Shown here piece by piece: positions 1 through 61,450 of a stretch of DNA of 61,450 bases. Source of the stretch: Propylenella binzhouense (GTDB lineage Bacteria > Pseudomonadota > Alphaproteobacteria > Rhizobiales > Afifellaceae); assembly GCF_009866965.1 (NCBI RefSeq), contig NZ_SPKJ01000014.1, positions 1-61,450 of the forward strand, read 5' to 3'. The translations under genes and the position numbers were made by a program. A model generated the notes under the pieces. It was not told the DNA's origin. It did not search any database and worked only from the letters and a program-made list of their open reading frames with translations. Position 1 is the stretch's first letter. The number at the start of each line of letters is the position of its first letter.

Positions 1-1
1 A

Positions 2-1522
2 GGCGCGATCGCGCCGGCCGCCGCACAGACGCCCGGAGGCCAGGCCGCGCCCGCGCAGGCCGCACCGGCGGCTCCGCCCGCCGGCGCACCGGACCCCAGC
101 CAGAACCAGCCGCAGGTCCAGCCCTACAACCGCCAGACCGCCCCGCCCTCCTTCGCCGATCTCGCCGAGAAGCTGAGCGACAGCGTCGTCAACATCTCGA
201 CCTCCCAGCGCGTCACAGGCTCGCGCGGCATCCCGATCCCGCAGGTGCCGGAAGGCTCGCCCTTCCAGGAGTTCTTCGATGATTTCTTCGACCGCAACGG
301 CCAGGGCACCCAGCCGGAGGAGCGGAGCCGGCGCGTGCAGTCGCTCGGCTCGGGCTTCGTGATCGACCCGTCGGGGATCATCGTGACGAACAATCACGTG
401 ATCGCCGATTCCGACGAGATCGTCGCCAACTTCGCGGACGGCCGGAAGCTCACGGCCAAGCTGATCGGACACGACCCGAAGACCGATCTCGCGGTCCTGA
501 AGGTGGAGCCGCCCGCCCCGCTCAAGGCCGCGCGGTTCGGCGATTCCCGCAAGCTCCGGGTCGGCGACTGGGTGATGGCGATCGGCAATCCGTTCGGGTT
601 CGGAGGCACCGTCACGGTCGGTATCGTCTCGGCGCTCGACCGCGACATCAATTCCGGGCCCTACGACCGCTTCATCCAGACCGACGCGGCCATCAACCGC
701 GGCAATTCCGGCGGTCCGCTGTTCAATCTCGACGGCGAGGTGATCGGCATCAACACGGCGATCATCTCTCCGACCGGCGGCTCGATCGGCATCGGCTTCG
801 CGGTGCCGACGGAGATCGCGGCGCCGGTGGTGGACCAGCTCCGCCAGTTCGGCGAGACGCGGCGCGGCTGGCTGGGGGTGCGCATCCAGGAGGTGACGCC
901 CGAGATCGCCGAGAGCCTCGGCATGGACAAGGCTTCGGGCGCGCTCGTGGCCGGCATCACCGATGGCGGGCCCGCGGCCGAGGCAGGCCTCGAGCCGGGC
1001 GACGTCGTGCTCTCGTTCAACGGAGAGCCGATCTCCGCGATGCGCGAGCTCCCGCGGATCGTCGCCGATACGCCGGTCGGGGATTCGGTCGACGTGCAGA
1101 TCATCCGCAAGGGCGAGCGGATGACCAAGCAGGTGCGGGTCGGAAGGCTCGAGGAGGCGAGCGAGCCCGCTTCCCAGACGACGGAGGAGCAGCCCTCCGA
1201 GGAGCCCGCTCCGACCAGCAGCGTGCTGGGCATGTCGCTTTCCCCGATCAGCGAGACGGCACGCGAGCAGTACGACATCGCGCCGGAAGTCGAAGGGGTC
1301 CTCGTCGAATCCGTCGAGCCGGGCAGCGACGCCGAGGAGAAGCGGATCCGTCCCGGCGACGTGATCGTCGAGGTCAGCCAGGAACGGGTGAGCAGGCCGG
1401 AGGACATCACCAGGCGGATCGAGGACCTGAAGAAGGAAGGCCGGCGTTCGGCCCTCTTCCTGATCGCCGGAGCGAACAACGACCTGCGCTTCGTGGCGGT
1501 CCGCATCAGCAACGATCCGTGA
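2..1522 (+). CDS. degP: DegP/HtrA-family periplasmic serine protease (5' end missing)
   Basis: Do-family protease that degrades or refolds misfolded envelope proteins. The frame is open to the left edge, so the true start and most of the signal peptide lie outside; what remains begins with an Ala/Pro/Gln-rich stretch typical of the mature N-terminus. The trypsin-like domain has all three catalytic residues: His (codon 395-397, in NNHVI), Asp (codon 485-487, in KTDLAVLKV) and Ser (codon 707-709, in GNSGGPLFN). Two PDZ domains follow (about nt 860-1140 and 1220-1510), joined by a Glu/Pro/Ser-rich linker. A GTG at 245 is open but would delete the N-terminal part, so it is not the likely start. 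Trypsin domain plus two PDZ domains matches DegP/MucD architecture; which paralogue it is cannot be decided here. Confidence 0.95.
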   Translation, partial: GAIAPAAAQTPGGQAAPAQAAPAAPPAGAPDPSQNQPQVQPYNRQTAPPSFADLAEKLSDSVVNISTSQRVTGSRGIPIPQVPEGSPFQEFFDDFFDRNGQGTQPEERSRRVQSLGSGFVIDPSGIIVTNNHVIADSDEIVANFADGRKLTAKLIGHDPKTDLAVLKVEPPAPLKAARFGDSRKLRVGDWVMAIGNPFGFGGTVTVGIVSALDRDINSGPYDRFIQTDAAINRGNSGGPLFNLDGEVIGINTAIISPTGGSIGIGFAVPTEIAAPVVDQLRQFGETRRGWLGVRIQEVTPEIAESLGMDKASGALVAGITDGGPAAEAGLEPGDVVLSFNGEPISAMRELPRIVADTPVGDSVDVQIIRKGERMTKQVRVGRLEEASEPASQTTEEQPSEEPAPTSSVLGMSLSPISETAREQYDIAPEVEGVLVESVEPGSDAEEKRIRPGDVIVEVSQERVSRPEDITRRIEDLKKEGRRSALFLIAGANNDLRFVAVRISNDP

Positions 1523-1679
1523 CGGCGCGCGCAGGCCGGCTCCGGGCCGGTCCGCACCTTCCGTCGCCGGTCGTGGAACCCTCTCCTTCCCCATCCATTG
1601 AGTTCGCTCCGGCGAACAGAGAGAAGCGGGAGGGAGCGGTGAGGACGAGCGATCACGCCTGTCCGGCCGCAGCCGCCGA

Positions 1680-2708
1680 ATGAACGGGCGGGTACTCCGC
1701 AGCCTCGCGCTCCGCCGGACGGTCTTTCTTGGAGCGGCACTCGTCGCGGCCGAGGCATGGTCGGCGCCCGCGCCACCAATCCCCGAACCGCGTCCGCAGT
1801 CGGAGGAGCGCGCTGCCGCTCCCTCGGCGGCGGAAGGCGTGCTTCCGCGGGAGAAGCCGGTTCCGGAGAAGCCGCCAGTGCCGGAAGCCGTCCCGGACGC
1901 CGTCCCGAAGGCGAAGCCGGACGAGGCTGCGGGCCCGCAGGAGGCGGCCCCCCCGGAGACGAAGGGAGAGCCCTCTCCCCCGCCCATCCCCACGCCGACG
2001 CCGGACGCCGGCAGCGCGGCACCACCCGGCGAGACGCCGGCCGCGCCGGACTCGCGCGGCGACCTCCCGGCACCGCGCCCGGCCGCACCGCCTGCGGAGG
2101 CCGGTCAGGGCGGGGAGGATGCCGGGACAGGCCCAATCGACAGGGCGGAATCCGACTGCCGCTGGCGGCTCAAGGCGCTCGGCGTCGCGTTCGAACCGAA
2201 GCCCCCGATCGCGGACGGGGAGGCCTGCCGGGTTCCGGCGCCGATCGAGGTGTCGGAGCTCGCGCCCGGCCTGAAGCTCGATCCTCCCGCCGTGCTCGCC
2301 TGTCCGGCCGCCGAGGCGGTCGCGACCTGGGCCCAGGAGGTGGTAGAGCCCGCGGCACAGGAATTCTTCGGCGCCAAGGCCGCGCAGATCCACCAGGCTT
2401 CCGCCTATGTCTGCCGCACGCAGGACAACGTCCCGGGCGCAAAGATGTCCGAGCACGCCGCCGGCAATGCGCTCGACGTGACGGCCATCGCGGTCGAGGG
2501 CAAGGGCACCGTGAGCATCGCCGAGCCGGGCGCGGTGATTTCCGATTCGGAGGACGCGAAGGCCGTCGAGAGCTTCCGCAGGCGCATCCGCCAGGAGGCC
2601 TGCCGCATGTTCACGACCGTGCTCGGGCCCGGCACGAACGCCGCCCACGAGACACACCTCCACCTCGACATCCGGGACCGCAGCTCCGGCATCCACCTCT
2701 GCCAGTAG
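1680..2708 (+). CDS. Extensin-like C-terminal domain protein (LAS/M15-type zinc-binding fold), exported
   Basis: 342 residues. A short hydrophobic N-terminal segment (about 13-28) looks like a signal peptide. Residues 30-150 are a Pro/Ala/Glu-rich low-complexity linker. The C-terminal domain (about 155-342) is of the extensin-like type common in Alphaproteobacteria. It carries SEHAAGNALD (His259, Asp266) and THLHLD (His326, His328). This SxHxxGxAxD...HxH pattern is that of LAS/M15 D-Ala-D-Ala peptidases, so a zinc-dependent peptidoglycan hydrolase role is a reasonable inference, though not shown for this family here. Several Cys residues suggest disulfides. It stands alone on the + strand, convergent with the histidine kinase 18 bp away. 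Confidence 0.85.
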   Translation: MNGRVLRSLALRRTVFLGAALVAAEAWSAPAPPIPEPRPQSEERAAAPSAAEGVLPREKPVPEKPPVPEAVPDAVPKAKPDEAAGPQEAAPPETKGEPSPPPIPTPTPDAGSAAPPGETPAAPDSRGDLPAPRPAAPPAEAGQGGEDAGTGPIDRAESDCRWRLKALGVAFEPKPPIADGEACRVPAPIEVSELAPGLKLDPPAVLACPAAEAVATWAQEVVEPAAQEFFGAKAAQIHQASAYVCRTQDNVPGAKMSEHAAGNALDVTAIAVEGKGTVSIAEPGAVISDSEDAKAVESFRRRIRQEACRMFTTVLGPGTNAAHETHLHLDIRDRSSGIHLCQ

Positions 2709-2726
2709 CGGCGCGCTCCGCGGCAC

Positions 2727-4097
2727 CTACCGCCTCTGTGCGGGAGCGGCACGGCCCGGCGAGGCGGGAAGGACGATTTCGGCCGAAAGGCCGGGATCCC
2801 CGTCGGCGAGTTCGAGCCGGCCGCCCGACGCCGCGACGATCTCCCTGACGATGGACAGACCGAGGCCGGTTCCGTCGGCCGCGGGATCCGGCCGGCCGTC
2901 CGGATCGAGGAGGAGCCGCTTGCGCTCGTCGGTGAGGCCCGGCCCGTCATCGAGCACGGCGATACGGACGGCGTCTCCCTCCCGCCTTGCGCCGATCTCG
3001 ATCCGGGAGACGGCATGCCGGGCCGCATTCTCGACAAGATTGCCGAGCGCCTCGGTCAGATCGTCGGGATCGGCATGCACGCTGAGCTCCTGCGGCGCGG
3101 CGACTGACCAGGCGAGGCGGCTGCCCGCCGGCGTGCGGCGCACGACTCCGACCACCCGTTCGGCGACCGCACGGACCGCCGCCTCGGCGTGGACCGCACC
3201 GGCAGCCACCCGCGCACGCACGAGCTCGCGGTCGACATGGCGCCGCATGACGAGCGCCACGGCATCGATGTCGTCCGCAAGCGCGGTCTCGCCCAGCTTC
3301 CGGAGCCGGTCGACATCGCCTGAGAGGACCTGCAGCGGAGTCTTCAGGCCATGCGCGAGCTCCGCCGCCCGCGCCCGGGCGAGCTTGATGCGTTCGTCGA
3401 GGGCGTCGAGCAGCGAGTCGACTTCGACGGCCAGCGGCCGGACCTCGTCGGGAAGGTCCGTTCCGAGGCGGCGCAGCGAGCCCGCCCGGATCGCGGAGAC
3501 ACGGTCCCGGACGCTGGCGAGCGGAAGCAGGCCGACCGTCACCTGCGCGAAATTCGCCGCCGCGAGGAGAAGTCCGAGCAGGAGAAGGTAGGGGACGAGA
3601 TCGGCCTCGAAATCGGCCGTCGCCGAGGCGATGTCGGCCCGGTCGAGCGCCACCGCGACGCGTACGCGGCCGCCGATCCGGGGGGGCAGCGTCACGACCC
3701 GCTCCAGCACGAGAAGATCGCCGCCATCGGGCCCGACCGCTCGGTGCCGGTGGACCTCACCGTCCGCGACCTCATCGACGGGAAGCGCGAGCGCGCCGTC
3801 CCAGAGGGACCGGGACCGCAGGACGGTCCCGTCCTCCTCCACCTGCCAGTAGAGCCCCGAGAGCGGCCTGGTGAAGCGCGGATCGGTGGGGCCGTCCGCC
3901 ACGACCGGCGCACCGCTCGCATCGCGATCGATTCCGGCGACGACCTGATCCATGAAGATCGAAAGCTCTTCGAGCGCCCTGCGCTCGGCATGGCGCTCGA
4001 AGAGCCGGCCGAGCCCGATCCCGGCGAGCGCGAGCGCGAGCGCGATGGAAAACGCGCCCGCGACGAACAGGCGCAGCCGGAGAGAACCGCGGCTCAT
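2727..4097 (-). CDS. Two-component sensor histidine kinase
   Basis: 456-residue membrane kinase. TM1 is about residues 10-30 and TM2 about 167-190, flanking a periplasmic sensor of roughly 135 residues; a HAMP-like stretch follows. The phosphoacceptor box is AELAHGLKTPLQ with His249. The HATPase domain shows the N box (NLVENAARHA), the G1 box (DDGPGL) and the G2 box (GTGLGLSIV). Its ATG overlaps the stop of the response regulator by 4 bp (ATGA), so it is the third gene of a PepSY-regulator-kinase operon. The signal is unknown. The neighbouring PepSY protein and divergent cytochrome b561 suggest an envelope, metal or redox cue; that is inference. Confidence 0.93.
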   Translation of the reverse strand: MSRGSLRLRLFVAGAFSIALALALAGIGLGRLFERHAERRALEELSIFMDQVVAGIDRDASGAPVVADGPTDPRFTRPLSGLYWQVEEDGTVLRSRSLWDGALALPVDEVADGEVHRHRAVGPDGGDLLVLERVVTLPPRIGGRVRVAVALDRADIASATADFEADLVPYLLLLGLLLAAANFAQVTVGLLPLASVRDRVSAIRAGSLRRLGTDLPDEVRPLAVEVDSLLDALDERIKLARARAAELAHGLKTPLQVLSGDVDRLRKLGETALADDIDAVALVMRRHVDRELVRARVAAGAVHAEAAVRAVAERVVGVVRRTPAGSRLAWSVAAPQELSVHADPDDLTEALGNLVENAARHAVSRIEIGARREGDAVRIAVLDDGPGLTDERKRLLLDPDGRPDPAADGTGLGLSIVREIVAASGGRLELADGDPGLSAEIVLPASPGRAAPAQRR

Positions 4098-4762
4098 TCT
4101 GGCGGCTGATCGGGCACAAGATACCCGAAGCCGCGGCGCGTCTCGATCGCACCGCTGCCGAGCTTCCGCCGCAGCCGCGCCACCAAGGCCTCCAGGGCAT
4201 TCGCTTCGCGGCTCTCCTCGTCGCCGTAGATGTGGTCGAGCAGTTCCCCGACCGGCACGACGCGGCCCTTGTGGTGCATCAGGTAGGCGACGAGGCGGTA
4301 TTCGAGCGGCGAGAGCGCCTGCGGGACGCCGTCGATCGAGAGCCGCATCTGCCGCGTGTCCAGCGTGAGCGGCCCCGCTTCGATGACGGCGGCGGCCTGA
4401 CCGGCCGAGCGGCGGATGAGTGCGCGGGCGCGGGCCACGAGCTCCTCCATCCGGAACGGCTTCGGCAGGTAGTCGTCCGCTCCCGCATCGATGCCTTCCA
4501 CCCGTTCCGTCCAGGCGCCGCGCGCCGTCAGCACGAGGACGGGCATGCGCCGGCCGGCCGCCCGCCAGCGCTTCAGCACCGCCAGCCCGTCGAGCCTCGG
4601 CAGGCCGAGGTCGAGCACGGCGAGATCGTAATCCTCCGTCTCGCCGCGGAACCAGGCCGCCTCCCCGTCCCGCACCACCTCGGCGCGGTAGCCGGCCGCG
4701 GCCAGGGCCGCCGAGACGTCGGCCGCGATCCGCTCCTCGTCCTCGGCGACGAGCACCCGCAT
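4094..4762 (-). CDS. OmpR/PhoB-family response regulator
   Basis: 222 residues: receiver domain (1-115) with phosphoacceptor Asp51 in LAVLDLGLP, acidic pocket EDE at 7-9 and conserved Lys in LPKPF, then a winged-helix DNA-binding domain (about 125-220, with LSPLEYRLVAYLM and ETRRGFGYLV). The ATG at 4762 shares its A with the stop codon of the PepSY gene (TGATG); a TTG one codon upstream is possible but less likely. The sensor kinase follows with a 4-bp overlap. OmpR-type regulators often bind 11-bp tandem repeats, and one lies in the promoter region just upstream of this operon (5147-5168). Confidence 0.95.
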   Translation of the reverse strand: MRVLVAEDEERIAADVSAALAAAGYRAEVVRDGEAAWFRGETEDYDLAVLDLGLPRLDGLAVLKRWRAAGRRMPVLVLTARGAWTERVEGIDAGADDYLPKPFRMEELVARARALIRRSAGQAAAVIEAGPLTLDTRQMRLSIDGVPQALSPLEYRLVAYLMHHKGRVVPVGELLDHIYGDEESREANALEALVARLRRKLGSGAIETRRGFGYLVPDQPPE

Positions 4763-5124
4763 CAATCGTGCTCTTCCGCCAGGATCTCGCCGCTCTTCGG
4801 GTCGATCAGGAACTCGCGGAGCCGTCCCGTGCGCGTCAACACCTTGAACTCGTAGACATAGCGTCCGTCCTCCCGCTGCAGCTCGACCTCGACGATATCG
4901 CCGTCGAGCTTCGGCCTGACGATCGTGAGGATCTCGGCGAGCGGGCGGACCTCGCCTGCGATCAGCGCCCGCCTGGCACGCTCGTGATCCTCCTCGCCGC
5001 GATCCTCCGCCCCGGCAGGATGGCGAACGTTTCTTGCAAACGAAAGCCCGGGGACGAGGCAGGCGAGCATGAGGGCCGCCGCAGGACCGAAAAGGCAGCG
5101 CCTCGAAGGGGGAGAACGGATCAT
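4762..5124 (-). CDS. PepSY-domain periplasmic protein
   Basis: 120 residues. The signal peptide (about 1-30) ends near LSFA-RNV. The rest is one PepSY repeat (about 45-118) with the typical ending EFLIDPKSGEIL. PepSY domains are small envelope domains linked to protease inhibition and to modulation of two-component sensors. The ATG at 5124 is chosen because it leaves a clean signal peptide. The gene is first in the operon with the response regulator (1-bp overlap) and kinase, and probably encodes an accessory or feedback factor for the sensor. Its promoter region is shared with the divergent gene at 5249. Confidence 0.85.
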   Translation of the reverse strand: MIRSPPSRRCLFGPAAALMLACLVPGLSFARNVRHPAGAEDRGEEDHERARRALIAGEVRPLAEILTIVRPKLDGDIVEVELQREDGRYVYEFKVLTRTGRLREFLIDPKSGEILAEEHD

Positions 5125-5146
5125 CGCTCCATCCTGGCCCAGCCGT

Positions 5147-5168
5147 CCTGACAGGAGCCTGACAGGAG
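5147..5168. promoter_or_regulatory. 11-bp tandem direct repeat: candidate response-regulator box
   Basis: CCTGACAGGAG occurs twice back to back (5147-5157 and 5158-5168) with no mismatch. It sits in the 124-bp gap between the PepSY/regulator/kinase operon and the divergent 5249/cytochrome b561 genes. Tandem repeats with an 11-bp period are the classic binding pattern of OmpR/PhoP/PmrA regulators. The unit also contains the near-palindrome CCTGACAGG. That the adjacent regulator binds here is inference. Confidence 0.6.
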
Positions 5169-5248
5169 AGCTCAGCGGCCCGTCAGGCCGGGTCGGCGAC
5201 GATCCTCCCGACCCGGCGGCCGATTCCGCCGGCGGAAGGAGAACACCG

Positions 5249-5515
5249 ATGACTGGATTGCGCGCTGCCGCCGCGACGATGATGGCCCTCGCCTGCGCCG
5301 CGCCTGCGCTCGCTTCGGACCGGCACGAACGGGCCGGCGCCGAAACCGTGGCGAGTTCCGGGCCTCGCGCCGCGCCGCCGGGCGGCGTCACGATCGTCGC
5401 GGAGCGCGAGGTCGAACGGCCGCGGGACAGGAACGGAAGGAGCGCCGCCGATATCCTGGCGCGCGCCGGCGACCGCGACCACGATGCCGAGGAGATCGAG
5501 AGGGAGGACCGATGA
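5249..5515 (+). CDS. Small secreted protein of unknown function
   Basis: 88 residues with a clear signal peptide (MTGLRAAAATMMALACAAPALA). The mature part is short, polar and strongly charged at the end (EEIEREDR). I see no CxxCH, lipobox or known domain. The ATG at 5249 has a good ribosome-binding site (GGAAGGAGAA) and removes an unconvincing upstream extension. It is translationally coupled to the cytochrome b561 gene, whose start lies inside its stop region. With the tandem repeat just upstream it is probably a target of the divergent two-component system; acting as a partner of the cytochrome is possible but unproven. Confidence 0.65.
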   Translation: MTGLRAAAATMMALACAAPALASDRHERAGAETVASSGPRAAPPGGVTIVAEREVERPRDRNGRSAADILARAGDRDHDAEEIEREDR

Positions 5516-6186
5516 TGTCGTCCCTCGAGGAAGCGCGCGTCGGGCCCGGCCGCCATACGCGCAGCGTGGCCGTCTGGGATCCGCTGGTGCGGATCGGCCA
5601 TTGGGTGCTCGTCGGGGCCTTCGCGGTCGCCTATCTCACCGAAGGCGAGCCCCTGCAGATCCACACCTGGTCGGGCTACGCCATCGCGATCACGGTGGCG
5701 CTGCGGATCCTCTGGGGCTTCGTCGGGCCGCGGCGTGCCCGGTTCGCCGATTTCGTCGTGAGCCCCTCGGCGGCATTGGCCTACCTTCGAGGCCTCGTCA
5801 CGCGAAAGTCGCCGCGTTTCGTGGGGCACAGCCCGGCCGGCGGCCTGATGGTGGTCATGCTGCTCGTCGCGCTGCTCGGAACCGCAGGCACCGGCATGGC
5901 GACGCTCGCGATCGAGAAGAACCGGGGACCGCTCGCACCCTATCTCGGCTCCCCGGCCGCCGAGGCGGGCGTCGCCCGGGACCCGGACGAAGCGGCTGGC
6001 GGTGCCGGCGGCGAGGCGCGGGAGGAAGGCGACGAGGACGAGAGCGCGATGCGGGAGGTGCATGCGCTTCTCGCGAATCTCACCCTCGCCTTGATCGCCT
6101 TCCACGTTCTCGGCGTTGCGGTCGCGAGCTGGGCGCACCGCGAAAACCTCGTCGCGGCCATGGTGACGGGCCGGAAGAAGGCCTGA
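5512..6186 (+). CDS. Cytochrome b561 family membrane protein
   Basis: 224 residues, about four hydrophobic helices, matching the prokaryotic cytochrome b561/Ni-hydrogenase b-type family. Candidate haem-ligand histidines lie in RIGHWV, IHTWSGY, GHSPAGG and IAFHVLG. An acidic loop (EEGDEDE) precedes the last helix. Such proteins pass electrons between quinol and periplasmic acceptors. The ATG at 5512 overlaps the stop of the preceding small secreted protein; an alternative ATG is the next codon. Linkage to a PepSY/two-component operon resembles known arrangements in which a cytochrome b561 is made with small exported partners under a two-component system. Confidence 0.9.
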   Translation: MMSSLEEARVGPGRHTRSVAVWDPLVRIGHWVLVGAFAVAYLTEGEPLQIHTWSGYAIAITVALRILWGFVGPRRARFADFVVSPSAALAYLRGLVTRKSPRFVGHSPAGGLMVVMLLVALLGTAGTGMATLAIEKNRGPLAPYLGSPAAEAGVARDPDEAAGGAGGEAREEGDEDESAMREVHALLANLTLALIAFHVLGVAVASWAHRENLVAAMVTGRKKA

Positions 6187-6201
6187 CCCGGGAGACGGCA
6201 A

Positions 6202-6222
6202 GGGGCGCCCCGAAGGCGCCCC
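6202..6222. terminator. Bidirectional GC-rich hairpin between convergent genes
   Basis: Perfect 8-bp arms GGGGCGCC (6202-6209) and GGCGCCCC (6215-6222) with a 5-nt loop, in the 57-bp gap between the cytochrome b561 gene and the convergent SH3/DUF1236 gene. There is no U-run on either side, so it would be a weak or Rho-assisted terminator. Confidence 0.55.
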
Positions 6223-6243
6223 GGCCCCGCCCTGCCTAAGGCG

Positions 6244-6939
6244 TCACCGCACGACGTAGACGATCTGCCGGTCCTGCGGCGAGACGAGCACGGGCTGCCC
6301 GTTCACGTAGGCGTAGCTGTACTCGTAATCGGGCACCTGCTGGAGCGTCACCGCCTCCGGCACCTGGGCGCCGACGACCGTCTCGCCATCGAGGTAGACC
6401 GGCTCCGTGGGATGGGAGGTGACGTAGGTCCGCACCGTCTCCGGCGGGTTGACCGCCGCCCCGACCGCCGCTCCGGCGAACCCGCCGACGAGCGCGCCGA
6501 CCGGGCCCCCAATGAGCGCGCCGGTCACGGCACCGCCCGCGGCAGTCGCAGCCGCCGTCGGATTGCCGCGGTCGCTCTCGACCGTCGTGGTCGTCGCCGT
6601 CGCGGGCGCCTCGTAGGTCACGGACGGCACATTCATCGCCGGCGTGCGCTCGGTGAGCGCGACCTGCTGGCCTCCGACATCGCTGATCAGGTAGTCCGAA
6701 TAGGCCCAACCGGCCTTGCCGTCGAGGTCGACCTGACACCACTTGCTGCCCTGGATGCAGCCCTGGATCGCGACCGCGCCATTCGCCGGGATGACGCCGA
6801 CCACCGGATAATTCGGGCCGGGACCGGAGCGCAGGTTGAGATCGGTCACGGCGACTGCCGGCGTCTGCGCAGCCGCCAGGCCCGGCAGCATCAGCGCGGC
6901 GCCGAGCGCGACGGCGGAAATCTTGATATGGCTTGACAC
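6244..6939 (-). CDS. Exported SH3-like/DUF1236 protein
   Basis: 231 residues from a GTG at 6939. That start gives a Shine-Dalgarno GAGG six bases upstream and an N-terminus that is a clean signal peptide (VSSHIKISAVALGAALMLPG...). A bacterial SH3 domain follows (about 25-85: LNLRSGPGPNYPVVG, GWAYSDYL), then a Gly/Ala-rich segment resembling a glycine-zipper (about 130-160), then a DUF1236-type C-terminus (PVYLDGETVVGAQVP, VLVSPQDRQIVYVV). The architecture is typical of Rhizobiales envelope proteins of unknown function. SH3-like domains often bind peptidoglycan. Confidence 0.85.
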   Translation of the reverse strand: MSSHIKISAVALGAALMLPGLAAAQTPAVAVTDLNLRSGPGPNYPVVGVIPANGAVAIQGCIQGSKWCQVDLDGKAGWAYSDYLISDVGGQQVALTERTPAMNVPSVTYEAPATATTTTVESDRGNPTAAATAAGGAVTGALIGGPVGALVGGFAGAAVGAAVNPPETVRTYVTSHPTEPVYLDGETVVGAQVPEAVTLQQVPDYEYSYAYVNGQPVLVSPQDRQIVYVVR

Positions 6940-7081
6940 GGATAGCCTCGTTCGTTTCGCAGGACCCCTCTCGGCAGGCAATTCCCCACGATCGGGTTTC
7001 GTTCCGGTTCCGGTCGGGCGCCGGAGCCTTCGCAGCCGCGGAGCGCGCGGCTATGCTGCGGCGAGCGTCAGGGAGGAAACG

Positions 7082-7477
7082 ATGAAGATCACGACATGCG
7101 GATCGGTGCCGTCGCGGCGGGGCCCGGGCGAATACTTCACCGGCACGGTCTGGCAGGATCCGATCGTCGACGCCGAGGCGCCCGCACGCCTCAAGTGCAA
7201 CCTCGTCAGCTTCGATCCGGGCGCACGCACCGCCTGGCACACCCATCCGCTCGGGCAGACGCTCTATGTCGTCGCGGGCGCCGGGCGGGTGCAGGCGGAG
7301 GGCGGCCCGGTCCGCGAGATCCGGGCCGGCGACGTGGTCTGGATCCCCCCCGGCGAACGCCACTGGCATGGCGCCGGCGCGACCACCACCATGGCGCATG
7401 TGGCCATGCAGGAGGCGCTCGACGGCGTCGCGGTGGAATGGCTCGAGCACGTCACGGACGAAGAATACGGCGCCTGA
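7082..7477 (+). CDS. Single-domain cupin, hydroxynitrile-lyase-like
   Basis: 131 residues, one cupin barrel with both metal motifs: AWHTHPLGQ (His53, His55, Gln59) and ERHWHG (His94). From memory this set, and nearby text such as FTGTV, GARTAWHTHPLGQT and LEHVTDEEY, closely matches manganese-dependent cupin hydroxynitrile lyases such as the Granulicella tundricola enzyme. Some of those also act as carboxymuconolactone-decarboxylase-associated cupins, so the real substrate is uncertain. The ATG at 7082 has a strong GGGAGG eight bases upstream. The gene stands alone between divergent and same-strand neighbours. Confidence 0.8.
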   Translation: MKITTCGSVPSRRGPGEYFTGTVWQDPIVDAEAPARLKCNLVSFDPGARTAWHTHPLGQTLYVVAGAGRVQAEGGPVREIRAGDVVWIPPGERHWHGAGATTTMAHVAMQEALDGVAVEWLEHVTDEEYGA

Positions 7478-7550
7478 GCGGCTGCGCCGGTTCGGTACGC
7501 CCATCCCGGAAACGGGCCCGCAGCGGAGCCGTTCGGAGCCGGATCCATCC

Positions 7551-7621
7551 TTTGCCGCAACGGGGGCCTTTGCCGCAACGGGGGTCTTTGCCGCAACGGG
7601 GGCCTTTGCCGCAACGGGGGC
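7551..7621. repeat. 18-bp tandem repeat, about four copies
   Basis: TTTGCCGCAACGGGGGCC at 7551-7568, 7569-7586 (one change, GTC for GCC) and 7587-7604, plus a 17-base copy at 7605-7621. The unit is a multiple of three, but no plausible gene reads through it. Near-identity of the copies suggests recent slippage, so it is a likely VNTR locus. Confidence 0.9.
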
Positions 7622-7715
7622 GGCCCCTGCCCGCGCGTTTCGCCGTTCAGGAGACTTCGAGAACGGCTGCCGGCGAATGCCGGCTTCTGGCCAAGGCCCA
7701 GTCATGTTCCGGCTG

Positions 7716-7738
7716 GTGAAACATCACTTGCGTTTCAC
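7716..7738. promoter_or_regulatory. Inverted repeat upstream of GntR regulator, candidate operator
   Basis: GTGAAAC (7716-7722) and GTTTCAC (7732-7738) form a perfect 7-bp inverted repeat with a 9-bp spacer. The left half is also GTGA-AACA-TCAC (7716-7727). The same GTGA-N4-TCAC form recurs at 13230-13241 in the promoter region of the Liv substrate-binding gene. It may be a site for the neighbouring GntR protein (autoregulation); this is inference. Confidence 0.5.
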
Positions 7739-7836
7739 GCTTCTGCCGGGCCGGCGCCCATGTCATACTGTTGTGTGCTCCCGCGATTCCGGGGCGGCCA
7801 AGAACGCGCCGACAGCGCGACGAGGGAGGATGCGGG

Positions 7837-8505
7837 ATGGTGGCGATGGAGCGGTGGGAGCGCACGAGCGCACAGAAGCCTTCGCTGCAGTCCGCCGCCT
7901 ACGAGGCGATCAAGCATCGCATCGTGACCTGCCGGTACCGGCCGGGCGAATACCTCAACGAGCAGCAGATCAGCGACGAGCTCGGCTTCGGCCGCACGCC
8001 CGTCCACCAGGCGGTCAACCGGCTGAGCCTCGAAGGGCTGGTCGAGATCATCCCGCGCAAGGGCGTGATCGTGAAGCCGCTCAGCCTCGACGAGATCCTC
8101 GACGTCTCGGATATCCGCCAGATCAACGAGATCCACTGCGCCCAGCTCGCCTCCCAGCGGCTGACGGCCGACGCCGATTCCGAATTCGACGAGATCATCG
8201 CGGAATCCCGCGACGCCTGCGAGGAGCGCGACGTCGAGCGCCTGATGATGCTCGACCGCCGCTTCCACGGCCTCATCGCCGCGACGGCCGGAAATGCGGT
8301 GCTCTCCGACGTGCTGAGGAACCTCCACGACCGGTCGCTGCGGCACTGGTTCCTGTCCCTCAGCGATCCGGAGCACGACCGGCGCGTGCTCGGCGAGCAC
8401 GAGCGGATCGTCCAGGCCATCCGGTCCGGCGACAAGGCGCGGATCGCCGAAGCCGTGACCGACCATATCGGCTCCTTCCGCAAGAACCTTCTCACCCGCA
8501 TCTGA
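7837..8505 (+). CDS. GntR-family (FCD subfamily) transcriptional regulator
   Basis: 222 residues. The N-terminal winged helix-turn-helix (about 15-80) includes EQQISDELGFGRTPVHQAVNRL; the C-terminal all-helical ligand domain (about 90-215) is of FCD type, with the metal-binding pattern DRRFHGLI and late histidines (GEHERIV, DHIGSF). The ATG at 7837 is preferred because GGGAGG lies eight bases upstream; a second ATG at 7846 is possible. It is convergent with the Liv transporter operon 18 bp away and is the obvious candidate regulator of that operon or of DUF2848. FCD regulators usually respond to carboxylate ligands. Confidence 0.9.
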   Translation: MVAMERWERTSAQKPSLQSAAYEAIKHRIVTCRYRPGEYLNEQQISDELGFGRTPVHQAVNRLSLEGLVEIIPRKGVIVKPLSLDEILDVSDIRQINEIHCAQLASQRLTADADSEFDEIIAESRDACEERDVERLMMLDRRFHGLIAATAGNAVLSDVLRNLHDRSLRHWFLSLSDPEHDRRVLGEHERIVQAIRSGDKARIAEAVTDHIGSFRKNLLTRI

Positions 8506-8523
8506 ACGCGGCCTGCCGCGCCT

Positions 8524-9198
8524 TCAGGCCGCGGGGACCGTGTCACGGACGATTTCGCCGCGCTCGATCTGGACCGTCCGGTCGACGATCCGGTCGAGGA
8601 GGTGCGGCGAGGATTCCGTGATGAGAAGCGCGAGCTCCGGCATGCGGCTGCGGATCCGGCCGATCGCCTCGGCATAGGCGAGCGCGAGCGCCGGAGCGAG
8701 CCCCTGGAACGGCTCGTCGAGAAGGACGAGCCTGGTGCCGACCATCAGCGCACGGCCGAGCGCGACCATCTTGCCCTGGCCGCCGGAGAGATGCCCGCCC
8801 GCCCGGCCGCGCATGGCCTTCAGCTCCGGCAGCAGATCGTAGACCTGGTCGAGCCGGGCCCTCCGCTCCGCGGACGGCAGCCGCAGCGCAAGCGCGGGCA
8901 GGAGCAGATTGTCCTCCACCGAGAAGGCCGGGATGAGCCGCCGGTCCTCGGGCGCATAGCCGATGCCCGCTGCCGCGCGGGCGTGGCTCGGAAGAGCGCC
9001 GAGATCCGTGCCGGCCATGGCGACCCTGCCGGCAGCGAGCGGCACGAGCCCCATGATGACCCTGAGCGTGGTGGTCTTGCCGGCGCCGTTCCGGCCGACG
9101 AGGACGGTGGTCCGGCCGGCCTCGACCGCGAGATCGACGTCGCGCAGGACGAGCACGCCCCCGAGCCGCGCCTTCACCGAGCGAAGCACCAGCATCAT
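8524..9198 (-). CDS. livF: Branched-chain amino-acid-type ABC transporter ATPase (LivF-like)
   Basis: 224 residues. Walker A is GRNGAGKTTT (about 36-45), the signature LSGGQ, and Walker B LVLLDEP. This is the second ATPase of a HAAT (Liv-type) importer. The start ATG at 9198 overlaps the livG stop by 4 bp; a second ATG follows immediately. It is the last gene of the operon binding protein-livH-livM-livG-livF, read on the minus strand. The substrate is not necessarily a branched-chain amino acid, since this family also imports amides, urea and aromatic acids. Confidence 0.92.
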   Translation of the reverse strand: MMLVLRSVKARLGGVLVLRDVDLAVEAGRTTVLVGRNGAGKTTTLRVIMGLVPLAAGRVAMAGTDLGALPSHARAAAGIGYAPEDRRLIPAFSVEDNLLLPALALRLPSAERRARLDQVYDLLPELKAMRGRAGGHLSGGQGKMVALGRALMVGTRLVLLDEPFQGLAPALALAYAEAIGRIRSRMPELALLITESSPHLLDRIVDRTVQIERGEIVRDTVPAA

Positions 9199-9941
9199 AC
9201 CGCCCCGACGACGCTGCGGATCACGCGCTCGTCGGCGAGCACGGCCTCGGGCGCGCCCGACGCCAGCACCTTGCCGCTGTCCCAGACGAGCACCCGGCCG
9301 GCATAGGTCCGCACGATCTCCATGTCGTGCTCCACGAACAGCGCCGTGATGCCTTCCGTCTTCAAGACCTGCATGAGCGTGCCCATGAGTGCGTATTTCT
9401 CCTGCGCGCTGACCCCGCTCGTCGGCTCGTCCATCAGCAGGAGGCGCGGCTTGAGCGCGAGCGCCAGCGCGATGTCGGCGAGCTTGCGCATGCCTTCCGG
9501 CAGTTCCGAGACGGGCTGGCCGGCGGCGGTCTCGAGCCCGACGAGCTCGAGCAGCGCGCGCCCCTCGACTCGGTACGCCTCCCGGTCTAGCGGCGCGAGG
9601 ACCTGCCGGATGCCGTGGCGGGCGGCAAGCGCCAGCATGACGTTTTCCAGCAGGCTGTGGCCGGCGAAAAGCTGCGGGATCTGGAAGGCGCGGGCGATCC
9701 CCCGCCGGGTGATCGCGCGCGGCGAGAGGCCGGTAATGTCCCGCCCCTCGAACAGCACCGAGCCCGTCGCGGGCTTCACGTAGCCGGTGCACAGGTTGAG
9801 GAAGGTGGTCTTGCCGGCCCCGTTCGGGCCGATGATCGCCATGAACTCGCCGGCCGCGATTTCGAGCTCCACGCCGTCTGCGGCGGCCACGCCGCCGAAG
9901 GCGATGCGGAGGTTCTCGACCTTGAGGATCGGCGGCGTCAT
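9195..9941 (-). CDS. livG: Branched-chain amino-acid-type ABC transporter ATPase (LivG-like)
   Basis: 248 residues with Walker A GPNGAGKTTF, Walker B LLLMDEP and the switch His in FVEHDMEIV. The ABC signature is unusual: where LSGGQ or LxxGQ is expected the sequence reads LPEGMRKLADIAL, a degenerate form. LivG-type proteins often vary here, so the gene is probably functional. The ATG at 9941 overlaps the livM stop by 4 bp, and its own stop overlaps the livF start. It is the first ATPase of the importer. Confidence 0.92.
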   Translation of the reverse strand: MTPPILKVENLRIAFGGVAAADGVELEIAAGEFMAIIGPNGAGKTTFLNLCTGYVKPATGSVLFEGRDITGLSPRAITRRGIARAFQIPQLFAGHSLLENVMLALAARHGIRQVLAPLDREAYRVEGRALLELVGLETAAGQPVSELPEGMRKLADIALALALKPRLLLMDEPTSGVSAQEKYALMGTLMQVLKTEGITALFVEHDMEIVRTYAGRVLVWDSGKVLASGAPEAVLADERVIRSVVGAV

Positions 9942-10873
9942 TGCGCGCCCCTCCGGCGGAAGAGCTTCGCCCCGATGCCGTAGAGCCCCTCCGGCAGGAA
10001 GAAGATGACGAGGAGGAGCGCGACGCCGACGACGAGGTTCCAGGTCTCGGCCGCGAAGCCGGAGGCGAGCGTCCGCAGCACTTCGAGGAAGATCGCGCCG
10101 ATGAACGGGCCGGCCGGCCCGGCTATCCCGCCCAGCACGGCCACGAGCACGAAATGGCCGGATTCCGTCCAGTAGGCCATCTCCGGCACGACGTGCCCGA
10201 TCGCGATGCCGGCGATCGCGCCGCCGAGCCCGGCGAGCATGGCCGAGAGCACATAGGCGGAGAGGAGCACGCCCCGGACCGAGACGCCGAGATATTCGAG
10301 CCGCACCTCGTTGGTCTCCACGGCGGCGAGCGCTTCGCCCATCGGGCTGCGGAAATAGAGCTGGACGAGAATGCCCGCGGCGACGAAGAGGCCGATCACG
10401 ACGTAGAGGAATACGGCGTTGAAGGCCTCGCGGTCGAGCGCCGACCCGACAAGCGTCGGCGTCGCGACCCGCATGCCGTCGCTGCCGCCGGTCAGGCCGT
10501 AGAGCTTCGAGAGAAGCGAAAAGACGACCATCGAGACGGCGAGATTGAGCATCGCGAAGAAGATGGCGCGGTAGCGCACCATGAAGGCGCCGACGACAAG
10601 GCCGGCAAGCCCGGAGACCACGACCGCCGCGGCGAGGAGCAGGAACAGGTCCGTCGTGCCCGTCGCGCGCATCAGGAAGGCGACCGCATAGGCGCCGACG
10701 GCATAGAACAAAGCGTGGCCGATCGAGATGAGGCCGGCGCGCAGGAGCACGGCGACCCCGAGCGCCGCGAACCCGCTCGCGATGGTGATGATGAAGACGA
10801 AGCGCAGCCACGGCACGGCCGCGGGCAGCAGCGCCACGAGCGCGGCGAGGACGGCGAGAACGACGATCGGCAT
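9938..10873 (-). CDS. livM: Liv-type ABC transporter permease (LivM-like)
   Basis: 311 residues, about eight to ten hydrophobic segments, ending in a basic tail. It contains the LivM-type central segment with AVETNEVRLEYLGVSVRGVLLSAYVLSAMLAGLGG and AVLGGIAGPAGPFIGA. It forms the heterodimeric membrane channel with LivH. There is a 6-bp gap after livH and a 4-bp overlap with livG. Confidence 0.92.
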   Translation of the reverse strand: MPIVVLAVLAALVALLPAAVPWLRFVFIITIASGFAALGVAVLLRAGLISIGHALFYAVGAYAVAFLMRATGTTDLFLLLAAAVVVSGLAGLVVGAFMVRYRAIFFAMLNLAVSMVVFSLLSKLYGLTGGSDGMRVATPTLVGSALDREAFNAVFLYVVIGLFVAAGILVQLYFRSPMGEALAAVETNEVRLEYLGVSVRGVLLSAYVLSAMLAGLGGAIAGIAIGHVVPEMAYWTESGHFVLVAVLGGIAGPAGPFIGAIFLEVLRTLASGFAAETWNLVVGVALLLVIFFLPEGLYGIGAKLFRRRGAQ

Positions 10874-10879
10874 CGGGGC

Positions 10880-11779
10880 TCAGATCCTGCGGACCCTCAC
10901 CGACCCGAACAGTCCGTAGGGCCGGACGAGCAGGACGGCGAGCATGACGAGATAGGGAACGACCGCCTCGAACTCGGGCGCGAAATAGATGGCGAGCACC
11001 CGGACGACGCCGACGACGAGCGCCGCGAGCGCCGCCCCCTCGATCTGCCCGAGCCCGCCGATCGCGGCCACCGCGAAGGCGAGGACGATCGCCTCCGGCC
11101 CGGTGCCAGGCGCGACGCCGACCGTCGGGGAAGCGAGCGCGCCGCCGAAGGCGGCGAGGAACACGCCGAGCGTGAATGCGGCCATGTAGACGCGGCGGGT
11201 GTCGATGCCGAGCGCCTGGGAGACCTCCGGATCGGCGACGACTGCGACCATCAGCTTGCCGAACCGGGTGTAGGACATCAGGAGCCGTAGCGCGACGACG
11301 ACGAGGACCGCGAGCGCGATCAGGACGAGCTGGTAGTTGAGGTAGAGAATGCCGCCGATCTCCGACGTCCCGAAGAGCTGGACGGGCGCATCCTGGTAGA
11401 GCGACTGCACCCCGAATACGAGCTTCTGCAGGTCCTCGAAGATCAGGAACAGCGCGAACGTCACCAGGATCTGGAGCGATTCGGGCCGGCCATAGGTCCA
11501 GCGCAGGAATCCGCGCTCCACGGCGGGACCGAGAATAGCCGCGACGATCGCCGCGCTCACCGCCAGCGCCGGCAGCGTGAGCCAGGGGCTCAGCCCTGCC
11601 GAGACGATCCAGAGCGAGAGGGACACGCTCGCATAGGCGCCGATCGCATAGAAGCTGCCATGCGCGACGTTGAGGATGCGCAGCACGCTGAAGACGAGGC
11701 TAAGGCCGACGGCCACGAAGAAGATGAGCGCCGCGTTGGCGAGTCCGTCCACCAGCAGCGGCATGAGAGCCTGCAGCAT
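10880..11779 (-). CDS. livH: Liv-type ABC transporter permease (LivH-like)
   Basis: 299 residues, about eight hydrophobic segments. Typical LivH features are the N-terminal VFSVLRILNVAHGSFYAIGAY and the loop GIDTRRVYMAAFTLGVFLAAFGGALASP, followed by FAVAAIGGLGQIEGAA. It is the first permease gene after the binding-protein gene (58-bp gap), and its stop lies 6 bp before livM. Confidence 0.92.
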   Translation of the reverse strand: MLQALMPLLVDGLANAALIFFVAVGLSLVFSVLRILNVAHGSFYAIGAYASVSLSLWIVSAGLSPWLTLPALAVSAAIVAAILGPAVERGFLRWTYGRPESLQILVTFALFLIFEDLQKLVFGVQSLYQDAPVQLFGTSEIGGILYLNYQLVLIALAVLVVVALRLLMSYTRFGKLMVAVVADPEVSQALGIDTRRVYMAAFTLGVFLAAFGGALASPTVGVAPGTGPEAIVLAFAVAAIGGLGQIEGAALAALVVGVVRVLAIYFAPEFEAVVPYLVMLAVLLVRPYGLFGSVRVRRI

Positions 11780-11837
11780 CTGCGCTCCTCGTCGGGGGGA
11801 AGGAGGAGGCCGCGGCGCGACCGCCGCGGCCGTCGGC

Positions 11838-13136
11838 CTACTGGGCCGAGCCGGGCTTCGGCAGCTTCGCGAGGAAGTCCTTGTCGAGCGAGCCGATCCA
11901 GGCGATCGGGTCGGTGCCGGCGGGCGGCGTCACGAGTTCGGCCGGATACCGCACCATCTCGCCGATCACCGGGAACGGATATTTGTCGCTCTTCGCCGTC
12001 ACGCCGACGATCTGGTCGACGAGCCCGTCATTGTCCTCGCTGCGGATGGTGAGGCCGCCCGTCAACGTCTCGACCGTCAGGCCGTCGAGCGCGGCGCTGA
12101 GCTCCTCGGCCGTCGGCCAGGCGCCGCCCTTCGCCGCGATCGCCTTCTCGTAGGCGGCTTTGAGGGCGAGGATCGTGTTCGCCATCTTGAAGGACGGGAA
12201 GACCGGATACGCCTGGAACTTGGCCTGGTAGTCGGCCACGAACTTCTGCGCTGCCGCGTTCTTCTCCGCGACCGGCGACTGCCACCAGCCGTCGCCGAGA
12301 ACGCCGATGATGACGCCGTCGGGAAGCTGGCTGCCGACGCTCTGCAGCACCGCCTCGCCGACCGACAGCACGCCCTGGCTGTTGCGGAAGAGGCCGCGCG
12401 GGGCTGCCTGCCGCACGAAGTTCTCGAGATCCGCGCCCCAGAAATTGGTGAACACCACGTCCGGGCGGGCCGCCATGATGCGGGAGATCTCGGTGTTGTA
12501 GTTGGACGCCCCGAGCTTCGGGAAGAGCTCGGCGACGAATTCGACGTCGGGCTTGAAGGCCTTGAGCGCGGCCGTGAAGATCTGCGCGGCATCGTGCCCG
12601 AACGCATAGTCCGGATTGATGATCGCGACCGTCTTCAGGTCCGGCTTCTTGTCGAGCACGTAGAGCGCGGTGGCGACGAATTCGGGGATCGTGCTCGAAT
12701 TGGCCCGGTAGACGTAGTCGTATTTGTCCTTCAGGAAGAGCTGGTGCGTGTCGCAGTTCCACGCGACCGTCGGCATCTTCAGCTGCTCCGCGATCGGCGC
12801 GAGCGCGAGGCAGTTGCCGCTCGAGAGCGCGGCGATCATCGCCGAGACCTCGCCGCTCGTGGCGAGCCGGCGGAATTCGGACACGACCGCATCCGTCCCC
12901 TGCCCTTCGTCCACATAGACGGGCTTCACCGGCACGCCGCCGATGCCGCCGGCGGCATTGATCCCGTCGAAGATCAGGCCGGCGGCGTTGCGCGCCGGCA
13001 TGCCGTAGGCGGCGGGGCCTCCCGACATGAAGGTGAAGACACCGATGCCCAGCTCCTTGGGCTTCTCCTGCGCCGACGCATGCCCCAGGAGCGCGGCGAG
13101 CGCGAGCGCACCGGCGAGGCCTTTCCAAACTTGCAT
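11838..13136 (-). CDS. Liv-type ABC transporter substrate-binding protein
   Basis: 432 residues. The signal peptide MQVWKGLAGALALAALLGHASA is followed by a type I periplasmic binding fold of the LivJ/AmiC family (Peripla_BP_6), with landmarks GIGVFTFMSGGPAAYG, AALSSGNCLALAPIAEQ and VFTNFWGADLENFV. The ATG at 13136 has GGGAG six bases upstream; longer open reading upstream is not coding, because it runs antisense to the next gene. It leads the transporter operon and is divergent from the DUF2848 gene. The ligand cannot be told from sequence. Confidence 0.92.
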   Translation of the reverse strand: MQVWKGLAGALALAALLGHASAQEKPKELGIGVFTFMSGGPAAYGMPARNAAGLIFDGINAAGGIGGVPVKPVYVDEGQGTDAVVSEFRRLATSGEVSAMIAALSSGNCLALAPIAEQLKMPTVAWNCDTHQLFLKDKYDYVYRANSSTIPEFVATALYVLDKKPDLKTVAIINPDYAFGHDAAQIFTAALKAFKPDVEFVAELFPKLGASNYNTEISRIMAARPDVVFTNFWGADLENFVRQAAPRGLFRNSQGVLSVGEAVLQSVGSQLPDGVIIGVLGDGWWQSPVAEKNAAAQKFVADYQAKFQAYPVFPSFKMANTILALKAAYEKAIAAKGGAWPTAEELSAALDGLTVETLTGGLTIRSEDNDGLVDQIVGVTAKSDKYPFPVIGEMVRYPAELVTPPAGTDPIAWIGSLDKDFLAKLPKPGSAQ

Positions 13137-13340
13137 GACGACTCCCTCATATCCCTCGGCTCCCGGCCAGCACCCGTTCCGGTTCGCCTCCGCCGATTGT
13201 GTCCCGGACGCGCGGAAAAGGAAAGTATTGTGATATTTCACCCGTACATTAATAGCAAAAGCGACGGCCGGCGAGCGCATCGCGCCCTGCCGTCGGGCGG
13301 CGGCGGCCGCTCGAACCAGATGCGAGAGGAGAGGGATCAG
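13137..13340. promoter_or_regulatory. Divergent promoter region of the Liv operon and DUF2848 gene
   Basis: 204 bp, with a conspicuously AT-rich core (about 13218-13262). GTGATATTTCAC (13230-13241; GTGA-N4-TCAC) lies between a possible minus-strand -10 (AATACT, complement of 13224-13229) and -35 (TTAATG, complement of 13247-13252), a 17-bp spacing. An operator in the spacer would block transcription of the transporter. The same palindrome form occurs upstream of the GntR gene at 7716-7727. Confidence 0.5.
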
Positions 13341-14027
13341 ATGCCCCAGATCCGGATTTCGATCGAAGGCAGCAACGGCAGCGAGGCGAGCGAGCTCGAG
13401 ATCCGCGAGCTCGTGGTGGCCGGCTGGACCGGGCGCGACAAGGCGGCGATGGAGAAGCACATCGCGGAGCTCGAGGAGCTCGGGGTGAAGCGCCCCGCCC
13501 GCACGCCGATCTACTACCGCGTCGCCGCCGACCGGCTGACGACGGCTTCCTCGATCCAGGTCTGCGGCGGCGATTCGAGCGGCGAGGTGGAGTTTCTCCT
13601 CGCCGCGCATCCGACCGGCCTCCTCGTCGGCCTCGGCTCCGACCACACCGACCGCAAGCTCGAGACCTACAACGTCACCCTCTCCAAGCAGGCCTGCGAG
13701 AAGCCGATCGGCGCGCGCTTCTGGCGCTTCGACGACGTCATCGGCCATTGGGACGAGCTCGTGCTGCGCGCCCATATCGTGACCGGCGGCAGGCGCGAGC
13801 TCTACCAGGAGGGGCGCCTTTCGGGCATGCTGCCGCCCGGCGAGCTGATGGCCGGCTATGACGGCGGCGCCAGGCTCGCCGCCGCCACGGCGATGTTCGG
13901 CGGCACGTTCGCCGCCATCGGCGGCATCCGCCCGGCCGACCGCTTCGAAGGAGAGCTCGAGGATCCGGTCCTTGGCCGCAAGCTCGCCTTCGCATACGAC
14001 GTCGCCACCCTCCCGATCCACGGCTGA
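13341..14027 (+). CDS. DUF2848 family protein
   Basis: 228 residues. Family landmarks are LVVAGWTGRDKAAMEKHI, GSDHTDRKLE, TLSKQACEKPIG and HWDELVLRAHI. DUF2848 proteins are soluble and catalytically uncharacterised; some resemble the fumarylacetoacetate-hydrolase fold, which I cannot confirm here. The ATG at 13341 has GAGGAGAGGG upstream; upstream open reading continues but is antisense to the binding-protein gene. Being divergent from a Liv-type importer suggests it processes the imported substrate. Confidence 0.85.
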   Translation: MPQIRISIEGSNGSEASELEIRELVVAGWTGRDKAAMEKHIAELEELGVKRPARTPIYYRVAADRLTTASSIQVCGGDSSGEVEFLLAAHPTGLLVGLGSDHTDRKLETYNVTLSKQACEKPIGARFWRFDDVIGHWDELVLRAHIVTGGRRELYQEGRLSGMLPPGELMAGYDGGARLAAATAMFGGTFAAIGGIRPADRFEGELEDPVLGRKLAFAYDVATLPIHG

Positions 14028-14061
14028 CGGCCAGGTTCCGGACCTCGCGCCGCCGCCTTGA

Positions 14062-14097
14062 GAGGGCCTCGCCGACGGCGCAGTCGACAAGGCCCTC
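14062..14097 (+). terminator. Possible terminator hairpin after DUF2848 gene
   Basis: GAGGGCCT (14062-14069) pairs perfectly with AGGCCCTC (14090-14097) across a 20-nt loop, 35 bp past the stop codon. No U-run follows, so efficiency is doubtful. Confidence 0.4.
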
Positions 14098-14213
14098 ATC
14101 CCGCCTCACCGATGGCGTCGACGACTGCAGAGGCTCACGCCGCGTCCGAACGGTCCGGCGCCGGATCGGCCGGCCGCGACGCCCTCAGAATCGTCGGCGA
14201 GAAGAAGCTTTTC

Positions 14214-14280
14214 TATAAACTGGGAGCGGCAGATTATACTAAATGGCCTGTTTGGTATAAAGCGGCGGGGCCGGTTTATA
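14214..14280. repeat. 67-bp AT-rich nested palindrome
   Basis: The outer arms TATAAAC (14214-14220) and GTTTATA (14274-14280) and the inner arms TATACTAAA (14235-14243) and TTTGGTATA (14251-14259; one G-T pair) share the same centre, with exactly 14 bp between arms on each side. It is strikingly AT-rich in very GC-rich DNA. It could be a remnant of a small mobile element, a protein-binding site or a recombination site. Confidence 0.6.
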
Positions 14281-14360
14281 TGTAAGTTCACATCCGTGCG
14301 TTCCTCCGACCCGCAGAGCTCACACCCAAGCGCCTCTTGCAACACCCCGCTCCGAATCGG

Positions 14361-14948
14361 TCAGGTGTGGAGAACGGTCATCAGGGCGGCGGAAAAGCGG
14401 GGATCGGGGCTGTCGACAACGTAGACCCGCGGCGGTCCGGACCGTTTCATGACCTTAAGGCCGTCGACCATCAGTTCGACGCCGGCGATCTGAGTCCAAG
14501 TGATGCGCTCGTTCTTTGCATCGCTTTCGAAGCACAAAGCCTTGTCCGTCACAATGAGTCTGCCGCGCGCCGTGGCCTGCCAGGTCTTCTCGGCCCTGAT
14601 CGAACCGCCGCCGACGCGATACCGGACGCCCTTGACGATAGGTATGGAGAACGACGCTCCGGACGTTGAGTATCGACCGGTCCCTTTCAGCTCCATGCGC
14701 GCGACGTTCGGCTGAATGGCGACAAGCCGTTCTCTGCCGACCGGTCGATAACCATGCGCCTCAGGCGTCAGAACGGGCAGTTCCAGATTCCCGTCCTCAT
14801 CGGCGAAAGAACGGACCTCGGTGATGATGGAGTGCTTGTAGTTGGCCGTTCTGGCCCTCTCCGCTTCGCGGGAATACGAGCGAAAGAACATGGCCAGTCC
14901 AATGCCGACCACAAGTAGAAGCACCAACGTAACGCCGCCGCCATCCAT
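14361..14948 (-). CDS. Membrane-anchored protein of unknown function
   Basis: 195 residues. One N-terminal transmembrane helix (about 5-23, VTLVLLLVVGIGLAMFF) is followed by a soluble domain. The later part (about 115-190: TARGRLIVTDKALCFES, ITWTQIAGVELMVDGLKVMKRSG) resembles a PH-like/GRAM-like beta pattern, but I do not recognise a named family. Base composition is visibly lower in G+C than its neighbours and codon choice is less biased, which suggests horizontal transfer. The ATG at 14948 has GGAGG about eleven bases upstream. It has no operon partners and is convergent with the DUF2848 gene across the AT-rich palindrome. Confidence 0.65.
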   Translation of the reverse strand: MDGGGVTLVLLLVVGIGLAMFFRSYSREAERARTANYKHSIITEVRSFADEDGNLELPVLTPEAHGYRPVGRERLVAIQPNVARMELKGTGRYSTSGASFSIPIVKGVRYRVGGGSIRAEKTWQATARGRLIVTDKALCFESDAKNERITWTQIAGVELMVDGLKVMKRSGPPRVYVVDSPDPRFSAALMTVLHT

Positions 14949-15230
14949 GGCCCCACATCCTCCACCTTGATGGCCTCCCCCGACTCTATCTTGGATTGCA
15001 GATTGAACAACGACAAGCTTCCATTCTGCCGGGGGGCTACCACGCCGAAGCGGGCTTTCTGGTCAGGATCCGGTTCGCGGACTTCGCCACCCGCCTCGGC
15101 TTGCCATTGAACGCATCTTCGTTTGCGGCCGTGCCGAGATCGCGACGCCCCTCCGGTTAACCGCCTCTCAACCACCCGAACCTAGCGTCGGCGCGAAACC
15201 TGGCAGCAGGAGAGCGTTCCGAGGGCGCGG
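14949..15230. other. Atypical intergenic stretch, possible gene remnant
   Basis: 282 bp of moderately lower G+C between the orphan membrane gene and the divergent penicillin-binding protein gene. A minus-strand frame (15175 leftwards) reads through it and overlaps the orphan gene in another frame; it may be chance or a decayed gene. The rightmost 50 bp carry the ribosome-binding site of the penicillin-binding protein gene (CCGAGGGCGCGG before 15231). Confidence 0.4.
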
Positions 15231-17333
15231 ATGGCGAAACGCAAGACGAAGCGCATCGAGCCCCGGTTCGCCGCGGGCGGCCCAGGCGAGATCGCGCTTC
15301 GGCCCGGGGACCGCGCAGGCGGCAGGCGGAGCCGGGGACAGAAGCGCGGCCAGGCCGGCCGGAGCGCGCCGCGCGGGCTGCTCTCCCGGCTCGTGCGCTT
15401 CGGCGTCTATTGGGGCCTCGTGCTTGCGCTCTGGGGCGGCGTCGCGGTCGCGGGGGTCGTCGCCTATTACGGCCTGCAGCTGCCCCACGCCTCGACCTGG
15501 AAGGTGCCGGCCCGGCCGCCCAACGTGCAGATCGTGGCGGTCGACGGCTCGCTGATCGGCAATCGCGGCGACACCGGCGGCGAGGCGGTCCGGCTCGCCG
15601 ACCTTCCCGATTACGTTCCGAACGCCGTCATCGCCATCGAGGACCGGCGGTTCCGCTCCCATTTCGCGCTCGATCCGCTCGGCCTCACGCGCGCCATCGC
15701 CCGGAACGCGCTTGCCGGCCGTCTCGTCGAGGGCGGCTCCACCCTCACCCAGCAGCTCGCCAAGAACCTCTTCCTGACGCCGGAACGCTCGCTCGGCCGC
15801 AAGGTGCAGGAGGTGCTCCTCGCCTTCTGGCTCGAGACGAAGTACTCGAAGGACCAGATCCTCGAAATGTACCTCAACCGCGTCTATTTCGGCGCGGGCG
15901 CCTACGGCATCGACGCGGCCGCGCACCGCTACTTCGACAAGGACGCGGCGGATCTCGACATCGCCGAGGCGGCGATGCTCGCCGGGCTCCTGAAGGCGCC
16001 GAGCAGCTACGCCCCGAACCGCTATTTGGAGCGGGCCAGGGCACGCGCCGCGCTCGTCGTCGACGCGATGGCGGAGGAAGGCTTCATCGGATCGAAGCAG
16101 GCCGCGCTCGCCAAGGCGCAGCCGGCGAGCCTCGCCGCGCGCCAGGCCGACCGGAGCGAGAACTACGTGGCCGACTGGGTGATGGACCGGCTTCCCTCCT
16201 ATGTCGGCAACCTGCAGAGCGACATCGTCGTCCAGACCACGATCGATCTCGGGCTGCAGCACGCGGCCGAAAGCGCGCTCGTGAAGGGGCTCGACGCCGA
16301 AGGCGGCAAATACGGCGTGAGCCAGGGCGCCCTGGTGGCGCTCGACGGGACCGGTGCCGTGCGCGCGCTCGTCGGCGGCCGGAACTACGCGCGAAGCCAG
16401 TACAACCGCGCCGTCCAGGCGCGGCGGCAGCCCGGCTCGGCGTTCAAGCCCTTCGTCTATCTGGCCGCGCTCGAATCCGGAATGACGCCCGGCACGATCC
16501 GGGTCGACGAGCCCGTCCGGTTCGGCAAATGGGCGCCGGAGAACTATTCGCGCTCCTACCGCGGGCCGGTCTCGCTCAAGACCGCGCTCGCCTTCTCCAT
16601 CAACACGATCGCCGCCAAGCTCGCGGTCGAAATCGGCCCGAAGCGCGTGGTCGAGACGGCGCACCGGCTCGGCATCGAATCTGAACTCTCCGCCAATGCC
16701 TCGATTGCGCTCGGCACGTCCGAGGTGTCGCTGCTCGAGCTCACCTCCGCCTACGCGCCCTTCGCCAATGGCGGCTTCGCCGTCACCCCCCACGTCGTCC
16801 AGGACATCCGCACCGGCGACGGCAAGGTGCTCTTCCGCCGGCCGGGACCCGGGATCGCCCGCTCGGTCGACCTGCGCTCGGTGGCGATGATGAACGAGAT
16901 GCTGGCGGAAACGCTCACCGCCGGCACCGGCAAGAGCGCGGGAATTCCGGGCTGGCCGGCCGCGGGCAAGACCGGAACGAGCCAGGATTTCCGCGATGCC
17001 TGGTTCATCGGCTACACGAGCAACCTCACCGCCGGCGTCTGGCTCGGCAACGACGACAACCACCCGACCCGGAAGGCATCGGGCGGCACGCTTCCGGCCG
17101 AGATCTGGACCAGCTTCATGGTCCGGGCGCATGAAGGCGTGCCGCCGGCGCCGCTTCCCGGCACGGCGCTCGCGCCGATGATCGCGGCGGCCGAGCAGCA
17201 GCGGCCGCCCGTCCAGGCCGCCTCGGTGCGGCAGGAGGCGCCCGCCGGGCGGGCGGACTGGCCCGTCTCCCGCGGCGAGGAGACCGGCCGCTCCGGCGGC
17301 CGCACCATCATGGACCTGATCTTCGGACGCTAG
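15231..17333 (+). CDS. Class A penicillin-binding protein (PBP1a-type transglycosylase/transpeptidase)
   Basis: 700 residues. A basic cytoplasmic tail (1-55) and one transmembrane helix (about 58-80) precede the GT51 transglycosylase domain (about 105-280), which has catalytic Glu137 in AIEDRRF and the motif EGGSTLTQQLAKN. The transpeptidase domain (about 330-660) has the SxxK motif with Ser403 and Lys406 (PGSAFKPF), the SxN motif Ser456-Ile-Asn458 and the KTG motif 580-582. It polymerises and cross-links peptidoglycan. The arrangement matches the PBP 1A-family enzymes of Rhizobiales. The stop codon shares the bases CTAG (17330-17333) with the stop of the convergent MFS gene. Confidence 0.95.
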   Translation: MAKRKTKRIEPRFAAGGPGEIALRPGDRAGGRRSRGQKRGQAGRSAPRGLLSRLVRFGVYWGLVLALWGGVAVAGVVAYYGLQLPHASTWKVPARPPNVQIVAVDGSLIGNRGDTGGEAVRLADLPDYVPNAVIAIEDRRFRSHFALDPLGLTRAIARNALAGRLVEGGSTLTQQLAKNLFLTPERSLGRKVQEVLLAFWLETKYSKDQILEMYLNRVYFGAGAYGIDAAAHRYFDKDAADLDIAEAAMLAGLLKAPSSYAPNRYLERARARAALVVDAMAEEGFIGSKQAALAKAQPASLAARQADRSENYVADWVMDRLPSYVGNLQSDIVVQTTIDLGLQHAAESALVKGLDAEGGKYGVSQGALVALDGTGAVRALVGGRNYARSQYNRAVQARRQPGSAFKPFVYLAALESGMTPGTIRVDEPVRFGKWAPENYSRSYRGPVSLKTALAFSINTIAAKLAVEIGPKRVVETAHRLGIESELSANASIALGTSEVSLLELTSAYAPFANGGFAVTPHVVQDIRTGDGKVLFRRPGPGIARSVDLRSVAMMNEMLAETLTAGTGKSAGIPGWPAAGKTGTSQDFRDAWFIGYTSNLTAGVWLGNDDNHPTRKASGGTLPAEIWTSFMVRAHEGVPPAPLPGTALAPMIAAAEQQRPPVQAASVRQEAPAGRADWPVSRGEETGRSGGRTIMDLIFGR

Positions 17334-18733
17334 GCCCGCTCGGCCCTGCCCGTCAGCCGCCACGCCGCCCATGCGCCCGCCACCGCGAGCGGCACGCCGG
17401 TGACGTAGACCCAGATCGCGGCGTCGGCCGCGCTGGCGGCGGTCAGTCCCATGTCGACGCCGACGAGGTTGGCGGTCGCGCCGGCGATCGCCGCGCCGGC
17501 CGCACCGCCCGTCTGGCGCACCGCGATGAGCGCCGAGCTGCCGATCGCCCGGTCCTCGTCCGCGAGCGCGCCGAGGATGCGCCGGTTGATGAGGCTCGCG
17601 GAGCAGCCGAAGCCGGCGCCCATGATCGCGGCGGCGGCGAAGACGAGCGCCAGCGGCGCGTCCCGCATCAGCACCATGAGCAGCACCGCGCCCGCCACGA
17701 TGAGAGCGGCGCCGAAACGGATCCAGCGCAGCTGCGCGGCCTGGCCGGCGCCCGCCACGACGAACGCGCAGAGCGACCAGGAGAGCGCATGCGCGCCGAC
17801 CGCATAGCCTGCCCAGAGCGGCGACAGGCCGTGCAGCACCTGCAGGATCGGCGGTCCGTAGACGATGAGGCCCATCGAGGAGGCGGTGAACGCGAACAGG
17901 CACGCATAGCCCGCGCCGACGATCGTCCGCACGTCGCCGGCGCGATGCGGCAGGAGCCGGACGGCCGCCCCTCTTTCGATCCGCAGGACAAGCGTCAGGA
18001 TCGCGAGCCCGGCGGCGACGAGCGCGAGCGCCGCGAGCGGGTTGCGCGTGACGTCGGCGAGCGCGACGGCGCCGACGCCGAGTCCGAGCACGCAGAGCTG
18101 GAGCCAGGGCACGCCGGCGCCCGGGGCCGAGCGCCTGGCGCCCTTCAGGAGCCACGGCGCCGCCGCCCCGAAGAGGAGCGCCTGCAGCGCGAAGAGCCAG
18201 AACACGGCGCGCCAGTTTCCCGCCTCCGCGAAGAGGCCGCCGATGAGCGGGCCGAGCACGGTGGCGATCCCCCACACGCCCGAGACGGAGGCGAAGACGC
18301 GGGCGAGATGGCGCTCCGGGAAGAGCAGCGCGATCGCGACCATGGCGAAGCCGGCTATCCAGCCGCTGCCGAGCCCCTGCATGAGACGGCCGACGAGGAA
18401 GAGCGCCATGTCCGGCGCGGCGGCGCTCAGCATGCAGCCGAGCCCGAAGACGAGGCCGGCAAGCGAGGTGGCGAGCCTCAGGCCGAAAATCTCCGAGACG
18501 CGGCCCGCGCTCGCCCCGGCGAGGATCGCCCCCATCAGGAAGCCGGCGACCGCCCAGCTGAAATAGGCATAGCCGCCGAGATCGGCGCCGACGCTCGGCA
18601 TGATGGTCGCGGTGACCAGCGTATCGGCCGCGTTGAGCCAGACGCCGAGGCAGATCAGCGCGAATTGCGGCAGCCGGCCCTCGCCGAGCAGATCCGCCCA
18701 GCCTGTCTCGCGCTTGAGAACCGCTTCCGACAT
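17330..18733 (-). CDS. MFS transporter, probable drug efflux (DHA2-like)
   Basis: 467 residues with about 14 hydrophobic segments, as in 14-helix DHA2-type efflux pumps. MFS signatures include GRVSEIFGLRLATSLAGLVFGLGC after the second helix and GSGWIAGFAMV in the fourth. The start at 18733 gives a short cytoplasmic N-terminus (MSEAVLKRETGWADLLGEG). It is monocistronic and convergent with the penicillin-binding protein. The substrate is unknown. Confidence 0.88.
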   Translation of the reverse strand: MSEAVLKRETGWADLLGEGRLPQFALICLGVWLNAADTLVTATIMPSVGADLGGYAYFSWAVAGFLMGAILAGASAGRVSEIFGLRLATSLAGLVFGLGCMLSAAAPDMALFLVGRLMQGLGSGWIAGFAMVAIALLFPERHLARVFASVSGVWGIATVLGPLIGGLFAEAGNWRAVFWLFALQALLFGAAAPWLLKGARRSAPGAGVPWLQLCVLGLGVGAVALADVTRNPLAALALVAAGLAILTLVLRIERGAAVRLLPHRAGDVRTIVGAGYACLFAFTASSMGLIVYGPPILQVLHGLSPLWAGYAVGAHALSWSLCAFVVAGAGQAAQLRWIRFGAALIVAGAVLLMVLMRDAPLALVFAAAAIMGAGFGCSASLINRRILGALADEDRAIGSSALIAVRQTGGAAGAAIAGATANLVGVDMGLTAASAADAAIWVYVTGVPLAVAGAWAAWRLTGRAERA

Positions 18734-19056
18734 CCGACCACTCCGAACTCAGCCGGAAGCGACTAGGCCCCGGGAACGGCGTTTGCAACGATTCGCCGCG
18801 GAGCGTCCGCTCGCCCCGCCGGTATCGCGGGGCCTGGCTCCTTGTTCCGTCGTCATCGCCTGATCCGGCGATCGAGGGGAGTCCCGAGAGGGCAATGAAG
18901 GCCGCGCGGATGCCCGGGTCGAGCCCGGGCAGGACGACAGAGAAAGACCGGCCAGGACGACAGAGAAAGAGATCGCCGGCATGCGCCGGCCGTCTTTTCC
19001 AACGGCGCTTCGGATGGCGGAATGGCCGCGCCGCGGGCGCGCCGCGCGCCGGCCGG
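18734..19056. other. Intergenic region with dispersed repeat element
   Basis: 323 bp with no gene. It holds the promoter side of the MFS gene at its left, then a REP-like element (about 18840-18990) that includes the hairpin and short direct repeat listed separately. The right end abuts the stop of the ABC ATPase gene. Confidence 0.6.
18911..18970. repeat. Alphaproteobacterial dispersed repeat with hairpin and direct repeat
   Basis: TGCCCGGG (18911-18918), loop TCGAG, CCCGGGCA (18924-18931) forms a perfect 8-bp hairpin. CAGGACGACAGAGAAAGA then occurs twice (18930-18947 and 18953-18970). Read in spurious frames this element gives the peptides GLDPGI and MPGSSPG, the familiar signature of a very common intergenic repeat in Alphaproteobacteria (established knowledge). 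Confidence 0.75.
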
Positions 19057-19911
19057 TCAGTCCTCGTAGGAATGGCCGGCCCGCAGCCCCTCCCGCACGC
19101 GGTGCGCGAGCGCGAGGAAGGCGGGCGTCTCCCTGATGTCGAGGGTGCGTTCGCGGGGGAGGTCGGACGGGACAACGTCGTGGATGCGGCCCGGCCGCGG
19201 CGACATCACCACGATCCGGGTCGACAGGAAGACGGCCTCCGGGATCGAGTGCGTGACGAAGATCACCGTCTTGTCGGTCTTCGCCCAGAGCCGCAGCAGC
19301 TGCTCGTTGAGATGGTCGCGCACGATCTCGTCGAGCGCGCCGAACGGCTCGTCCATCAGCAGCAGATCGGGATCGAAGGAGAGCGCGCGCGCGATCGAGG
19401 CGCGCTGCTGCATGCCGCCGGAGAGCTGCCACGGGAACTTCCGCTCGAAGCCCTCGAGATTGACGAGCGCGAGATTGCGGCGGACGCGCTCGGTCCGCTC
19501 CGGGCCGGGCATGCCCATGATCTCGAGCGGCAGCGCGACGTTCTTCGCGATCGTGCGCCAGGGATAGAGCGCCGCCGCCTGGAACACGTAGCCATAGGCG
19601 CGGGCGAGCCGCGCCGCCTCGGGCGAGACGCCGTTCACCCGGATGGTGCCGGCGGTCGGCTGCTCGAGATCGGCGATCACGCGGAGCAGCGTGGTCTTGC
19701 CGCAGCCGGACGGGCCGATGAGGGAGACGAACTCGCCGCGGCCGACCTCGAGGTCGACATTGGCGAGCGCCTGGACCGGCCCGTCGCCGGTCTGGAAGGT
19801 GAGCGAGAGCCCGCGCGCCTCGATGACGGCGCCGCCCGCCCCGGGGGCCGCGCCCGCCCGGTGCGGGGCAGGGGAAAACGCGCCGGCCGCGACCGGATCC
19901 GACCTCGTCAT
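19057..19911 (-). CDS. ABC transporter ATPase, nitrate/sulfonate/taurine-type (SsuB/TauB-like)
   Basis: 284 residues. Walker A is GPSGCGKTTL, the signature LSGGMQQR, Walker B LLLMDEPFGALDE and the switch His in FVTHSIPEA; an N-terminal tail of about 28 residues is Ala/Pro-rich. It belongs to the group that works with an NMT1/SsuA-like binding protein and a BPD_transp permease. No permease or binding-protein gene lies in the window, so it is an orphan ATPase here. Its place beside the dihydropyrimidinase operon suggests a role in pyrimidine or hydantoin uptake, but that is context only. Confidence 0.88.
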   Translation of the reverse strand: MTRSDPVAAGAFSPAPHRAGAAPGAGGAVIEARGLSLTFQTGDGPVQALANVDLEVGRGEFVSLIGPSGCGKTTLLRVIADLEQPTAGTIRVNGVSPEAARLARAYGYVFQAAALYPWRTIAKNVALPLEIMGMPGPERTERVRRNLALVNLEGFERKFPWQLSGGMQQRASIARALSFDPDLLLMDEPFGALDEIVRDHLNEQLLRLWAKTDKTVIFVTHSIPEAVFLSTRIVVMSPRPGRIHDVVPSDLPRERTLDIRETPAFLALAHRVREGLRAGHSYED

Positions 19912-19983
19912 TCTCGCTCGCCCCCGGGACGCACGCGCTTCGAGCGCCTATCTTCCATCACAGCAGAATACGGAGTTTGCGCC

Positions 19984-20412
19984 ATGTCCGCATCACCGGC
20001 CCGACCGGCCCCGGCCAAGACCTGCCACATCGTCCGCCCCGGCTCCACCTATGACGGCAAGCAGGGCTTCAGCTATTTCGAGGGAATCGCGGCGGAGACC
20101 GTCGGCTCGGCCGGCATCTGCATGCATCTCCTCACGATCCCGCCCGGCGGCCGCGCCCGCGCCCACAAGCACGAGAGCCACGAGACGGCGATCTACGTGC
20201 TCTCCGGCGAATCGCACACCTGGTACGGCGAGCGGCTGGAGCATCACGTCGTCGTCAAAGCGGGCGAGATGTTCTACATCCCCGCCGGCATGCCGCACCT
20301 GCCGGCGAACCTCTCCGACGCGCCCTGCACGGCGGTGATCGCCCGCACCGACCCGAACGAGCAGGAGAGCGTGGTGCTTCTGCCGGAGCTCGAGGCGCTG
20401 GTCGCCGCCTGA
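19984..20412 (+). CDS. Cupin-domain protein
   Basis: 142 residues, one cupin barrel with metal-ligand motif AHKHESHETAIYVLSGE (three His plus Glu) and the second motif at PAGMPHLPANL. The ATG at 19984 is preceded by CGGAG at about ten bases. It lies between the orphan ABC ATPase (divergent, 72-bp gap) and the hydA operon (convergent). Function unknown; the location suggests an accessory enzyme or binding protein for pyrimidine or ureide breakdown. Confidence 0.82.
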   Translation: MSASPARPAPAKTCHIVRPGSTYDGKQGFSYFEGIAAETVGSAGICMHLLTIPPGGRARAHKHESHETAIYVLSGESHTWYGERLEHHVVVKAGEMFYIPAGMPHLPANLSDAPCTAVIARTDPNEQESVVLLPELEALVAA

Positions 20413-20434
20413 GCGTCCGGCCGGCGGCGGAGCC

Positions 20435-21883
20435 TCATACCCCGGCGGGGATCGCGCCCCGCTCGACCGGCTTCGGCGCCGTCAGCGCCTTCCAGGAGGA
20501 GAGCGCCTGCGCGACCGCCGGGAACGGCTCGCGCTCGATGAAGCGGCCGCGGCCGGCCTCCGCCTCGAGCCGGCCCTCGTCATAGACGACGGTCCCGCGG
20601 TTCATCACGATGCGCGGCAGCCCGGTGACGCGGTAGCCCTCGAAGACGTTGTAGTCGATCACCGAGCGCTGGCCGGCGGCCGAGATCGTCTTCGTCGCCT
20701 CCGGGTCCCAGATCACGATGTCGGCGTCGGAGCCGACGGCGATCGTGCCCTTCCTCGGATAGACGTTCAGGATCTTGGCGATGTTCGTCGAGGTCGCGGC
20801 GACGAACTCGTTCATGGTCATCCGGCCGGTGCGCACGCCCGCCGTCCAGAGCACCGGCATCCGGTCCTCCAGCCCGCCCGTGCCGTTCGGGATCCGCGTG
20901 AAATCGCCGAGGCCCATCCGCTTCTGCTCGGTCGTGAAGGCGCAATGGTCGGTCGCCACCACCTGCAGGCTGCCCGAGGCGAGCCCGGCCCAGAGCGAAT
21001 CCTGGTTGCGCTTGTCGCGGAAGGGCGGCGACATGACCCGGCGCGCGGCGTGTTCCCAGTCCGGGTTGAAGTACTCCGCCTCGTCGAGGACGAGATGCTG
21101 GACGAGCGGCTCGCCATAGACCCGCTTGCCGAGCGCGCGGGCGCGCCGGATCGCCTCGTGGGCGGCCTCGCAGGAGACGTGGACGACATAGAGCGGCACG
21201 CCCGCCATGTCGGCGATCATGATGGCGCGGTTCGCCGCCTCGCCCTCGACCTCGGGCGGGCGGGAATAAGCATGGCCCTCGGGGCCGGTCGTGCCGGCCG
21301 CCATGTATTTCTGCTGGAGACGCGCGACGACGTCGCCGTTCTCGGCATGGACGAGGGGCAGCGCGCCGAGTTCGGCGCAGCGCAGGAACGACTGGTACAG
21401 CTCGTCGTCGTTCACCATCAGCGAGCCCTTGTAGGCCATGAAGTGCTTGAAGCTGTTGATGCCCCGCTTCACGACCTCCGCCATCTCGCGCCACACCTCC
21501 TCCGACCACCAGGTGATCGCCATGTGGAAGGAATAGTCGGCGGCGGCCTTGCCGGCCTTCTGGTGCCACTCGCCGAGCGCCTCGAGGAGCGACTGGCCGG
21601 GCGCCGGCAGGCAGAAATCGACGACCATGGTGGTGCCGCCGGCGAGCCCGGCGCTCGTGCCGGAGAGGAAGTCGTCGGCCGAGGTCGTGCCCATGAAGGG
21701 CATCTCGAGATGGGTATGCGGGTCGATCCCGCCCGGCATGACGTAGCAGCCGGTCGCGTCGATCACCTGCTCGCCCGCGAGGCCCGCCCCGATCGCCCGG
21801 ACCGCCTCGCCCTCCACCAGCACGTCGGCCTTGTAGGTGAGATCGGCGGTCACGATGGTCCCGCCCTTGATCAAGATAGACAT
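20435..21883 (-). CDS. hydA: Dihydropyrimidinase / D-hydantoinase
   Basis: 482 residues. The enzyme opens the ring of 5,6-dihydrouracil or dihydrothymine to N-carbamoyl-beta-amino acids, step two of the reductive pyrimidine pathway. The binuclear metal site is complete: His56 and His58 (DPHTHLEM), carboxylated Lys152 (FMAYKG), His179 (LVHAENGD), His235 (VVHVSC) and Asp312 (ATDHCAF). The ATG at 21883 gives the canonical start MSILIKGGTIVT; a longer upstream reading is rejected. It is last in the operon transaminase-amidohydrolase-hydA, 29 bp after the amidohydrolase gene. Confidence 0.95.
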   Translation of the reverse strand: MSILIKGGTIVTADLTYKADVLVEGEAVRAIGAGLAGEQVIDATGCYVMPGGIDPHTHLEMPFMGTTSADDFLSGTSAGLAGGTTMVVDFCLPAPGQSLLEALGEWHQKAGKAAADYSFHMAITWWSEEVWREMAEVVKRGINSFKHFMAYKGSLMVNDDELYQSFLRCAELGALPLVHAENGDVVARLQQKYMAAGTTGPEGHAYSRPPEVEGEAANRAIMIADMAGVPLYVVHVSCEAAHEAIRRARALGKRVYGEPLVQHLVLDEAEYFNPDWEHAARRVMSPPFRDKRNQDSLWAGLASGSLQVVATDHCAFTTEQKRMGLGDFTRIPNGTGGLEDRMPVLWTAGVRTGRMTMNEFVAATSTNIAKILNVYPRKGTIAVGSDADIVIWDPEATKTISAAGQRSVIDYNVFEGYRVTGLPRIVMNRGTVVYDEGRLEAEAGRGRFIEREPFPAVAQALSSWKALTAPKPVERGAIPAGV

Positions 21884-21912
21884 GTCACGCCCCCGCCGCT
21901 CGGGTCCCCGCC

Positions 21913-23160
21913 TTACGGGACGATGCCCGCCGTCTCCACCGCCGCATGGAAGAGCACGTTCGCCCCGGCGGTCGCCCATTCAGGATAGATGAGCTCGTCC
22001 TCGTTGTGGCTGAGCCCGTCGACGCACGGGCAGAACACCATCGCCGTCGGCGCCACCCGGTTGATCCAGCACGCGTCGTGGCCGGCGCCCGAGACGATGT
22101 CCCGGTGCGAGTAGCCGAGCCGCTCGGCGGCGTCCCGCACCGCCTTCACGCAGGCCGGATCGAAGGCGACCGGATCGAAATGGCCGACCTGCTCGATCTC
22201 GTGCGAAATCGCGAGCGCCTCGCAGATCGTCGCGACGCCGCCGCGGATGCGGGCGTCCATCTCGTCGAGGACGCGCTTGTCCGGCGAGCGGATGTCGATC
22301 GTGAAGACGGTCCGGCCGGGAATGATGTTGCGCGAGTTGGGATAGACCTCCATGTGCCCGATCGCGCCGACGGCATCGGGCTGGTAGTCCATCGCCACCT
22401 CGTGGACGAGCTCGGTGACCCGCGCCATGCCGAGCCCGGCGTTCCGCCGCTTCGGCATCGGGGTGGAGCCGGTGTGGCTCTCCTTGCCGGTGAGCGTCAC
22501 CTGCAGCCATTTGAGGCCCTGGCCGTGGGTCACGACGCCGATGTCGATCCCCTCGTCCTCGAGGATCGGCCCCTGCTCGATATGGAGCTCGAAGAGCGCG
22601 CGGATGGTACGCCCGCCGACCGGCGCGTCGCCCTTGAAGCCGATCCGCTCCAGCTCCGCGCCGAGCGTCTTGCCGGCGGCGTCGGTGCGGGCATAGGCCC
22701 AGTCGAGGTCGTGAACCCCGGCGAAGACGCCGGAGGCGAGCATGGCCGGCGCGAAGCGGGTGCCCTCCTCATCGGTCCAGTTCACCACCTCGATCGGATG
22801 GCGCGTCCTGATGCCGAGATCGTTGAGGGTGCGGACCACCTCGAGCGCGCCGAGCACCCCGAGCACGCCGTCATAGCGCCCGCCCGTCGGCTGCGTGTCG
22901 AGATGCGAGCCGATCATCACCGGCGGCAGGTCCGGCTCGGCGCCCGCGCGGCGGGCGAACATCGTCCCCATCCGGTCGACCGTCGTCGCCAGCCCGGCCT
23001 CGTCGCACCAGCGACGGAACAGCTTCCGCCCTTCCGCATCGGCGTCGGTGAGGGTCTGCCGGTTGTTGCCGCCGCGCACGCCCGGCCCGATCTCGGCCAT
23101 CGCGGCGATCGTGTCCCACAGCCGCTCGCCGTTGATCCGCAGGTTCGACTGAAGCGTCAC
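21913..23160 (-). CDS. N-carbamoyl-beta-alanine amidohydrolase (M20 hydantoinase/carbamoylase family)
   Basis: 415 residues. It hydrolyses the N-carbamoyl-beta-amino acid made by HydA to beta-alanine (or 3-aminoisobutyrate), CO2 and ammonia. Family motifs are GSHLDTQPTGGRYDG (metal His and Asp), TDEEGTRFAP (catalytic and metal Glu), FELHIEQGPILE and the late GAGHDACW and SHNEDE. The start is GTG at 23160 with AAGGAG upstream. Allantoate amidohydrolase and L-carbamoylase share this family; the operon position makes the pyrimidine role most likely (PydC/HyuC type). Confidence 0.92.
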   Translation of the reverse strand: MTLQSNLRINGERLWDTIAAMAEIGPGVRGGNNRQTLTDADAEGRKLFRRWCDEAGLATTVDRMGTMFARRAGAEPDLPPVMIGSHLDTQPTGGRYDGVLGVLGALEVVRTLNDLGIRTRHPIEVVNWTDEEGTRFAPAMLASGVFAGVHDLDWAYARTDAAGKTLGAELERIGFKGDAPVGGRTIRALFELHIEQGPILEDEGIDIGVVTHGQGLKWLQVTLTGKESHTGSTPMPKRRNAGLGMARVTELVHEVAMDYQPDAVGAIGHMEVYPNSRNIIPGRTVFTIDIRSPDKRVLDEMDARIRGGVATICEALAISHEIEQVGHFDPVAFDPACVKAVRDAAERLGYSHRDIVSGAGHDACWINRVAPTAMVFCPCVDGLSHNEDELIYPEWATAGANVLFHAAVETAGIVP

Positions 23161-23181
23161 GGGACCGGCTCCTTCCCTCGT

Positions 23182-24513
23182 TCAGTCGAGCTTGCCGATG
23201 ACGTCGCGCAGCGTCCCGACCAGCTCGTCGATCTCGCTCTTCTCGAAGATGAGCGGGGGCGAGATTGCGATGATGTCGCCGGTCGTGCGGATCATGATGC
23301 CGCGCTCAAAGGCCTCGATGAAGGCCGTGAAGGCGCGCTTCGTCGGGGCGCCCGGGATCGGCTCGAGCTCGACGGCGCCGACCATGCCGCAATTGCGGAT
23401 GTCGATGACGTGCGGCAGGCCGCGGAGATCGTGCAGCGCGTCGGCGAAATAGGATTCGAGCTCCGCGCCGCGCGTGAGCAGCCCTTCCTCCTGGTAGATG
23501 TCGAGCGTGGCGAGCCCGGCCGCGCAGGAGACCGGGTTCCCCGAATAGGTGTAGCCGTGGAAGAACTCGATGAGGTGCTCCGGGCCGTTCATGAAGGCCT
23601 CGTAGATCTCGTTCTTCACGAACACCGCGCCCATCGGCACGACGCCGTTCGTGACGCCCTTCGCCGTCGTCATGATGTCGGGCGTCACGCCGAAATAGTC
23701 CGCCCCGAAGGGCGTGCCAAGCCGGCCGAAGCCCGTGATCACCTCGTCGAAGATGAGCAGGATGCCGTGCCGGTCGCAGATCGCCCTCAGCCGCTCCAGA
23801 TAGCCCTTGGGCGGGAGCAGCACGCCGGTCGAGCCGGCGACCGGCTCCACGATCACCGCGGCGATCGTCGAAGCGTCGTGGAGGGCGACCAGCCGCTCCA
23901 GATCGTCGGCGAGCTCGGCGCCGTAGGCGGGCTGGCCGCGGGTGAAGGCGTTCCGCTCGATGTCGTGGGTGTGGCGGATGTGGTCGACGCCCGTGAGCAG
24001 CGTCCCGAACATCTTGCGGTTCGTGACGATGCCGCCGACCGAGATGCCGCCGAAATTGACGCCGTGATAGCCGCGCTCCCGGCCGATCAGGCGGAACCGG
24101 CTCCCCTCGCCCCGCACGCGATGATAGGCGAGCGCGATCTTGAGCGCGGTATCGACGGATTCGGAGCCGGAATTGGTGAAGAAGACGTGGTCGATGCCGG
24201 GCGGCGTCAGGGTGATGAGGCGGGCGGCGAGCTCGAACGCCTTGGGATGGCCCATCTGGAACGCCGGCGCGTAGTCGAGCTCGGTGAGCTGACGATGAAC
24301 CGCATCGGCGATCTGCCGGCGGCCGTGCCCGGCATTCACGCACCAGAGGCCGGACGTCCCGTCCAGCACCTCCCGCCCGTCGGCCGTGCGGTAGCGGGTG
24401 CCCTCGGCGGCCACCAGCATGCGCGGTTTCTGCTTGAACTGCCGGTTCGCTGAGAACGGCATCCAGAAGGCTTCGAGATTGTTGGTGACGCGAACGGCGG
24501 CGTCGGCGGACAT
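23182..24513 (-). CDS. Omega-amino acid:pyruvate aminotransferase (class III)
   Basis: 443 residues, the usual length of beta-alanine:pyruvate transaminases. Fold type I features: TNSGSESVDTALK (phosphate binding), RGYHGVNFGG, FDEVITGFGRLG (PLP Asp) and TTAKGVTNG (PLP Lys). It converts beta-alanine or 3-aminoisobutyrate to the semialdehyde after the amidohydrolase step. The ATG at 24513 has CGGAG seven bases away; open reading further upstream crosses the regulator promoter and is rejected. It is first in the operon, with the RutR-type operator 53 bp upstream of the start. Confidence 0.93.
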   Translation of the reverse strand: MSADAAVRVTNNLEAFWMPFSANRQFKQKPRMLVAAEGTRYRTADGREVLDGTSGLWCVNAGHGRRQIADAVHRQLTELDYAPAFQMGHPKAFELAARLITLTPPGIDHVFFTNSGSESVDTALKIALAYHRVRGEGSRFRLIGRERGYHGVNFGGISVGGIVTNRKMFGTLLTGVDHIRHTHDIERNAFTRGQPAYGAELADDLERLVALHDASTIAAVIVEPVAGSTGVLLPPKGYLERLRAICDRHGILLIFDEVITGFGRLGTPFGADYFGVTPDIMTTAKGVTNGVVPMGAVFVKNEIYEAFMNGPEHLIEFFHGYTYSGNPVSCAAGLATLDIYQEEGLLTRGAELESYFADALHDLRGLPHVIDIRNCGMVGAVELEPIPGAPTKRAFTAFIEAFERGIMIRTTGDIIAISPPLIFEKSEIDELVGTLRDVIGKLD

Positions 24514-24565
24514 GGGATTTCTCCGGGCCCGCGCGCCGGAACCCGGCCGCGGCGGCGAGCCAAAC

Positions 24566-24581
24566 TTGACTGGCTGGTCAA
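24566..24581. promoter_or_regulatory. RutR-like operator
   Basis: TTGACTGGCTGGTCAA is a 16-bp near-palindrome matching the E. coli RutR consensus TTGACCAnnTGGTCAA at 12 of 14 defined positions. It lies in the 212-bp gap between the divergent transaminase operon and rutR-like gene, where one dimer could repress both. Pyrimidine-responsive repression is inferred from the family. Confidence 0.8.
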
Positions 24582-24725
24582 AATGCAGGCTAGGTTCGGC
24601 CCCGAAGCCGGTCAAGGCCAAAATCAAGCAGCGCGGGGGGCCGGAATGCCGATCGGAGAAGAAGGCCGGCGCGACTCGGGCCGGCCCGGCGGCGGACGCC
24701 GGAACGAGGCCCGGAAGGCGGTCGG

Positions 24726-25364
24726 ATGAGCATCGCCGAAGCGGCATCGGCCAAGCGCTCGCGGATCCAGCAGAAGAACCGCGGGGCGATCCTGGAGGCC
24801 GCGCTCGAAGTGTTCTCCGTGCACGGCTTCCGCGGCTCCACGATCGACCAGATCGCGGAGCGCGCCGGCATGTCGAAGCCGAACCTGCTCTATTATTTTC
24901 CGAGCAAGGAGGCGATCTACGTCTCCGTCCTGGAGCGGACGCTCGCCGAATGGCTGGCGCCGCTCGAGGCGCTCGATCCCGCCGGCGATCCGCTCGAGGA
25001 GATCGGGCGCTATGTCGCGGCCAAGCTGCGCATGGCGCACCGGAAGCCGGAAGCCTCGCGCCTCTTCGCGAACGAGATCCTGAGCGGGGCACCCGCGATC
25101 GCCGGCTTCCTGACCGGGCCGCTCAAGTCGCTCGTCGACGAGAAGGCCGCGGTCCTGCGCGGCTGGATGGACGCCGGCGCGCTCACCCCGATTGACCCGC
25201 ACCATCTGATCTTCATGATCTGGGCGGTGACGCAACATTACGCCGACTTCGACATTCAAGTGAGGGCCGTGCTCGGCCATCCGGCCGGGGACGACCGCCG
25301 TTTCGCCGATGCGGGACGGACGGTCGCCGCGGTGCTCTTCGAAGGGCTGCGCCCGCGCCCGTGA
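24726..25364 (+). CDS. rutR: RutR-like TetR-family regulator
   Basis: 212 residues. The N-terminal helix-turn-helix includes TIDQIAERAGMSKPNLLYYFPSKEAIY, close to RutR (NLLYYFPSKE). The C-terminal ligand domain has LFANEILSGAP, FMIWAVTQHYADFD and VAAVLFEGL, also RutR-like. RutR releases DNA on binding uracil or thymine. The gene is divergent from the transaminase-amidohydrolase-hydA operon with a matching operator between them, which strongly supports control of pyrimidine degradation. The ATG at 24726 is the only good start. Confidence 0.92.
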   Translation: MSIAEAASAKRSRIQQKNRGAILEAALEVFSVHGFRGSTIDQIAERAGMSKPNLLYYFPSKEAIYVSVLERTLAEWLAPLEALDPAGDPLEEIGRYVAAKLRMAHRKPEASRLFANEILSGAPAIAGFLTGPLKSLVDEKAAVLRGWMDAGALTPIDPHHLIFMIWAVTQHYADFDIQVRAVLGHPAGDDRRFADAGRTVAAVLFEGLRPRP

Positions 25365-25425
25365 CGGCCGGCGCCGAGCCCCGACTCCACCAGCGGCCGC
25401 GGCCGCCCAGCCAACGGAACTGCGC

Positions 25426-26238
25426 ATGATCTCGGCTCGCAAGGCACTGACGACCACCGCCCTTCTCGCCGGCATTCTCGCCGGGCCGGCGGAAGCCGCC
25501 CAATGCGGCAACGACGCGAGCGGATTTCCGGCCTGGCTGCAGGCCTTCAAGGGCGAGGCGCGCGCGGCCGGGCTGTCGCGCTCGCTCTCCGCGCTCGACG
25601 GGCTCAGCTACGATGCCGGCGTGATCAGGCTCGACCGCTCGCAGAAGCCGTTCAAGATGAGCTACGAGGCCTTCGTGAAGCAGCGCCTCTCGTCGGGCAG
25701 GGTGTCGAACGGCAAGAAGAAGATGGCGCAGTACGCCGCCCTCCTCCGCCAGCTCGAGCAGCGCTACGGGGTACCGGGCTCCGTCATCATCGCGATCTGG
25801 GGCATGGAGACGGATTACGGCGCGGTCCGCGGCAGCAAGCACGCGATCCGCTCGCTCGCCACCCTCGCCTACGATTGCAGGCGCTCCGGCTTCTTCACCA
25901 ACGAGCTGCTGGCGGCGCTCACCATCGTGGAGCGCGGGCGGATGACGCCGCAGGAGATGGTCGGAGGCTGGGCGGGCGAGATCGGGCAGACCCAGTTCCT
26001 CGCCTCGAAATATTTGCAGTTCGCCGTCGACGGAAACGGCGACGGCCGCGCCGACGTGGTCGGCACGCCGGCCGACGTGCTCGCCTCCACCGCCAATTAC
26101 CTGAGCGCGCACGGCTGGCAGCGCGGCGCCGGCTACCAGCCCGGCGAGCCGAACTTCGCCGTCATCGCCGAGTGGAACAGCTCGTCGAACTACCAGCGCA
26201 CCATCGCGCGCTTCGCCGAGATCCTCGAGGGCGGCTGA
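25426..26238 (+). CDS. Lytic murein transglycosylase (SLT_2/MltB type), exported
   Basis: 270 residues. Signal peptide about 1-24 (cut near AEA-AQCG). The SLT_2 domain has the catalytic Glu in WGMETDYGA and the later motifs GWAGEIGQTQFLASKYLQ and DVLASTANYL. It cleaves peptidoglycan with 1,6-anhydro products. It is shorter than the roughly 400-residue MltB proteins and has no peptidoglycan-binding domain at the C-terminus. It follows the regulator by 61 bp on the same strand but has no functional link to pyrimidines; convergent with preA. Confidence 0.9.
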   Translation: MISARKALTTTALLAGILAGPAEAAQCGNDASGFPAWLQAFKGEARAAGLSRSLSALDGLSYDAGVIRLDRSQKPFKMSYEAFVKQRLSSGRVSNGKKKMAQYAALLRQLEQRYGVPGSVIIAIWGMETDYGAVRGSKHAIRSLATLAYDCRRSGFFTNELLAALTIVERGRMTPQEMVGGWAGEIGQTQFLASKYLQFAVDGNGDGRADVVGTPADVLASTANYLSAHGWQRGAGYQPGEPNFAVIAEWNSSSNYQRTIARFAEILEGG

Positions 26239-26244
26239 GCCGCC

Positions 26245-27555
26245 CTATTCCGCCGCCACCCGCGCCATCGGGTTGTTCGGATGGGTCGTCCAGTTGGCGT
26301 AGGCCGCCTCGACGGGAAGGCCGGTGCGGGGGTCGGTCGCTCCGGGCGGCAGCGCCTCCATGGTGATGCAGTTCTCGACCGGGCAGACCGAGACGCAGAG
26401 ATTGCAGCCGACGCACTCGGAATCGATCACCTCGAACTTCCGCACGCCCGCCACCGTCCGGGTGATCGCCTGGTGCGAGGTGTCCTCGCAGACGACGTGG
26501 CAGCGCCCGCACTTGATGCAGAGTTCCTGGTCGATCCGCGCCTTCGTGACATAGTTCAGGTTGAGATACTGCCAGTCCGTGACATTCGGGACGGCGAGGC
26601 CGACGAAATCGGAAACGCTTGTGTAGCCCTTCTCGTCCATCCATTGCGACAGGCCGGCGATCATCTCCTGCACGATCCGGAAGCCGTAGGTCATCGCGGC
26701 CGTGCAGACCTGGACGGTGCCGGCGCCGAGCGCCATGAACTCGGCCGCATCGCGCCAGGTGGTGATGCCGCCGATTGCCGAGAGCGGCATGCCGTTCGTC
26801 GCCGGATCGCGCGCGATCTCGGCCACCATGTTGAGCGCGATCGGCTTCACGGCCGGGCCGCAATAGCCGCCATGGCTCGCCTTGCCGTCGATCGTGGGCA
26901 CCGGCGCCATCCGGTCGAGGTCGACGCCCATCAGCGACGAGACCGTGTTGATGAGCGAGACGGCGTCCGCCCCGCCCTTCGCAGCCGCGCGCGCGGGATA
27001 GCGGATATCGGTGATGTTCGGCGTCAGCTTCACGATCACGGGCATGCGGGTGTGCGCCTTGCACCAGCGCGCCACCATCTCGATGTATTCCGGCACCTGG
27101 CCGACGGCGGAGCCCATGCCGCGCTCCGACATGCCGTGCGGGCAGCCGAAATTGAGCTCCACGCCGTCCGCGCCCGTCTCCTCGACGCGGGCGAGTATGT
27201 CGGCCCAGTTGCGCTCCTCGCAGGGCACCATCAGCGAGACGACGAGGGCGCGGTCGGGCCAGGCGCGCTTCACCTCCTTGATCTCGCGGAGGTTCACCTC
27301 GAGCGGCCGGTCGGTGATGAGCTCGATGTTGTTGAAGCCGAGCAGCCGGCGGTCCGGCCCGTGCACGGCGCCGTAGCGCGGGCCGTTCACGTTCACGATC
27401 GGCGGGTCCTCGCCGAGCGTCTTCCAGACGACGCCGCCCCAGCCCGCCTGGAAGGCGCGCACGACGTTGTAGGCCTTGTCCGTCGGCGGCGCGGAGGCGA
27501 GCCAGAACGGATTCGGCGACTTGATGCCGAGGAATTCGGTTGCGAGGTTCGCCAT
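26245..27555 (-). CDS. preA: NAD-dependent dihydropyrimidine dehydrogenase, catalytic subunit PreA
   Basis: 436 residues, the usual PreA length. The N-terminal dihydroorotate-dehydrogenase-like barrel binds FMN (NFGCPHGMSERGMGSAVGQ, VKLTPN, AIGGITTWRDAAEFMALGA). The C-terminal ferredoxin domain has two 4Fe-4S motifs: CIKCGRCHVVC and CVGCNLCVSVCPVENC. With PreT it reduces uracil and thymine to the dihydropyrimidines. It is the last gene of the preT-methyltransferase-preA operon, 10 bp after the methyltransferase gene. Confidence 0.96.
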   Translation of the reverse strand: MANLATEFLGIKSPNPFWLASAPPTDKAYNVVRAFQAGWGGVVWKTLGEDPPIVNVNGPRYGAVHGPDRRLLGFNNIELITDRPLEVNLREIKEVKRAWPDRALVVSLMVPCEERNWADILARVEETGADGVELNFGCPHGMSERGMGSAVGQVPEYIEMVARWCKAHTRMPVIVKLTPNITDIRYPARAAAKGGADAVSLINTVSSLMGVDLDRMAPVPTIDGKASHGGYCGPAVKPIALNMVAEIARDPATNGMPLSAIGGITTWRDAAEFMALGAGTVQVCTAAMTYGFRIVQEMIAGLSQWMDEKGYTSVSDFVGLAVPNVTDWQYLNLNYVTKARIDQELCIKCGRCHVVCEDTSHQAITRTVAGVRKFEVIDSECVGCNLCVSVCPVENCITMEALPPGATDPRTGLPVEAAYANWTTHPNNPMARVAAE

Positions 27556-27565
27556 GTGGGCCCCT

Positions 27566-28405
27566 TCAGGCTGACGCGGACCGGAAGATCATCTGGACGG
27601 GCGCGATGGTGCCGGCGCCGATCGCGGCGACCATGTTCGCCGTCTTCTGCGCCACGTTCGGCCCCATCAGGACGTGGAGGCCGAGCGGCGAGGCGGCGGC
27701 ATCCGCCGCCTGCGCCCGGATGCGGGCGAAGAAATCGAGCGCGATCGCGCCGCGGTTCTCCTCGCGCAGCAGCGCGAAGCCTGCCGCCTCCGCGCAGCCG
27801 CGATAGACCTCCGGCGGCTCGAGCGCCGAGAGATCGGCCGTTTCCGCCCACGGCACCGGAAAGGCGAGTTCGCCCGCGCCGGTGCGCATGACGTCGTAGA
27901 CCGCGAAGGTGCCGCCGGGCCTGAGCACCCGATGCGCCTCGCGGAAGAGCGCCGCCTTGTCGCGAATGTTCATGCCGACATGGAGGAGGAGCGCGAGATC
28001 GAAGCCCGCATCGGGGAGCGGCAGATCGGTGGCGCTCCCCACCTCGAAGCGCACGCGCTCCGCGACGCCGGACATCTCGCTCAGCGCCCGCGCCGTCTCC
28101 ACGAATTGCGGCGTGAGATCGACGCCCGTGACATGGCAGCCGCAGCGCAGCGCCACCGCGCGCGCCGGCCCGCCGATGCCGGACCCGATGTCGAGCACCT
28201 CGGTCCCGGGGCCGATCTCCAGATGCTCGAGGAGGTCGGCCGTCGCCTGCGCGCCGCCGATATGGAACTCGTCGACCGGCTTCAGGACCTCGGGCGGGAC
28301 GCGCGCCCCGGCGGCATAGCCCATCTCCGCCAGCGCCGCCCGGATCCGGTTGAGCACGTCATAGGCCGAATAATGGCGCGAGACGCCCGATTCCAGATCG
28401 CTCAC
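27566..28405 (-). CDS. Class I SAM-dependent methyltransferase inside the pre operon
   Basis: 279 residues from a GTG that overlaps the preT stop by 4 bp (GTGA), so it is translationally coupled. The Rossmann SAM site is VLDIGSGIGGPARAVA (motif I), VTGVDLT (acidic loop), LALLLHVGMNI and LRPGGTFAVYDVM. The resemblance is to UbiE/MenG-like and sarcosine/dimethylglycine methyltransferases. The N-terminal SRHYSAYDVLNRIRAAL fits that group. A methyltransferase between the two subunits of dihydropyrimidine dehydrogenase is not part of the textbook pathway, so its substrate is unknown. Confidence 0.88.
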   Translation of the reverse strand: MSDLESGVSRHYSAYDVLNRIRAALAEMGYAAGARVPPEVLKPVDEFHIGGAQATADLLEHLEIGPGTEVLDIGSGIGGPARAVALRCGCHVTGVDLTPQFVETARALSEMSGVAERVRFEVGSATDLPLPDAGFDLALLLHVGMNIRDKAALFREAHRVLRPGGTFAVYDVMRTGAGELAFPVPWAETADLSALEPPEVYRGCAEAAGFALLREENRGAIALDFFARIRAQAADAAASPLGLHVLMGPNVAQKTANMVAAIGAGTIAPVQMIFRSASA

Positions 28406-29769
28406 GGCGCGGCACCTCCCGTCAGGGACCGATGGATCGACTCGGCCGCCACCTTGCCGTCCTCGACGGCCGCCACCGTCAGGTCCTGGCCGCCGGCGAC
28501 GCAATCGCCGCCGGCCCAGATGCCGGGCGCGCTGGTGCGCCGCTCGGCATCCACGGCGATCCGCCCGCCCTCAAGCCGGATTCCGGCGGCGGCGCCGAGC
28601 GGCTCGGGGACGAAGGTCTGGCCGATCGCCTTGAACACCATGTCGACCGGGATGGTCACGACGGCGCCGGTCCCGACGAGCCGGCCGCCGGCAATTCGCG
28701 TCCGCTCCACCACGATCGCCTCGACCGCGCCGGACTGGCCGGCGATGATCTGGACCGGCTGCGCCCATTCCAGGATCGTCACGCCGCGCGTCTGCGCGAG
28801 CTCCTGCTCCCAGAGGCTCGCCTTCATGTCGGCGCGGCCGCGGCGATAGAGGATGGTGACCTCCTCGGCGCCGAGGAGCTTGGCCTGGACGGCGGCGTCG
28901 ATCGCCGTCATGCCGCCGCCGATCACGGCGACGCGCGGCGCGATCGGGACGGCCGAAGCGTCCTCGGCCTGGCGCAGCCGCGCGATCCATTCGACCGCGT
29001 CGGTGACCCCCGGCGCGGCCTCGCCCGGCGCGGCGAGCGCGTTCACGCCGGCAAGCCCCATGCCGAGGAACACGGCGTCGAAATCCTCGCCTAGCTCCGC
29101 CAGCGTGAAATCGCGCCCGAGCGCCATGCCGGGTTCGAGCGTGATGCCGCCGACGGAGAGGATGAAGTCGACCTCGCGCTGGGCGAAATCGTCGACGGTC
29201 TTGTAGGCGGCGATGCCGTATTCGTTGAGCCCGCCCGGGCGCGGACGGGCGTCGAACATCACCACCTCGTGGCCGCGGAGCGCGAGCCGGTGGGCGCAGG
29301 CAAGCCCGGCCGGGCCGGCGCCGACGACGGCGACCCGCCTGCCGGTCGGCGCGGCGCGCGCGAAGGGCTGCTCGCCAGCGAAGATCAGGTGGTCGGTCGC
29401 GTGGCGCTGGAGCATGCCGATCTTCACCGGCTTGCCCTCGGCCTCCATCCGCACGCAGGCTTCCTCGCAGAGCGTCTCGACCGGGCAGACCCGGCCGCAC
29501 ATGCCGCCGAGAATGTTCTCCGCGAAGATCGTCCGCGCCGCGCCCTTCGGATTGCCGGTCGCGATCTGGCGGATGAAGAGCGGGATGTCGATCGAGGTCG
29601 GGCAGGCCACCGTGCAGGGCGCGTCGTAGCAGAAATAGCAGCGGTCCGCCTCGACATGCGCCTCGTGCGCGCTCAGGGGAGGATGAAGCTCCCCGAATTC
29701 GATCCGACGGTCCTCGACCGGCCCGGAGGCCGGGCCGCCCCGGCCCGCTGACGATCTCTCGACGAGCAT
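28402..29769 (-). CDS. preT: NAD-dependent dihydropyrimidine dehydrogenase subunit PreT
   Basis: 455 residues. The N-terminal Fe-S domain (about 40-110) has CYFCYDAPCTVACPTSIDIP and GRVCPVETLCEEAC. Two nucleotide-binding folds follow: the FAD site VAVVGAGPAGLACAHRL and the NAD site VAVIGGGMTAIDAAVQAK. The end has GIWAGGDCV. It feeds electrons from NADH to PreA. It is first in the operon and shares a 230-bp divergent gap with a small membrane-protein gene; two CGGTCAA half-sites lie 80-106 bp upstream. Confidence 0.95.
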   Translation of the reverse strand: MLVERSSAGRGGPASGPVEDRRIEFGELHPPLSAHEAHVEADRCYFCYDAPCTVACPTSIDIPLFIRQIATGNPKGAARTIFAENILGGMCGRVCPVETLCEEACVRMEAEGKPVKIGMLQRHATDHLIFAGEQPFARAAPTGRRVAVVGAGPAGLACAHRLALRGHEVVMFDARPRPGGLNEYGIAAYKTVDDFAQREVDFILSVGGITLEPGMALGRDFTLAELGEDFDAVFLGMGLAGVNALAAPGEAAPGVTDAVEWIARLRQAEDASAVPIAPRVAVIGGGMTAIDAAVQAKLLGAEEVTILYRRGRADMKASLWEQELAQTRGVTILEWAQPVQIIAGQSGAVEAIVVERTRIAGGRLVGTGAVVTIPVDMVFKAIGQTFVPEPLGAAAGIRLEGGRIAVDAERRTSAPGIWAGGDCVAGGQDLTVAAVEDGKVAAESIHRSLTGGAAP

Positions 29770-29848
29770 CCGCTTCTCCCGCCCGCCTCGCCGCGTGCGC
29801 AGGATCGAGGCCGTTCCCCGGAGGGGAGGATGAGCGCGCCGGCGGCGC

Positions 29849-29875
29849 CGGTCAAATCTTTTATCGAGCGGTCAA
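29849..29875. promoter_or_regulatory. Paired CGGTCAA half-sites upstream of preT
   Basis: CGGTCAA occurs at 29849-29855 and 29869-29875, 20 bp apart and so on one helix face. Each differs from the RutR half-site TGGTCAA by one base; the second is followed on the complement by a degenerate second half. This could be how RutR reaches the preT operon, but the match is weaker than the site at 24566. Confidence 0.4.
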
Positions 29876-29950
29876 TTTTCGTGTCGCGAAGCGTCACGCG
29901 GCGTCGCCGTCGCGAAACAGGGGCGACACCCAATCTGACCCTTCCGCAAT

Positions 29951-29966
29951 CGGCCGGAAACGGCCG
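29951..29966 (+). other. Short hairpin with GAAA tetraloop
   Basis: CGGCCG (29951-29956), GAAA, CGGCCG (29961-29966): a 6-bp stem with a GNRA-type loop, 33 bp before the start of the miniprotein gene. It would be in its leader RNA. Function unknown; it may only be a GC-rich coincidence. Confidence 0.35.
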
Positions 29967-29999
29967 GCCTGTAGAACAAGCACGACAGGAGTTTCCGCC

Positions 30000-30098
30000 A
30001 TGCTTCGCTATTTCGCACTCCGCACCGCCGGCTTCCTCTCGCTGACCACGCTCTCGGTCCTCGTGCTGGCGCTGCCTTATATCGTCGAAGGTTTGTGA
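30000..30098 (+). CDS. 32-residue membrane miniprotein
   Basis: The frame begins MLRYFALRTAG and has a single hydrophobic helix (about 10-28) with a short acidic end (IVEGL). AGGAG lies eight bases before the ATG, a good ribosome-binding site. Too short for a domain assignment. It is divergent from preT and lies 131 bp upstream of the Trp-repeat metalloprotease gene on the same strand; whether the two are cotranscribed is not clear. Small single-helix proteins of this kind often regulate or stabilise membrane complexes. Confidence 0.6.
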   Translation: MLRYFALRTAGFLSLTTLSVLVLALPYIVEGL

Positions 30099-30229
30099 GG
30101 CCCGGCCGGCGCGCCGGCTAGCGGACCGTCCGCGATCCTCGCACCGCAGATCTTCAGACTATTGAAAGCTGCGTCTATGATGCTGCCGCTGCGGCGGAAG
30201 ATATCCGTCGGGACACGGCGGGTCGGCGG

Positions 30230-31714
30230 ATGGGATATGCAGCCTATGGCGTGAAGTGGGGAGACGATCCGGTCTTCGGAACCGCGGGCGGGACGGTCAC
30301 CTACAGCTTCGCCAGCGCGTGGAGCGGCACGAGCTACTACGATTTCGACGCGCAGCTCACCGCCGAATACCAAGCGGTCATCGCCGCCGCCTTCGCCGAA
30401 TGGGGCTATTACGGGGACATCGAGTTCGCGGCGGTCTCCGATTCCCTGACCGTCGACATCCGGATCGGCTGGGATGCCCTGGACGGCGTCGGCGGCACGC
30501 TGGCGGAGACGACCTTCTCCTACGACTTCACGGGCACGATCCTCTACGTCGAGATCGCCTTCGATTCGGCGGAACCCTGGGTGCCGACCAGCGAAGAGGT
30601 GAAGTTCGGCACGATCAGCTTCGAGGCCGTCGCCCTGCACGAGATCGGCCACGCGCTCGGCCTCGACCATTACTGGGCCGAGCCTTCGATCATGGATCCC
30701 TACTACAATGCGGTGGTCCTCGACCTGACGGCGAGCGACATCGAGGGCATCCAGGCGATCTACGGCGCGGAGCAGCACTGGGCCTGGGCCTATGGCTGGC
30801 ACCTCGGCTGGAACTACGGCTGGCACATCGACTGGGCCTATGGCGGCCATTACGAATACCATTACGGCTGGCACTGGAGCTGGGGCCACGGCTGGCACGA
30901 TGCCTGGGCCTATGGCTGGACCTATGGCTGGCAGCACGGCTGGTACACGGCCTGGTCCTACGGCTGGGACTTCAACTGGGCCTATGGCTGGTACGTCTAT
31001 CCGGCGCAGAGCTGGGCCTATGGCTGGGACTACGGCGGCCACTGGACCTGGGATCCCGGCAGCTGGAGCCTCGCGACCGGCTGGCATTCAAGCTGGACCT
31101 TCCACTGGTCGTGGGCCTGGGCCTATGGCTGGCACGGCGACTGGTCCTACGGCTGGTCCACCGACTGGGCCTATGGCTGGTACACCTACGGGTTTTACGG
31201 CTGGGACTTCGACTGGGCCTACGGCTGGTACCTTCCGGCTCCGGGCTCCTGGGCCTATGGCTGGCACGGCACGTGGAGCTACGGCTGGTCGACCGACTGG
31301 GCCTATGGCTGGCACACCTACTGGTTCTACGGCTGGGACTTCGACTGGGCCTACGGCTGGTATCTCTATCCCGCTCCGTCCTGGTCCTATGCCTGGGAAT
31401 ATGGCTGGTACTGGAGCTGGGGCGGCGGCGGCTGGGCCTGGACGATCGGCTGGACCTATGGCTGGCACCTCGACTGGACCTGGGCCTGGGGCTACGGCTG
31501 GAACGGCTGGTGGTCCTACGGCTGGTCGACGGACTGGTACTACGGCTGGCACCTCGGCTGGGCGCAGGGCTGGACGATCCAGCCGGCCTATGGCTGGTAC
31601 ATCGACTGGGACTACGGCTCCTACTGGACCTGGGCATGGGGCTGGTACGCGCAGTGGAGCGCGGGCTGGTACACGAGCTGGGAATATGGCTGGTACCAGT
31701 ACTGGACGCCGTGA
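30230..31714 (+). CDS. Matrixin-like zinc metalloprotease with a C-terminal Trp/Tyr/Gly tetrad-repeat domain
   Basis: 494 residues. Residues 1-180 are an M10/matrixin-type domain: the start resembles serralysins (YGVKWG...VTYSF), the zinc site is HEIGHALGLDH (His137, Glu138, His141, His147) and the Met-turn is SIMDP (Met155). Residues 184-494 are a low-complexity repeat with 77 Trp in 311 residues by hand count. Trp falls at nearly every fourth position, and the most regular unit is eight residues, W-[A/S]-Y-G-W-x-x-x. There is no RTX motif (GGxGxD), signal peptide or transmembrane helix. The ATG at 30230 has only a weak ribosome-binding site. The frame stays open back to 30122 without another ATG, so a non-standard upstream start is possible. 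I recognise no described family for the repeat domain. Binding of glycan, lipid or a surface is conjecture. Confidence 0.85.
   Translation: MGYAAYGVKWGDDPVFGTAGGTVTYSFASAWSGTSYYDFDAQLTAEYQAVIAAAFAEWGYYGDIEFAAVSDSLTVDIRIGWDALDGVGGTLAETTFSYDFTGTILYVEIAFDSAEPWVPTSEEVKFGTISFEAVALHEIGHALGLDHYWAEPSIMDPYYNAVVLDLTASDIEGIQAIYGAEQHWAWAYGWHLGWNYGWHIDWAYGGHYEYHYGWHWSWGHGWHDAWAYGWTYGWQHGWYTAWSYGWDFNWAYGWYVYPAQSWAYGWDYGGHWTWDPGSWSLATGWHSSWTFHWSWAWAYGWHGDWSYGWSTDWAYGWYTYGFYGWDFDWAYGWYLPAPGSWAYGWHGTWSYGWSTDWAYGWHTYWFYGWDFDWAYGWYLYPAPSWSYAWEYGWYWSWGGGGWAWTIGWTYGWHLDWTWAWGYGWNGWWSYGWSTDWYYGWHLGWAQGWTIQPAYGWYIDWDYGSYWTWAWGWYAQWSAGWYTSWEYGWYQYWTP
30779..31711 (+). repeat. Degenerate 12/24-bp coding repeat for the Trp-rich domain
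   Basis: At DNA level the array is built on GGCTGG and TGGGCC/TGGTCC cores every 12 bp, with the commonest long word GCCTATGGCTGG. Tyr codons alternate TAT and TAC, so the copies are partly diverged and under amino-acid selection. Phase shifts of the Trp tetrad occur near residues 275-285 and 398-404, marking junctions between blocks. Confidence 0.8.
31130..31393 (+). repeat. 132-bp tandem duplication within the Trp-repeat domain
   Basis: 31130-31261 (residues 301-344) and 31262-31393 (residues 345-388) encode nearly the same 44-residue block, each starting WHG(D/T)WSYGWSTDWAYGW and containing FYGWDFDWAYGWYL. A partial third copy precedes them around residues 239-266. It shows the domain grows by duplication of a larger module. 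Confidence 0.8.
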
Positions 31715-31717
31715 GGC

Positions 31718-33178
31718 TCAGCGGAAGGCCGGCTCGTCGAAGCCCCTCAGCTTGCGGGAATGCAGCCGGTCGACGCCTTCCTCGCGCAGGCGCCGCATCG
31801 TCTCGAGCCCGACCATCAGGTGCTGGCGGACGCGCTCGCGGTAGAACGCGTTCGCCACGCCGCCGAGCTTCAGCTCGCCATGGAGCGGCTTGTCGGAAAC
31901 GCAGAGGAGCGTGCCGTAGGGCACCCGGAAGCGCAGGCCGTTAGCGGCGACCGTCGCCGATTCCATGTCGACCGCGATGGCCCGGCTGAGATTGAGCCGC
32001 GCGAAGAGCTCGTCGAAGCGCAGCTCCCAGTTCCGGTTGTCGGTGGTGGCGACGGTCCCCGTCCTCAGCCGCGTCTTGAGATCCTGGCCGCGCAGGCCCG
32101 TGACCGACGCCGTCGCATCCTGGAGCGCGACCTGCACCTCCGCGATCGGCGGCACCGGCACCCAGACCGGCAGGTCCTGATCGAGCACGTGGTCGTCGCG
32201 GACATAGCCGTGGGCGAGCACGTAGTCGCCGAGGAGCTGGCTCCGCCTCAGCCCCGCGCAATGGCCGAGCATGAGCCAGCAATGCGGCCGCAGGACAGCC
32301 AGATGGTCCGTTATCGTCTTCGCGTTGCTCGGCCCGACGCCGATATTGATGAGCGTGATGCCGTCGCTCGCCTCGCGCTTCAGGTGATAGGCGGGCATCT
32401 GCGGCAGGTAGCGGGGCGTCTCCTGGCCCGGCCCGCCCGCGGCGCGCGGACTGGGCGTCACGACGTTGCCGGGCTCCACGAACCCGACATAGCCGTCGCG
32501 GCCGACCTGCTCGTGCCCGAAGGCGACGAACGCGTCGACATAGCGCTGGTAGTTCGTCAGCAGCACGAAGCTCTGGAAGTGCTCAACCTTGGTGCCGGTA
32601 TAGTGCTCGAGCCGGGCGAGCGAATAGTCGACGCGCTCGGCCTCGAACAGCGCGAGCGGCCTCGGCTCGCCGTCGCGCCGCTGCAGCGTTCCGTTCGCGA
32701 TCGAATCGTCGGTGGCGCTGAGATCCGGCAGCGCGAAGCATTCCTGCAGCGCGCGCACGTCCTCCTCGCTGACGTCCGTGACGCTCTCCTCGAGCACGAA
32801 GGGAAGCGGGATCTGCCGCCGGCCCTCCCCGACATAGACCGGCACGCCGTGATGCCTGAGGAGGAGCTCGATCTGCTCCCGGTAGTAGCGGGCGAAGAGC
32901 GACGGACGGGTGAGCGTGGTGCCGTAATCGCCCGGCTCGAGGAGGACGCCGTAGGAGAGGCGCGCATCGACGTGGAGCTCCGCCCTGGCGACAGAGAGCC
33001 CGAGATAGGGATAGGGCGCATCGACCGGACAGGGGCCCGGCACGCGCCGGGCGGCGAAGGCGTCGAGGATCGCCGAAAGGCTGCGCTCATAGATCTCCGA
33101 AATGCGCGCGAGCGCCGCGTCGGCGTCCGTGAAGGGCTGAAGGTCGCGCGCCGGATGTCCGGCGCAGAGGCCGCTCAT
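31718..33178 (-). CDS. amn: AMP nucleosidase
   Basis: 486 residues. Cleaves AMP to adenine and ribose 5-phosphate. The N-terminal Amn-type domain (about 10-190) contains [22 protein letters not shown]; the C-terminal nucleoside-phosphorylase-fold domain (about 265-470) has [28 protein letters not shown] and the [12 protein letters not shown] motif used for the ribose. Length and both domains match enterobacterial and rhizobial Amn. The ATG at 33178 overlaps the guaC stop by 4 bp (ATGA), so the two form a purine-salvage operon. Convergent with the Trp-repeat protease gene 3 bp away. Confidence 0.95.
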
Positions 33179-34218
33179 CCGCCGAACACCGTGTTCAACT
33201 GGCTCCCGACGAGCACGAAGGTCGTCCGTTTCGGCACCTCCTTGAGCTTGCGCGCGCCGATATAGGTCATCATGCTGCGCACGCCGCCCATGATCTCCTG
33301 CATCGTGTCGGCCACCGGGCCGCGATAGGGCACTTCGACCGTCTTGCCTTCCGAGGCCCGGTAATGGGCGACCCCGCCGGAATGCTTGTTCATCGCGGTG
33401 TCGGAGGACATGCCGTAGAAGGTCATGCCGACGGGCACGCGCTCGCCGTCACGCTCCTCGTAGCGGATGTCGCCCTCGCATTCGTCGTGTCCGGCGAGCA
33501 TGCCGCCGAGCATCACGAAATCCGCGCCCGCCCCGTAGGCCTTGGCGACGTCGCCCGGCACCGTGCAGCCGCCGTCGGCGCAGACATGGCCGCCGAGCCC
33601 GTGTGCCGCATCGGCGCATTCGATGATCGCCGAGAGCTGCGGATAGCCGACGCCGGTCATCTTGCGCGTGGTGCAGACCGAGCCCGGCCCGATGCCGACC
33701 TTCACGATGTCGGCGCCGGCGAGCACGAGCTGCTCCGTCATGTCGCCGGTCACCACGTTGCCGGCCATCACCACCGCCTGCGGGTGCTCGGCGCGGATCT
33801 CGGCGACGAGCTCCACGAACTTCTCGGTGTAGCCGTTGGCGACATCGAGGCAGATCATCCGGATCGGCACCCGCCCGTCGACGCGGCGGAGCTTCTCGCG
33901 ATCGCTCTCGGTGGTCCCGAGCGAGTAGAAGGCGCCGCGCGAACCGTCCTCCTCGAAGAAGGCGGCGAGATCGTCCTCCGAATAGTGCTTGTGGAGCGCC
34001 ACCAGCGCGCCGAAGCCGGCAAGCGCCCGGGCCATCGCGAAGGTGCCCGTCACGTCCATGTTCGCGGCGATGAGCGGGAACCCCGTCCATTCGTTCCCGG
34101 CATGCCGGAAGCGGAGCGTGCGGTCGACGTCCACCTCGCTCCGGCTGCCGAGCGTCGAGCGCTTGGGCCGGATCAGGACGTCCTTGAAGTCGAGCTTCAG
34201 ATCGCTTTCGATACGCAT
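33175..34218 (-). CDS. guaC: GMP reductase
   Basis: 347 residues, the length of bacterial GuaC. Converts GMP to IMP with NADPH. TIM-barrel landmarks: [25 protein letters not shown] and the catalytic Cys loop [18 protein letters not shown]. The GMP-site segment [33 protein letters not shown] and [10 protein letters not shown] follow. No CBS domains, which separates it from IMP dehydrogenase. It heads the operon with amn; the promoter would be in the 103-bp gap to the cytochrome gene. Confidence 0.96.
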
Positions 34219-34321
34219 GACTATCCCCGTCGAACGGCGCGGGCCGTCGGATCACCGGCTCCGCCGGAGAGATGGACCGCGCCCCCGCCTCAGGCAAGCG
34301 CCGCGCCGGCTGCCAAGAGCC

Positions 34322-35221
34322 TCACCTCTCCTTCGGATCGAGCACCTGCAGATAGGCGAGGAGGTCCGCGATCTGCCAGTAGTCCATGAAGCGGAGCGCG
34401 AGCATCTCCGCGCCCGGCACGCCGTTCATGATCTTGTGGAGCGCCTGTTCCGGCCGGTTGCGGACGACCCAGCCGAGCGAGGAGCGGTCGCCGTGCTCGC
34501 CGTGCAGGAAGCGCCGGCCGTCGAGCTGGTGGCAGTTGATGCAGGCGCCCTCGAAGATGTCGCGCCCGACCTCCGGCTCGCCGAGGGAGCGGCCGCGTTC
34601 GTCGAAGAAGTCCGCCTCGTCGATCTGGCCGCCGGTCAGGAAGCCGGCAAGGAGGTCGATGGCGAGATCCGGAACCGCGCCGACGAGGAACAGGCCGTGC
34701 GCATCGCGGATCCGCTCGGCGACATCCGCCGGGTTCTCGCCGTCGAGCGCGCGCAGGCTCGGGAAGTTCGCGCCCGGAATCCGGCGGGACGTCTCGCCCT
34801 CGCCGCCGCGATAGTCCCAGCCGTGGCAGGTGACGCAGCGCCAGGTCTGGCGCGCATCGATCTCGACATCCTTCGGGAAGGCCGGGTTGCGGCCGGCGGG
34901 CGCGGCCGTGCCCAGCACGACCCAGAGATCGTCGTAGAGCTTGCCGCCGACGGTGAGCATGAAGACCGGCCCGAGCTCCGTCTCGGCCGGCCGCGGCTCG
35001 TCGGATTCGCTCGCGGGCGGCTGCGGCGGCCGGTCGGCCGGAGCGGCCGCGGAGCGGGATTCCGCTGCCGCGACAGCACTGCCCGCCGCCGCTTCGCCGC
35101 CGGGGCCCTGCGCGCTTCCGCCGAGAACCCCGGCCGAAGAGGCGGACACGCAGAGGCCGGCGGAAAGCGCCAGTGCCATGCCAATCCGAAGCGCCCGAAT
35201 GCCCGCGCGTGATGCCATCAT
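34322..35221 (-). CDS. Exported dihaem c-type cytochrome
   Basis: 299 residues. Signal peptide (about 1-30), then an Ala/Pro/Ser-rich linker (30-80). Two haem sites are spaced about 98 residues apart: CVTCH (129-133) and CINCH (227-231). Candidate distal Met residues occur late (IMNGVPGAEM). Such dihaem cytochromes act in periplasmic electron transfer; the partner is not apparent. It stands alone on the minus strand between guaC and grpE. Confidence 0.88.
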   Translation of the reverse strand: MMASRAGIRALRIGMALALSAGLCVSASSAGVLGGSAQGPGGEAAAGSAVAAAESRSAAAPADRPPQPPASESDEPRPAETELGPVFMLTVGGKLYDDLWVVLGTAAPAGRNPAFPKDVEIDARQTWRCVTCHGWDYRGGEGETSRRIPGANFPSLRALDGENPADVAERIRDAHGLFLVGAVPDLAIDLLAGFLTGGQIDEADFFDERGRSLGEPEVGRDIFEGACINCHQLDGRRFLHGEHGDRSSLGWVVRNRPEQALHKIMNGVPGAEMLALRFMDYWQIADLLAYLQVLDPKER

Positions 35222-35337
35222 GCCGCCTCCCTCGCCGCAGCGCCTCCTATCACGCAGCGGGCGGGAAGGCAGCCGTCAGGGGACCGACCAACCGGACCTT
35301 GCCGGCAGCTTCCGCAACAAGGCCGGCGGCCGCAGGC

Positions 35338-35967
35338 TCAGCCGTTCTGGACCGTCTCCGGCTGGCCGGCCTGTCCCTGCTGCCCGTCCGCCGCCTTCGG
35401 GCCGCCCTTCGAGACGCCGACCATCGCCGCGCGCAGCACGCGGTCGCCGATCATGTAGCCCGGCTGCATCACCTGGACGACGGTCCCGGCCGGCACGCTC
35501 GGATCCGGAACCTCGAACACCGCCTGGTGCCGGTTCGGGTCGAACCGCTCGCCGGCGGCCTCGATCTGCGTCACGCCGTGCTTGCCGAGAAGGCGCGCCA
35601 TCTCGCGCGCGGTCATCTCGACGCCTTCGACGAGGCTCGCCATGGCGGTATCGGCGCGCAGCTCCTCCGGAACGGAGTCGAGCGCCCGCGCGAGATTGTC
35701 GTTCACCGTCAGCATGTCGGCCGCGAACCGCGTCACCGAATACTTGCGCGCGTCGGCGAGCTCGCGCTCGGCGCGCTTGCGGTAATTGTCGAGATCGGCG
35801 GCCACGCGCACCAGTCTCTCCGTCAGATCGGCCTTCTCCGCCTCCAGGCGCGCCACGGCGTCCTGCGCGCTCTCGCCGGCCGCGGCACGCGCTTCCTCGC
35901 CGACGGCACCGTCGGAGGCGGCGGCGGCAGCTTCAGACGCGGCTTTGGTCCGGTCCGTGTCGGTCAT
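35338..35967 (-). CDS. grpE: GrpE nucleotide exchange factor
   Basis: 209 residues from the ATG at 35967 (AGGGG eight bases upstream; a GTG three codons earlier is also open). A disordered Ala-rich N-terminus leads into a coiled coil (about 40-90, LEAEKADLTERLVRVAADLDNYRKRAERE) and the beta-domain (about 130-190, FDPNRHQAVFEVPD, GYMIGDRVLRAAMVGVSK). It releases ADP from DnaK. It follows hrcA by 67 bp in the usual alphaproteobacterial hrcA-grpE order. The Gln/Gly-rich tail is species-specific. Confidence 0.96.
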   Translation of the reverse strand: MTDTDRTKAASEAAAAASDGAVGEEARAAAGESAQDAVARLEAEKADLTERLVRVAADLDNYRKRAERELADARKYSVTRFAADMLTVNDNLARALDSVPEELRADTAMASLVEGVEMTAREMARLLGKHGVTQIEAAGERFDPNRHQAVFEVPDPSVPAGTVVQVMQPGYMIGDRVLRAAMVGVSKGGPKAADGQQGQAGQPETVQNG

Positions 35968-36034
35968 GTCCGTCACCCCTGTTCGCTGTTCGCGCGGGAT
36001 ATCGAACCTGCCGGCGGCAAAATCAAGCGCGCCG

Positions 36035-37096
36035 TCAGCGGCCCAGAAGCTGAGTGACGAGCTGGGCGGTGTAGTTCACGGCCGGCACGACGCGGGCGTA
36101 GTTGAGCCGGGTCGGGCCGATCACGCCGAGCACGCCGACGACGCGGTCGCCCGTATCGCGGAACGGCGCCACGACCAGCGACGATCCGGAGAGCGAGAAG
36201 AGCTTGTTCTCCGATCCGATGAAGATCTTCACGCCCTCGCCCTGCTCGGCAAGCCCGAGCAGCTGGATGATGTCGGTCTTCGTCTCCAGGTCGTCGAAGA
36301 GGAGACGGAGCCGCTCGATGTCCTCGGCCGCGCGGAGATCCTCCAGGAGGTTCGAGACGCCGCGGACAATCAGCGTGCCCTCCCGGCTGCCGTTGCCGGA
36401 CCAGGTCGCAAGCCCCGCGGCGATGACGCGGTCGGTGAGCTCGTCGATCTCGCGCCGGCGCTCCTCCCGGAGCCGCTCCAGCTCCGCGCGCGCCTCGGCG
36501 AGCGTGCGGCCCAGAATGTGCGCGTTGAGATAGTTGCCGGCCGCCGTCAGCGACGCCGTCGGCAGGCCGCGCGGCACGTCGATGACGCGGTTCTCCACGG
36601 TGCCGTTCTCCGCCACCAGCACGACGAGCGCCCGGGTCGGCTCGATCCGGACGAAATCGATGTGCTTCAGGCGCGCATCGACCTTGGCGGAGAGCACGAC
36701 GCCGGCGCCCCGCGACATGGCGGAGAGCATCTGGCTCGCCTCGGTGAAGAGGCTCTCGATCGAGCGGTTCTCGCCGATGGCCTTCACCTCGGCGTCCATG
36801 CGCCGGCGCTCCTCCTCGGCGATGTCGCCGATCTCCATGACGGAATCGATGAAGAAGCGGAGCCCGAACTCGGTCGGCAGCCGGCCGGCACTGGTATGGG
36901 GCGCATAGATGAGGCCCATCGCCTCGAGATCCGCCATCACGTTGCGCACGGAGGCGGGCGACAGCGCTGCCGTCAGGATACGGCTGAGATTGCGGGACCC
37001 GACGGGGGCCCCGGTCTCCAGATAGCACTCGACGATCCGGCGGAAGATCTCCCGCGAGCGGTCGTCGAGGGCGTAGAGCGATTCAGGATGGTTCAT
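36035..37096 (-). CDS. hrcA: HrcA heat-inducible transcription repressor
   Basis: 353 residues. An N-terminal winged helix (about 10-75, [34 protein letters not shown]) precedes the GAF-like dimer domain. It normally binds CIRCE (TTAGCACTC-N9-GAGTGCTAA) before groESL. I see no CIRCE element upstream of hrcA or grpE, so it probably acts elsewhere. Divergent from rph with a 146-bp gap. Confidence 0.96.
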
Positions 37097-37242
37097 CGCG
37101 TCAGCAGATCGTCCTCAGACTCGTCCAGAACACGACCAATGCATACAGGTCGACATATTGATTGCGCGCGGCAGCCTGGCAAGCCCGGCGCTTTACCTCG
37201 GCCCGGCCTCGGCCTAACAGGGCGGCGGATCAGGGAGAAACG

Positions 37243-37956
37243 ATGAGACCATCGAAGAGGGCGCCGGACGAGCTCCGGCCGGTGTCGCTGGAGCGGGGCT
37301 TCTCGAAGCATGCCGAGGGCTCCTGCCTCGTCCGGTTCGGCGACACGCACGTGCTGTGCACGGCGAGCGTCGGCGAGCAGACCCCGGGATGGCTGCGCGG
37401 CACCGGGAAGGGCTGGGTGACGGCGGAATACGGCATGCTGCCGCGCTCCACCAACGAGCGCATGCGGCGCGAATCGGCGCAGGGCCGGCAGGGCGGCCGC
37501 ACGCTCGAGATCCAGCGCCTGATCGGCCGGTCGCTGCGGGCGGTGGTCGACCTGAAGGCGATCGGCGAGCGGCAGATCACCGTCGACTGCGACGTCATCC
37601 AGGCCGACGGCGGCACCCGGACCGCTTCGATCACCGGCGGCTGGGTCGCGCTCCACGACGCGCTCGCCTGGATGCGCAAGCGCGGCATGGTGGGCGACGG
37701 CGCGCTCGTCGACCACGTCGCCGCGATCTCGTGCGGGATCCACGGCGGACAGGCGGTGCTCGACCTCGACTATTCGGAGGATTCGGAGGCCGGCACCGAC
37801 GCCAATTTCGTGATGACCGGCAAGGGCGGTCTCGTCGAGGTGCAGGCGACCGCGGAAGGCGCGCCGTTCTCCGACGACGACCTGCAGGCCCTGATGGCGC
37901 TCGCCAGGCGCGGGATCCGGCGGCTCGTCGACCTGCAGGCGATGGCGGTGGGCTGA
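37243..37956 (+). CDS. rph: RNase PH
   Basis: 237 residues. Trims tRNA 3' ends by phosphorolysis. Landmarks: [26 protein letters not shown], the active-site segment [21 protein letters not shown] and [21 protein letters not shown]. The ATG at 37243 matches the family start; an upstream extension is rejected. The stop lies 4 bp before rdgB, so rph-rdgB-hemW form an operon. Confidence 0.97.
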
Positions 37957-37960
37957 TCCG

Positions 37961-38596
37961 ATGCGCCTCGAGCCCGGCACGCTCGTCGTCGCGAGCCACA
38001 ATCCCGGCAAGGTGCGCGAGATCCGCGATCTCCTCGCACCGTTCGGCTTCGACGTCCGCTCCGCCGGCGAGCTCGGCCTGCCCGAGCCGGAGGAGACCGG
38101 GACGAGCTTCGAGGAGAACGCGGTCCTGAAGGCCCGGGCGGCGGCGGAAGCCTCCGGCCTGCCGGCGCTCGCCGACGATTCCGGGCTCGCGGTCGACGCG
38201 CTCGGCGGCGAGCCGGGCATCTATTCGGCGCGCTGGGCCGGTCCCGACAAGGACTTCGCCCGCGCCATGCGCAATGTCGAGGAGCGGCTCCAGGCGGCCG
38301 GCGCCCGCGATCCGGCGGCCCGGGGCGGCCGGTTCGTCTGCGTCCTCGCGCTCGCCCGCCCCGACGGCAGCGTCGAGACCTTCCCGGGCATCGTCGAGGG
38401 CACGCTCGTCTGGCCGCCGCGCGGCAGCGAGGGCTTCGGCTACGACCCGATGTTCCTGCCTGCGGGCGAGGCGCGGACCTTCGGCGAGATGAGTGCGCAG
38501 GAGAAGCACGGCTGGAAGCCGGGCGAGGCCGCGGCGCTTTCGCACCGCGCCCGCGCCTTCAGGCTGTTCGCGGAGGCCTGCCTGGGTCCGACATGA
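37961..38596 (+). CDS. rdgB: RdgB/HAM1 family XTP/dITP pyrophosphatase
   Basis: 211 residues. It removes inosine and xanthosine triphosphates from the nucleotide pool. Motifs are [13 protein letters not shown] (start), [47 protein letters not shown] and the end [26 protein letters not shown]...LSHRARAF. It overlaps hemW by 4 bp. Confidence 0.96.
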
Positions 38597-39768
38597 GCGC
38601 GACGGCGCCCGCATCCGTGCCGGAGGCGGCGACCGCCTTCGGCGTCTACCTGCATTGGCCGTTCTGCGCGGCCAAGTGCCCCTATTGCGACTTCAACTCC
38701 CACGTCCGGCAGGCGCCGCCCGACCAGGCGCGCTTCGCCGCGGCCTTCGCCCGGGAGATCGGGAACGCCGCCGCGCTCACGCCCGGCCGCACGGTCACCT
38801 CGGTCTTCCTCGGCGGCGGCACGCCCTCGCTGATGGCGCCGGCGACGGTCGCCGCGCTGCTCGACGCCGTCGCGGCCGCCTGGCCCGTCGCCCCCGACGC
38901 GGAGATCACGCTCGAGGCCAATCCGTCGAGCGTGGAGGCGGAGCGCTTCCGCGGCTACCGGGCGGCTGGGGTGAACCGCGTCTCGCTCGGCGTCCAGTCG
39001 CTCCATGACGACGCCTTGAGGGCGCTCGGGCGGCTTCACGACGCGGCCGAGGCCCGGCGCGCGATCGCGCTCGCCCGCGCCACCTTTCCGCGCCTCTCCT
39101 TCGACCTGATCTATGCGCGGCCGGGCCAGTCGCTCGCCGAATGGGAGGGCGAACTCGAGGCGGCGATCGGGCTCGCGGCCGACCATCTCTCGCTCTACCA
39201 GCTCACCATCGAGCCGGGCACGGCCTATCACCGGCTCCATGCGGCGGGCCGGCTTAACGTCCCCGACGCGGATCACGCCGCCGATCTCTACGAGCTGACC
39301 CAGGAGGTCACCGCCCGCCGCGGGCTCGCCGCATACGAGATCTCCAACCATGCCGCGCCCGGCGCGGAGAGCCGGCACAACCTCACCTACTGGCGCTACC
39401 GCGACTATGTGGGGATCGGACCCGGCGCGCACGGACGCTTCACGCTCGACGGGTCGAAGCGCGCGAGCGACGCGGAGCGCCTGCCCGAGCGATGGCTGGA
39501 GCTGGTCGAGACGACAGGCACGGGGACGGCGGTCTCCGAGCCGCTGACGGCGGACGAGGCGGCCGACGAGATGCTCCTCATGGGCCTCAGGCTGCGGGAG
39601 GGCATCGACCTCGGCCGCCATGCCGGCCTTGCGGGCCGCGGCCTCGACGCGGGCCGGATCGCCGGCCTCGCCGACCTCGGCCTCGTCGAGACGACGGCGG
39701 AGGGCCGCCTGCGCGCGACGGCTGCCGGCGCGCTGGTGCTGAACCGGCTGGTGGCCGAGCTCGCCTGA
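38593..39768 (+). CDS. hemW: HemW-like radical SAM haem chaperone
   Basis: 391 residues. The radical-SAM cluster motif is [14 protein letters not shown] (CxxxCxxC); GGGTPSLM and ANPSS are the SAM-binding segments. The extra FNS H pattern (CDFNSH in place of the CDFYS of true HemN) and lack of a second Cys are typical of HemW, a haem-insertion protein rather than coproporphyrinogen dehydrogenase. Third gene of rph-rdgB-hemW; convergent with the PBP-activator gene. Confidence 0.93.
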
Positions 39769-39774
39769 CCGCGA

Positions 39775-40983
39775 TCAGCTGCCGCTGGCGAAGCTCCGGG
39801 CCGCAGGTTCGGCGACGCGCGTCCCCGATCCCGTCACCTCGTAGACCGCGAGACGACGCTCGGTCGTGCCGGACGGCCCGAAGCGGAACACGCCGTCTAT
39901 GCCGGAGAAGCCGTTCGGATTGCCGATGATCGCGGTCGTGAACGGGTCGTCTCCGAACTGGCGCACGAGGCCCGCCGCGAGCACGGTCGCATCATAGGCG
40001 AGCGTCGTGTTGCGGGGCGGCGCCGAGCCGTAGGCGGTGCGATAGCGCTGCGCGAACGCCTCGTAGCCCTGCATCACCGGCGCCGGGAACACCGCCCCGG
40101 CCAGCGCGGCGCTGTTCGGCACCCGCGGATCGTTCGGATCGCCCCACTGGCCGCTGCCGAGGAACATCTTCGAGGCGGGCGTGACGCCGGCCGAGGCGAG
40201 CATCGGCGCGAGCGCCAGCACGCGGTCGGGCACGTCGGGCACCAGAAGCGCGTCGAAAGTCGAACCCGCAGCCCCGACCGCCGCCGCCTTGGCCTGCATG
40301 TCGGCCGTGTCGCCGTAGCTCTCGATCAGCGCGACGCGGCCGCCGGTCCGCGCCACCGCCTCGCGGAACGCCGCCTCCACGACCGCGCCATAGGCGTTGG
40401 CCGGCAGGAGCGCCGCGAAGGACCGCCTTCCCTTCTGCGCGGCGTAGGTGACGATCCGGTTCACGTCGTCGGCCGGCGGGAAGCTCAGCAGGTAGACGCC
40501 GCTGCCGGCAAGCGAGGAATCGGAGGAGAAGGCGACCATCGGCACGCCCGCCTGCCGCGCCTGCGGCGCGACGGCGGCAACCTCCGTCGCGAACACCGGC
40601 CCGAGAATGATCTCGGCGCCCTCGCCGAGCGCGCGTCCGGCCGCGGCCTGCGCGCCGGTCGGCGTCCCGCTGGTGTCGTAGATCACGAGCTCGATCCCGG
40701 TATTGGGGAAGTCGCGCATCGCCAGCTCGGCGGCGTTGCGGAAGGCCTGTCCGGTCGTGCCCGCATTGCCGGAACCGGACGTCGGAAGGAGCATCGCGAC
40801 CCGGACCTCGCCGCCCCCGAACACCTGGCCCGACGCCGCCGCCGCGCCGCCCGGCACGGGCGGGGACGCAGGCGGCGCATTGCCCCGGCCGGGAAGGGAA
40901 ATGCAGCCGGCAACCGCGAGAGTGGCGAAGAGGACCACGAGGGCCTGGACCTTTCGCAGCATGGCCGGGATCGCGCGGGACAC
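39775..40983 (-). CDS. LppC/LpoA-like penicillin-binding protein activator lipoprotein
   Basis: 402 residues. A lipoprotein signal peptide with lipobox LAVAGC (Cys27) precedes a Pro/Ala/Gly-rich linker and a type I periplasmic binding fold (about 58-380, VRVAMLLPTSGSG, ILGPVFATEVAAVAPQARQAGVPMVAFSSD). The start is GTG at 40983: AAGGAG lies five bases upstream, stronger than anything near the later ATG. In Rhizobiales this family sits next to rsmI-yraN-gshB, as here. It is believed to act on peptidoglycan synthases; direct proof for this protein is lacking. Confidence 0.9.
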   Translation of the reverse strand: MSRAIPAMLRKVQALVVLFATLAVAGCISLPGRGNAPPASPPVPGGAAAASGQVFGGGEVRVAMLLPTSGSGNAGTTGQAFRNAAELAMRDFPNTGIELVIYDTSGTPTGAQAAAGRALGEGAEIILGPVFATEVAAVAPQARQAGVPMVAFSSDSSLAGSGVYLLSFPPADDVNRIVTYAAQKGRRSFAALLPANAYGAVVEAAFREAVARTGGRVALIESYGDTADMQAKAAAVGAAGSTFDALLVPDVPDRVLALAPMLASAGVTPASKMFLGSGQWGDPNDPRVPNSAALAGAVFPAPVMQGYEAFAQRYRTAYGSAPPRNTTLAYDATVLAAGLVRQFGDDPFTTAIIGNPNGFSGIDGVFRFGPSGTTERRLAVYEVTGSGTRVAEPAARSFASGS

Positions 40984-41034
40984 GGGCGCTCCTTTCGAAA
41001 GCCTGGACAGCGGGACGCGACCCTAGGAAGATTT

Positions 41035-41985
41035 ATGCAGTGCGGCAAGAGAAGGCCTGACCGGGGGATGGATGAGGACGGCGAGGGCGCTGCCGGGCTG
41101 CCGGGCGCGAAGAGCTACGTGGTCCGGGGCCAGATCGTGCGCGCGCCCACCCTCGCGCCCGGGCTCTACCTGGTGGCGACGCCGATCGGCCATCTCGACG
41201 ACATCACGCTGCGCGCGCTCGATACGCTCGCCGCCGCCGGCCTGATCGCCTGCGAGGACACCCGCGTCACCCGCAAGCTCCTGACGCGCTACGGCATATC
41301 GGCCGCCGTCACGGCCTATCACGAGCACAGCGGGCCGGAGGCCGCCCGCCGCATCCTCGCCGCGCTCGAGCGCGGCGAGGCGGTCGCGCTCGTCTCCGAC
41401 GCCGGCACGCCCCTCGTCTCCGACCCGGGCTTCCGCCTGGTCCGCGACGCGGTCGAACGTGGCCATAGCGTGGTGCCGGTTCCGGGCGCATCCTCCGTGC
41501 TCGCCGCGCTCGCCGGCGCCGGCCTGCCGACGGACACGTTCCTCTTCGCCGGCTTCCTGCCGAACAAGGCCGGCCAGCGCCGGAGCCGGCTGGAGGCGCT
41601 CGCCGGGATCCCGGCGACGCTCGTGCTGCTCGAATCGCCGAACCGGATCGGCGCGCTGCTCGCCGACGCCGCGGCGGTGCTCGGCGGCGCACGCGAGGCG
41701 GCCGTCTGCCGCGAGATGACGAAGCTGCACGAGACCTTCGACCGCGGCACGCTCGCCGCGCTCGCCGAGCGCTACGGCGACGGCCCCGCCCGCGGCGAGA
41801 TCGTGCTCGTCGTCGCGCCGCCCGGGGAGGCCGAGCCCGTCGCGGCGGAAGACCTCGACGAGCGGATCCGCGCGGCGCTCACCCGGCTCGGGGTGCGGGA
41901 CGCCGCCGACGCGGTGGCCGCGGAGACGGGCGCGAAGCGGCGCGACGTCTACCAGCGCGCACTGGCGCTGAAAGCCGGACGATGA
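41035..41985 (+). CDS. rsmI: RsmI, 16S rRNA (cytidine-1402-2'-O)-methyltransferase
   Basis: 316 residues. TIM-like tetrapyrrole-methylase fold: LYLVATPIGHLDDITLRAL, ACEDTRVTRKLL, ALVSDAGTPLVSDPG and the C-terminal KRRDVYQRAL. The ATG at 41035 has AGGAAG at the right distance; one at 41068 is an alternative, and homologues' N-termini vary here. It starts the operon rsmI-yraN-gshB and is divergent from the PBP-activator gene (51-bp gap). Confidence 0.95.
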   Translation: MQCGKRRPDRGMDEDGEGAAGLPGAKSYVVRGQIVRAPTLAPGLYLVATPIGHLDDITLRALDTLAAAGLIACEDTRVTRKLLTRYGISAAVTAYHEHSGPEAARRILAALERGEAVALVSDAGTPLVSDPGFRLVRDAVERGHSVVPVPGASSVLAALAGAGLPTDTFLFAGFLPNKAGQRRSRLEALAGIPATLVLLESPNRIGALLADAAAVLGGAREAAVCREMTKLHETFDRGTLAALAERYGDGPARGEIVLVVAPPGEAEPVAAEDLDERIRAALTRLGVRDAADAVAAETGAKRRDVYQRALALKAGR

Positions 41986-42362
41986 GCCCGCGCGGCTTCG
42001 GCGCGGCGCGGCGGCAGGCCTACCGCCGCGGCCATGCGGCCGAATTCGCCGCCCTGCTCCTCCTCGCCGCCAAGGGCTACCGCGCACTTGCGCGCCGCTA
42101 CAGGACGCCGCTCGGCGAGATCGACCTCGTGCTGAAGCGGGGCGACACGATCGTCTTCGCCGAGGTGAAGGCCCGTCCGACGCTCCGCGACGGGATGGAT
42201 TCCGTCACGCCGGCGGCGGAGCGCCGGATCGCCGGCGCGGCCGGCATCTGGCTCGCCCGCCATCCGAGGGCGGCCGCGCTGACGCTCCGCTTCGACCTCG
42301 TGATCGTCCGGCCCTGGCGGCTGCCGCACCACGTCCCGGACGCGTTTCGGCCGGGCTGGTGA
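41982..42362 (+). CDS. yraN: YraN/UPF0102 family protein
   Basis: 126 residues of the endonuclease-like UPF0102 fold: RGHAAEFAALLLLAAKGYRALARRYRTPLGEIDLVLKRGDTIVFAEVKAR. The motif GEIDLV...FAEVKAR is the Asp-(Glu-x-Lys) core. The biological role is unsettled (possible Holliday-junction or DNA-processing enzyme). It overlaps rsmI by 4 bp. Confidence 0.93.
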   Translation: MSPRGFGAARRQAYRRGHAAEFAALLLLAAKGYRALARRYRTPLGEIDLVLKRGDTIVFAEVKARPTLRDGMDSVTPAAERRIAGAAGIWLARHPRAAALTLRFDLVIVRPWRLPHHVPDAFRPGW

Positions 42363-42422
42363 TTGAACGCAGCGGGTCCCGGGGCTATCGCAGGGCGACT
42401 TCGCAACCCGAGAGCCGCAGGC

Positions 42423-43364
42423 ATGACCTTCCAAGTCGCGGTCCAGATGGACCACATTTCCGGCATCAGCATCGCCGGCGACACGACCTTCGCACTGATG
42501 CTCGAGGCGCAGCGGCGCGGGCATTCGCTGCTCCACTACACGCCGGAGCGGCTGTCGCTCCGGAACGGCCGCGTGAGCGCCCCGATGGAGCCGGTCAAGG
42601 TCGCCGAGGAGCAGGGCCGCCACGCACAGCTCGGCGCGCTGCGGACCGTCGATCTCGGCGAATGCGACATCGTCCTCATGCGGCAGGACCCGCCCTTCGA
42701 CATGGCCTACATCACGGCTACGCACATCCTGGAAATGGCGCCGCCCGCCACGCTGGTCGTGAACGACCCGAAGGAGGTGCGGAACGCGCCGGAGAAGCTC
42801 TACGTGATGGCCTATCCGGAGCTGATGCCGGAAACGCTCATCACGCGCGACCCCGAAGCGGTCCGCGCGTTCCGCAAGGAGTTCGGCGACATCATCGTGA
42901 AGCCGCTCTACGGCAACGGGGGCGCGGCCGTGTTCCGGCTCCGCGAGGACGACGAGAACCTCTCGGCCCTTCTCGAGATCTTCGTCGACCGCTTCCGCGA
43001 GCCCTTCGTAGTGCAGCGCTACCTGCCGGCCGTCCGCCAGGGCGACAAGCGCATCATCCTCGTCGAGGGCGAGCCGGTCGGCGCGATCAACCGCATCCCG
43101 GCGCTCGGCGATGCACGCTCCAACATGCATGTCGGCGGCAAGGCGACGCCCGCGGAGATGACCGACCGCGACCGCGAGATCTGCGCGCGGATCGGACCGG
43201 ACCTGAAGGCGCGCGGCCTCCTCCTCGTCGGCATCGACGTGATCGGCGACTGCCTGACGGAGATCAACGTGACCTCCCCGACGGGAATCCGCGAGGTGAA
43301 GCGATTCGGCGGGGCCGACATCGCAGCCCTGGTCTGGGACGCGATCGAGGCGAAGAAGGGCTGA
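42423..43364 (+). CDS. gshB: Glutathione synthetase
   Basis: 313 residues. ATP-grasp enzyme making glutathione from gamma-glutamylcysteine and glycine. Motifs: [30 protein letters not shown] (start), [34 protein letters not shown] and the end [26 protein letters not shown]. The ATG at 42423 matches the conserved N-terminus; a longer reading is rejected. It follows yraN by 60 bp. Confidence 0.97.
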
Positions 43365-43391
43365 GCGCCGGCCGCGCGGGCGACGGAGGAG

Positions 43392-43407
43392 CGCGCCCCG
43401 GGGCGCG
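43392..43407. terminator. 16-bp perfect GC palindrome after gshB
   Basis: CGCGCCCCGGGGCGCG lies 27 bp past the gshB stop. A hairpin would have almost no loop unless the middle opens, and no U-run follows, so it is only a possible Rho-dependent pause or terminator. Confidence 0.35.
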
Positions 43408-43480
43408 ACCGCCCGTCATTGTGGCGGCAAAGTCGTTCTGGTATCCTGCAAGCAACGTCGGCCGCACCTGGAAGTGCAAC

Positions 43481-43582
43481 ATGCACGAATGGGTCCACTT
43501 TTTTCGTCAGATTCCCGACGAAATCTGGATAGCCTTCGCCATCGTGGTGGCCGGCATCGTCCTGGTGATAAAGGCCTTCTGA
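43481..43582 (+). CDS. 33-residue membrane miniprotein
   Basis: The frame starts MHEWVHFFRQIPDEIW and continues in one hydrophobic helix (about 16-31, IAFAIVVAGIVLVI) ending KAF. GGAAG lies six bases before the ATG. The amphipathic, aromatic N-terminus plus a single helix looks like a genuine small membrane protein and not noise. It is convergent with nth (13 bp) and downstream of gshB. Function unknown. Confidence 0.6.
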   Translation: MHEWVHFFRQIPDEIWIAFAIVVAGIVLVIKAF

Positions 43583-43595
43583 GGCCGCGGCCGGC

Positions 43596-44369
43596 TCAGG
43601 CCGTCACGGCCGGACCGGCGGCACCGACCGGGAGCGCTCCCGCCGGCCCGGTCTTCGCCGTGTAGCGGCAGATGTCGGCGATCGGGCAGACCGGGCAGTC
43701 GGGCTTGCGCGCCTTGCAGACATAGCGTCCGTGCAGGATCAGCCAGTGATGGGCGTGGCGCTTGAAGCGGTCGGGGACGACGCGCTCCAGGACCTGCTCC
43801 ACCTCGGCCGGATCCTTGCCCGGCGCGAGGCCGGTGCGGTTCGAGACCCGGAAGAGATGGGTGTCGACCGCGATCACCGGCTCCCCGAAGGCGGTGTTGA
43901 GCACGACGTTCGCGGTCTTCCGCCCGACGCCGGGGAGCCGCTCCAGCGCCTCGCGGTCGCGCGGGACCTCGCCGCCGAATTCCTCCGCCAGGATGCGGGA
44001 GAGCGCGATGACGTTCTTCGCCTTGTTGCGGAAGAGGCCGATCGTGCGGATGCAGTCCACCAGCCGCGCCTCGCCGAGCGCGACCATCTTCGCGGGCGTA
44101 TCGGCGACCGCGAAGAGCGCGCGCGTCGCCTTGTTGACCCCGGCGTCGGTCGCCTGCGCGGAGAGGACGACGGCGACGAGGAGCGTATACGGGTTGACGT
44201 ATTCGAGCTCGCCCTTCGGCTCCGGCAGGCGCGCCTGGAAGCGCTCGAAGACCGTCTCGATCTCCGCCTTGGTGAGCCGGCTGCGCGGCAGGCGCGCGCG
44301 CTTCGCGGAAGCCCGGGGCTTGGCGGATCGCGGGGCGGCGCGGGCGTCCGCGGGCGTGGCTTTTGACAT
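43596..44369 (-). CDS. nth: Endonuclease III
   Basis: 257 residues. DNA glycosylase/AP lyase for oxidised pyrimidines. The helix-hairpin-helix LPGVGRKTANVVL carries the catalytic Lys; the catalytic Asp is in AVDTHLFRVSNR. The 4Fe-4S motif is CKARKPDCPVCPIADIC (C-x6-C-x2-C-x5-C). The ATG at 44369 is chosen because upstream codons overlap the divergent promoter. A basic Ala/Arg/Pro-rich extension of about 35 residues precedes the domain and probably binds DNA. Confidence 0.95.
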   Translation of the reverse strand: MSKATPADARAAPRSAKPRASAKRARLPRSRLTKAEIETVFERFQARLPEPKGELEYVNPYTLLVAVVLSAQATDAGVNKATRALFAVADTPAKMVALGEARLVDCIRTIGLFRNKAKNVIALSRILAEEFGGEVPRDREALERLPGVGRKTANVVLNTAFGEPVIAVDTHLFRVSNRTGLAPGKDPAEVEQVLERVVPDRFKRHAHHWLILHGRYVCKARKPDCPVCPIADICRYTAKTGPAGALPVGAAGPAVTA

Positions 44370-44391
44370 CGGCTCTCTATATTGAGGGGCC

Positions 44392-44874
44392 ATGACCGCG
44401 CGCAACGGAATTGCGGATCCCATCTTCTCGGCCACGCTGACGCCGTACCGCTCGCTCTCGCCGGCCGGCTTCGGCATCCTCATGGGCTTCGTCGGCGCGA
44501 CCTGCTTCGGCGCGGGGCTGCTCTTCTGGGCGATCGGCGCCTGGCCGATCGTCGGCTTCATGGGGCTCGACGTGCTGGCGATCTACGCCGCCTTCCGGCT
44601 CAACTACCGCTCCGCACGCGCCTACGAGGAGATCGTGGTCTCGCGCGACGAACTGCTCATCCGCAAGGTCACCCCGCGGGGGCGCGCGCGCGAAATTCGC
44701 TTCAATCCCTACTGGGTGCGCCTCGAGATCCGCGAGCTCGAGGACGAGGGCGTGACCCACCTCACGGTCCGCTCGCGCAGCGAGAGCGTTCCGGTCGCGA
44801 CCTTCCTCAACCCGGACGACCGCAAGAGCTTCGCGCAGGCCTTCGGCGCGGCGCTCGCCGAGGCGAGGCGCTGA
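44392..44874 (+). CDS. DUF2244 membrane protein
   Basis: 160 residues, two adjacent transmembrane helices (about 27-70) followed by a soluble beta-rich domain. The features LTPYRSLSP, GFVGATCF and the later WVRLEI and FLNPDDRKSFAQAF are those of DUF2244 proteins. Function unknown; the family often lies near nth in Alphaproteobacteria. Only 22 bp separates its start from that of nth, so the promoters overlap. Confidence 0.88.
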   Translation: MTARNGIADPIFSATLTPYRSLSPAGFGILMGFVGATCFGAGLLFWAIGAWPIVGFMGLDVLAIYAAFRLNYRSARAYEEIVVSRDELLIRKVTPRGRAREIRFNPYWVRLEIRELEDEGVTHLTVRSRSESVPVATFLNPDDRKSFAQAFGAALAEARR

Positions 44875-44937
44875 GGCGCAAGAATCGGGTGGCGAGCACT
44901 GCCGCGCGGGCGCATGTTGCGCCGCAGGAGGCGAGTC

Positions 44938-45849
44938 ATGGCTTTCGCAGAGACCCTGGCCGGTTTCGACCCGGCCCCCGAACCGATCAGAACGGCAACC
45001 GCGTGCCCGGCGTCCGACTACGATGTCGTGCGCAGGGTCATCGAATATGTCTCGAACAACTGGCGCGAGCAGCCATCGCTCGAGCGGATCGCGGAGGTGG
45101 CCGGCATGGATCCGTTCCGCCTGCAGAAGCTCTTCACGCGCTGGGCGGGGCTCTCGCCGAAGGCGTTCCTCCAGGCGCTGACGCTGAAGCACGCGCGCGC
45201 GCTCCTGCAGGATTCCGCGACGGTGCTCGACGCGGCCTACGAGGTCGGCCTCTCCGGCCCGGCGCGGCTGCACGACCTCTTCGTCACGCACGAGGCGCTG
45301 ACGCCGGGCGCCTACCGGGCGCGCGGCGCCGGCCTGATCATCCGGTGGGGCTTCCACGAATCCCCGTTCGGGCTCGCGCTCGTGATGGCGACGGAACGCG
45401 GGCTGGCCGGCCTCGCCTTCGCGGATCCGGGGGAAGAGGACAAGGTGTTCGCCGACATGAGCGCGCGCTGGCCGCAGGCGGACTATGTCGAGGACGTGCC
45501 CGGCACAGCCGCGCTCTCCCGCCGCATCTTCGATCCGGCGGAATGGCGGCCGGACCGCCCGCTCCGGGTCGTCATGATCGGCACGGACTTCGAGGTGCGC
45601 GTGTGGCAGACCCTGCTCGCGGTGCCGCTCGGCAGGCTGACCACCTACGGCGACATCGCCGGCCGGATCGCCAACCCGAAGGCGGCGCGCGCGGTCGGCG
45701 CGGCGATCGGCCGAAACCCGATCTCCTTCGTCGTGCCGTGTCATCGCATTATCGGCGGGACCGGCAGCCTGACCGGATACCACTGGGGCCTGACGCGCAA
45801 GCGCGCCATCATCGGATGGGAATCGGGGATCGCCGGCCAGGCGTCTTGA
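44938..45849 (+). CDS. Ada-like protein: AraC-type HTH plus O6-methylguanine-DNA methyltransferase
   Basis: 303 residues. The AraC-type helix-turn-helix (about 30-125, LERIAEVAGMDPFRLQKLFTRWAGLSPK) is followed by the methyltransferase domain (about 145-295) with acceptor Cys268 in FVVPCHRII. The N-terminal Ada zinc domain that takes methyl groups from phosphotriesters is absent, so it can repair O6-methylguanine but cannot be switched on as in E. coli Ada. The ATG at 44938 has GGAGG seven bases upstream; an ATG eight codons earlier has no such site. Confidence 0.93.
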   Translation: MAFAETLAGFDPAPEPIRTATACPASDYDVVRRVIEYVSNNWREQPSLERIAEVAGMDPFRLQKLFTRWAGLSPKAFLQALTLKHARALLQDSATVLDAAYEVGLSGPARLHDLFVTHEALTPGAYRARGAGLIIRWGFHESPFGLALVMATERGLAGLAFADPGEEDKVFADMSARWPQADYVEDVPGTAALSRRIFDPAEWRPDRPLRVVMIGTDFEVRVWQTLLAVPLGRLTTYGDIAGRIANPKAARAVGAAIGRNPISFVVPCHRIIGGTGSLTGYHWGLTRKRAIIGWESGIAGQAS

Positions 45850-45928
45850 CGGCCGGACGAATCCCGACCATCTGTTCCTTAGAACCGTTCCAATCTTATG
45901 GTCGGAGCGGCAGCAGGGAACGACGTCG

Positions 45929-46486
45929 ATGTTCATCCAGACCGAAGAGACGCCCAATCCGGCCACGCTGAAGTTCATTCCGGGCCGGGCCGTCCTTCCG
46001 GGCGACCCGCGCGACTTCCGCACCCCCGGCGACGCGGAGGTCTCGCCGCTCGCCGCCCGCATCTTCGCGGTCGACGGCGTCAACGGCGTCTTCCTCGGCC
46101 ACGACTTCATCACCGTGACCAAGGGCCGTGCCGAGTGGCAGCACATCAAGCCTGCCGTGCTCGGCGCGATCATGGAGCACTACATGTCCGGCGCGCCCGT
46201 TCTTGCGGAGGCGCGGGGCGCCCGCACGGCCGACGAGGAAGATTTCGCCGACGAGGATTCCGGCACCGTCTCCGTAATCAAGGAGCTGATCGAGACCCGC
46301 GTCCGGCCCGCGGTCGCGAATGACGGCGGCGACATCACCTTCCAGGGCTTCCGCGACGGCGTGGTCTATCTCCACATGCGCGGCGCCTGCTCGGGGTGCC
46401 CCTCCTCCACGGCGACGCTGAAGCAGGGGATCGAGAACCTGCTCCGGCACTTCGTGCCCGAGGTGATGGAAGTCCGCCCGGTCTGA
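45929..46486 (+). CDS. NifU-like iron-sulfur scaffold (Nfu family)
   Basis: 185 residues. The N-terminal Nfu domain (1-90) begins MFIQTEETPNPATLKFIPG, the C-terminal NifU domain (115-183) has the cluster ligands Cys154 and Cys157 in GACSGCPSS. It delivers 4Fe-4S clusters to target enzymes. Length and both domains match mitochondrial NFU1 and its alphaproteobacterial relatives. It stands alone with a hairpin terminator after it. Confidence 0.95.
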   Translation: MFIQTEETPNPATLKFIPGRAVLPGDPRDFRTPGDAEVSPLAARIFAVDGVNGVFLGHDFITVTKGRAEWQHIKPAVLGAIMEHYMSGAPVLAEARGARTADEEDFADEDSGTVSVIKELIETRVRPAVANDGGDITFQGFRDGVVYLHMRGACSGCPSSTATLKQGIENLLRHFVPEVMEVRPV

Positions 46487-46530
46487 ACGGCCCGCCCGGA
46501 GCGCGTCCGGGCGCCGGCGACGGCGATCCC

Positions 46531-46551
46531 CGGCCGCCGCGCGGCCGTTTT
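46531..46551 (+). terminator. Intrinsic terminator after the Nfu gene
   Basis: CGGCCG (46531-46536), loop CCGCG, CGGCCG (46542-46547), then TTTT (46548-46551). A short GC stem with a U-tract, 45 bp past the stop and before tsaB. Confidence 0.6.
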
Positions 46552-46620
46552 CGCTTGCGGCGCCGGGCCGCCGGCGGCTAGCGCTGTCGGCGACCGTTTG
46601 AACTGCCCCAGCGCCTCCGG

Positions 46621-47304
46621 ATGCTTCTCGCCATCGACACCGCCGGCCCGAACTGCGCCGCCGCCCTTGCGCGCGCGGGCGAGGACGGGTCCGCCGAGAT
46701 CCTGGCGCGGCGGGAGATCCGGGTCGAGCGCGGCCATGCCGAGCACCTCTTCCCGCTCGTCGAGGCGGTCCTCGCGGATGCCGCCATCGGCTATCCGGAC
46801 CTCGACCGGATCGCCGTCACCGTCGGACCGGGCTCCTTCACGGGCGTGCGGGTCGGCGTCGCCGCCGCGCGCGGCCTCGCGCTCGCGCTCGGCCGTCCGG
46901 CCTGCGGGATCGGCGTGCTCGAGGCATTGCTCTTTCCGCTCCGGAGCGCCGGCGGCACCGCGGTCGCGGCGCTCGACGCCAAGCGCGAGGAGGTCTACGC
47001 CGCCATCGCCACGCAGGACGGCTTGAACCTCCCGCCGTGCCTGTTGGACTATGACGGCCTGACGAAGCGAATCGAAGAATTCGGAGCGCCCCTCATCCTG
47101 ACCGGTTCCGCCGCGCCCGCCCTGAAGACGCGCCTTGCCGCGATCGGCCTCGCCGCCGAGACCGCGACGGCCGCCGACCATGCCGACATCGCCGCGGTGG
47201 CCGGGCTCGCGCTCGCAGGCGCCGGCATATCGCCGCCGCGGCCGCTCTACCTGAGGCCGCCGGACGCCAAGCCGCAGGCGGGAAAGGCGATCGCACGGGC
47301 ATGA
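46621..47304 (+). CDS. tsaB: TsaB, tRNA threonylcarbamoyladenosine biosynthesis protein
   Basis: 227 residues. An ASKHA-fold partner of TsaD, needed for t6A at position 37 of ANN-decoding tRNAs. Landmarks: MLLAIDTAGPNCAAALAR, GHAEHLFPLVEAVLADA, RIAVTVGPGSFTGVRVGVAAARGLALALG and ALDAKREEVYAA. It overlaps rimI by 4 bp, forming the common tsaB-rimI pair. Confidence 0.95.
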   Translation: MLLAIDTAGPNCAAALARAGEDGSAEILARREIRVERGHAEHLFPLVEAVLADAAIGYPDLDRIAVTVGPGSFTGVRVGVAAARGLALALGRPACGIGVLEALLFPLRSAGGTAVAALDAKREEVYAAIATQDGLNLPPCLLDYDGLTKRIEEFGAPLILTGSAAPALKTRLAAIGLAAETATAADHADIAAVAGLALAGAGISPPRPLYLRPPDAKPQAGKAIARA

Positions 47305-47789
47305 GAGCCACCTTCGGACGATCCTCGACCGCGGTCGGCGCCGCGGGCATAGACGATTGCGATCTCCTCGCCGACATCCACGGCGCGGCGTTCCGGCGCG
47401 GCTGGAGCGCCGCCGAGTTCGAGGCGATGCTCAGCCAGCCGGGCACCCATGCGCTGATCGCCGACTACCGCAACCCGATCGGGCGGATCACCCGCGGCGG
47501 CTTCGCGCTCTACCGCATCGTGGCCGACGAGGGCGAGGTGATCTCGATCGCGGTGACGGACGATTGCCGGCGCCGCGGGCTCGGCCGCGCGCTGCTCGAG
47601 GAACTGCTCCGGCACTGCTACCGCGAGCACGTGGTCTCCGTGACGCTCGAGGTGGAGGAGGCGAACACGCCGGCGATCGCGCTCTACCAGGCCTTCGATT
47701 TCGAGGTCGTCGGCGAGCGGCCCGGATATTACGCGCAGGGCCGGCCGCGGCCGAGCGGCGCCGTGGTCATGCGCCGGAAGCTCCGCTGA
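47301..47789 (+). CDS. rimI: RimI-like GNAT N-acetyltransferase
   Basis: 162 residues, single GNAT domain: the acetyl-CoA site is DDCRRRGLGRALLEELL, preceded by ADEGEVISIAVTD and followed by VTLEVEEANTPAIALYQAFDFEVVGERPGYY. In E. coli RimI acetylates ribosomal protein S18; here the role is by analogy. Coupled to tsaB. Confidence 0.93.
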   Translation: MRATFGRSSTAVGAAGIDDCDLLADIHGAAFRRGWSAAEFEAMLSQPGTHALIADYRNPIGRITRGGFALYRIVADEGEVISIAVTDDCRRRGLGRALLEELLRHCYREHVVSVTLEVEEANTPAIALYQAFDFEVVGERPGYYAQGRPRPSGAVVMRRKLR

Positions 47790-47847
47790 GGCGCCGGCGG
47801 GCGCACGCCTTGCCGGAACCCGGCCGCCGGACTATCGGGTCCCGCAG

Positions 47848-48696
47848 ATGAACGACCAAGCGCCGCGCCAGGGACCTCTCGAGCAGATCCGCCTCTGGGG
47901 CACGGCCGTCCTCGCCGGGCTGGCGCTCGCCGTGCTCGTCCCCTTCCACCTCGCCGGCGTCGTGATCGGCGGGCGCGCCGCGAGCGCCGTGACGGTGCTG
48001 TGGCACCGCTTCGTGATGCGGCTCGTGGGCATTCGCGTTCACGTCACGGGGGAGATCGCCCGCGACCGCCCCCTCCTCCTCCTCGCCAACCACATCTCGT
48101 GGCTCGACATCACGGTGCTCGCGAGCGTCGCGCCCGTTTCCTTCGTCGCGAAGAAGGAGGTGGCGGGCTGGGGCGTGTTCGGCTGGCTCGCGAAGCTGCA
48201 GCGCTCCGTCTTCGTCGACCGCGAGCGGCGGCACGCGACCGGCGCGTCCGCCGAGGAGGTCGCGGAGCGGCTCTCGGCCGGCGACATCATCCTCCTCTTC
48301 GCGGAAGGCACCTCGAGCGACGGCAACCGCGTCCTCCCGTTCCGCTCGGCACTCGTCGGCGCCGCCCAGCGGCTGATCGAAGGCGGCGGCGGGGCGACCG
48401 TGCAGCCGGTCGCGATCGCCTATCGCAGCATGCTCGGCATTCCGCTCGGCCGCCAGCACAGGCCCGAGATCGCCTGGTACGGCGACATGGACCTGCTGCC
48501 GCATCTCTCGCACCTTCTGGGGCTCGGCGGGATCGACGTCGAGATCGTGTTCGCCCCGCCGCGCCGGCTCCGCGCCTCCGACGACCGCAAGCGGGTGACC
48601 GCGGAGGCCGGACAGGCGGTGCGCCGCGTGGTCGCCGGCCTCAACGCCGGACGCAGGCCGGAGGATTTGCTCGCGGCGCTGCCGAAGCACCCCTAG
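47848..48696 (+). CDS. plsC: 1-acyl-sn-glycerol-3-phosphate acyltransferase (PlsC family)
   Basis: 282 residues. Second acylation step of phosphatidic acid synthesis. An N-terminal membrane helix (about 18-45) precedes the acyltransferase domain with NHISWLD (the HxxxxD catalytic motif) and LLFAEGTSSDGNRVLPFRSALV (the EGT motif). The start is ATG at 47848. It lies 58 bp after rimI and 66 bp before miaB on the same strand. Some family members make ornithine lipids (OlsA), which cannot be excluded. Confidence 0.9.
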   Translation: MNDQAPRQGPLEQIRLWGTAVLAGLALAVLVPFHLAGVVIGGRAASAVTVLWHRFVMRLVGIRVHVTGEIARDRPLLLLANHISWLDITVLASVAPVSFVAKKEVAGWGVFGWLAKLQRSVFVDRERRHATGASAEEVAERLSAGDIILLFAEGTSSDGNRVLPFRSALVGAAQRLIEGGGGATVQPVAIAYRSMLGIPLGRQHRPEIAWYGDMDLLPHLSHLLGLGGIDVEIVFAPPRRLRASDDRKRVTAEAGQAVRRVVAGLNAGRRPEDLLAALPKHP

Positions 48697-48762
48697 CCGC
48701 CGGGCCGCATTTGTTCTAGAGCGGGCCGGAGCGCAACATTCCGGATGCGGCATCGCCCTCGA

Positions 48763-50133
48763 ATGGCCGAGGCAAAGAAAGTCTTCATCAAGACCTATGG
48801 CTGCCAGATGAACGTCTACGATTCCGGTCGTATGGCGGATGTTCTGGCGCGCGAAGGCTATGAGGCGGCGGAGGCGCCCGAGGGCGCCGATCTCGTCGTG
48901 CTCAACACCTGCCACATCCGCGAGAAGGCGGCCGAGAAGGTCTATTCCGAGATCGGCCGGCTGCGGATCCTGAAGGAGCGCGCGCGCAGCGCCGGACGCG
49001 ACCTCCGGATCGCCGTCGCCGGCTGCGTCGCCCAGGCCGAAGGCGCGGAGATCGTGGCGCGGGCGCCCGCCGTCGACGCCGTGGTCGGGCCGCAGAGTTA
49101 TCACCGGCTGCCGGCGATCCTGGAACGGGCTCGGACGGGCGGCCCGGCGGTGGAGACGGAGTTTCCGCCCGAGGACAAGTTCGACCACATGCCGCCGGTC
49201 GGCACCGCGGCACCGAAGCGGGGCCCGACGGCCTTCCTGACGGTCCAGGAAGGCTGCGACAAGTTCTGCACCTTCTGCGTCGTGCCCTATACGCGCGGCG
49301 CCGAAGCCTCGCGGCCCGTCGCCCGCATCGTCGAGGAGGCGGAGCGCCTCGCCGCCCAGGGCGTGCGCGAGCTGACGCTGCTCGGCCAGAACGTCAACGC
49401 CTATCGCGGCGCCGGGCCGGACGGCGCCTGGTCGCTCGCCCGCCTGCTTTCGCGGCTCGCCGCGCTGCCCGGCATCGAGCGGCTCCGCTACACGACCAGC
49501 CATCCCCGCGACATGGGCGAGGACCTGATCGCCGCGCATCGCGACCTCGACAGGCTGATGCCCTATCTGCACCTGCCCGTGCAGTCCGGCTCCGACCGGA
49601 TCCTGAAGGCGATGAACCGCCGCCACCGGCGCGACGACTATCTCCGGATCGTCGACCGGCTGCGCGCCGCGCGCCCCGACCTCGCGCTCTCGGGCGACTT
49701 CATCGTCGGTTTCCCCGGCGAGACCGATTCCGATTTCGAGGACACGATGCGGCTCGTCGAGACCGTCGGCTACGCCCAGGCCTATTCCTTCAAGTACAGC
49801 CCGCGGCCCGGCACGCCCGCGGCCGACAGCGCGGCGCACGTGCCCGAGCCCGTGAAGGCGGAGCGGCTGGCGCGGCTCCAGGACCTGCTCGATTGCCAGC
49901 AGAAGGCGTTCAACGCCGGCATGGCGGGGCGCACCGTCCCCGTGCTCCTCGAGAAGGCCGGCCGGCGGCCGGGCCAGCTCATCGGCCGCTCGCCCTGGCT
50001 CCAGGCCGTCCAGGTCGACGCGCCCCCGGCGCTGCTCGGCGCGATCGTCGACGTCCGCATCGTCGAAGCCGGATCGAACAGCCTTTTCGGCGCGTTGCCC
50101 GGGAACCGGGCAACGATGAGGGCCATCGCCTGA
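48763..50133 (+). CDS. miaB: MiaB, tRNA-2-methylthio-N6-dimethylallyladenosine synthase
   Basis: 456 residues from the ATG at 48763; one at 48745 would add six residues, and neither has a strong ribosome-binding site. The N-terminal domain binds an auxiliary cluster ([35 protein letters not shown]). The radical SAM motif is [15 protein letters not shown] (CxxxCxxC); a TRAM domain ends it. It methylthiolates i6A37 of tRNAs. It starts the conserved block miaB-phoH-ybeY-corC-lnt, where every neighbour overlaps. Confidence 0.96.
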
Positions 50134-51167
50134 TGCCACCGCGCGGCGGAACCGGAGCAGCCGCGGCCGGACCTGCAGACCAGCGGATCGATCTCGTCTT
50201 CGAGAACAACCGTCTTGCGAGCGCGCTCTATGGCGAGTTCGACCAGAACCTCGCCCTCCTCGAGAAGCGCCTCGGCGTCGATGCGCGCGCGCGCGGCAAC
50301 ACGGTCACGATCTCCGGCGGCCCGGTAGCGGTGAACCAGGCCCGGCGGGTGCTGGAATCGCTCTACGACCGCCTGCTCGAGGGCCACGAGGTGCTGCAGG
50401 GCGACGTCGAGGGCGCCGTCCGCATGGCCGAGATGGCGGATGCGCAGCTCTCGCTGCCGACGCTCGAGGAATCGGGACGGATGCGCTTCGCCCGCGTCTC
50501 CACGCGCAAGAAGTCGGTGGTCGCCCGCACGCTCGCGCAGGACGCCTATATCCGCGCCATGGACCGGTGCGAGCTCGTCTTCGGCACCGGCCCGGCCGGC
50601 ACCGGCAAGACCTATCTCGCCGTCGCCTTCGCGGCCGCCATGCTGGAGCGCGGCGACGTCGACCGCATCATCCTGTGCCGCCCCGCCGTCGAGGCGGGAG
50701 AGCGGCTCGGCTTCCTGCCCGGCGACATGAAGGAGAAGGTCGACCCCTATCTCCGGCCGCTCTACGACGCGCTCTACGACATGATGCCGTCGGAACGCGT
50801 CGAGCGCGGCCTGCAGTCGGGCGCGATCGAGATCGCGCCGCTCGCCTTCATGCGCGGACGCACGCTCGCCCACGCCGCCGTCATCCTGGACGAGGCGCAG
50901 AACGCCACCTCCATGCAGATGAAGATGTTCCTCACGCGGCTCGGCGAAGGCTCCAAGATGTTCGTGACCGGCGATCCGACGCAGATCGACCTCCGGCCGG
51001 GCGAGGTCTCCGGCCTGGTGGAGGCGACCGCCATCCTGGAGGGCGTCGAAGGCGTGGCGATCTGCCGGTTCCGCGGCGAGGACGTGGTGCGCCACGCGCT
51101 CGTGCAGCGGATCGTGGCGGCCTACGAGCGCCAGCCGGACCGGCGGGAGCAGCGCCGTGACGGCTGA
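50133..51167 (+). CDS. PhoH-family NTPase
   Basis: 344 residues. A KH-like N-terminal part (about 20-120) precedes the P-loop domain with Walker A GPAGTGKTYLA, LGFLPGDMKEKVDPYLRPLYDAL and Walker B VILDEAQNAT. PhoH proteins are linked to RNA metabolism and often sit beside ybeY, as here. The ATG at 50133 shares its A with the miaB stop (TGATG); the stop is 11 bp inside ybeY. Confidence 0.95.
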   Translation: MPPRGGTGAAAAGPADQRIDLVFENNRLASALYGEFDQNLALLEKRLGVDARARGNTVTISGGPVAVNQARRVLESLYDRLLEGHEVLQGDVEGAVRMAEMADAQLSLPTLEESGRMRFARVSTRKKSVVARTLAQDAYIRAMDRCELVFGTGPAGTGKTYLAVAFAAAMLERGDVDRIILCRPAVEAGERLGFLPGDMKEKVDPYLRPLYDALYDMMPSERVERGLQSGAIEIAPLAFMRGRTLAHAAVILDEAQNATSMQMKMFLTRLGEGSKMFVTGDPTQIDLRPGEVSGLVEATAILEGVEGVAICRFRGEDVVRHALVQRIVAAYERQPDRREQRRDG

Positions 51168-51657
51168 GGCCCCGCGCGACCGGCCGGCGGCCGCGCTCGA
51201 CATCGCCGTCGAGGCGGGCGACTGGCCGCCCGCGGAACGGCTGGAGCGGATCGCGGAGAGCGCGGTCGCGACCGCCCTCGCGGAGGCCGGCGACCCTGTC
51301 TCGGACGGCGCCGAGATCAGCCTTCTCTTCACGGACGACGCGGCGATCCGCGAGCTCAACGCGCGCTGGCGCGGCAAGGACAGGCCCACCAACGTCCTCT
51401 CCTTCCCGCAGGCGCACGGGCCCCTTCTCGGCGACATCGTGCTGGCGGCGGAGACCGTCGCCAGCGAGGCCGGGCTTGCAGGACGACCGCTCGACCATCA
51501 TATCGCCCATTTGATCGTGCACGGCACACTGCATCTCCTCGGCTACGATCACGAGGAGGACGACGAAGCGGAACGGATGGAAGCGCTGGAACGGCAGGCC
51601 TTGTCCCGGATGGGCATACCCGACCCGTATCTCGCCTCCCCGATCGGAAATGACTGA
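51157..51657 (+). CDS. ybeY: YbeY endoribonuclease / rRNA maturation factor
   Basis: 166 residues from GTG at 51157. Zinc-site HGTLHLLGYDH (His-x3-His-x5-His) and the upstream RGKDRPTNVLSFPQ are both present. It processes 16S rRNA 3' ends and takes part in ribosome quality control. It overlaps phoH by 11 bp and corC by 8 bp. Confidence 0.96.
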   Translation: MTAEAPRDRPAAALDIAVEAGDWPPAERLERIAESAVATALAEAGDPVSDGAEISLLFTDDAAIRELNARWRGKDRPTNVLSFPQAHGPLLGDIVLAAETVASEAGLAGRPLDHHIAHLIVHGTLHLLGYDHEEDDEAERMEALERQALSRMGIPDPYLASPIGND

Positions 51658-52723
51658 CGACCCTCCCCAAAGTACCACCACGGCTGGCGATTCCGGCGAA
51701 TCGACCGGCCAGGAGCATCTCCCGGAACGGCTGCGCGCGGCCTTTCGCGGCCTCTTCAAGCGGGGCAACGGCTCCGCGCGGAGCGAAATCGAGGACGTGA
51801 TCGCCGAGGACGAGGCGAGCGGCACCTCGTTCTCTCCCGAGGAGCGCGCCATGCTGCGCGCGATCCTCCGGCTCGGCGACATGCGCGTCGACGACGTGAT
51901 GGTGCCGCGCGCCGACATCGAGGCCGTGGAGGCGGCGTGGTCGGTCTGGCGCGTCCTCCTCGCCTTCCGCGAGGCGGGACACAGCCGGATGCCCGTCTAC
52001 CGCGAGACGCTCGATGACCCGATCGGCATGATCCACATCAAGGACGTGATGGCCTGGATCACCGACACGGCCGCGGCCGGGCCGCGCCCGCCGGAGGACG
52101 AACCGGAGGCCGTTCCCGCCTGCGACCTCGCCGCCGTCGATCTCGGCCTCGGCATCGAGAAGGCGGGCCTCGTCCGGCCCCTCCTCTTCGTGCCGCCTTC
52201 CATGCCGGCGCGCCTTCTCCTCGAGCGCATGCAGGCGAGCCGCACCCAGATCGCACTCGTGATCGACGAATATGGCGGCACCGACGGGCTCGTCTCGATC
52301 GAGGACCTCGTCGAGATCATCGTGGGCGAGATCGAGGACGAGTACGACCTCGAGGAGGAGGTCAAGGTGGTCAAGGTCGCCGACGGCCAGTACGTGGCCG
52401 ACGCGCGCACCTCGATCGAGGACGCCCAGGCGGTGATCGGCGAGAACTTCCGCCCGCGCGAGGAGGACCAGGACGTCGAGACGGTCGGCGGCCTCGTCTT
52501 CGCGGCGACCGGCCGGATCCCCGTCCGCGGCGAGATCGTCAACGCCGTCGAGGGCTACGAGTTCGAGATCCTCGACGCCGATCCGCGGCGGATCAAGCGC
52601 ATCCGGATCCGCGAACGGCGGAAGCTCGTCCCGCGCGTCCGCCAGAAGGTCGGCCGCGATCCGGAGGCGCGGCGGCGCCCCGAGCCGCCCCCCGAGCCGC
52701 CCAGTGACGCAGACGCCGCTTGA
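51650..52723 (+). CDS. corC: CorC/TlyC-like CBS-domain protein
   Basis: 357 residues. Two CBS domains (about 75-205) begin with MRVDDVMVPRADIEAV and include LLLERMQASRTQIALVIDEYGGTDGLVSIEDLVEIIVGEIEDEYD; a CorC_HlyC domain (about 235-315) follows. There is no membrane domain, which fits CorC and not the longer hemolysin-III-like paralogues. Proposed role in Mg2+/Co2+ efflux. A charged Pro/Arg tail of about 40 residues is extra. It overlaps ybeY by 8 bp and lnt by 20 bp. Confidence 0.93.
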   Translation: MTDDPPQSTTTAGDSGESTGQEHLPERLRAAFRGLFKRGNGSARSEIEDVIAEDEASGTSFSPEERAMLRAILRLGDMRVDDVMVPRADIEAVEAAWSVWRVLLAFREAGHSRMPVYRETLDDPIGMIHIKDVMAWITDTAAAGPRPPEDEPEAVPACDLAAVDLGLGIEKAGLVRPLLFVPPSMPARLLLERMQASRTQIALVIDEYGGTDGLVSIEDLVEIIVGEIEDEYDLEEEVKVVKVADGQYVADARTSIEDAQAVIGENFRPREEDQDVETVGGLVFAATGRIPVRGEIVNAVEGYEFEILDADPRRIKRIRIRERRKLVPRVRQKVGRDPEARRRPEPPPEPPSDADAA

Positions 52724-54371
52724 AGTCGCGCGCCGCGTCGGCCAGCAAGGGTCGAGCGGCAGCGAATCGGCGGCGCTGATGGATCGGCTGGCGAACTGGG
52801 TGATCCTGTCCTGGGGCTGGCGGCGGCGCGGCATCGCCTTCTGCGCCGGCGCCGCGTCCGCGCTCGCCCAGCCGCCCTTCTTCCTGTTCCCGGTTCTCTG
52901 GCTCACCTTTCCCGTCCTGGTCTGGCTGATCGACGGCGCGGATTCGACGTCGCGGAGCGGCGCCGGCCGGCGTTTCCGCCCGGCCTTCGCGACCGGGTGG
53001 TGGTTCGGGTTCGGCTACTTCCTGGCGGGGCTCTGGTGGGTCGGCGCCGCCTTCCTCGTCGACGCCGAACAGTTCGGCTGGATGATGCCGTTCGCCGTGC
53101 TCGCGCTGCCAGCCGGCCTCGCGCTCTTCTGGGGCGCGGCAGCCGCCTTCGCCCGGCTCCTCTGGTCGGGCTCCTGGACGCGCGTCTTCGCGCTCGCCGC
53201 CGCCCTCGGCGGCGCCGAATGGCTGCGCGGGAACGTGCTCACCGGATTTCCCTGGAACGCGGTCGGCTACGCGCTGACGGCGGGGGAGCCGCTGATGCAG
53301 TCCGCCGCGCTCTTCGGCGTGCCGGGCCTCACGGTGCTCGCGGTCGCCGTCTTCGCCGCCCCGGCCGTGCTCGCGCCGGCCGCCGGGCGCGCGGGACGGA
53401 ACATCGTGCTGCCCGCATTGTCGGTCCTCGCGGTGGCGGCGCTCGCGCTCTCCGGGATGCTCCGCCTCGCCCATGCCGACCGTGCCATGGTGCCGGACCT
53501 CTCGATCCGGATCATGCAGCCGGCCATCGACCAGGCGCAGAAATGGCTGCCGGAGAACCGCACCTCCGTGGTCGACACCTATCTCAGGCTGTCGCAGAGC
53601 GAGGCGCGGCCGCTTTCGGCCGGCACGGTGCTCGTCTGGCCGGAATCGGCGTTTCCGTTCGCGCTGATGCGCCATCCGGACGTGCTCGGATCGATCGCGG
53701 ACATGCTGCCGCGCGGCTCCGTCCTGGTGACGGGCGCCGCCCGCATCGACGACTCGGAAGCCGGCCGGCCGCGCTACTACAACAGCATCTACGTGATCGA
53801 CGACCGCGGCACTGTCACCGACGCCTACGACAAGGTGCACCTGGTGCCGTTTGGAGAATACCTGCCGTTCCAGGGCCTCTTCGAGGCGCTCGGGCTCGAG
53901 CAGCTGACCAAGCTGCCGGGCGGGTTCTCGGCGGGCCGGCAGAGACGGGCGCTGGCGCTGCCGTCGGGGCAGACCTTCTCGCCGCTCATCTGCTACGAGA
54001 TCATCTTCCCCGGGAAGGTGCTTCCCGCGGGCGACCGGCCCGGCTTCCTCCTCAACGTCACCAATGACGGCTGGTTCGGCCGCACGATCGGTCCGTGGCA
54101 GCATTTCCACCAGGCGCGGGTACGCGCCGTCGAGGAAGGACTGCCGCTCATCCGCGCGGCGAATACCGGAATCTCGGCCGTCATCGACCCCTATGGCCGG
54201 CTCCTCGCGCGCTCCGATCTCGGGGCCGCGGAGGCGATCGACGCGCCGCTTCCGGCCGCCGCTCCGCCCACCTTCCTCGAGCGCCGGCGGGGCTGGATCG
54301 TGCCGCTTCTGCTGGCCGGATCGCTGCTGATTGCGGCGTCCGGAATATGGCGGCGTTCTCCCGGACGTTGA
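52704..54371 (+). CDS. lnt: Apolipoprotein N-acyltransferase
   Basis: 555 residues from a GTG at 52704, inside the end of corC. About seven hydrophobic helices (40-260) precede the nitrilase-like catalytic domain. The Glu-Lys-Cys triad is visible: Glu314 (WPESAFPF), Lys377 (DKVHLVPFGEYLP) and Cys430 (ICYEIIFPG). It adds the third acyl chain to lipoproteins in the inner membrane. A final helix (about 528-545) anchors the C-terminus. It ends the overlapping miaB-to-lnt block. Confidence 0.96.
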   Translation: MTQTPLEVARRVGQQGSSGSESAALMDRLANWVILSWGWRRRGIAFCAGAASALAQPPFFLFPVLWLTFPVLVWLIDGADSTSRSGAGRRFRPAFATGWWFGFGYFLAGLWWVGAAFLVDAEQFGWMMPFAVLALPAGLALFWGAAAAFARLLWSGSWTRVFALAAALGGAEWLRGNVLTGFPWNAVGYALTAGEPLMQSAALFGVPGLTVLAVAVFAAPAVLAPAAGRAGRNIVLPALSVLAVAALALSGMLRLAHADRAMVPDLSIRIMQPAIDQAQKWLPENRTSVVDTYLRLSQSEARPLSAGTVLVWPESAFPFALMRHPDVLGSIADMLPRGSVLVTGAARIDDSEAGRPRYYNSIYVIDDRGTVTDAYDKVHLVPFGEYLPFQGLFEALGLEQLTKLPGGFSAGRQRRALALPSGQTFSPLICYEIIFPGKVLPAGDRPGFLLNVTNDGWFGRTIGPWQHFHQARVRAVEEGLPLIRAANTGISAVIDPYGRLLARSDLGAAEAIDAPLPAAAPPTFLERRRGWIVPLLLAGSLLIAASGIWRRSPGR

Positions 54372-54429
54372 TTGACTTTACCTAGCCGGCACAGCATCGT
54401 GCCCGCGATTGGCCGCATCGGTTCTTCAT

Positions 54430-54458
54430 TTGCCCTGCTTCCACCGGCAGGGTACTTT
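54430..54458 (+). promoter_or_regulatory. Promoter with spacer inverted repeat before the xre gene
   Basis: TTGCCC (54430-54435), 17 bp, TACTTT (54453-54458). The spacer holds an inverted repeat CCCTGC (54433-54438) and GCAGGG (54447-54452) with an 8-bp centre, the placement expected of a repressor operator. Autoregulation by the XRE protein is inferred. Confidence 0.55.
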
Positions 54459-54482
54459 ACGACCACATCCTAGGGGCGCCGG

Positions 54483-54902
54483 GTGAGTGTAGTGGAAGAA
54501 CGGTCGGGCAAGCGCCCGAACCCGACGGACGTGTATGTGGGCAGTCGTGTCCGCATGCGGCGCAAGATGCTGGGCATGAGTCAGGAGCGCCTGGGCGAGC
54601 AGCTGGGAATCACGTTTCAGCAGATCCAGAAGTACGAGAAGGGCACGAACCGGATCGGCGCAAGCCGGCTGCAGCAGCTGGCGACAGTGCTTGATGTGCC
54701 CGTCTCCTACTTCTTCCCGGAGACGGACGGAACCGAGATGCCCGGCCTGCGGGAGGACGGCGCCGGCGATTTCGTGATGGAATTCCTGTCGACGTCGGAA
54801 GGCCTGGAGCTCAACCGCGCCTTCGCGCGGATCCGGGATGCCAAGGTGCGGCGCAAGGTGATCGATCTCGTCCGCTCTCTCGGCGATCAGGATTCTCACT
54901 GA
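54483..54902 (+). CDS. XRE-family transcriptional regulator
   Basis: 139 residues from GTG at 54483. The helix-turn-helix (about 20-75) reads RMRRKMLGMSQERLGEQLGITFQQIQKYEKGTNRIGASRLQQLATVL. The C-terminal part (85-137) is helical and probably dimerises. Proteins with this sequence sit between lnt and metK across Rhizobiales, some linked to symbiosis, exopolysaccharide or cell-cycle control. It has its own promoter with a spacer palindrome and a strong hairpin after it. Confidence 0.92.
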   Translation: MSVVEERSGKRPNPTDVYVGSRVRMRRKMLGMSQERLGEQLGITFQQIQKYEKGTNRIGASRLQQLATVLDVPVSYFFPETDGTEMPGLREDGAGDFVMEFLSTSEGLELNRAFARIRDAKVRRKVIDLVRSLGDQDSH

Positions 54903-54940
54903 CGCGCGCCGCAACGGCACCCGAACGCCATCACTTGACG

Positions 54941-54978
54941 ACGAAGCGGGGGCGGGGCAAGTGTTGCCCGCCCTTCGT
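54941..54978 (+). terminator. Strong hairpin between xre and metK
   Basis: GGGCGGGGCAA (54950-54960) pairs with TTGCCCGCCC (54964-54973), one G bulged, across a 3-nt loop; ACGAA (54941-54945) and TTCGT (54974-54978) extend it. T-rich DNA (TTCGTTTCGCTT) follows. It most likely ends the xre transcript; the metK promoter lies after it. Confidence 0.6.
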
Positions 54979-54983
54979 TTCGC

Positions 54984-55012
54984 TTGGGCCGTGATTTCAC
55001 TTCCAGTATTCT
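54984..55012 (+). promoter_or_regulatory. Putative metK promoter with internal palindrome
   Basis: TTGGGC (54984-54989), 17 bp, TATTCT (55007-55012). The start point would be near 55019, leaving about 15 nt of leader, too short for a SAM riboswitch. GTGATTTCAC (54991-55000; GTGA-TT-TCAC) fills the spacer and is a candidate operator. Confidence 0.5.
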
Positions 55013-55033
55013 CATCACCGGGACACAAGTCAT

Positions 55034-56203
55034 ATGGCGCGTCGCAGCTATCACTTTACCAGCGAGTCGGTCTCCGAAGGGCATCCTGACAAGGTCTGCG
55101 ACCGCATCTCCGACACCATCGTGGACGCGCATCTCGCTGCTGTCCCGGAGGCGCGGGTCGCCTGCGAGACGCTCGCCACGACCAACCGCGTCGTGATCGC
55201 CGGCGAGGTGCGCGGCTCCGCCGACATCGACGCCGAGGCCGTCAAGCGGCTCGCCCGCGAGGCCGTGCGCGACATCGGCTACGAGCAGGAAGGCTTCCAC
55301 TGGGACAACTGCGACATCGAGGTGCTGCTTCACGAGCAGTCGTCCGACATCGCGCAGGGCGTCGACAGCCGCGAGAACAAGGACGAGGGCGCCGGCGACC
55401 AGGGCATCATGTTCGGCTATGCGTGCCGCGAGACGCCGGAACTCATGCCGGCGCCGATCCACTACGCCCACAAGATCCTCCGCCGCCTCGCCGAGGTGCG
55501 CCACGCCGGCACGGAGCCTGCGCTCGGCCCGGACGCCAAGTCCCAGGTCACCGTGGACTATCGCGACGGCCAGCCGGTCGCGGTGAGCTCCATCGTGCTT
55601 TCGACCCAGCATCTCGACGAGACGCTCGAATCCGCCGACGTGCGCCGCATCGTCGAGCCCTATATCCGCGAAGTGCTGCCGGAGAGCTGGATCAGCAGCG
55701 ACACGGTCTGGCACGTGAACCCGACCGGCAAGTTCGTGATCGGGGGTCCCGACGGCGATTGCGGCCTGACCGGCCGCAAGATCATCGTCGACACCTATGG
55801 CGGCGCGGCGCCCCATGGCGGCGGCGCGTTCTCGGGCAAGGACCCGACCAAGGTCGACCGCTCGGCCGCCTATGCCGCGCGCTACCTGGCGAAGAACGTC
55901 GTCGCCGGCGGCTTCGCGGAGCGCTGCACGATCCAGCTCTCCTACGCCATCGGCGTGCCGCAGCCGCTGTCGATCTTCGTCGACACGCAGGGGACTGCGA
56001 CTGTCGACGAGGCGGCGCTGGAGAAGGCGCTCGGGCAGGTGATGGACCTCTCGCCGCGCGGCATCCGCCAGCGCCTGGGCCTCAACCGCCCGATCTATGC
56101 GCGCACCTCGGCGTACGGCCATTTCGGCCGCGATCCGGAGCCGGACGGCGGCTTCTCCTGGGAGCGGACCGATCTCATCGACGCCATTTCGGACGCGCTC
56201 TGA
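55034..56203 (+). CDS. metK: S-adenosylmethionine synthetase
   Basis: 389 residues. Makes SAM from methionine and ATP. Signature segments are [20 protein letters not shown] (substrate and Mg), [12 protein letters not shown], the ATP-binding [44 protein letters not shown] loop and [13 protein letters not shown] near the end. The ATG at 55034 begins [15 protein letters not shown]. It is followed after 4 bp by trmB. Confidence 0.97.
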
Positions 56204-56207
56204 ACCC

Positions 56208-56969
56208 TTGCCGGAAAGACGCGCCGGCGCCTTCTTCGGACGGCGCGTCGGCAAGCCGCTCAAGCCCTCCCAGCAGGCGGCGCTCACCCGCCACCTGCCC
56301 GGCCTGAGGCTCGACCCGCAGACGCCGCCGCCAGTACGCGCGGCGGCGCTGTTCCCTCGCCCTGTCGAGCGCATCCAGCTTGAGATCGGGACGGGCGGGG
56401 GCGAGCATCTCCTCGCTTGCGCGGCCGCCGATCCGGGCGCCGGCTTCATCGGCGTCGAGCCCTTCGTCGCAGCCTTCGCCAAGGGCGTGCAGGCGCTCGG
56501 CGAAGCGGGCCTGACGAACGTCCGGCTCTATGACGACGACGCGGTTCCGCTGCTCGACTGGCTGCCGCCGGGGCAGATCGCCGAGGTGGACCTGCTCTAT
56601 CCCGATCCGTGGCCGAAGCGCCGGCACTGGAAGCGGCGCTTCGTCAATCCGGACAATCTCGACCGCATCTGCCGCCTGCTCGTGCCGGGCGGCCTGTTCC
56701 GGTTCGCGAGCGACCTTCCGAGCTACGTCGACTGGACGCTCGCCACGGTCGAGGCGCATGGCGTGCTCGCCTGGACGGCAGAGACGGCCGACGACTGGCG
56801 CCGGCCCTGGCCCGGCTGGCCCGGCACCCGCTACGAGGCGAAGGCCTTGGCGGCAGGCCGCAGGCCGACCTATCTCACCTTCCGCCTGCCGGCGCAGGAC
56901 GATCGCCCGGCTCAGGACGATCGCAAGGACCGGGCCGAAGGCGGCCGGCCGGGAGGGACGACCAGATGA
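56208..56969 (+). CDS. trmB: TrmB, tRNA (guanine-N7-)-methyltransferase
   Basis: 253 residues from TTG at 56208. No ATG or GTG lies near the conserved N-terminus (FFGRRVGKPLKPSQQAAL), so TTG is the best start; the preceding stop of metK is 4 bp away and may couple translation. SAM-binding LEIGTGGGEHLL and the tRNA-site motif DLLYPDPWPKRRHWKRRFV are clear. It forms m7G46. The C-terminal charged repeat (AQDDRPAQDDRKD) is extra. Overlaps the next gene by 4 bp. Confidence 0.93.
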   Translation: MPERRAGAFFGRRVGKPLKPSQQAALTRHLPGLRLDPQTPPPVRAAALFPRPVERIQLEIGTGGGEHLLACAAADPGAGFIGVEPFVAAFAKGVQALGEAGLTNVRLYDDDAVPLLDWLPPGQIAEVDLLYPDPWPKRRHWKRRFVNPDNLDRICRLLVPGGLFRFASDLPSYVDWTLATVEAHGVLAWTAETADDWRRPWPGWPGTRYEAKALAAGRRPTYLTFRLPAQDDRPAQDDRKDRAEGGRPGGTTR

Positions 56970-57373
56970 GCGCGGTTCCGGACGATCGGGCGAGGCGCGA
57001 GATCGAGGAACTCTTCGCGCAGTACGCGTCGGGCTTCGACGACGCGGATGCGGCGGCCATCGCCGCCTGCTTCGCGTTTCCCGCCGTCATCTGGCAGCTC
57101 GGCGAGGGCCACGTCTTCGAGGATGCCGAGGAGATCGAGGAGAACGCGGAAGCGCTGATCGACGTCTTCGACGAGGCCGGGATCGTCCTCACCACCCCGG
57201 AGACGACTACGCTCCTCCTGGCGGGCGGCACCGCCTTCGCCACCGTCGACTGGCGGCAGGAGGGCCAGGACGGGGAGCTTCTCCACGCGTTCCGTTGCCA
57301 CTACACCTTGATCCGGCACGGCGAGGCATGGCGGATCGCCGTCATCGTGAACGACGAGCCCGAGGGGGACTGA
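56966..57373 (+). CDS. SnoaL/NTF2-like protein
   Basis: 135 residues, one alpha+beta cone domain: the N-terminal helix [32 protein letters not shown] and late strands [34 protein letters not shown]. This fold includes DUF4440 and SnoaL-like proteins that bind small hydrophobic ligands. The catalytic residues cannot be judged. It overlaps trmB by 4 bp and is 1 bp before the enoyl-CoA hydratase gene. Confidence 0.8.
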
Positions 57374-57374
57374 G

Positions 57375-58148
57375 ATGGCCTACGAGCAGGTCCGACTGGA
57401 GCGGCGGGGCCGGGCCGCGCTGATCACTCTCAACCGCCCGAAGGCGCTCAACGCGCTCTCCGCGGATCTCCTCGCCGAGCTCACCGAGGCGCTCGACGAG
57501 ATCGCCGAGGACGAGCGCATCGGGGCGACCGTCATCACCGGCTCGGAGCGGGCCTTCGCCGCCGGGGCCGACATCAAGGAAATGGTCGAGCTCGATCCGG
57601 TCGCCGCCTATCGCGACGATTTCCTTTCCGGCTGGGAGCGGGTCGCCGCGCACCGCAAGCCGCTCGTGGCGGCGGTGGCGGGCTACGCCCTCGGCGGCGG
57701 CTGCGAGCTCGCCATGATGTGCGACTTCATCCTCGCGGCCGACAATGCGCGCTTCGGGATGCCGGAGATCACGCTCGGCATCATTCCCGGCATCGGCGGG
57801 ACCCAGCGGCTGATCCGCTCCGTCGGCAAGGCGAAGGCGATGGAGATGATCCTGACCGGCCGCACCATGGACGCCGTCGAGGCGGAGCGCTGCGGGCTCG
57901 TGTCGCGGATCGTCGAGGCGGCGGAGTTGCTCGACGAGGCCGTGCGGGTGGCGCAGCGGATCGCCTCCTTCTCGCTGCCGGCGGTGATGGCCGCCAAGGA
58001 GGCCGTCGGCCGCGCCAACGAGACGACGCTCGCCGAGGGCATCCGCTTCGAGCGCCGGCTGTTCTATTCGCTGTTCGCCACGCTCGACCAGAAGGAGGGC
58101 ATGGCGGCCTTCCTGGAGAAGCGCGAGCCGCAGTTCCGCAACCGCTGA
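57375..58148 (+). CDS. Enoyl-CoA hydratase
   Basis: 257 residues, crotonase fold. Oxyanion-hole segments are [11 protein letters not shown] and [15 protein letters not shown]; the catalytic Glu pair lies in the latter (ELAM) and in [18 protein letters not shown]. Typical length for a short-chain beta-oxidation hydratase (FadB/PaaF-like). It lies between the SnoaL gene and the rimP leader. Function in fatty-acid or aromatic-CoA breakdown is family knowledge, not local evidence. Confidence 0.93.
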
Positions 58149-58181
58149 GGCGCCAGGCCGCCGCCCGGCCCGGCGGCCGGC

Positions 58182-58210
58182 TTGAACTTCGGCCCGGGCG
58201 GGCGTATATG
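58182..58210 (+). promoter_or_regulatory. Sigma70-like promoter of the rimP operon
   Basis: TTGAAC (58182-58187), 17 bp, TATATG (58205-58210). Expected start near 58217, about 105 nt before rimP. The inverted repeat GTCTTC (58211-58216) / GAAGAC (58225-58230) straddles the start site. Confidence 0.6.
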
Positions 58211-58221
58211 GTCTTCAACAT

Positions 58222-58267
58222 CTCGAAGACAGATCGAGAGTGGGTCCACCCGGTCCCGCTCTTTTTT
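58222..58267 (+). promoter_or_regulatory. Attenuator-like leader before rimP
   Basis: Terminator-type hairpin: AGAGTGGG (58237-58244) pairs with CCCGCTCT (58255-58262, one G-U) and ends in six T (58262-58267). An alternative pair, CTCGA (58222-58226) with TCGAG (58234-58238), overlaps its left arm by two bases. A terminator in the leader 55 bp before the gene, with a competing fold, is the layout of an attenuator; a premature-terminator leader before rimP is known in Gammaproteobacteria. Confidence 0.6.
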
Positions 58268-58321
58268 GTTATCTCAACCCCATTCGATCCGGGCCCCGGC
58301 GGGCCGGCATCAGCGAGCGGA

Positions 58322-58876
58322 ATGGACGCGCCCCGACTGACACGCGAAACGGGCCTCGAAGCCCGCATCGCCCATATCGTGGAGCCGGTCGTGAGCGACC
58401 TCGGCTACGAGCTCGTCCGCGTCAAGGTGACGAGCCAGAACGGCATGACCGTCCAGATCATGGCCGAGCGGCCGGACGGCACCATGACCGTCGAAGATTG
58501 CGAGGCCATCAGCCGCAACATCTCGCCGGCGCTCGACGTCGACGACCCGATCGGCCGCGCCTACCACCTCGAGGTCTCCTCCCCCGGCATCGACCGGCCG
58601 CTGACGCGCGCCAAGGATTTCGCGCTCTGGGCCGGCCACGAGGCGAAGGTCGAGATGGCGAGCGCGCAGAACGGCCGGAAGCGCTTCCGCGGCATCCTGA
58701 TCGGGTTGAAGGACGAGACCGCCGGCATCCGCCTTGCCGACGCGGCCGAGCCGAACGAGTTCTGGCTGCCGCTCGAGGATATCGGCGAGGCGAAGCTCGT
58801 GCTGACTGACGAGCTCATCAAGACGGCGCGGCGCAACGCCCCCGCCGAAGACGAAACAACGGACGAATCCGACTGA
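58322..58876 (+). CDS. rimP: RimP ribosome maturation factor
   Basis: 184 residues. N-terminal RimP domain (about 10-90: [53 protein letters not shown]) and C-terminal SH3-like domain. Needed for 30S subunit assembly. Start ATG at 58322 after GAGCGGA; upstream in-frame codons cross the leader terminator and are not coding. First gene of rimP-nusA-ylxR-infB. Confidence 0.95.
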
Positions 58877-58896
58877 GACGAGGACGGAGCTGAGCC

Positions 58897-60513
58897 ATGG
58901 CTGTCAGTGCGAACAGGCTCGAACTGCTGCAGATCGCCGACGCGGTCGCGCGCGAGAAGCTGATCGACCGCCGCATCGTGATCGAGGCGATGGAGGACGC
59001 GATCCAGAAGGCCGCGAAGTCCCGCTACGGCGCCGAGACCGACATCCGCGCCGAGATCGACGGGAAGACCGGAGAGATCCGGCTCCAGCGCCTGATGGAG
59101 GTGGTGGAGAATCCCGAGGACTTCGCGACCCAGATCGCGCTCGAGGATGCCCGCCGCCGCAATCCGGCCGCCCAGATCGGCGATTTCATCTCCGAGCCGC
59201 TGCCGCCCCTCGACTACGGGCGGATCGCCGCGCAGTCGGCCAAGCAGGTCATCATGCAGAAGGTGCGGGACGCCGAGCGCGACCGCCAGTATGACGACTA
59301 CAAGGACCGCATCGGCGACATCGTGAACGGCACGGTGAAGCGGGTCGAATACGGCAACGTCGTCGTCGATCTCGGCCGGGCCGAGGCGATCATCCGCCGC
59401 GACGAGCTCATCCCGCGCGAGAATTTCCGCTACGGCGACCGCGTGCGCGCCTATGTCTACGACGTCCGGCGCGAGCAGCGCGGCCCGCAGATCTTCCTCT
59501 CCCGCACCCATCCGCAGTTCATGGCGAAGCTCTTCACCATGGAGGTGCCGGAGATCTATGACGGCATCATCGAGATCAAGTCGGTTGCCCGCGATCCCGG
59601 CAGCCGGGCGAAGATCGCGGTCGTCTCGCACGATTCCTCGATCGACCCGGTCGGCGCCTGCGTCGGCATGCGCGGCAGCCGCGTCCAGGCGGTGGTGCAG
59701 GAGCTCGCCGGCGAGCGCATCGACATCATTCCGTGGAACCCCGACGCCGCGACCTTCATCGTCAACGCCCTGCAGCCGGCGGAAGTCTCGAAGGTCGTGC
59801 TCGACGAGGACGCCGAGCGCATCGAGGTGGTCGTGCCGGACGACCAGCTCTCGCTCGCCATCGGCCGGCGCGGCCAGAACGTGCGCCTCGCCTCCCAGCT
59901 CACCGGCTGGGACATCGACATCCTGACCGAGGACGAGGAATCGGAGCGGCGCCAGAAGGAGTTCGCCGAACGGACCGACCTCTTCGTGAAGGCGCTCGAC
60001 GTCGACGAGATGGTGGCGCAGCTCCTCGCCTCGGAAGGGTTTGCGAGCGTCGACGAGGTTGCCTATGTAGACCTCGACGAGGTCGCCTCGATCGAAGGCT
60101 TCGACGAGGAGACAGCCGAGGAGCTGCAGACGCGCGCCCGCGAATATCTCGAGGAGATCGACCGGGCGAACGACGAGGAGCGGCGCAAGCTCGGGGTCTC
60201 CGACGACCTCAAGGCGGTGCCCGGCCTCAGCACGGCGATGCTGGTCGCGCTCGGCAAGAACGACATCAAGACGCTCGAGGATCTCGGCTATTGCGCGGTC
60301 GACGATCTCGTCGGCTGGACCGAGCGGAAGAACGGTGAGACGCAGCGTTTCGAAGGCGCACTCTCCGGCTTCGACATTTCGCGCCAGGAGGCGGAAGAGG
60401 TCGTGATGGCGGCCCGGCGCATGGCCGGGCTCATCGAGGAGACCGAGGAGCCGTCGCCCGAAGGCGAAGAGGACGAGGGCGAAGGCGAAGGCGAGGAGAC
60501 GACGGCGGCTTGA
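58897..60513 (+). CDS. nusA: NusA transcription termination/antitermination factor
   Basis: 538 residues. Order: N-terminal RNA polymerase-binding domain (1-130), S1 domain (about 135-200, [21 protein letters not shown]), two KH domains (about 205-345, [18 protein letters not shown] and [15 protein letters not shown]), two acidic helix-hairpin-helix repeats (about 365-500) and a Glu/Gly-rich tail. Lies 20 bp after rimP and overlaps ylxR by 4 bp. Confidence 0.97.
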
Positions 60514-61178
60514 CGGCGGCGGAAGGCGGCGCAAAGGGACCGCGGGCGGGGCGGACTCGCACCTGCATCGCGACGCGGACGCAGCGGCCGGAGGCCGAGC
60601 TCCTCCGCTTCGTGGCCGGCCCGGAGGGAGAAGTCGTCCCCGATCTCAGGGCGCGCCTGCCCGGTCGCGGCGTGTGGGTCGGGGCGGAACGCCGCCTCGT
60701 GGAGGAGGCGGTCCGGAAGAACCTCTTCGCCCGCGCGCTGAAGCAGCCGGTGAAGGCCGGCCCGGAGCTGCCCGGCTTGGTCGGCGAGCTTCTCCGCAAG
60801 TCGGCGCTCGGCCGGCTCGGGCTCGCACGGAAGGCCGGCGAGGCCGTCACGGGCTTCGCCAAGGTCGAGGCCACGATCGAGAGCGGCCGCGCGGCGGCGC
60901 TCGTGATTGCGGCGGACGCGGCCGAGGACGGCCGGCGCAAGATGGAGGCGGCGCTCAGACGCCGCTCGGGATCGGTCGCGACGATCCCGGTCATCCGCGT
61001 CTTCTGCGCGGAGGATTTGAGTTTGGCATTGGGCCGGCCACATGTGATACATGCTGCCGTGCTCCACGGCCCGGCAGGACGAAATTTCGCGGCAGCGGCC
61101 GAGCGCATTGCCCATTACGAGGGTTGCACGGCCGGCTCCGCCGCGGACCGAGAAGGCGACGCCAGGAACGACGAATGA
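60510..61178 (+). CDS. ylxR: YlxR (DUF448) fused to an L7Ae-like domain
   Basis: 222 residues from a TTG at 60510 overlapping the nusA stop. The YlxR part (about 15-85: RTCIATRTQRPEAELLRFV, PGRGVWV) is an RNA-binding fold between nusA and infB in most bacteria. The second half (about 90-200: LGLARKAGEAVTGFAKVEATIESGRAAALVIAADAAEDGRRKM) is an L7Ae/L30e-like domain; the fusion is normal in Alphaproteobacteria. Overlaps infB by 4 bp. Confidence 0.9.
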   Translation: MTAAEGGAKGPRAGRTRTCIATRTQRPEAELLRFVAGPEGEVVPDLRARLPGRGVWVGAERRLVEEAVRKNLFARALKQPVKAGPELPGLVGELLRKSALGRLGLARKAGEAVTGFAKVEATIESGRAAALVIAADAAEDGRRKMEAALRRRSGSVATIPVIRVFCAEDLSLALGRPHVIHAAVLHGPAGRNFAAAAERIAHYEGCTAGSAADREGDARNDE

Positions 61179-61450
61179 CAGATACGACGAGCAGAGGCGA
61201 CAAGACGATCCGGGTCGGGAGCGGCGGCCGCAAGACGATTTCGTTGAAGCGGGATACCGACACCGTCCGGCAGAGCTTCTCCGGCGGCCGCTCGAAATCG
61301 GTGCTGGTGGAGAAGAAGCGTCGCCGCGTCTCGGGCCCGGGCGATCGCCCCGAGGGCGCCGACGAGGCTCCGGTCGTCGCCGAGCGCCCGCGCGAGGCGC
61401 CGCGCCCGGCCCAGCCGGCGAGCACCGCACAGCCCCAGCAGCGGCCCCAG
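61175..61450 (+). CDS. infB: Translation initiation factor IF-2, N-terminus (3' end missing)
   Basis: The first 92 codons. The region after the start (about 10-55: KTISLKRDTDTVRQSFSGGRSKSVLVEKKRRR) is the conserved IF2-associated element of Alphaproteobacteria, followed by the Pro/Ala/Glu-rich linker. The GTPase domain is beyond the window. The position after nusA-ylxR confirms the call. Confidence 0.95.
   Translation, partial: MTDTTSRGDKTIRVGSGGRKTISLKRDTDTVRQSFSGGRSKSVLVEKKRRRVSGPGDRPEGADEAPVVAERPREAPRPAQPASTAQPQQRPQ

Follow-up and report, generated by a model that had tools for sequence, protein, structure and literature searches.

A Probable Accessory Methyltransferase Gene Recurring Between preT and preA in Alphaproteobacteria

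Introduction

The NAD-dependent dihydropyrimidine dehydrogenase, PreTA, is a two-subunit enzyme, and both of its subunits are encoded in the window analyzed here (the whole stretch of 61,450 nucleotides from Propylenella binzhouense), where a gene for a methyltransferase is flanked by preT on one side and preA on the other. One may ask what a third protein is doing inside the operon of a two-subunit enzyme: is it an overlooked component of PreTA, an enzyme acting on the products of the same pathway, or an extra gene that is merely lodged there? An initial sequence-only reading of the locus took the strict coupling of the three genes as a sign of a partner or a missing step of PreTA.

Anatomy of the Locus

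The features of the pyrimidine locus, with the evidence for each, are as follows:

20435..21979, minus strand: dihydropyrimidinase (TIGR02033, 622.6 bits, above the cut-off of 393)
21913..23160, minus strand: hydantoinase/carbamoylase-family amidase (TIGR01879, 394 bits, above 204; NF006769, 683 bits, above 452)
23182..24513, minus strand: omega-aminotransferase AptA (NF052567, 761 bits, above 500)
24726..25364, plus strand: RutR-like TetR regulator of pyrimidine use (NF011584, 237.4 bits, above 230)
26245..27555, minus strand: preA, catalytic subunit of dihydropyrimidine dehydrogenase (NCBIfam NF006183 (PreA), 1.3e-219, 729 bits against a cut-off of 335)
27556..27565, minus strand: 10-nt spacer ahead of preA, opening with the Shine-Dalgarno-like AGGGG (sequence)
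27566..28405, minus strand: class I SAM-dependent methyltransferase, 279 aa, GTG start (Methyltransf_11, 1e-22; AlphaFold pLDDT 92)
28402..28405, minus strand: GTGA overlap, the methyltransferase start on the preT stop codon (sequence)
28402..29769, minus strand: preT, NAD(P)H/FAD subunit of dihydropyrimidine dehydrogenase (Pfam Fer4_20, 6e-35; Pyr_redox_2, 9e-35; adjoins preA in relatives)

The preT product contains the DPD domain II (PF14691) and pyridine nucleotide-disulphide oxidoreductase domains (Pfam). The terminus of preT reads ...GCGCCGTGA, and the GTG of the methyltransferase gene is formed by the first three bases of GTGA, giving a 4-nt overlap with the preT stop (28405-28402), with a GGGAGG that ends 9 nt upstream; the ATG of preA follows the methyltransferase stop by 10 nt, and the three genes are contiguous on the same strand (minus). 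The two positional claims of the sequence-only reading, a start directly on the preT stop codon and a preA gene 10 nt downstream, were thus both borne out. The presence nearby of the RutR-like regulator (which scores 254 bits with TIGR03613, below the cut-off of 368), the AptA-type aminotransferase, the amidase, which we infer to carry out the N-carbamoyl-beta-alanine step, and the dihydropyrimidinase, whose true start may lie downstream since the profile match begins at residue 35, marks the region as a cluster of reductive pyrimidine catabolism. The GC3 of the methyltransferase gene is 0.90, as compared to 0.89-0.94 in seven neighbours, so that its composition is native and shows no sign of recent arrival. 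No promoter-like sites were found in 26000-30000, and four terminator-like sites were found there (1.3 in shuffles, sd 1.2), among them a weak one in the methyltransferase gene and one in preT.

Two other places in the window were also noted. A 494-aa protein with a matrixin domain (Peptidase_M10, 4e-22; HEIGHALGLDH) is encoded at 30230-31714 (plus strand), and its domain is followed by about 300 residues in short repeats (24% Trp, 16% Gly and 15% Tyr), with 24 YGW triplets, 74 Trp among the last 305 letters and DNA repeats of 24 and 132 bp; the repeat part was matched by no Pfam model. At 31718-34218 (minus strand), beside the pyrimidine cluster, lies an AMP nucleosidase-like gene (AMNp_N), which overlaps by 4 nt with a gene of the IMPDH/GMP reductase family.

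Distribution of the Methyltransferase Gene at the preT-preA Junction

The frequency of the arrangement was established in two genome samples. For family f73, the family of genome G311, 150 of the 165 genomes with preA and 150 of the 164 with preT were taken, of which 140 were in both sets and 139 were measurable, and the methyltransferase gene was found in 16 of these 139 pairs (among the matches listed). In the taxonomic order of the window genome it was found in 2 of 74 pairs. A component of PreTA is expected in most genomes with preT and preA; however, the gene is held by only 18 of the 213 co-located pairs (f73 pairs from the matches listed), and the other 195, unlike the window, are without an intervening methyltransferase of this kind. 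In a class-wide sample of 289 genomes, 48 with preA and 47 with a methyltransferase match, the two genes adjoin only in the window genome and in G311, as judged from the listed coordinates compared by eye, while a genome collection yielded 17 loci, 7 in the order preT-methyltransferase-preA and 10 not. With the named loci included, 23 distinct junctions of this arrangement were counted (L055 is the same place as L066, and L050 the same as L064; one of each was kept). Among loci L064-L160 a strong junction match (E 1e-55 or better) is confined to L064-L079, with a non-junction methyltransferase copy in L080 and a weak match (3e-6) in L098. The conservation of gene order was therefore borne out in part: the arrangement is a minority one, yet it recurs in two taxonomic orders with methyltransferases of a single clade (see below), and thus it is not strain-specific at this spot. 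One of the records, L050/G351, is titled Oceanobacillus sp. HTM 045 (Bacillota), and it falls in the alphaproteobacterial f73 by genome search and by its preT and preA; the record is probably mislabelled.

Does the tight coupling itself argue for a dedicated third component, or a missing step, of PreTA? Spacing is tight in most of the 23 loci, and the 4-nt overlap in the window would fit such a part. However, among the junction methyltransferases the exact overlap is the window's only, the others being tightly spaced (starts are approximate), and a start at -4 relative to the preT stop is likewise seen for at least nine ORFs from different families and genomes, so that the overlap carries little information on function and is no sign of partnership. 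Given also the 195 pairs that do without the gene, and the scattered presence described below, a third component is very unlikely.

Other Genes in the Same Slot

The preT-preA gap is shorter than 150 nt in 150 of the 213 pairs and at least 150 nt in 63 (50 of 139 in f73 and 13 of 74 in the order sample; f73 pairs from the matches listed). Besides the methyltransferase, the fetched junctions carry VTT/DedA genes (in nine), glyoxalase-like genes (in six, one group, plus singles), Fpg-like genes (four, one a tail fragment), glycosyltransferases (three), DUF1428 genes (three plus one), GFA genes (two) and singletons. Six junctions (L107, L115, L117, L125, L126 and L127) hold an unnamed family of 113-177 aa, of which the sole member scanned (L127, 172 aa) gave no Pfam match. 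Cargo was identified by Pfam on ten representatives and the remaining cluster members were named by similarity; the VTT/DedA-like gene of L118, the Fpg-like gene of L124 and the glyoxalase-like gene of L140 are named by resemblance. The calls of junction genes, made by GC-frame score, are approximate; L095, L138, L142 and L143 have similar ORFs that are possibly non-coding, and this calling revealed no convincing gene in the junctions of L101-L103. The methyltransferase itself shares 7 of its 23 junctions with an additional gene, which is glyoxalase-, GFA-, DUF1428- or DedA-like or a second methyltransferase.

The junction of sucC and sucD was used as a control. In f73 its gap is at least 300 nt in 23 of 35 TCA-type copies (typed by length), reaching 2955 nt, as compared to 46 of 139 preT-preA gaps, and in 0 of 15 of the other sucCD copies. 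In Roseobacters, variable and poorly conserved genes were reported to be inserted in sucCD and sdhCDAB, and two of these insertions were shown to be co-transcribed (PMC3305630). Taken together with the control, this indicates that interrupted subunit operons are ordinary in this group. What is observed at preT-preA, namely variable presence between conserved subunit genes and other genes in the same slot, is the pattern of an inserted accessory gene.

The Methyltransferase Protein

The methyltransferase of the window passes Pfam Methyltransf_11 (81 bits) and several general methyltransferase models, and the curated cut-off was reached by none of the best 25 of the 41 NCBIfam models matched. 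Its earlier description as UbiE-like stands at the level of the domain (PF01209, 39 bits, cut-off 20), but does not extend to the curated UbiE/MenG (COQ5) models, which are far under their cut-offs (TIGR01934, 53 bits vs. 158; NF001244, 45 vs. 216). Two other identities were rejected in the same way, sarcosine/dimethylglycine N-methyltransferase (NF041675, 59 bits vs. 550) and the arsenite methyltransferase ArsM (NF008823, 68 bits vs. 263). A phosphoethanolamine N-methyltransferase was rejected on its residues, since H142 and N146 stand where domain 2 of AtPMT2 has an Asp and a His, which we take to be the catalytic pair; all 83 rows counted have N146, and H142 is found in every one of the 26 clade rows and in 52 of the 57 other rows. 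The AlphaFold model, made from a 16-sequence alignment, has a pLDDT of 92, and the solved relatives by sequence or fold include MitM, RebM/AtmM, TleD, SpnF, a geranyl diphosphate C-methyltransferase (GPP) and phosphoethanolamine methyltransferases. Six residues (H11, Y12, H48, N146, W186 and S193) do not vary among 26 clade sequences and 57 others; the second Amaricoccus-type copy, L053_1, which is outside this count, is without H11, and the first copy of L053 was excluded from the signature and congruence tests.

For five methyltransferase pairs dN/dS is 0.11-0.23, four of the five being near saturation (dS 1.2-1.4), and in the least diverged genome pair the value for preA is 0.18 as compared to 0.13 for its methyltransferase. 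These values, the domain matches and the confident fold model point to a maintained enzyme; judged from its sequence, the gene is intact and under purifying selection, not random debris. A neutral passenger, trapped in the operon and heading for loss, would agree with the many unrelated genes found in the slot and with the scattered presence, but the low dN/dS, the intact motifs, the confident fold and the restriction of the slot to one clade of methyltransferases instead of random ones make it improbable in the extreme.

Phylogeny of the Methyltransferase and Its Flanking Genes

In a tree of 84 methyltransferases (60 non-junction rows were used, not every hit, and the short weak matches L062 and L063 were dropped) all 24 junction copies, from the 23 junctions, lie within one clade of 27 with a support of 100/96. 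With 24 of 27 members at the junction, the clade prefers the preT-preA slot. The three other members come from Microvirga, Alsobacter and a Rhodobacteraceae MAG. In Alsobacter the methyltransferase copy lies elsewhere and the preT-preA junction is tight. Microvirga BT688 has a copy that is 73% identical, and preA was found neither in this genome (E 1e-60) nor in the MAG; as the Microvirga genome has draft status, the absence of preA there is no proof. A close copy kept where no preA was found nevertheless speaks against the partner reading.

The presence of the gene was mapped on a preT+preA tree of 103 loci, 23 with the gene and 80 without, the latter being a selection in which long gaps are over-represented. 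Presence needs 21 changes, of which at least 18-19 are forced, and the shuffled mean is 21.0; this counts against the gene being a part of PreTA. Among the 23 carriers, methyltransferase distances correlate with those of preT+preA at rho -0.12, as compared to +0.52 for preA against preT, and the methyltransferase tree has 1 of 20 splits in common with preT+preA, as compared to 4 of 20 for preA and preT, which again counts against a third component. The methyltransferase alignment is rejected on the preA and preT trees with deltaL of 581-594, and their alignments on the methyltransferase tree with 430-471. However, preA and preT also reject each other's tree (deltaL 306 and 166) and share only those four splits, so this pair is an imperfect control, and the methyltransferase conflict is the larger one.

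How could such a conflict arise? Either the gene came back to this slot several times, or two ancient tandem copies were lost unevenly among lineages. It is conceivable, although unlikely, that the slot was repeatedly refilled by one mobile clade, independently of the flanks, since co-expression with pyrimidine catabolism was selected; the chief rival account of the tree conflict is the ancestral tandem pair and its uneven loss, and in Amaricoccus two methyltransferase copies are still present. Co-transfer with the flanks was rejected: preT and preA windows correlate with methyltransferase distances at -0.16 to +0.20, which gives no indication that a short flank was shared. A plasmid route was likewise rejected: the methyltransferase is matched by 16 plasmid records (E 1e-30) and preA by 50 (E 1e-100), and among the records listed (40 of the 50 for preA) both are found only in Tistrella, about 415 kb apart. 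In phages there was no methyltransferase match at E 1e-10.

Role of the Methyltransferase

The copies outside the junction have no common neighbourhood: around the 60 non-junction copies no family was found in more than four loci (within 4 kb, GC-frame gene calls). Since 57 relatives in such unrelated contexts also have the six invariant residues, pyrimidine specificity of the core chemistry is improbable, and the sequence comparison suggests that this chemistry is common to the wider family; this, too, argues against a partner of PreTA. For the junction clade, the substrate may be pyrimidine-derived. The enzyme may then act on a molecule from pyrimidine catabolism, being useful there and not needed by PreTA, with N-methylation of beta-alanine or beta-aminoisobutyrate, or S-methylation of thiopyrimidines from tRNA turnover, as guessed reactions. 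Such a pathway-linked role is a possibility, if not a likely one. It is favored by the near confinement of the clade to the junction in two taxonomic orders, by the complete reductive pyrimidine cluster around the window copy and by fold relatives that include phosphoethanolamine and putative sarcosine/dimethylglycine methyltransferases; it is disfavored by the copy kept where no preA was found, by the invariant residues common to relatives elsewhere and by the low score with the sarcosine/dimethylglycine model.

The explanation that we favor, and consider probable, is an accessory small-molecule methyltransferase, faithful to the preT-preA slot and dispensable to PreTA, neither its subunit nor a required step. 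In the proposed mechanism an intact methyltransferase of the RebM/MitM/phosphoethanolamine-methyltransferase fold class, lodged as an accessory gene at the junction, would be expressed as preT-methyltransferase-preA, co-transcription being suggested by the spacing, and would use SAM on a small nucleophilic metabolite. The operon would supply position, in that the gene would be expressed together with those of pyrimidine catabolism at a site where additional genes are tolerated, and PreTA would presumably do without the methyltransferase. Genomic comparison thus suggests that the coupling reflects an optional extra gene recurring in the slot and not a missing third enzyme part. Against this accessory role it has to be said that a purely general function fails to explain why 24 of 27 clade members lie at the junction.

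In the literature no account of the preT-methyltransferase-preA order was found by a listing-level search, the scope of which mostly excluded subscription papers, and a search of the same level on beta-alanine betaine and uracil gave nothing on this order. If repeated refilling of the slot were true, Alphaproteobacteria would methylate some metabolite derived from pyrimidines in a way that has so far gone unrecognised, and the operon would be an example of horizontal exchange that keeps to one position. Since this uncharacterised methyltransferase clade is so faithful to one operon slot, looking for its substrate is worthwhile. The locus also holds a caution: strict operon coupling alone is a poor guide to function, because in these bacteria unrelated genes often come between the subunit genes of one enzyme, and some of them likewise overlap the stop codon ahead of them.

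Comparison with Known Systems

Among characterized enzymes, RebM, AtmM, MitM, TleD and SpnF are among the best sequence and fold matches of the window methyltransferase (24-26% identity). However, the natural-product methyltransferases RebM, AtmM, MitM and TleD, as well as SpnF, act on other substrates, and no biosynthetic cluster was noticed at the window locus. The phosphoethanolamine N-methyltransferases PfPMT, AtPMT and HcPMT resemble it in fold over nearly the full length (Z 24-28), but differ in sequence (17-23% identity) and in the replaced Asp/His pair of AtPMT2. With regard to gene arrangement, the closest parallel is provided by the Roseobacter sucCD and sdhCDAB operons, where extra, strain-variable genes likewise lie between subunit genes and are co-transcribed (PMC3305630). 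While those insertions are described there as poorly conserved, the methyltransferase at preT-preA represents one clade at one junction, in two taxonomic orders and under purifying selection.
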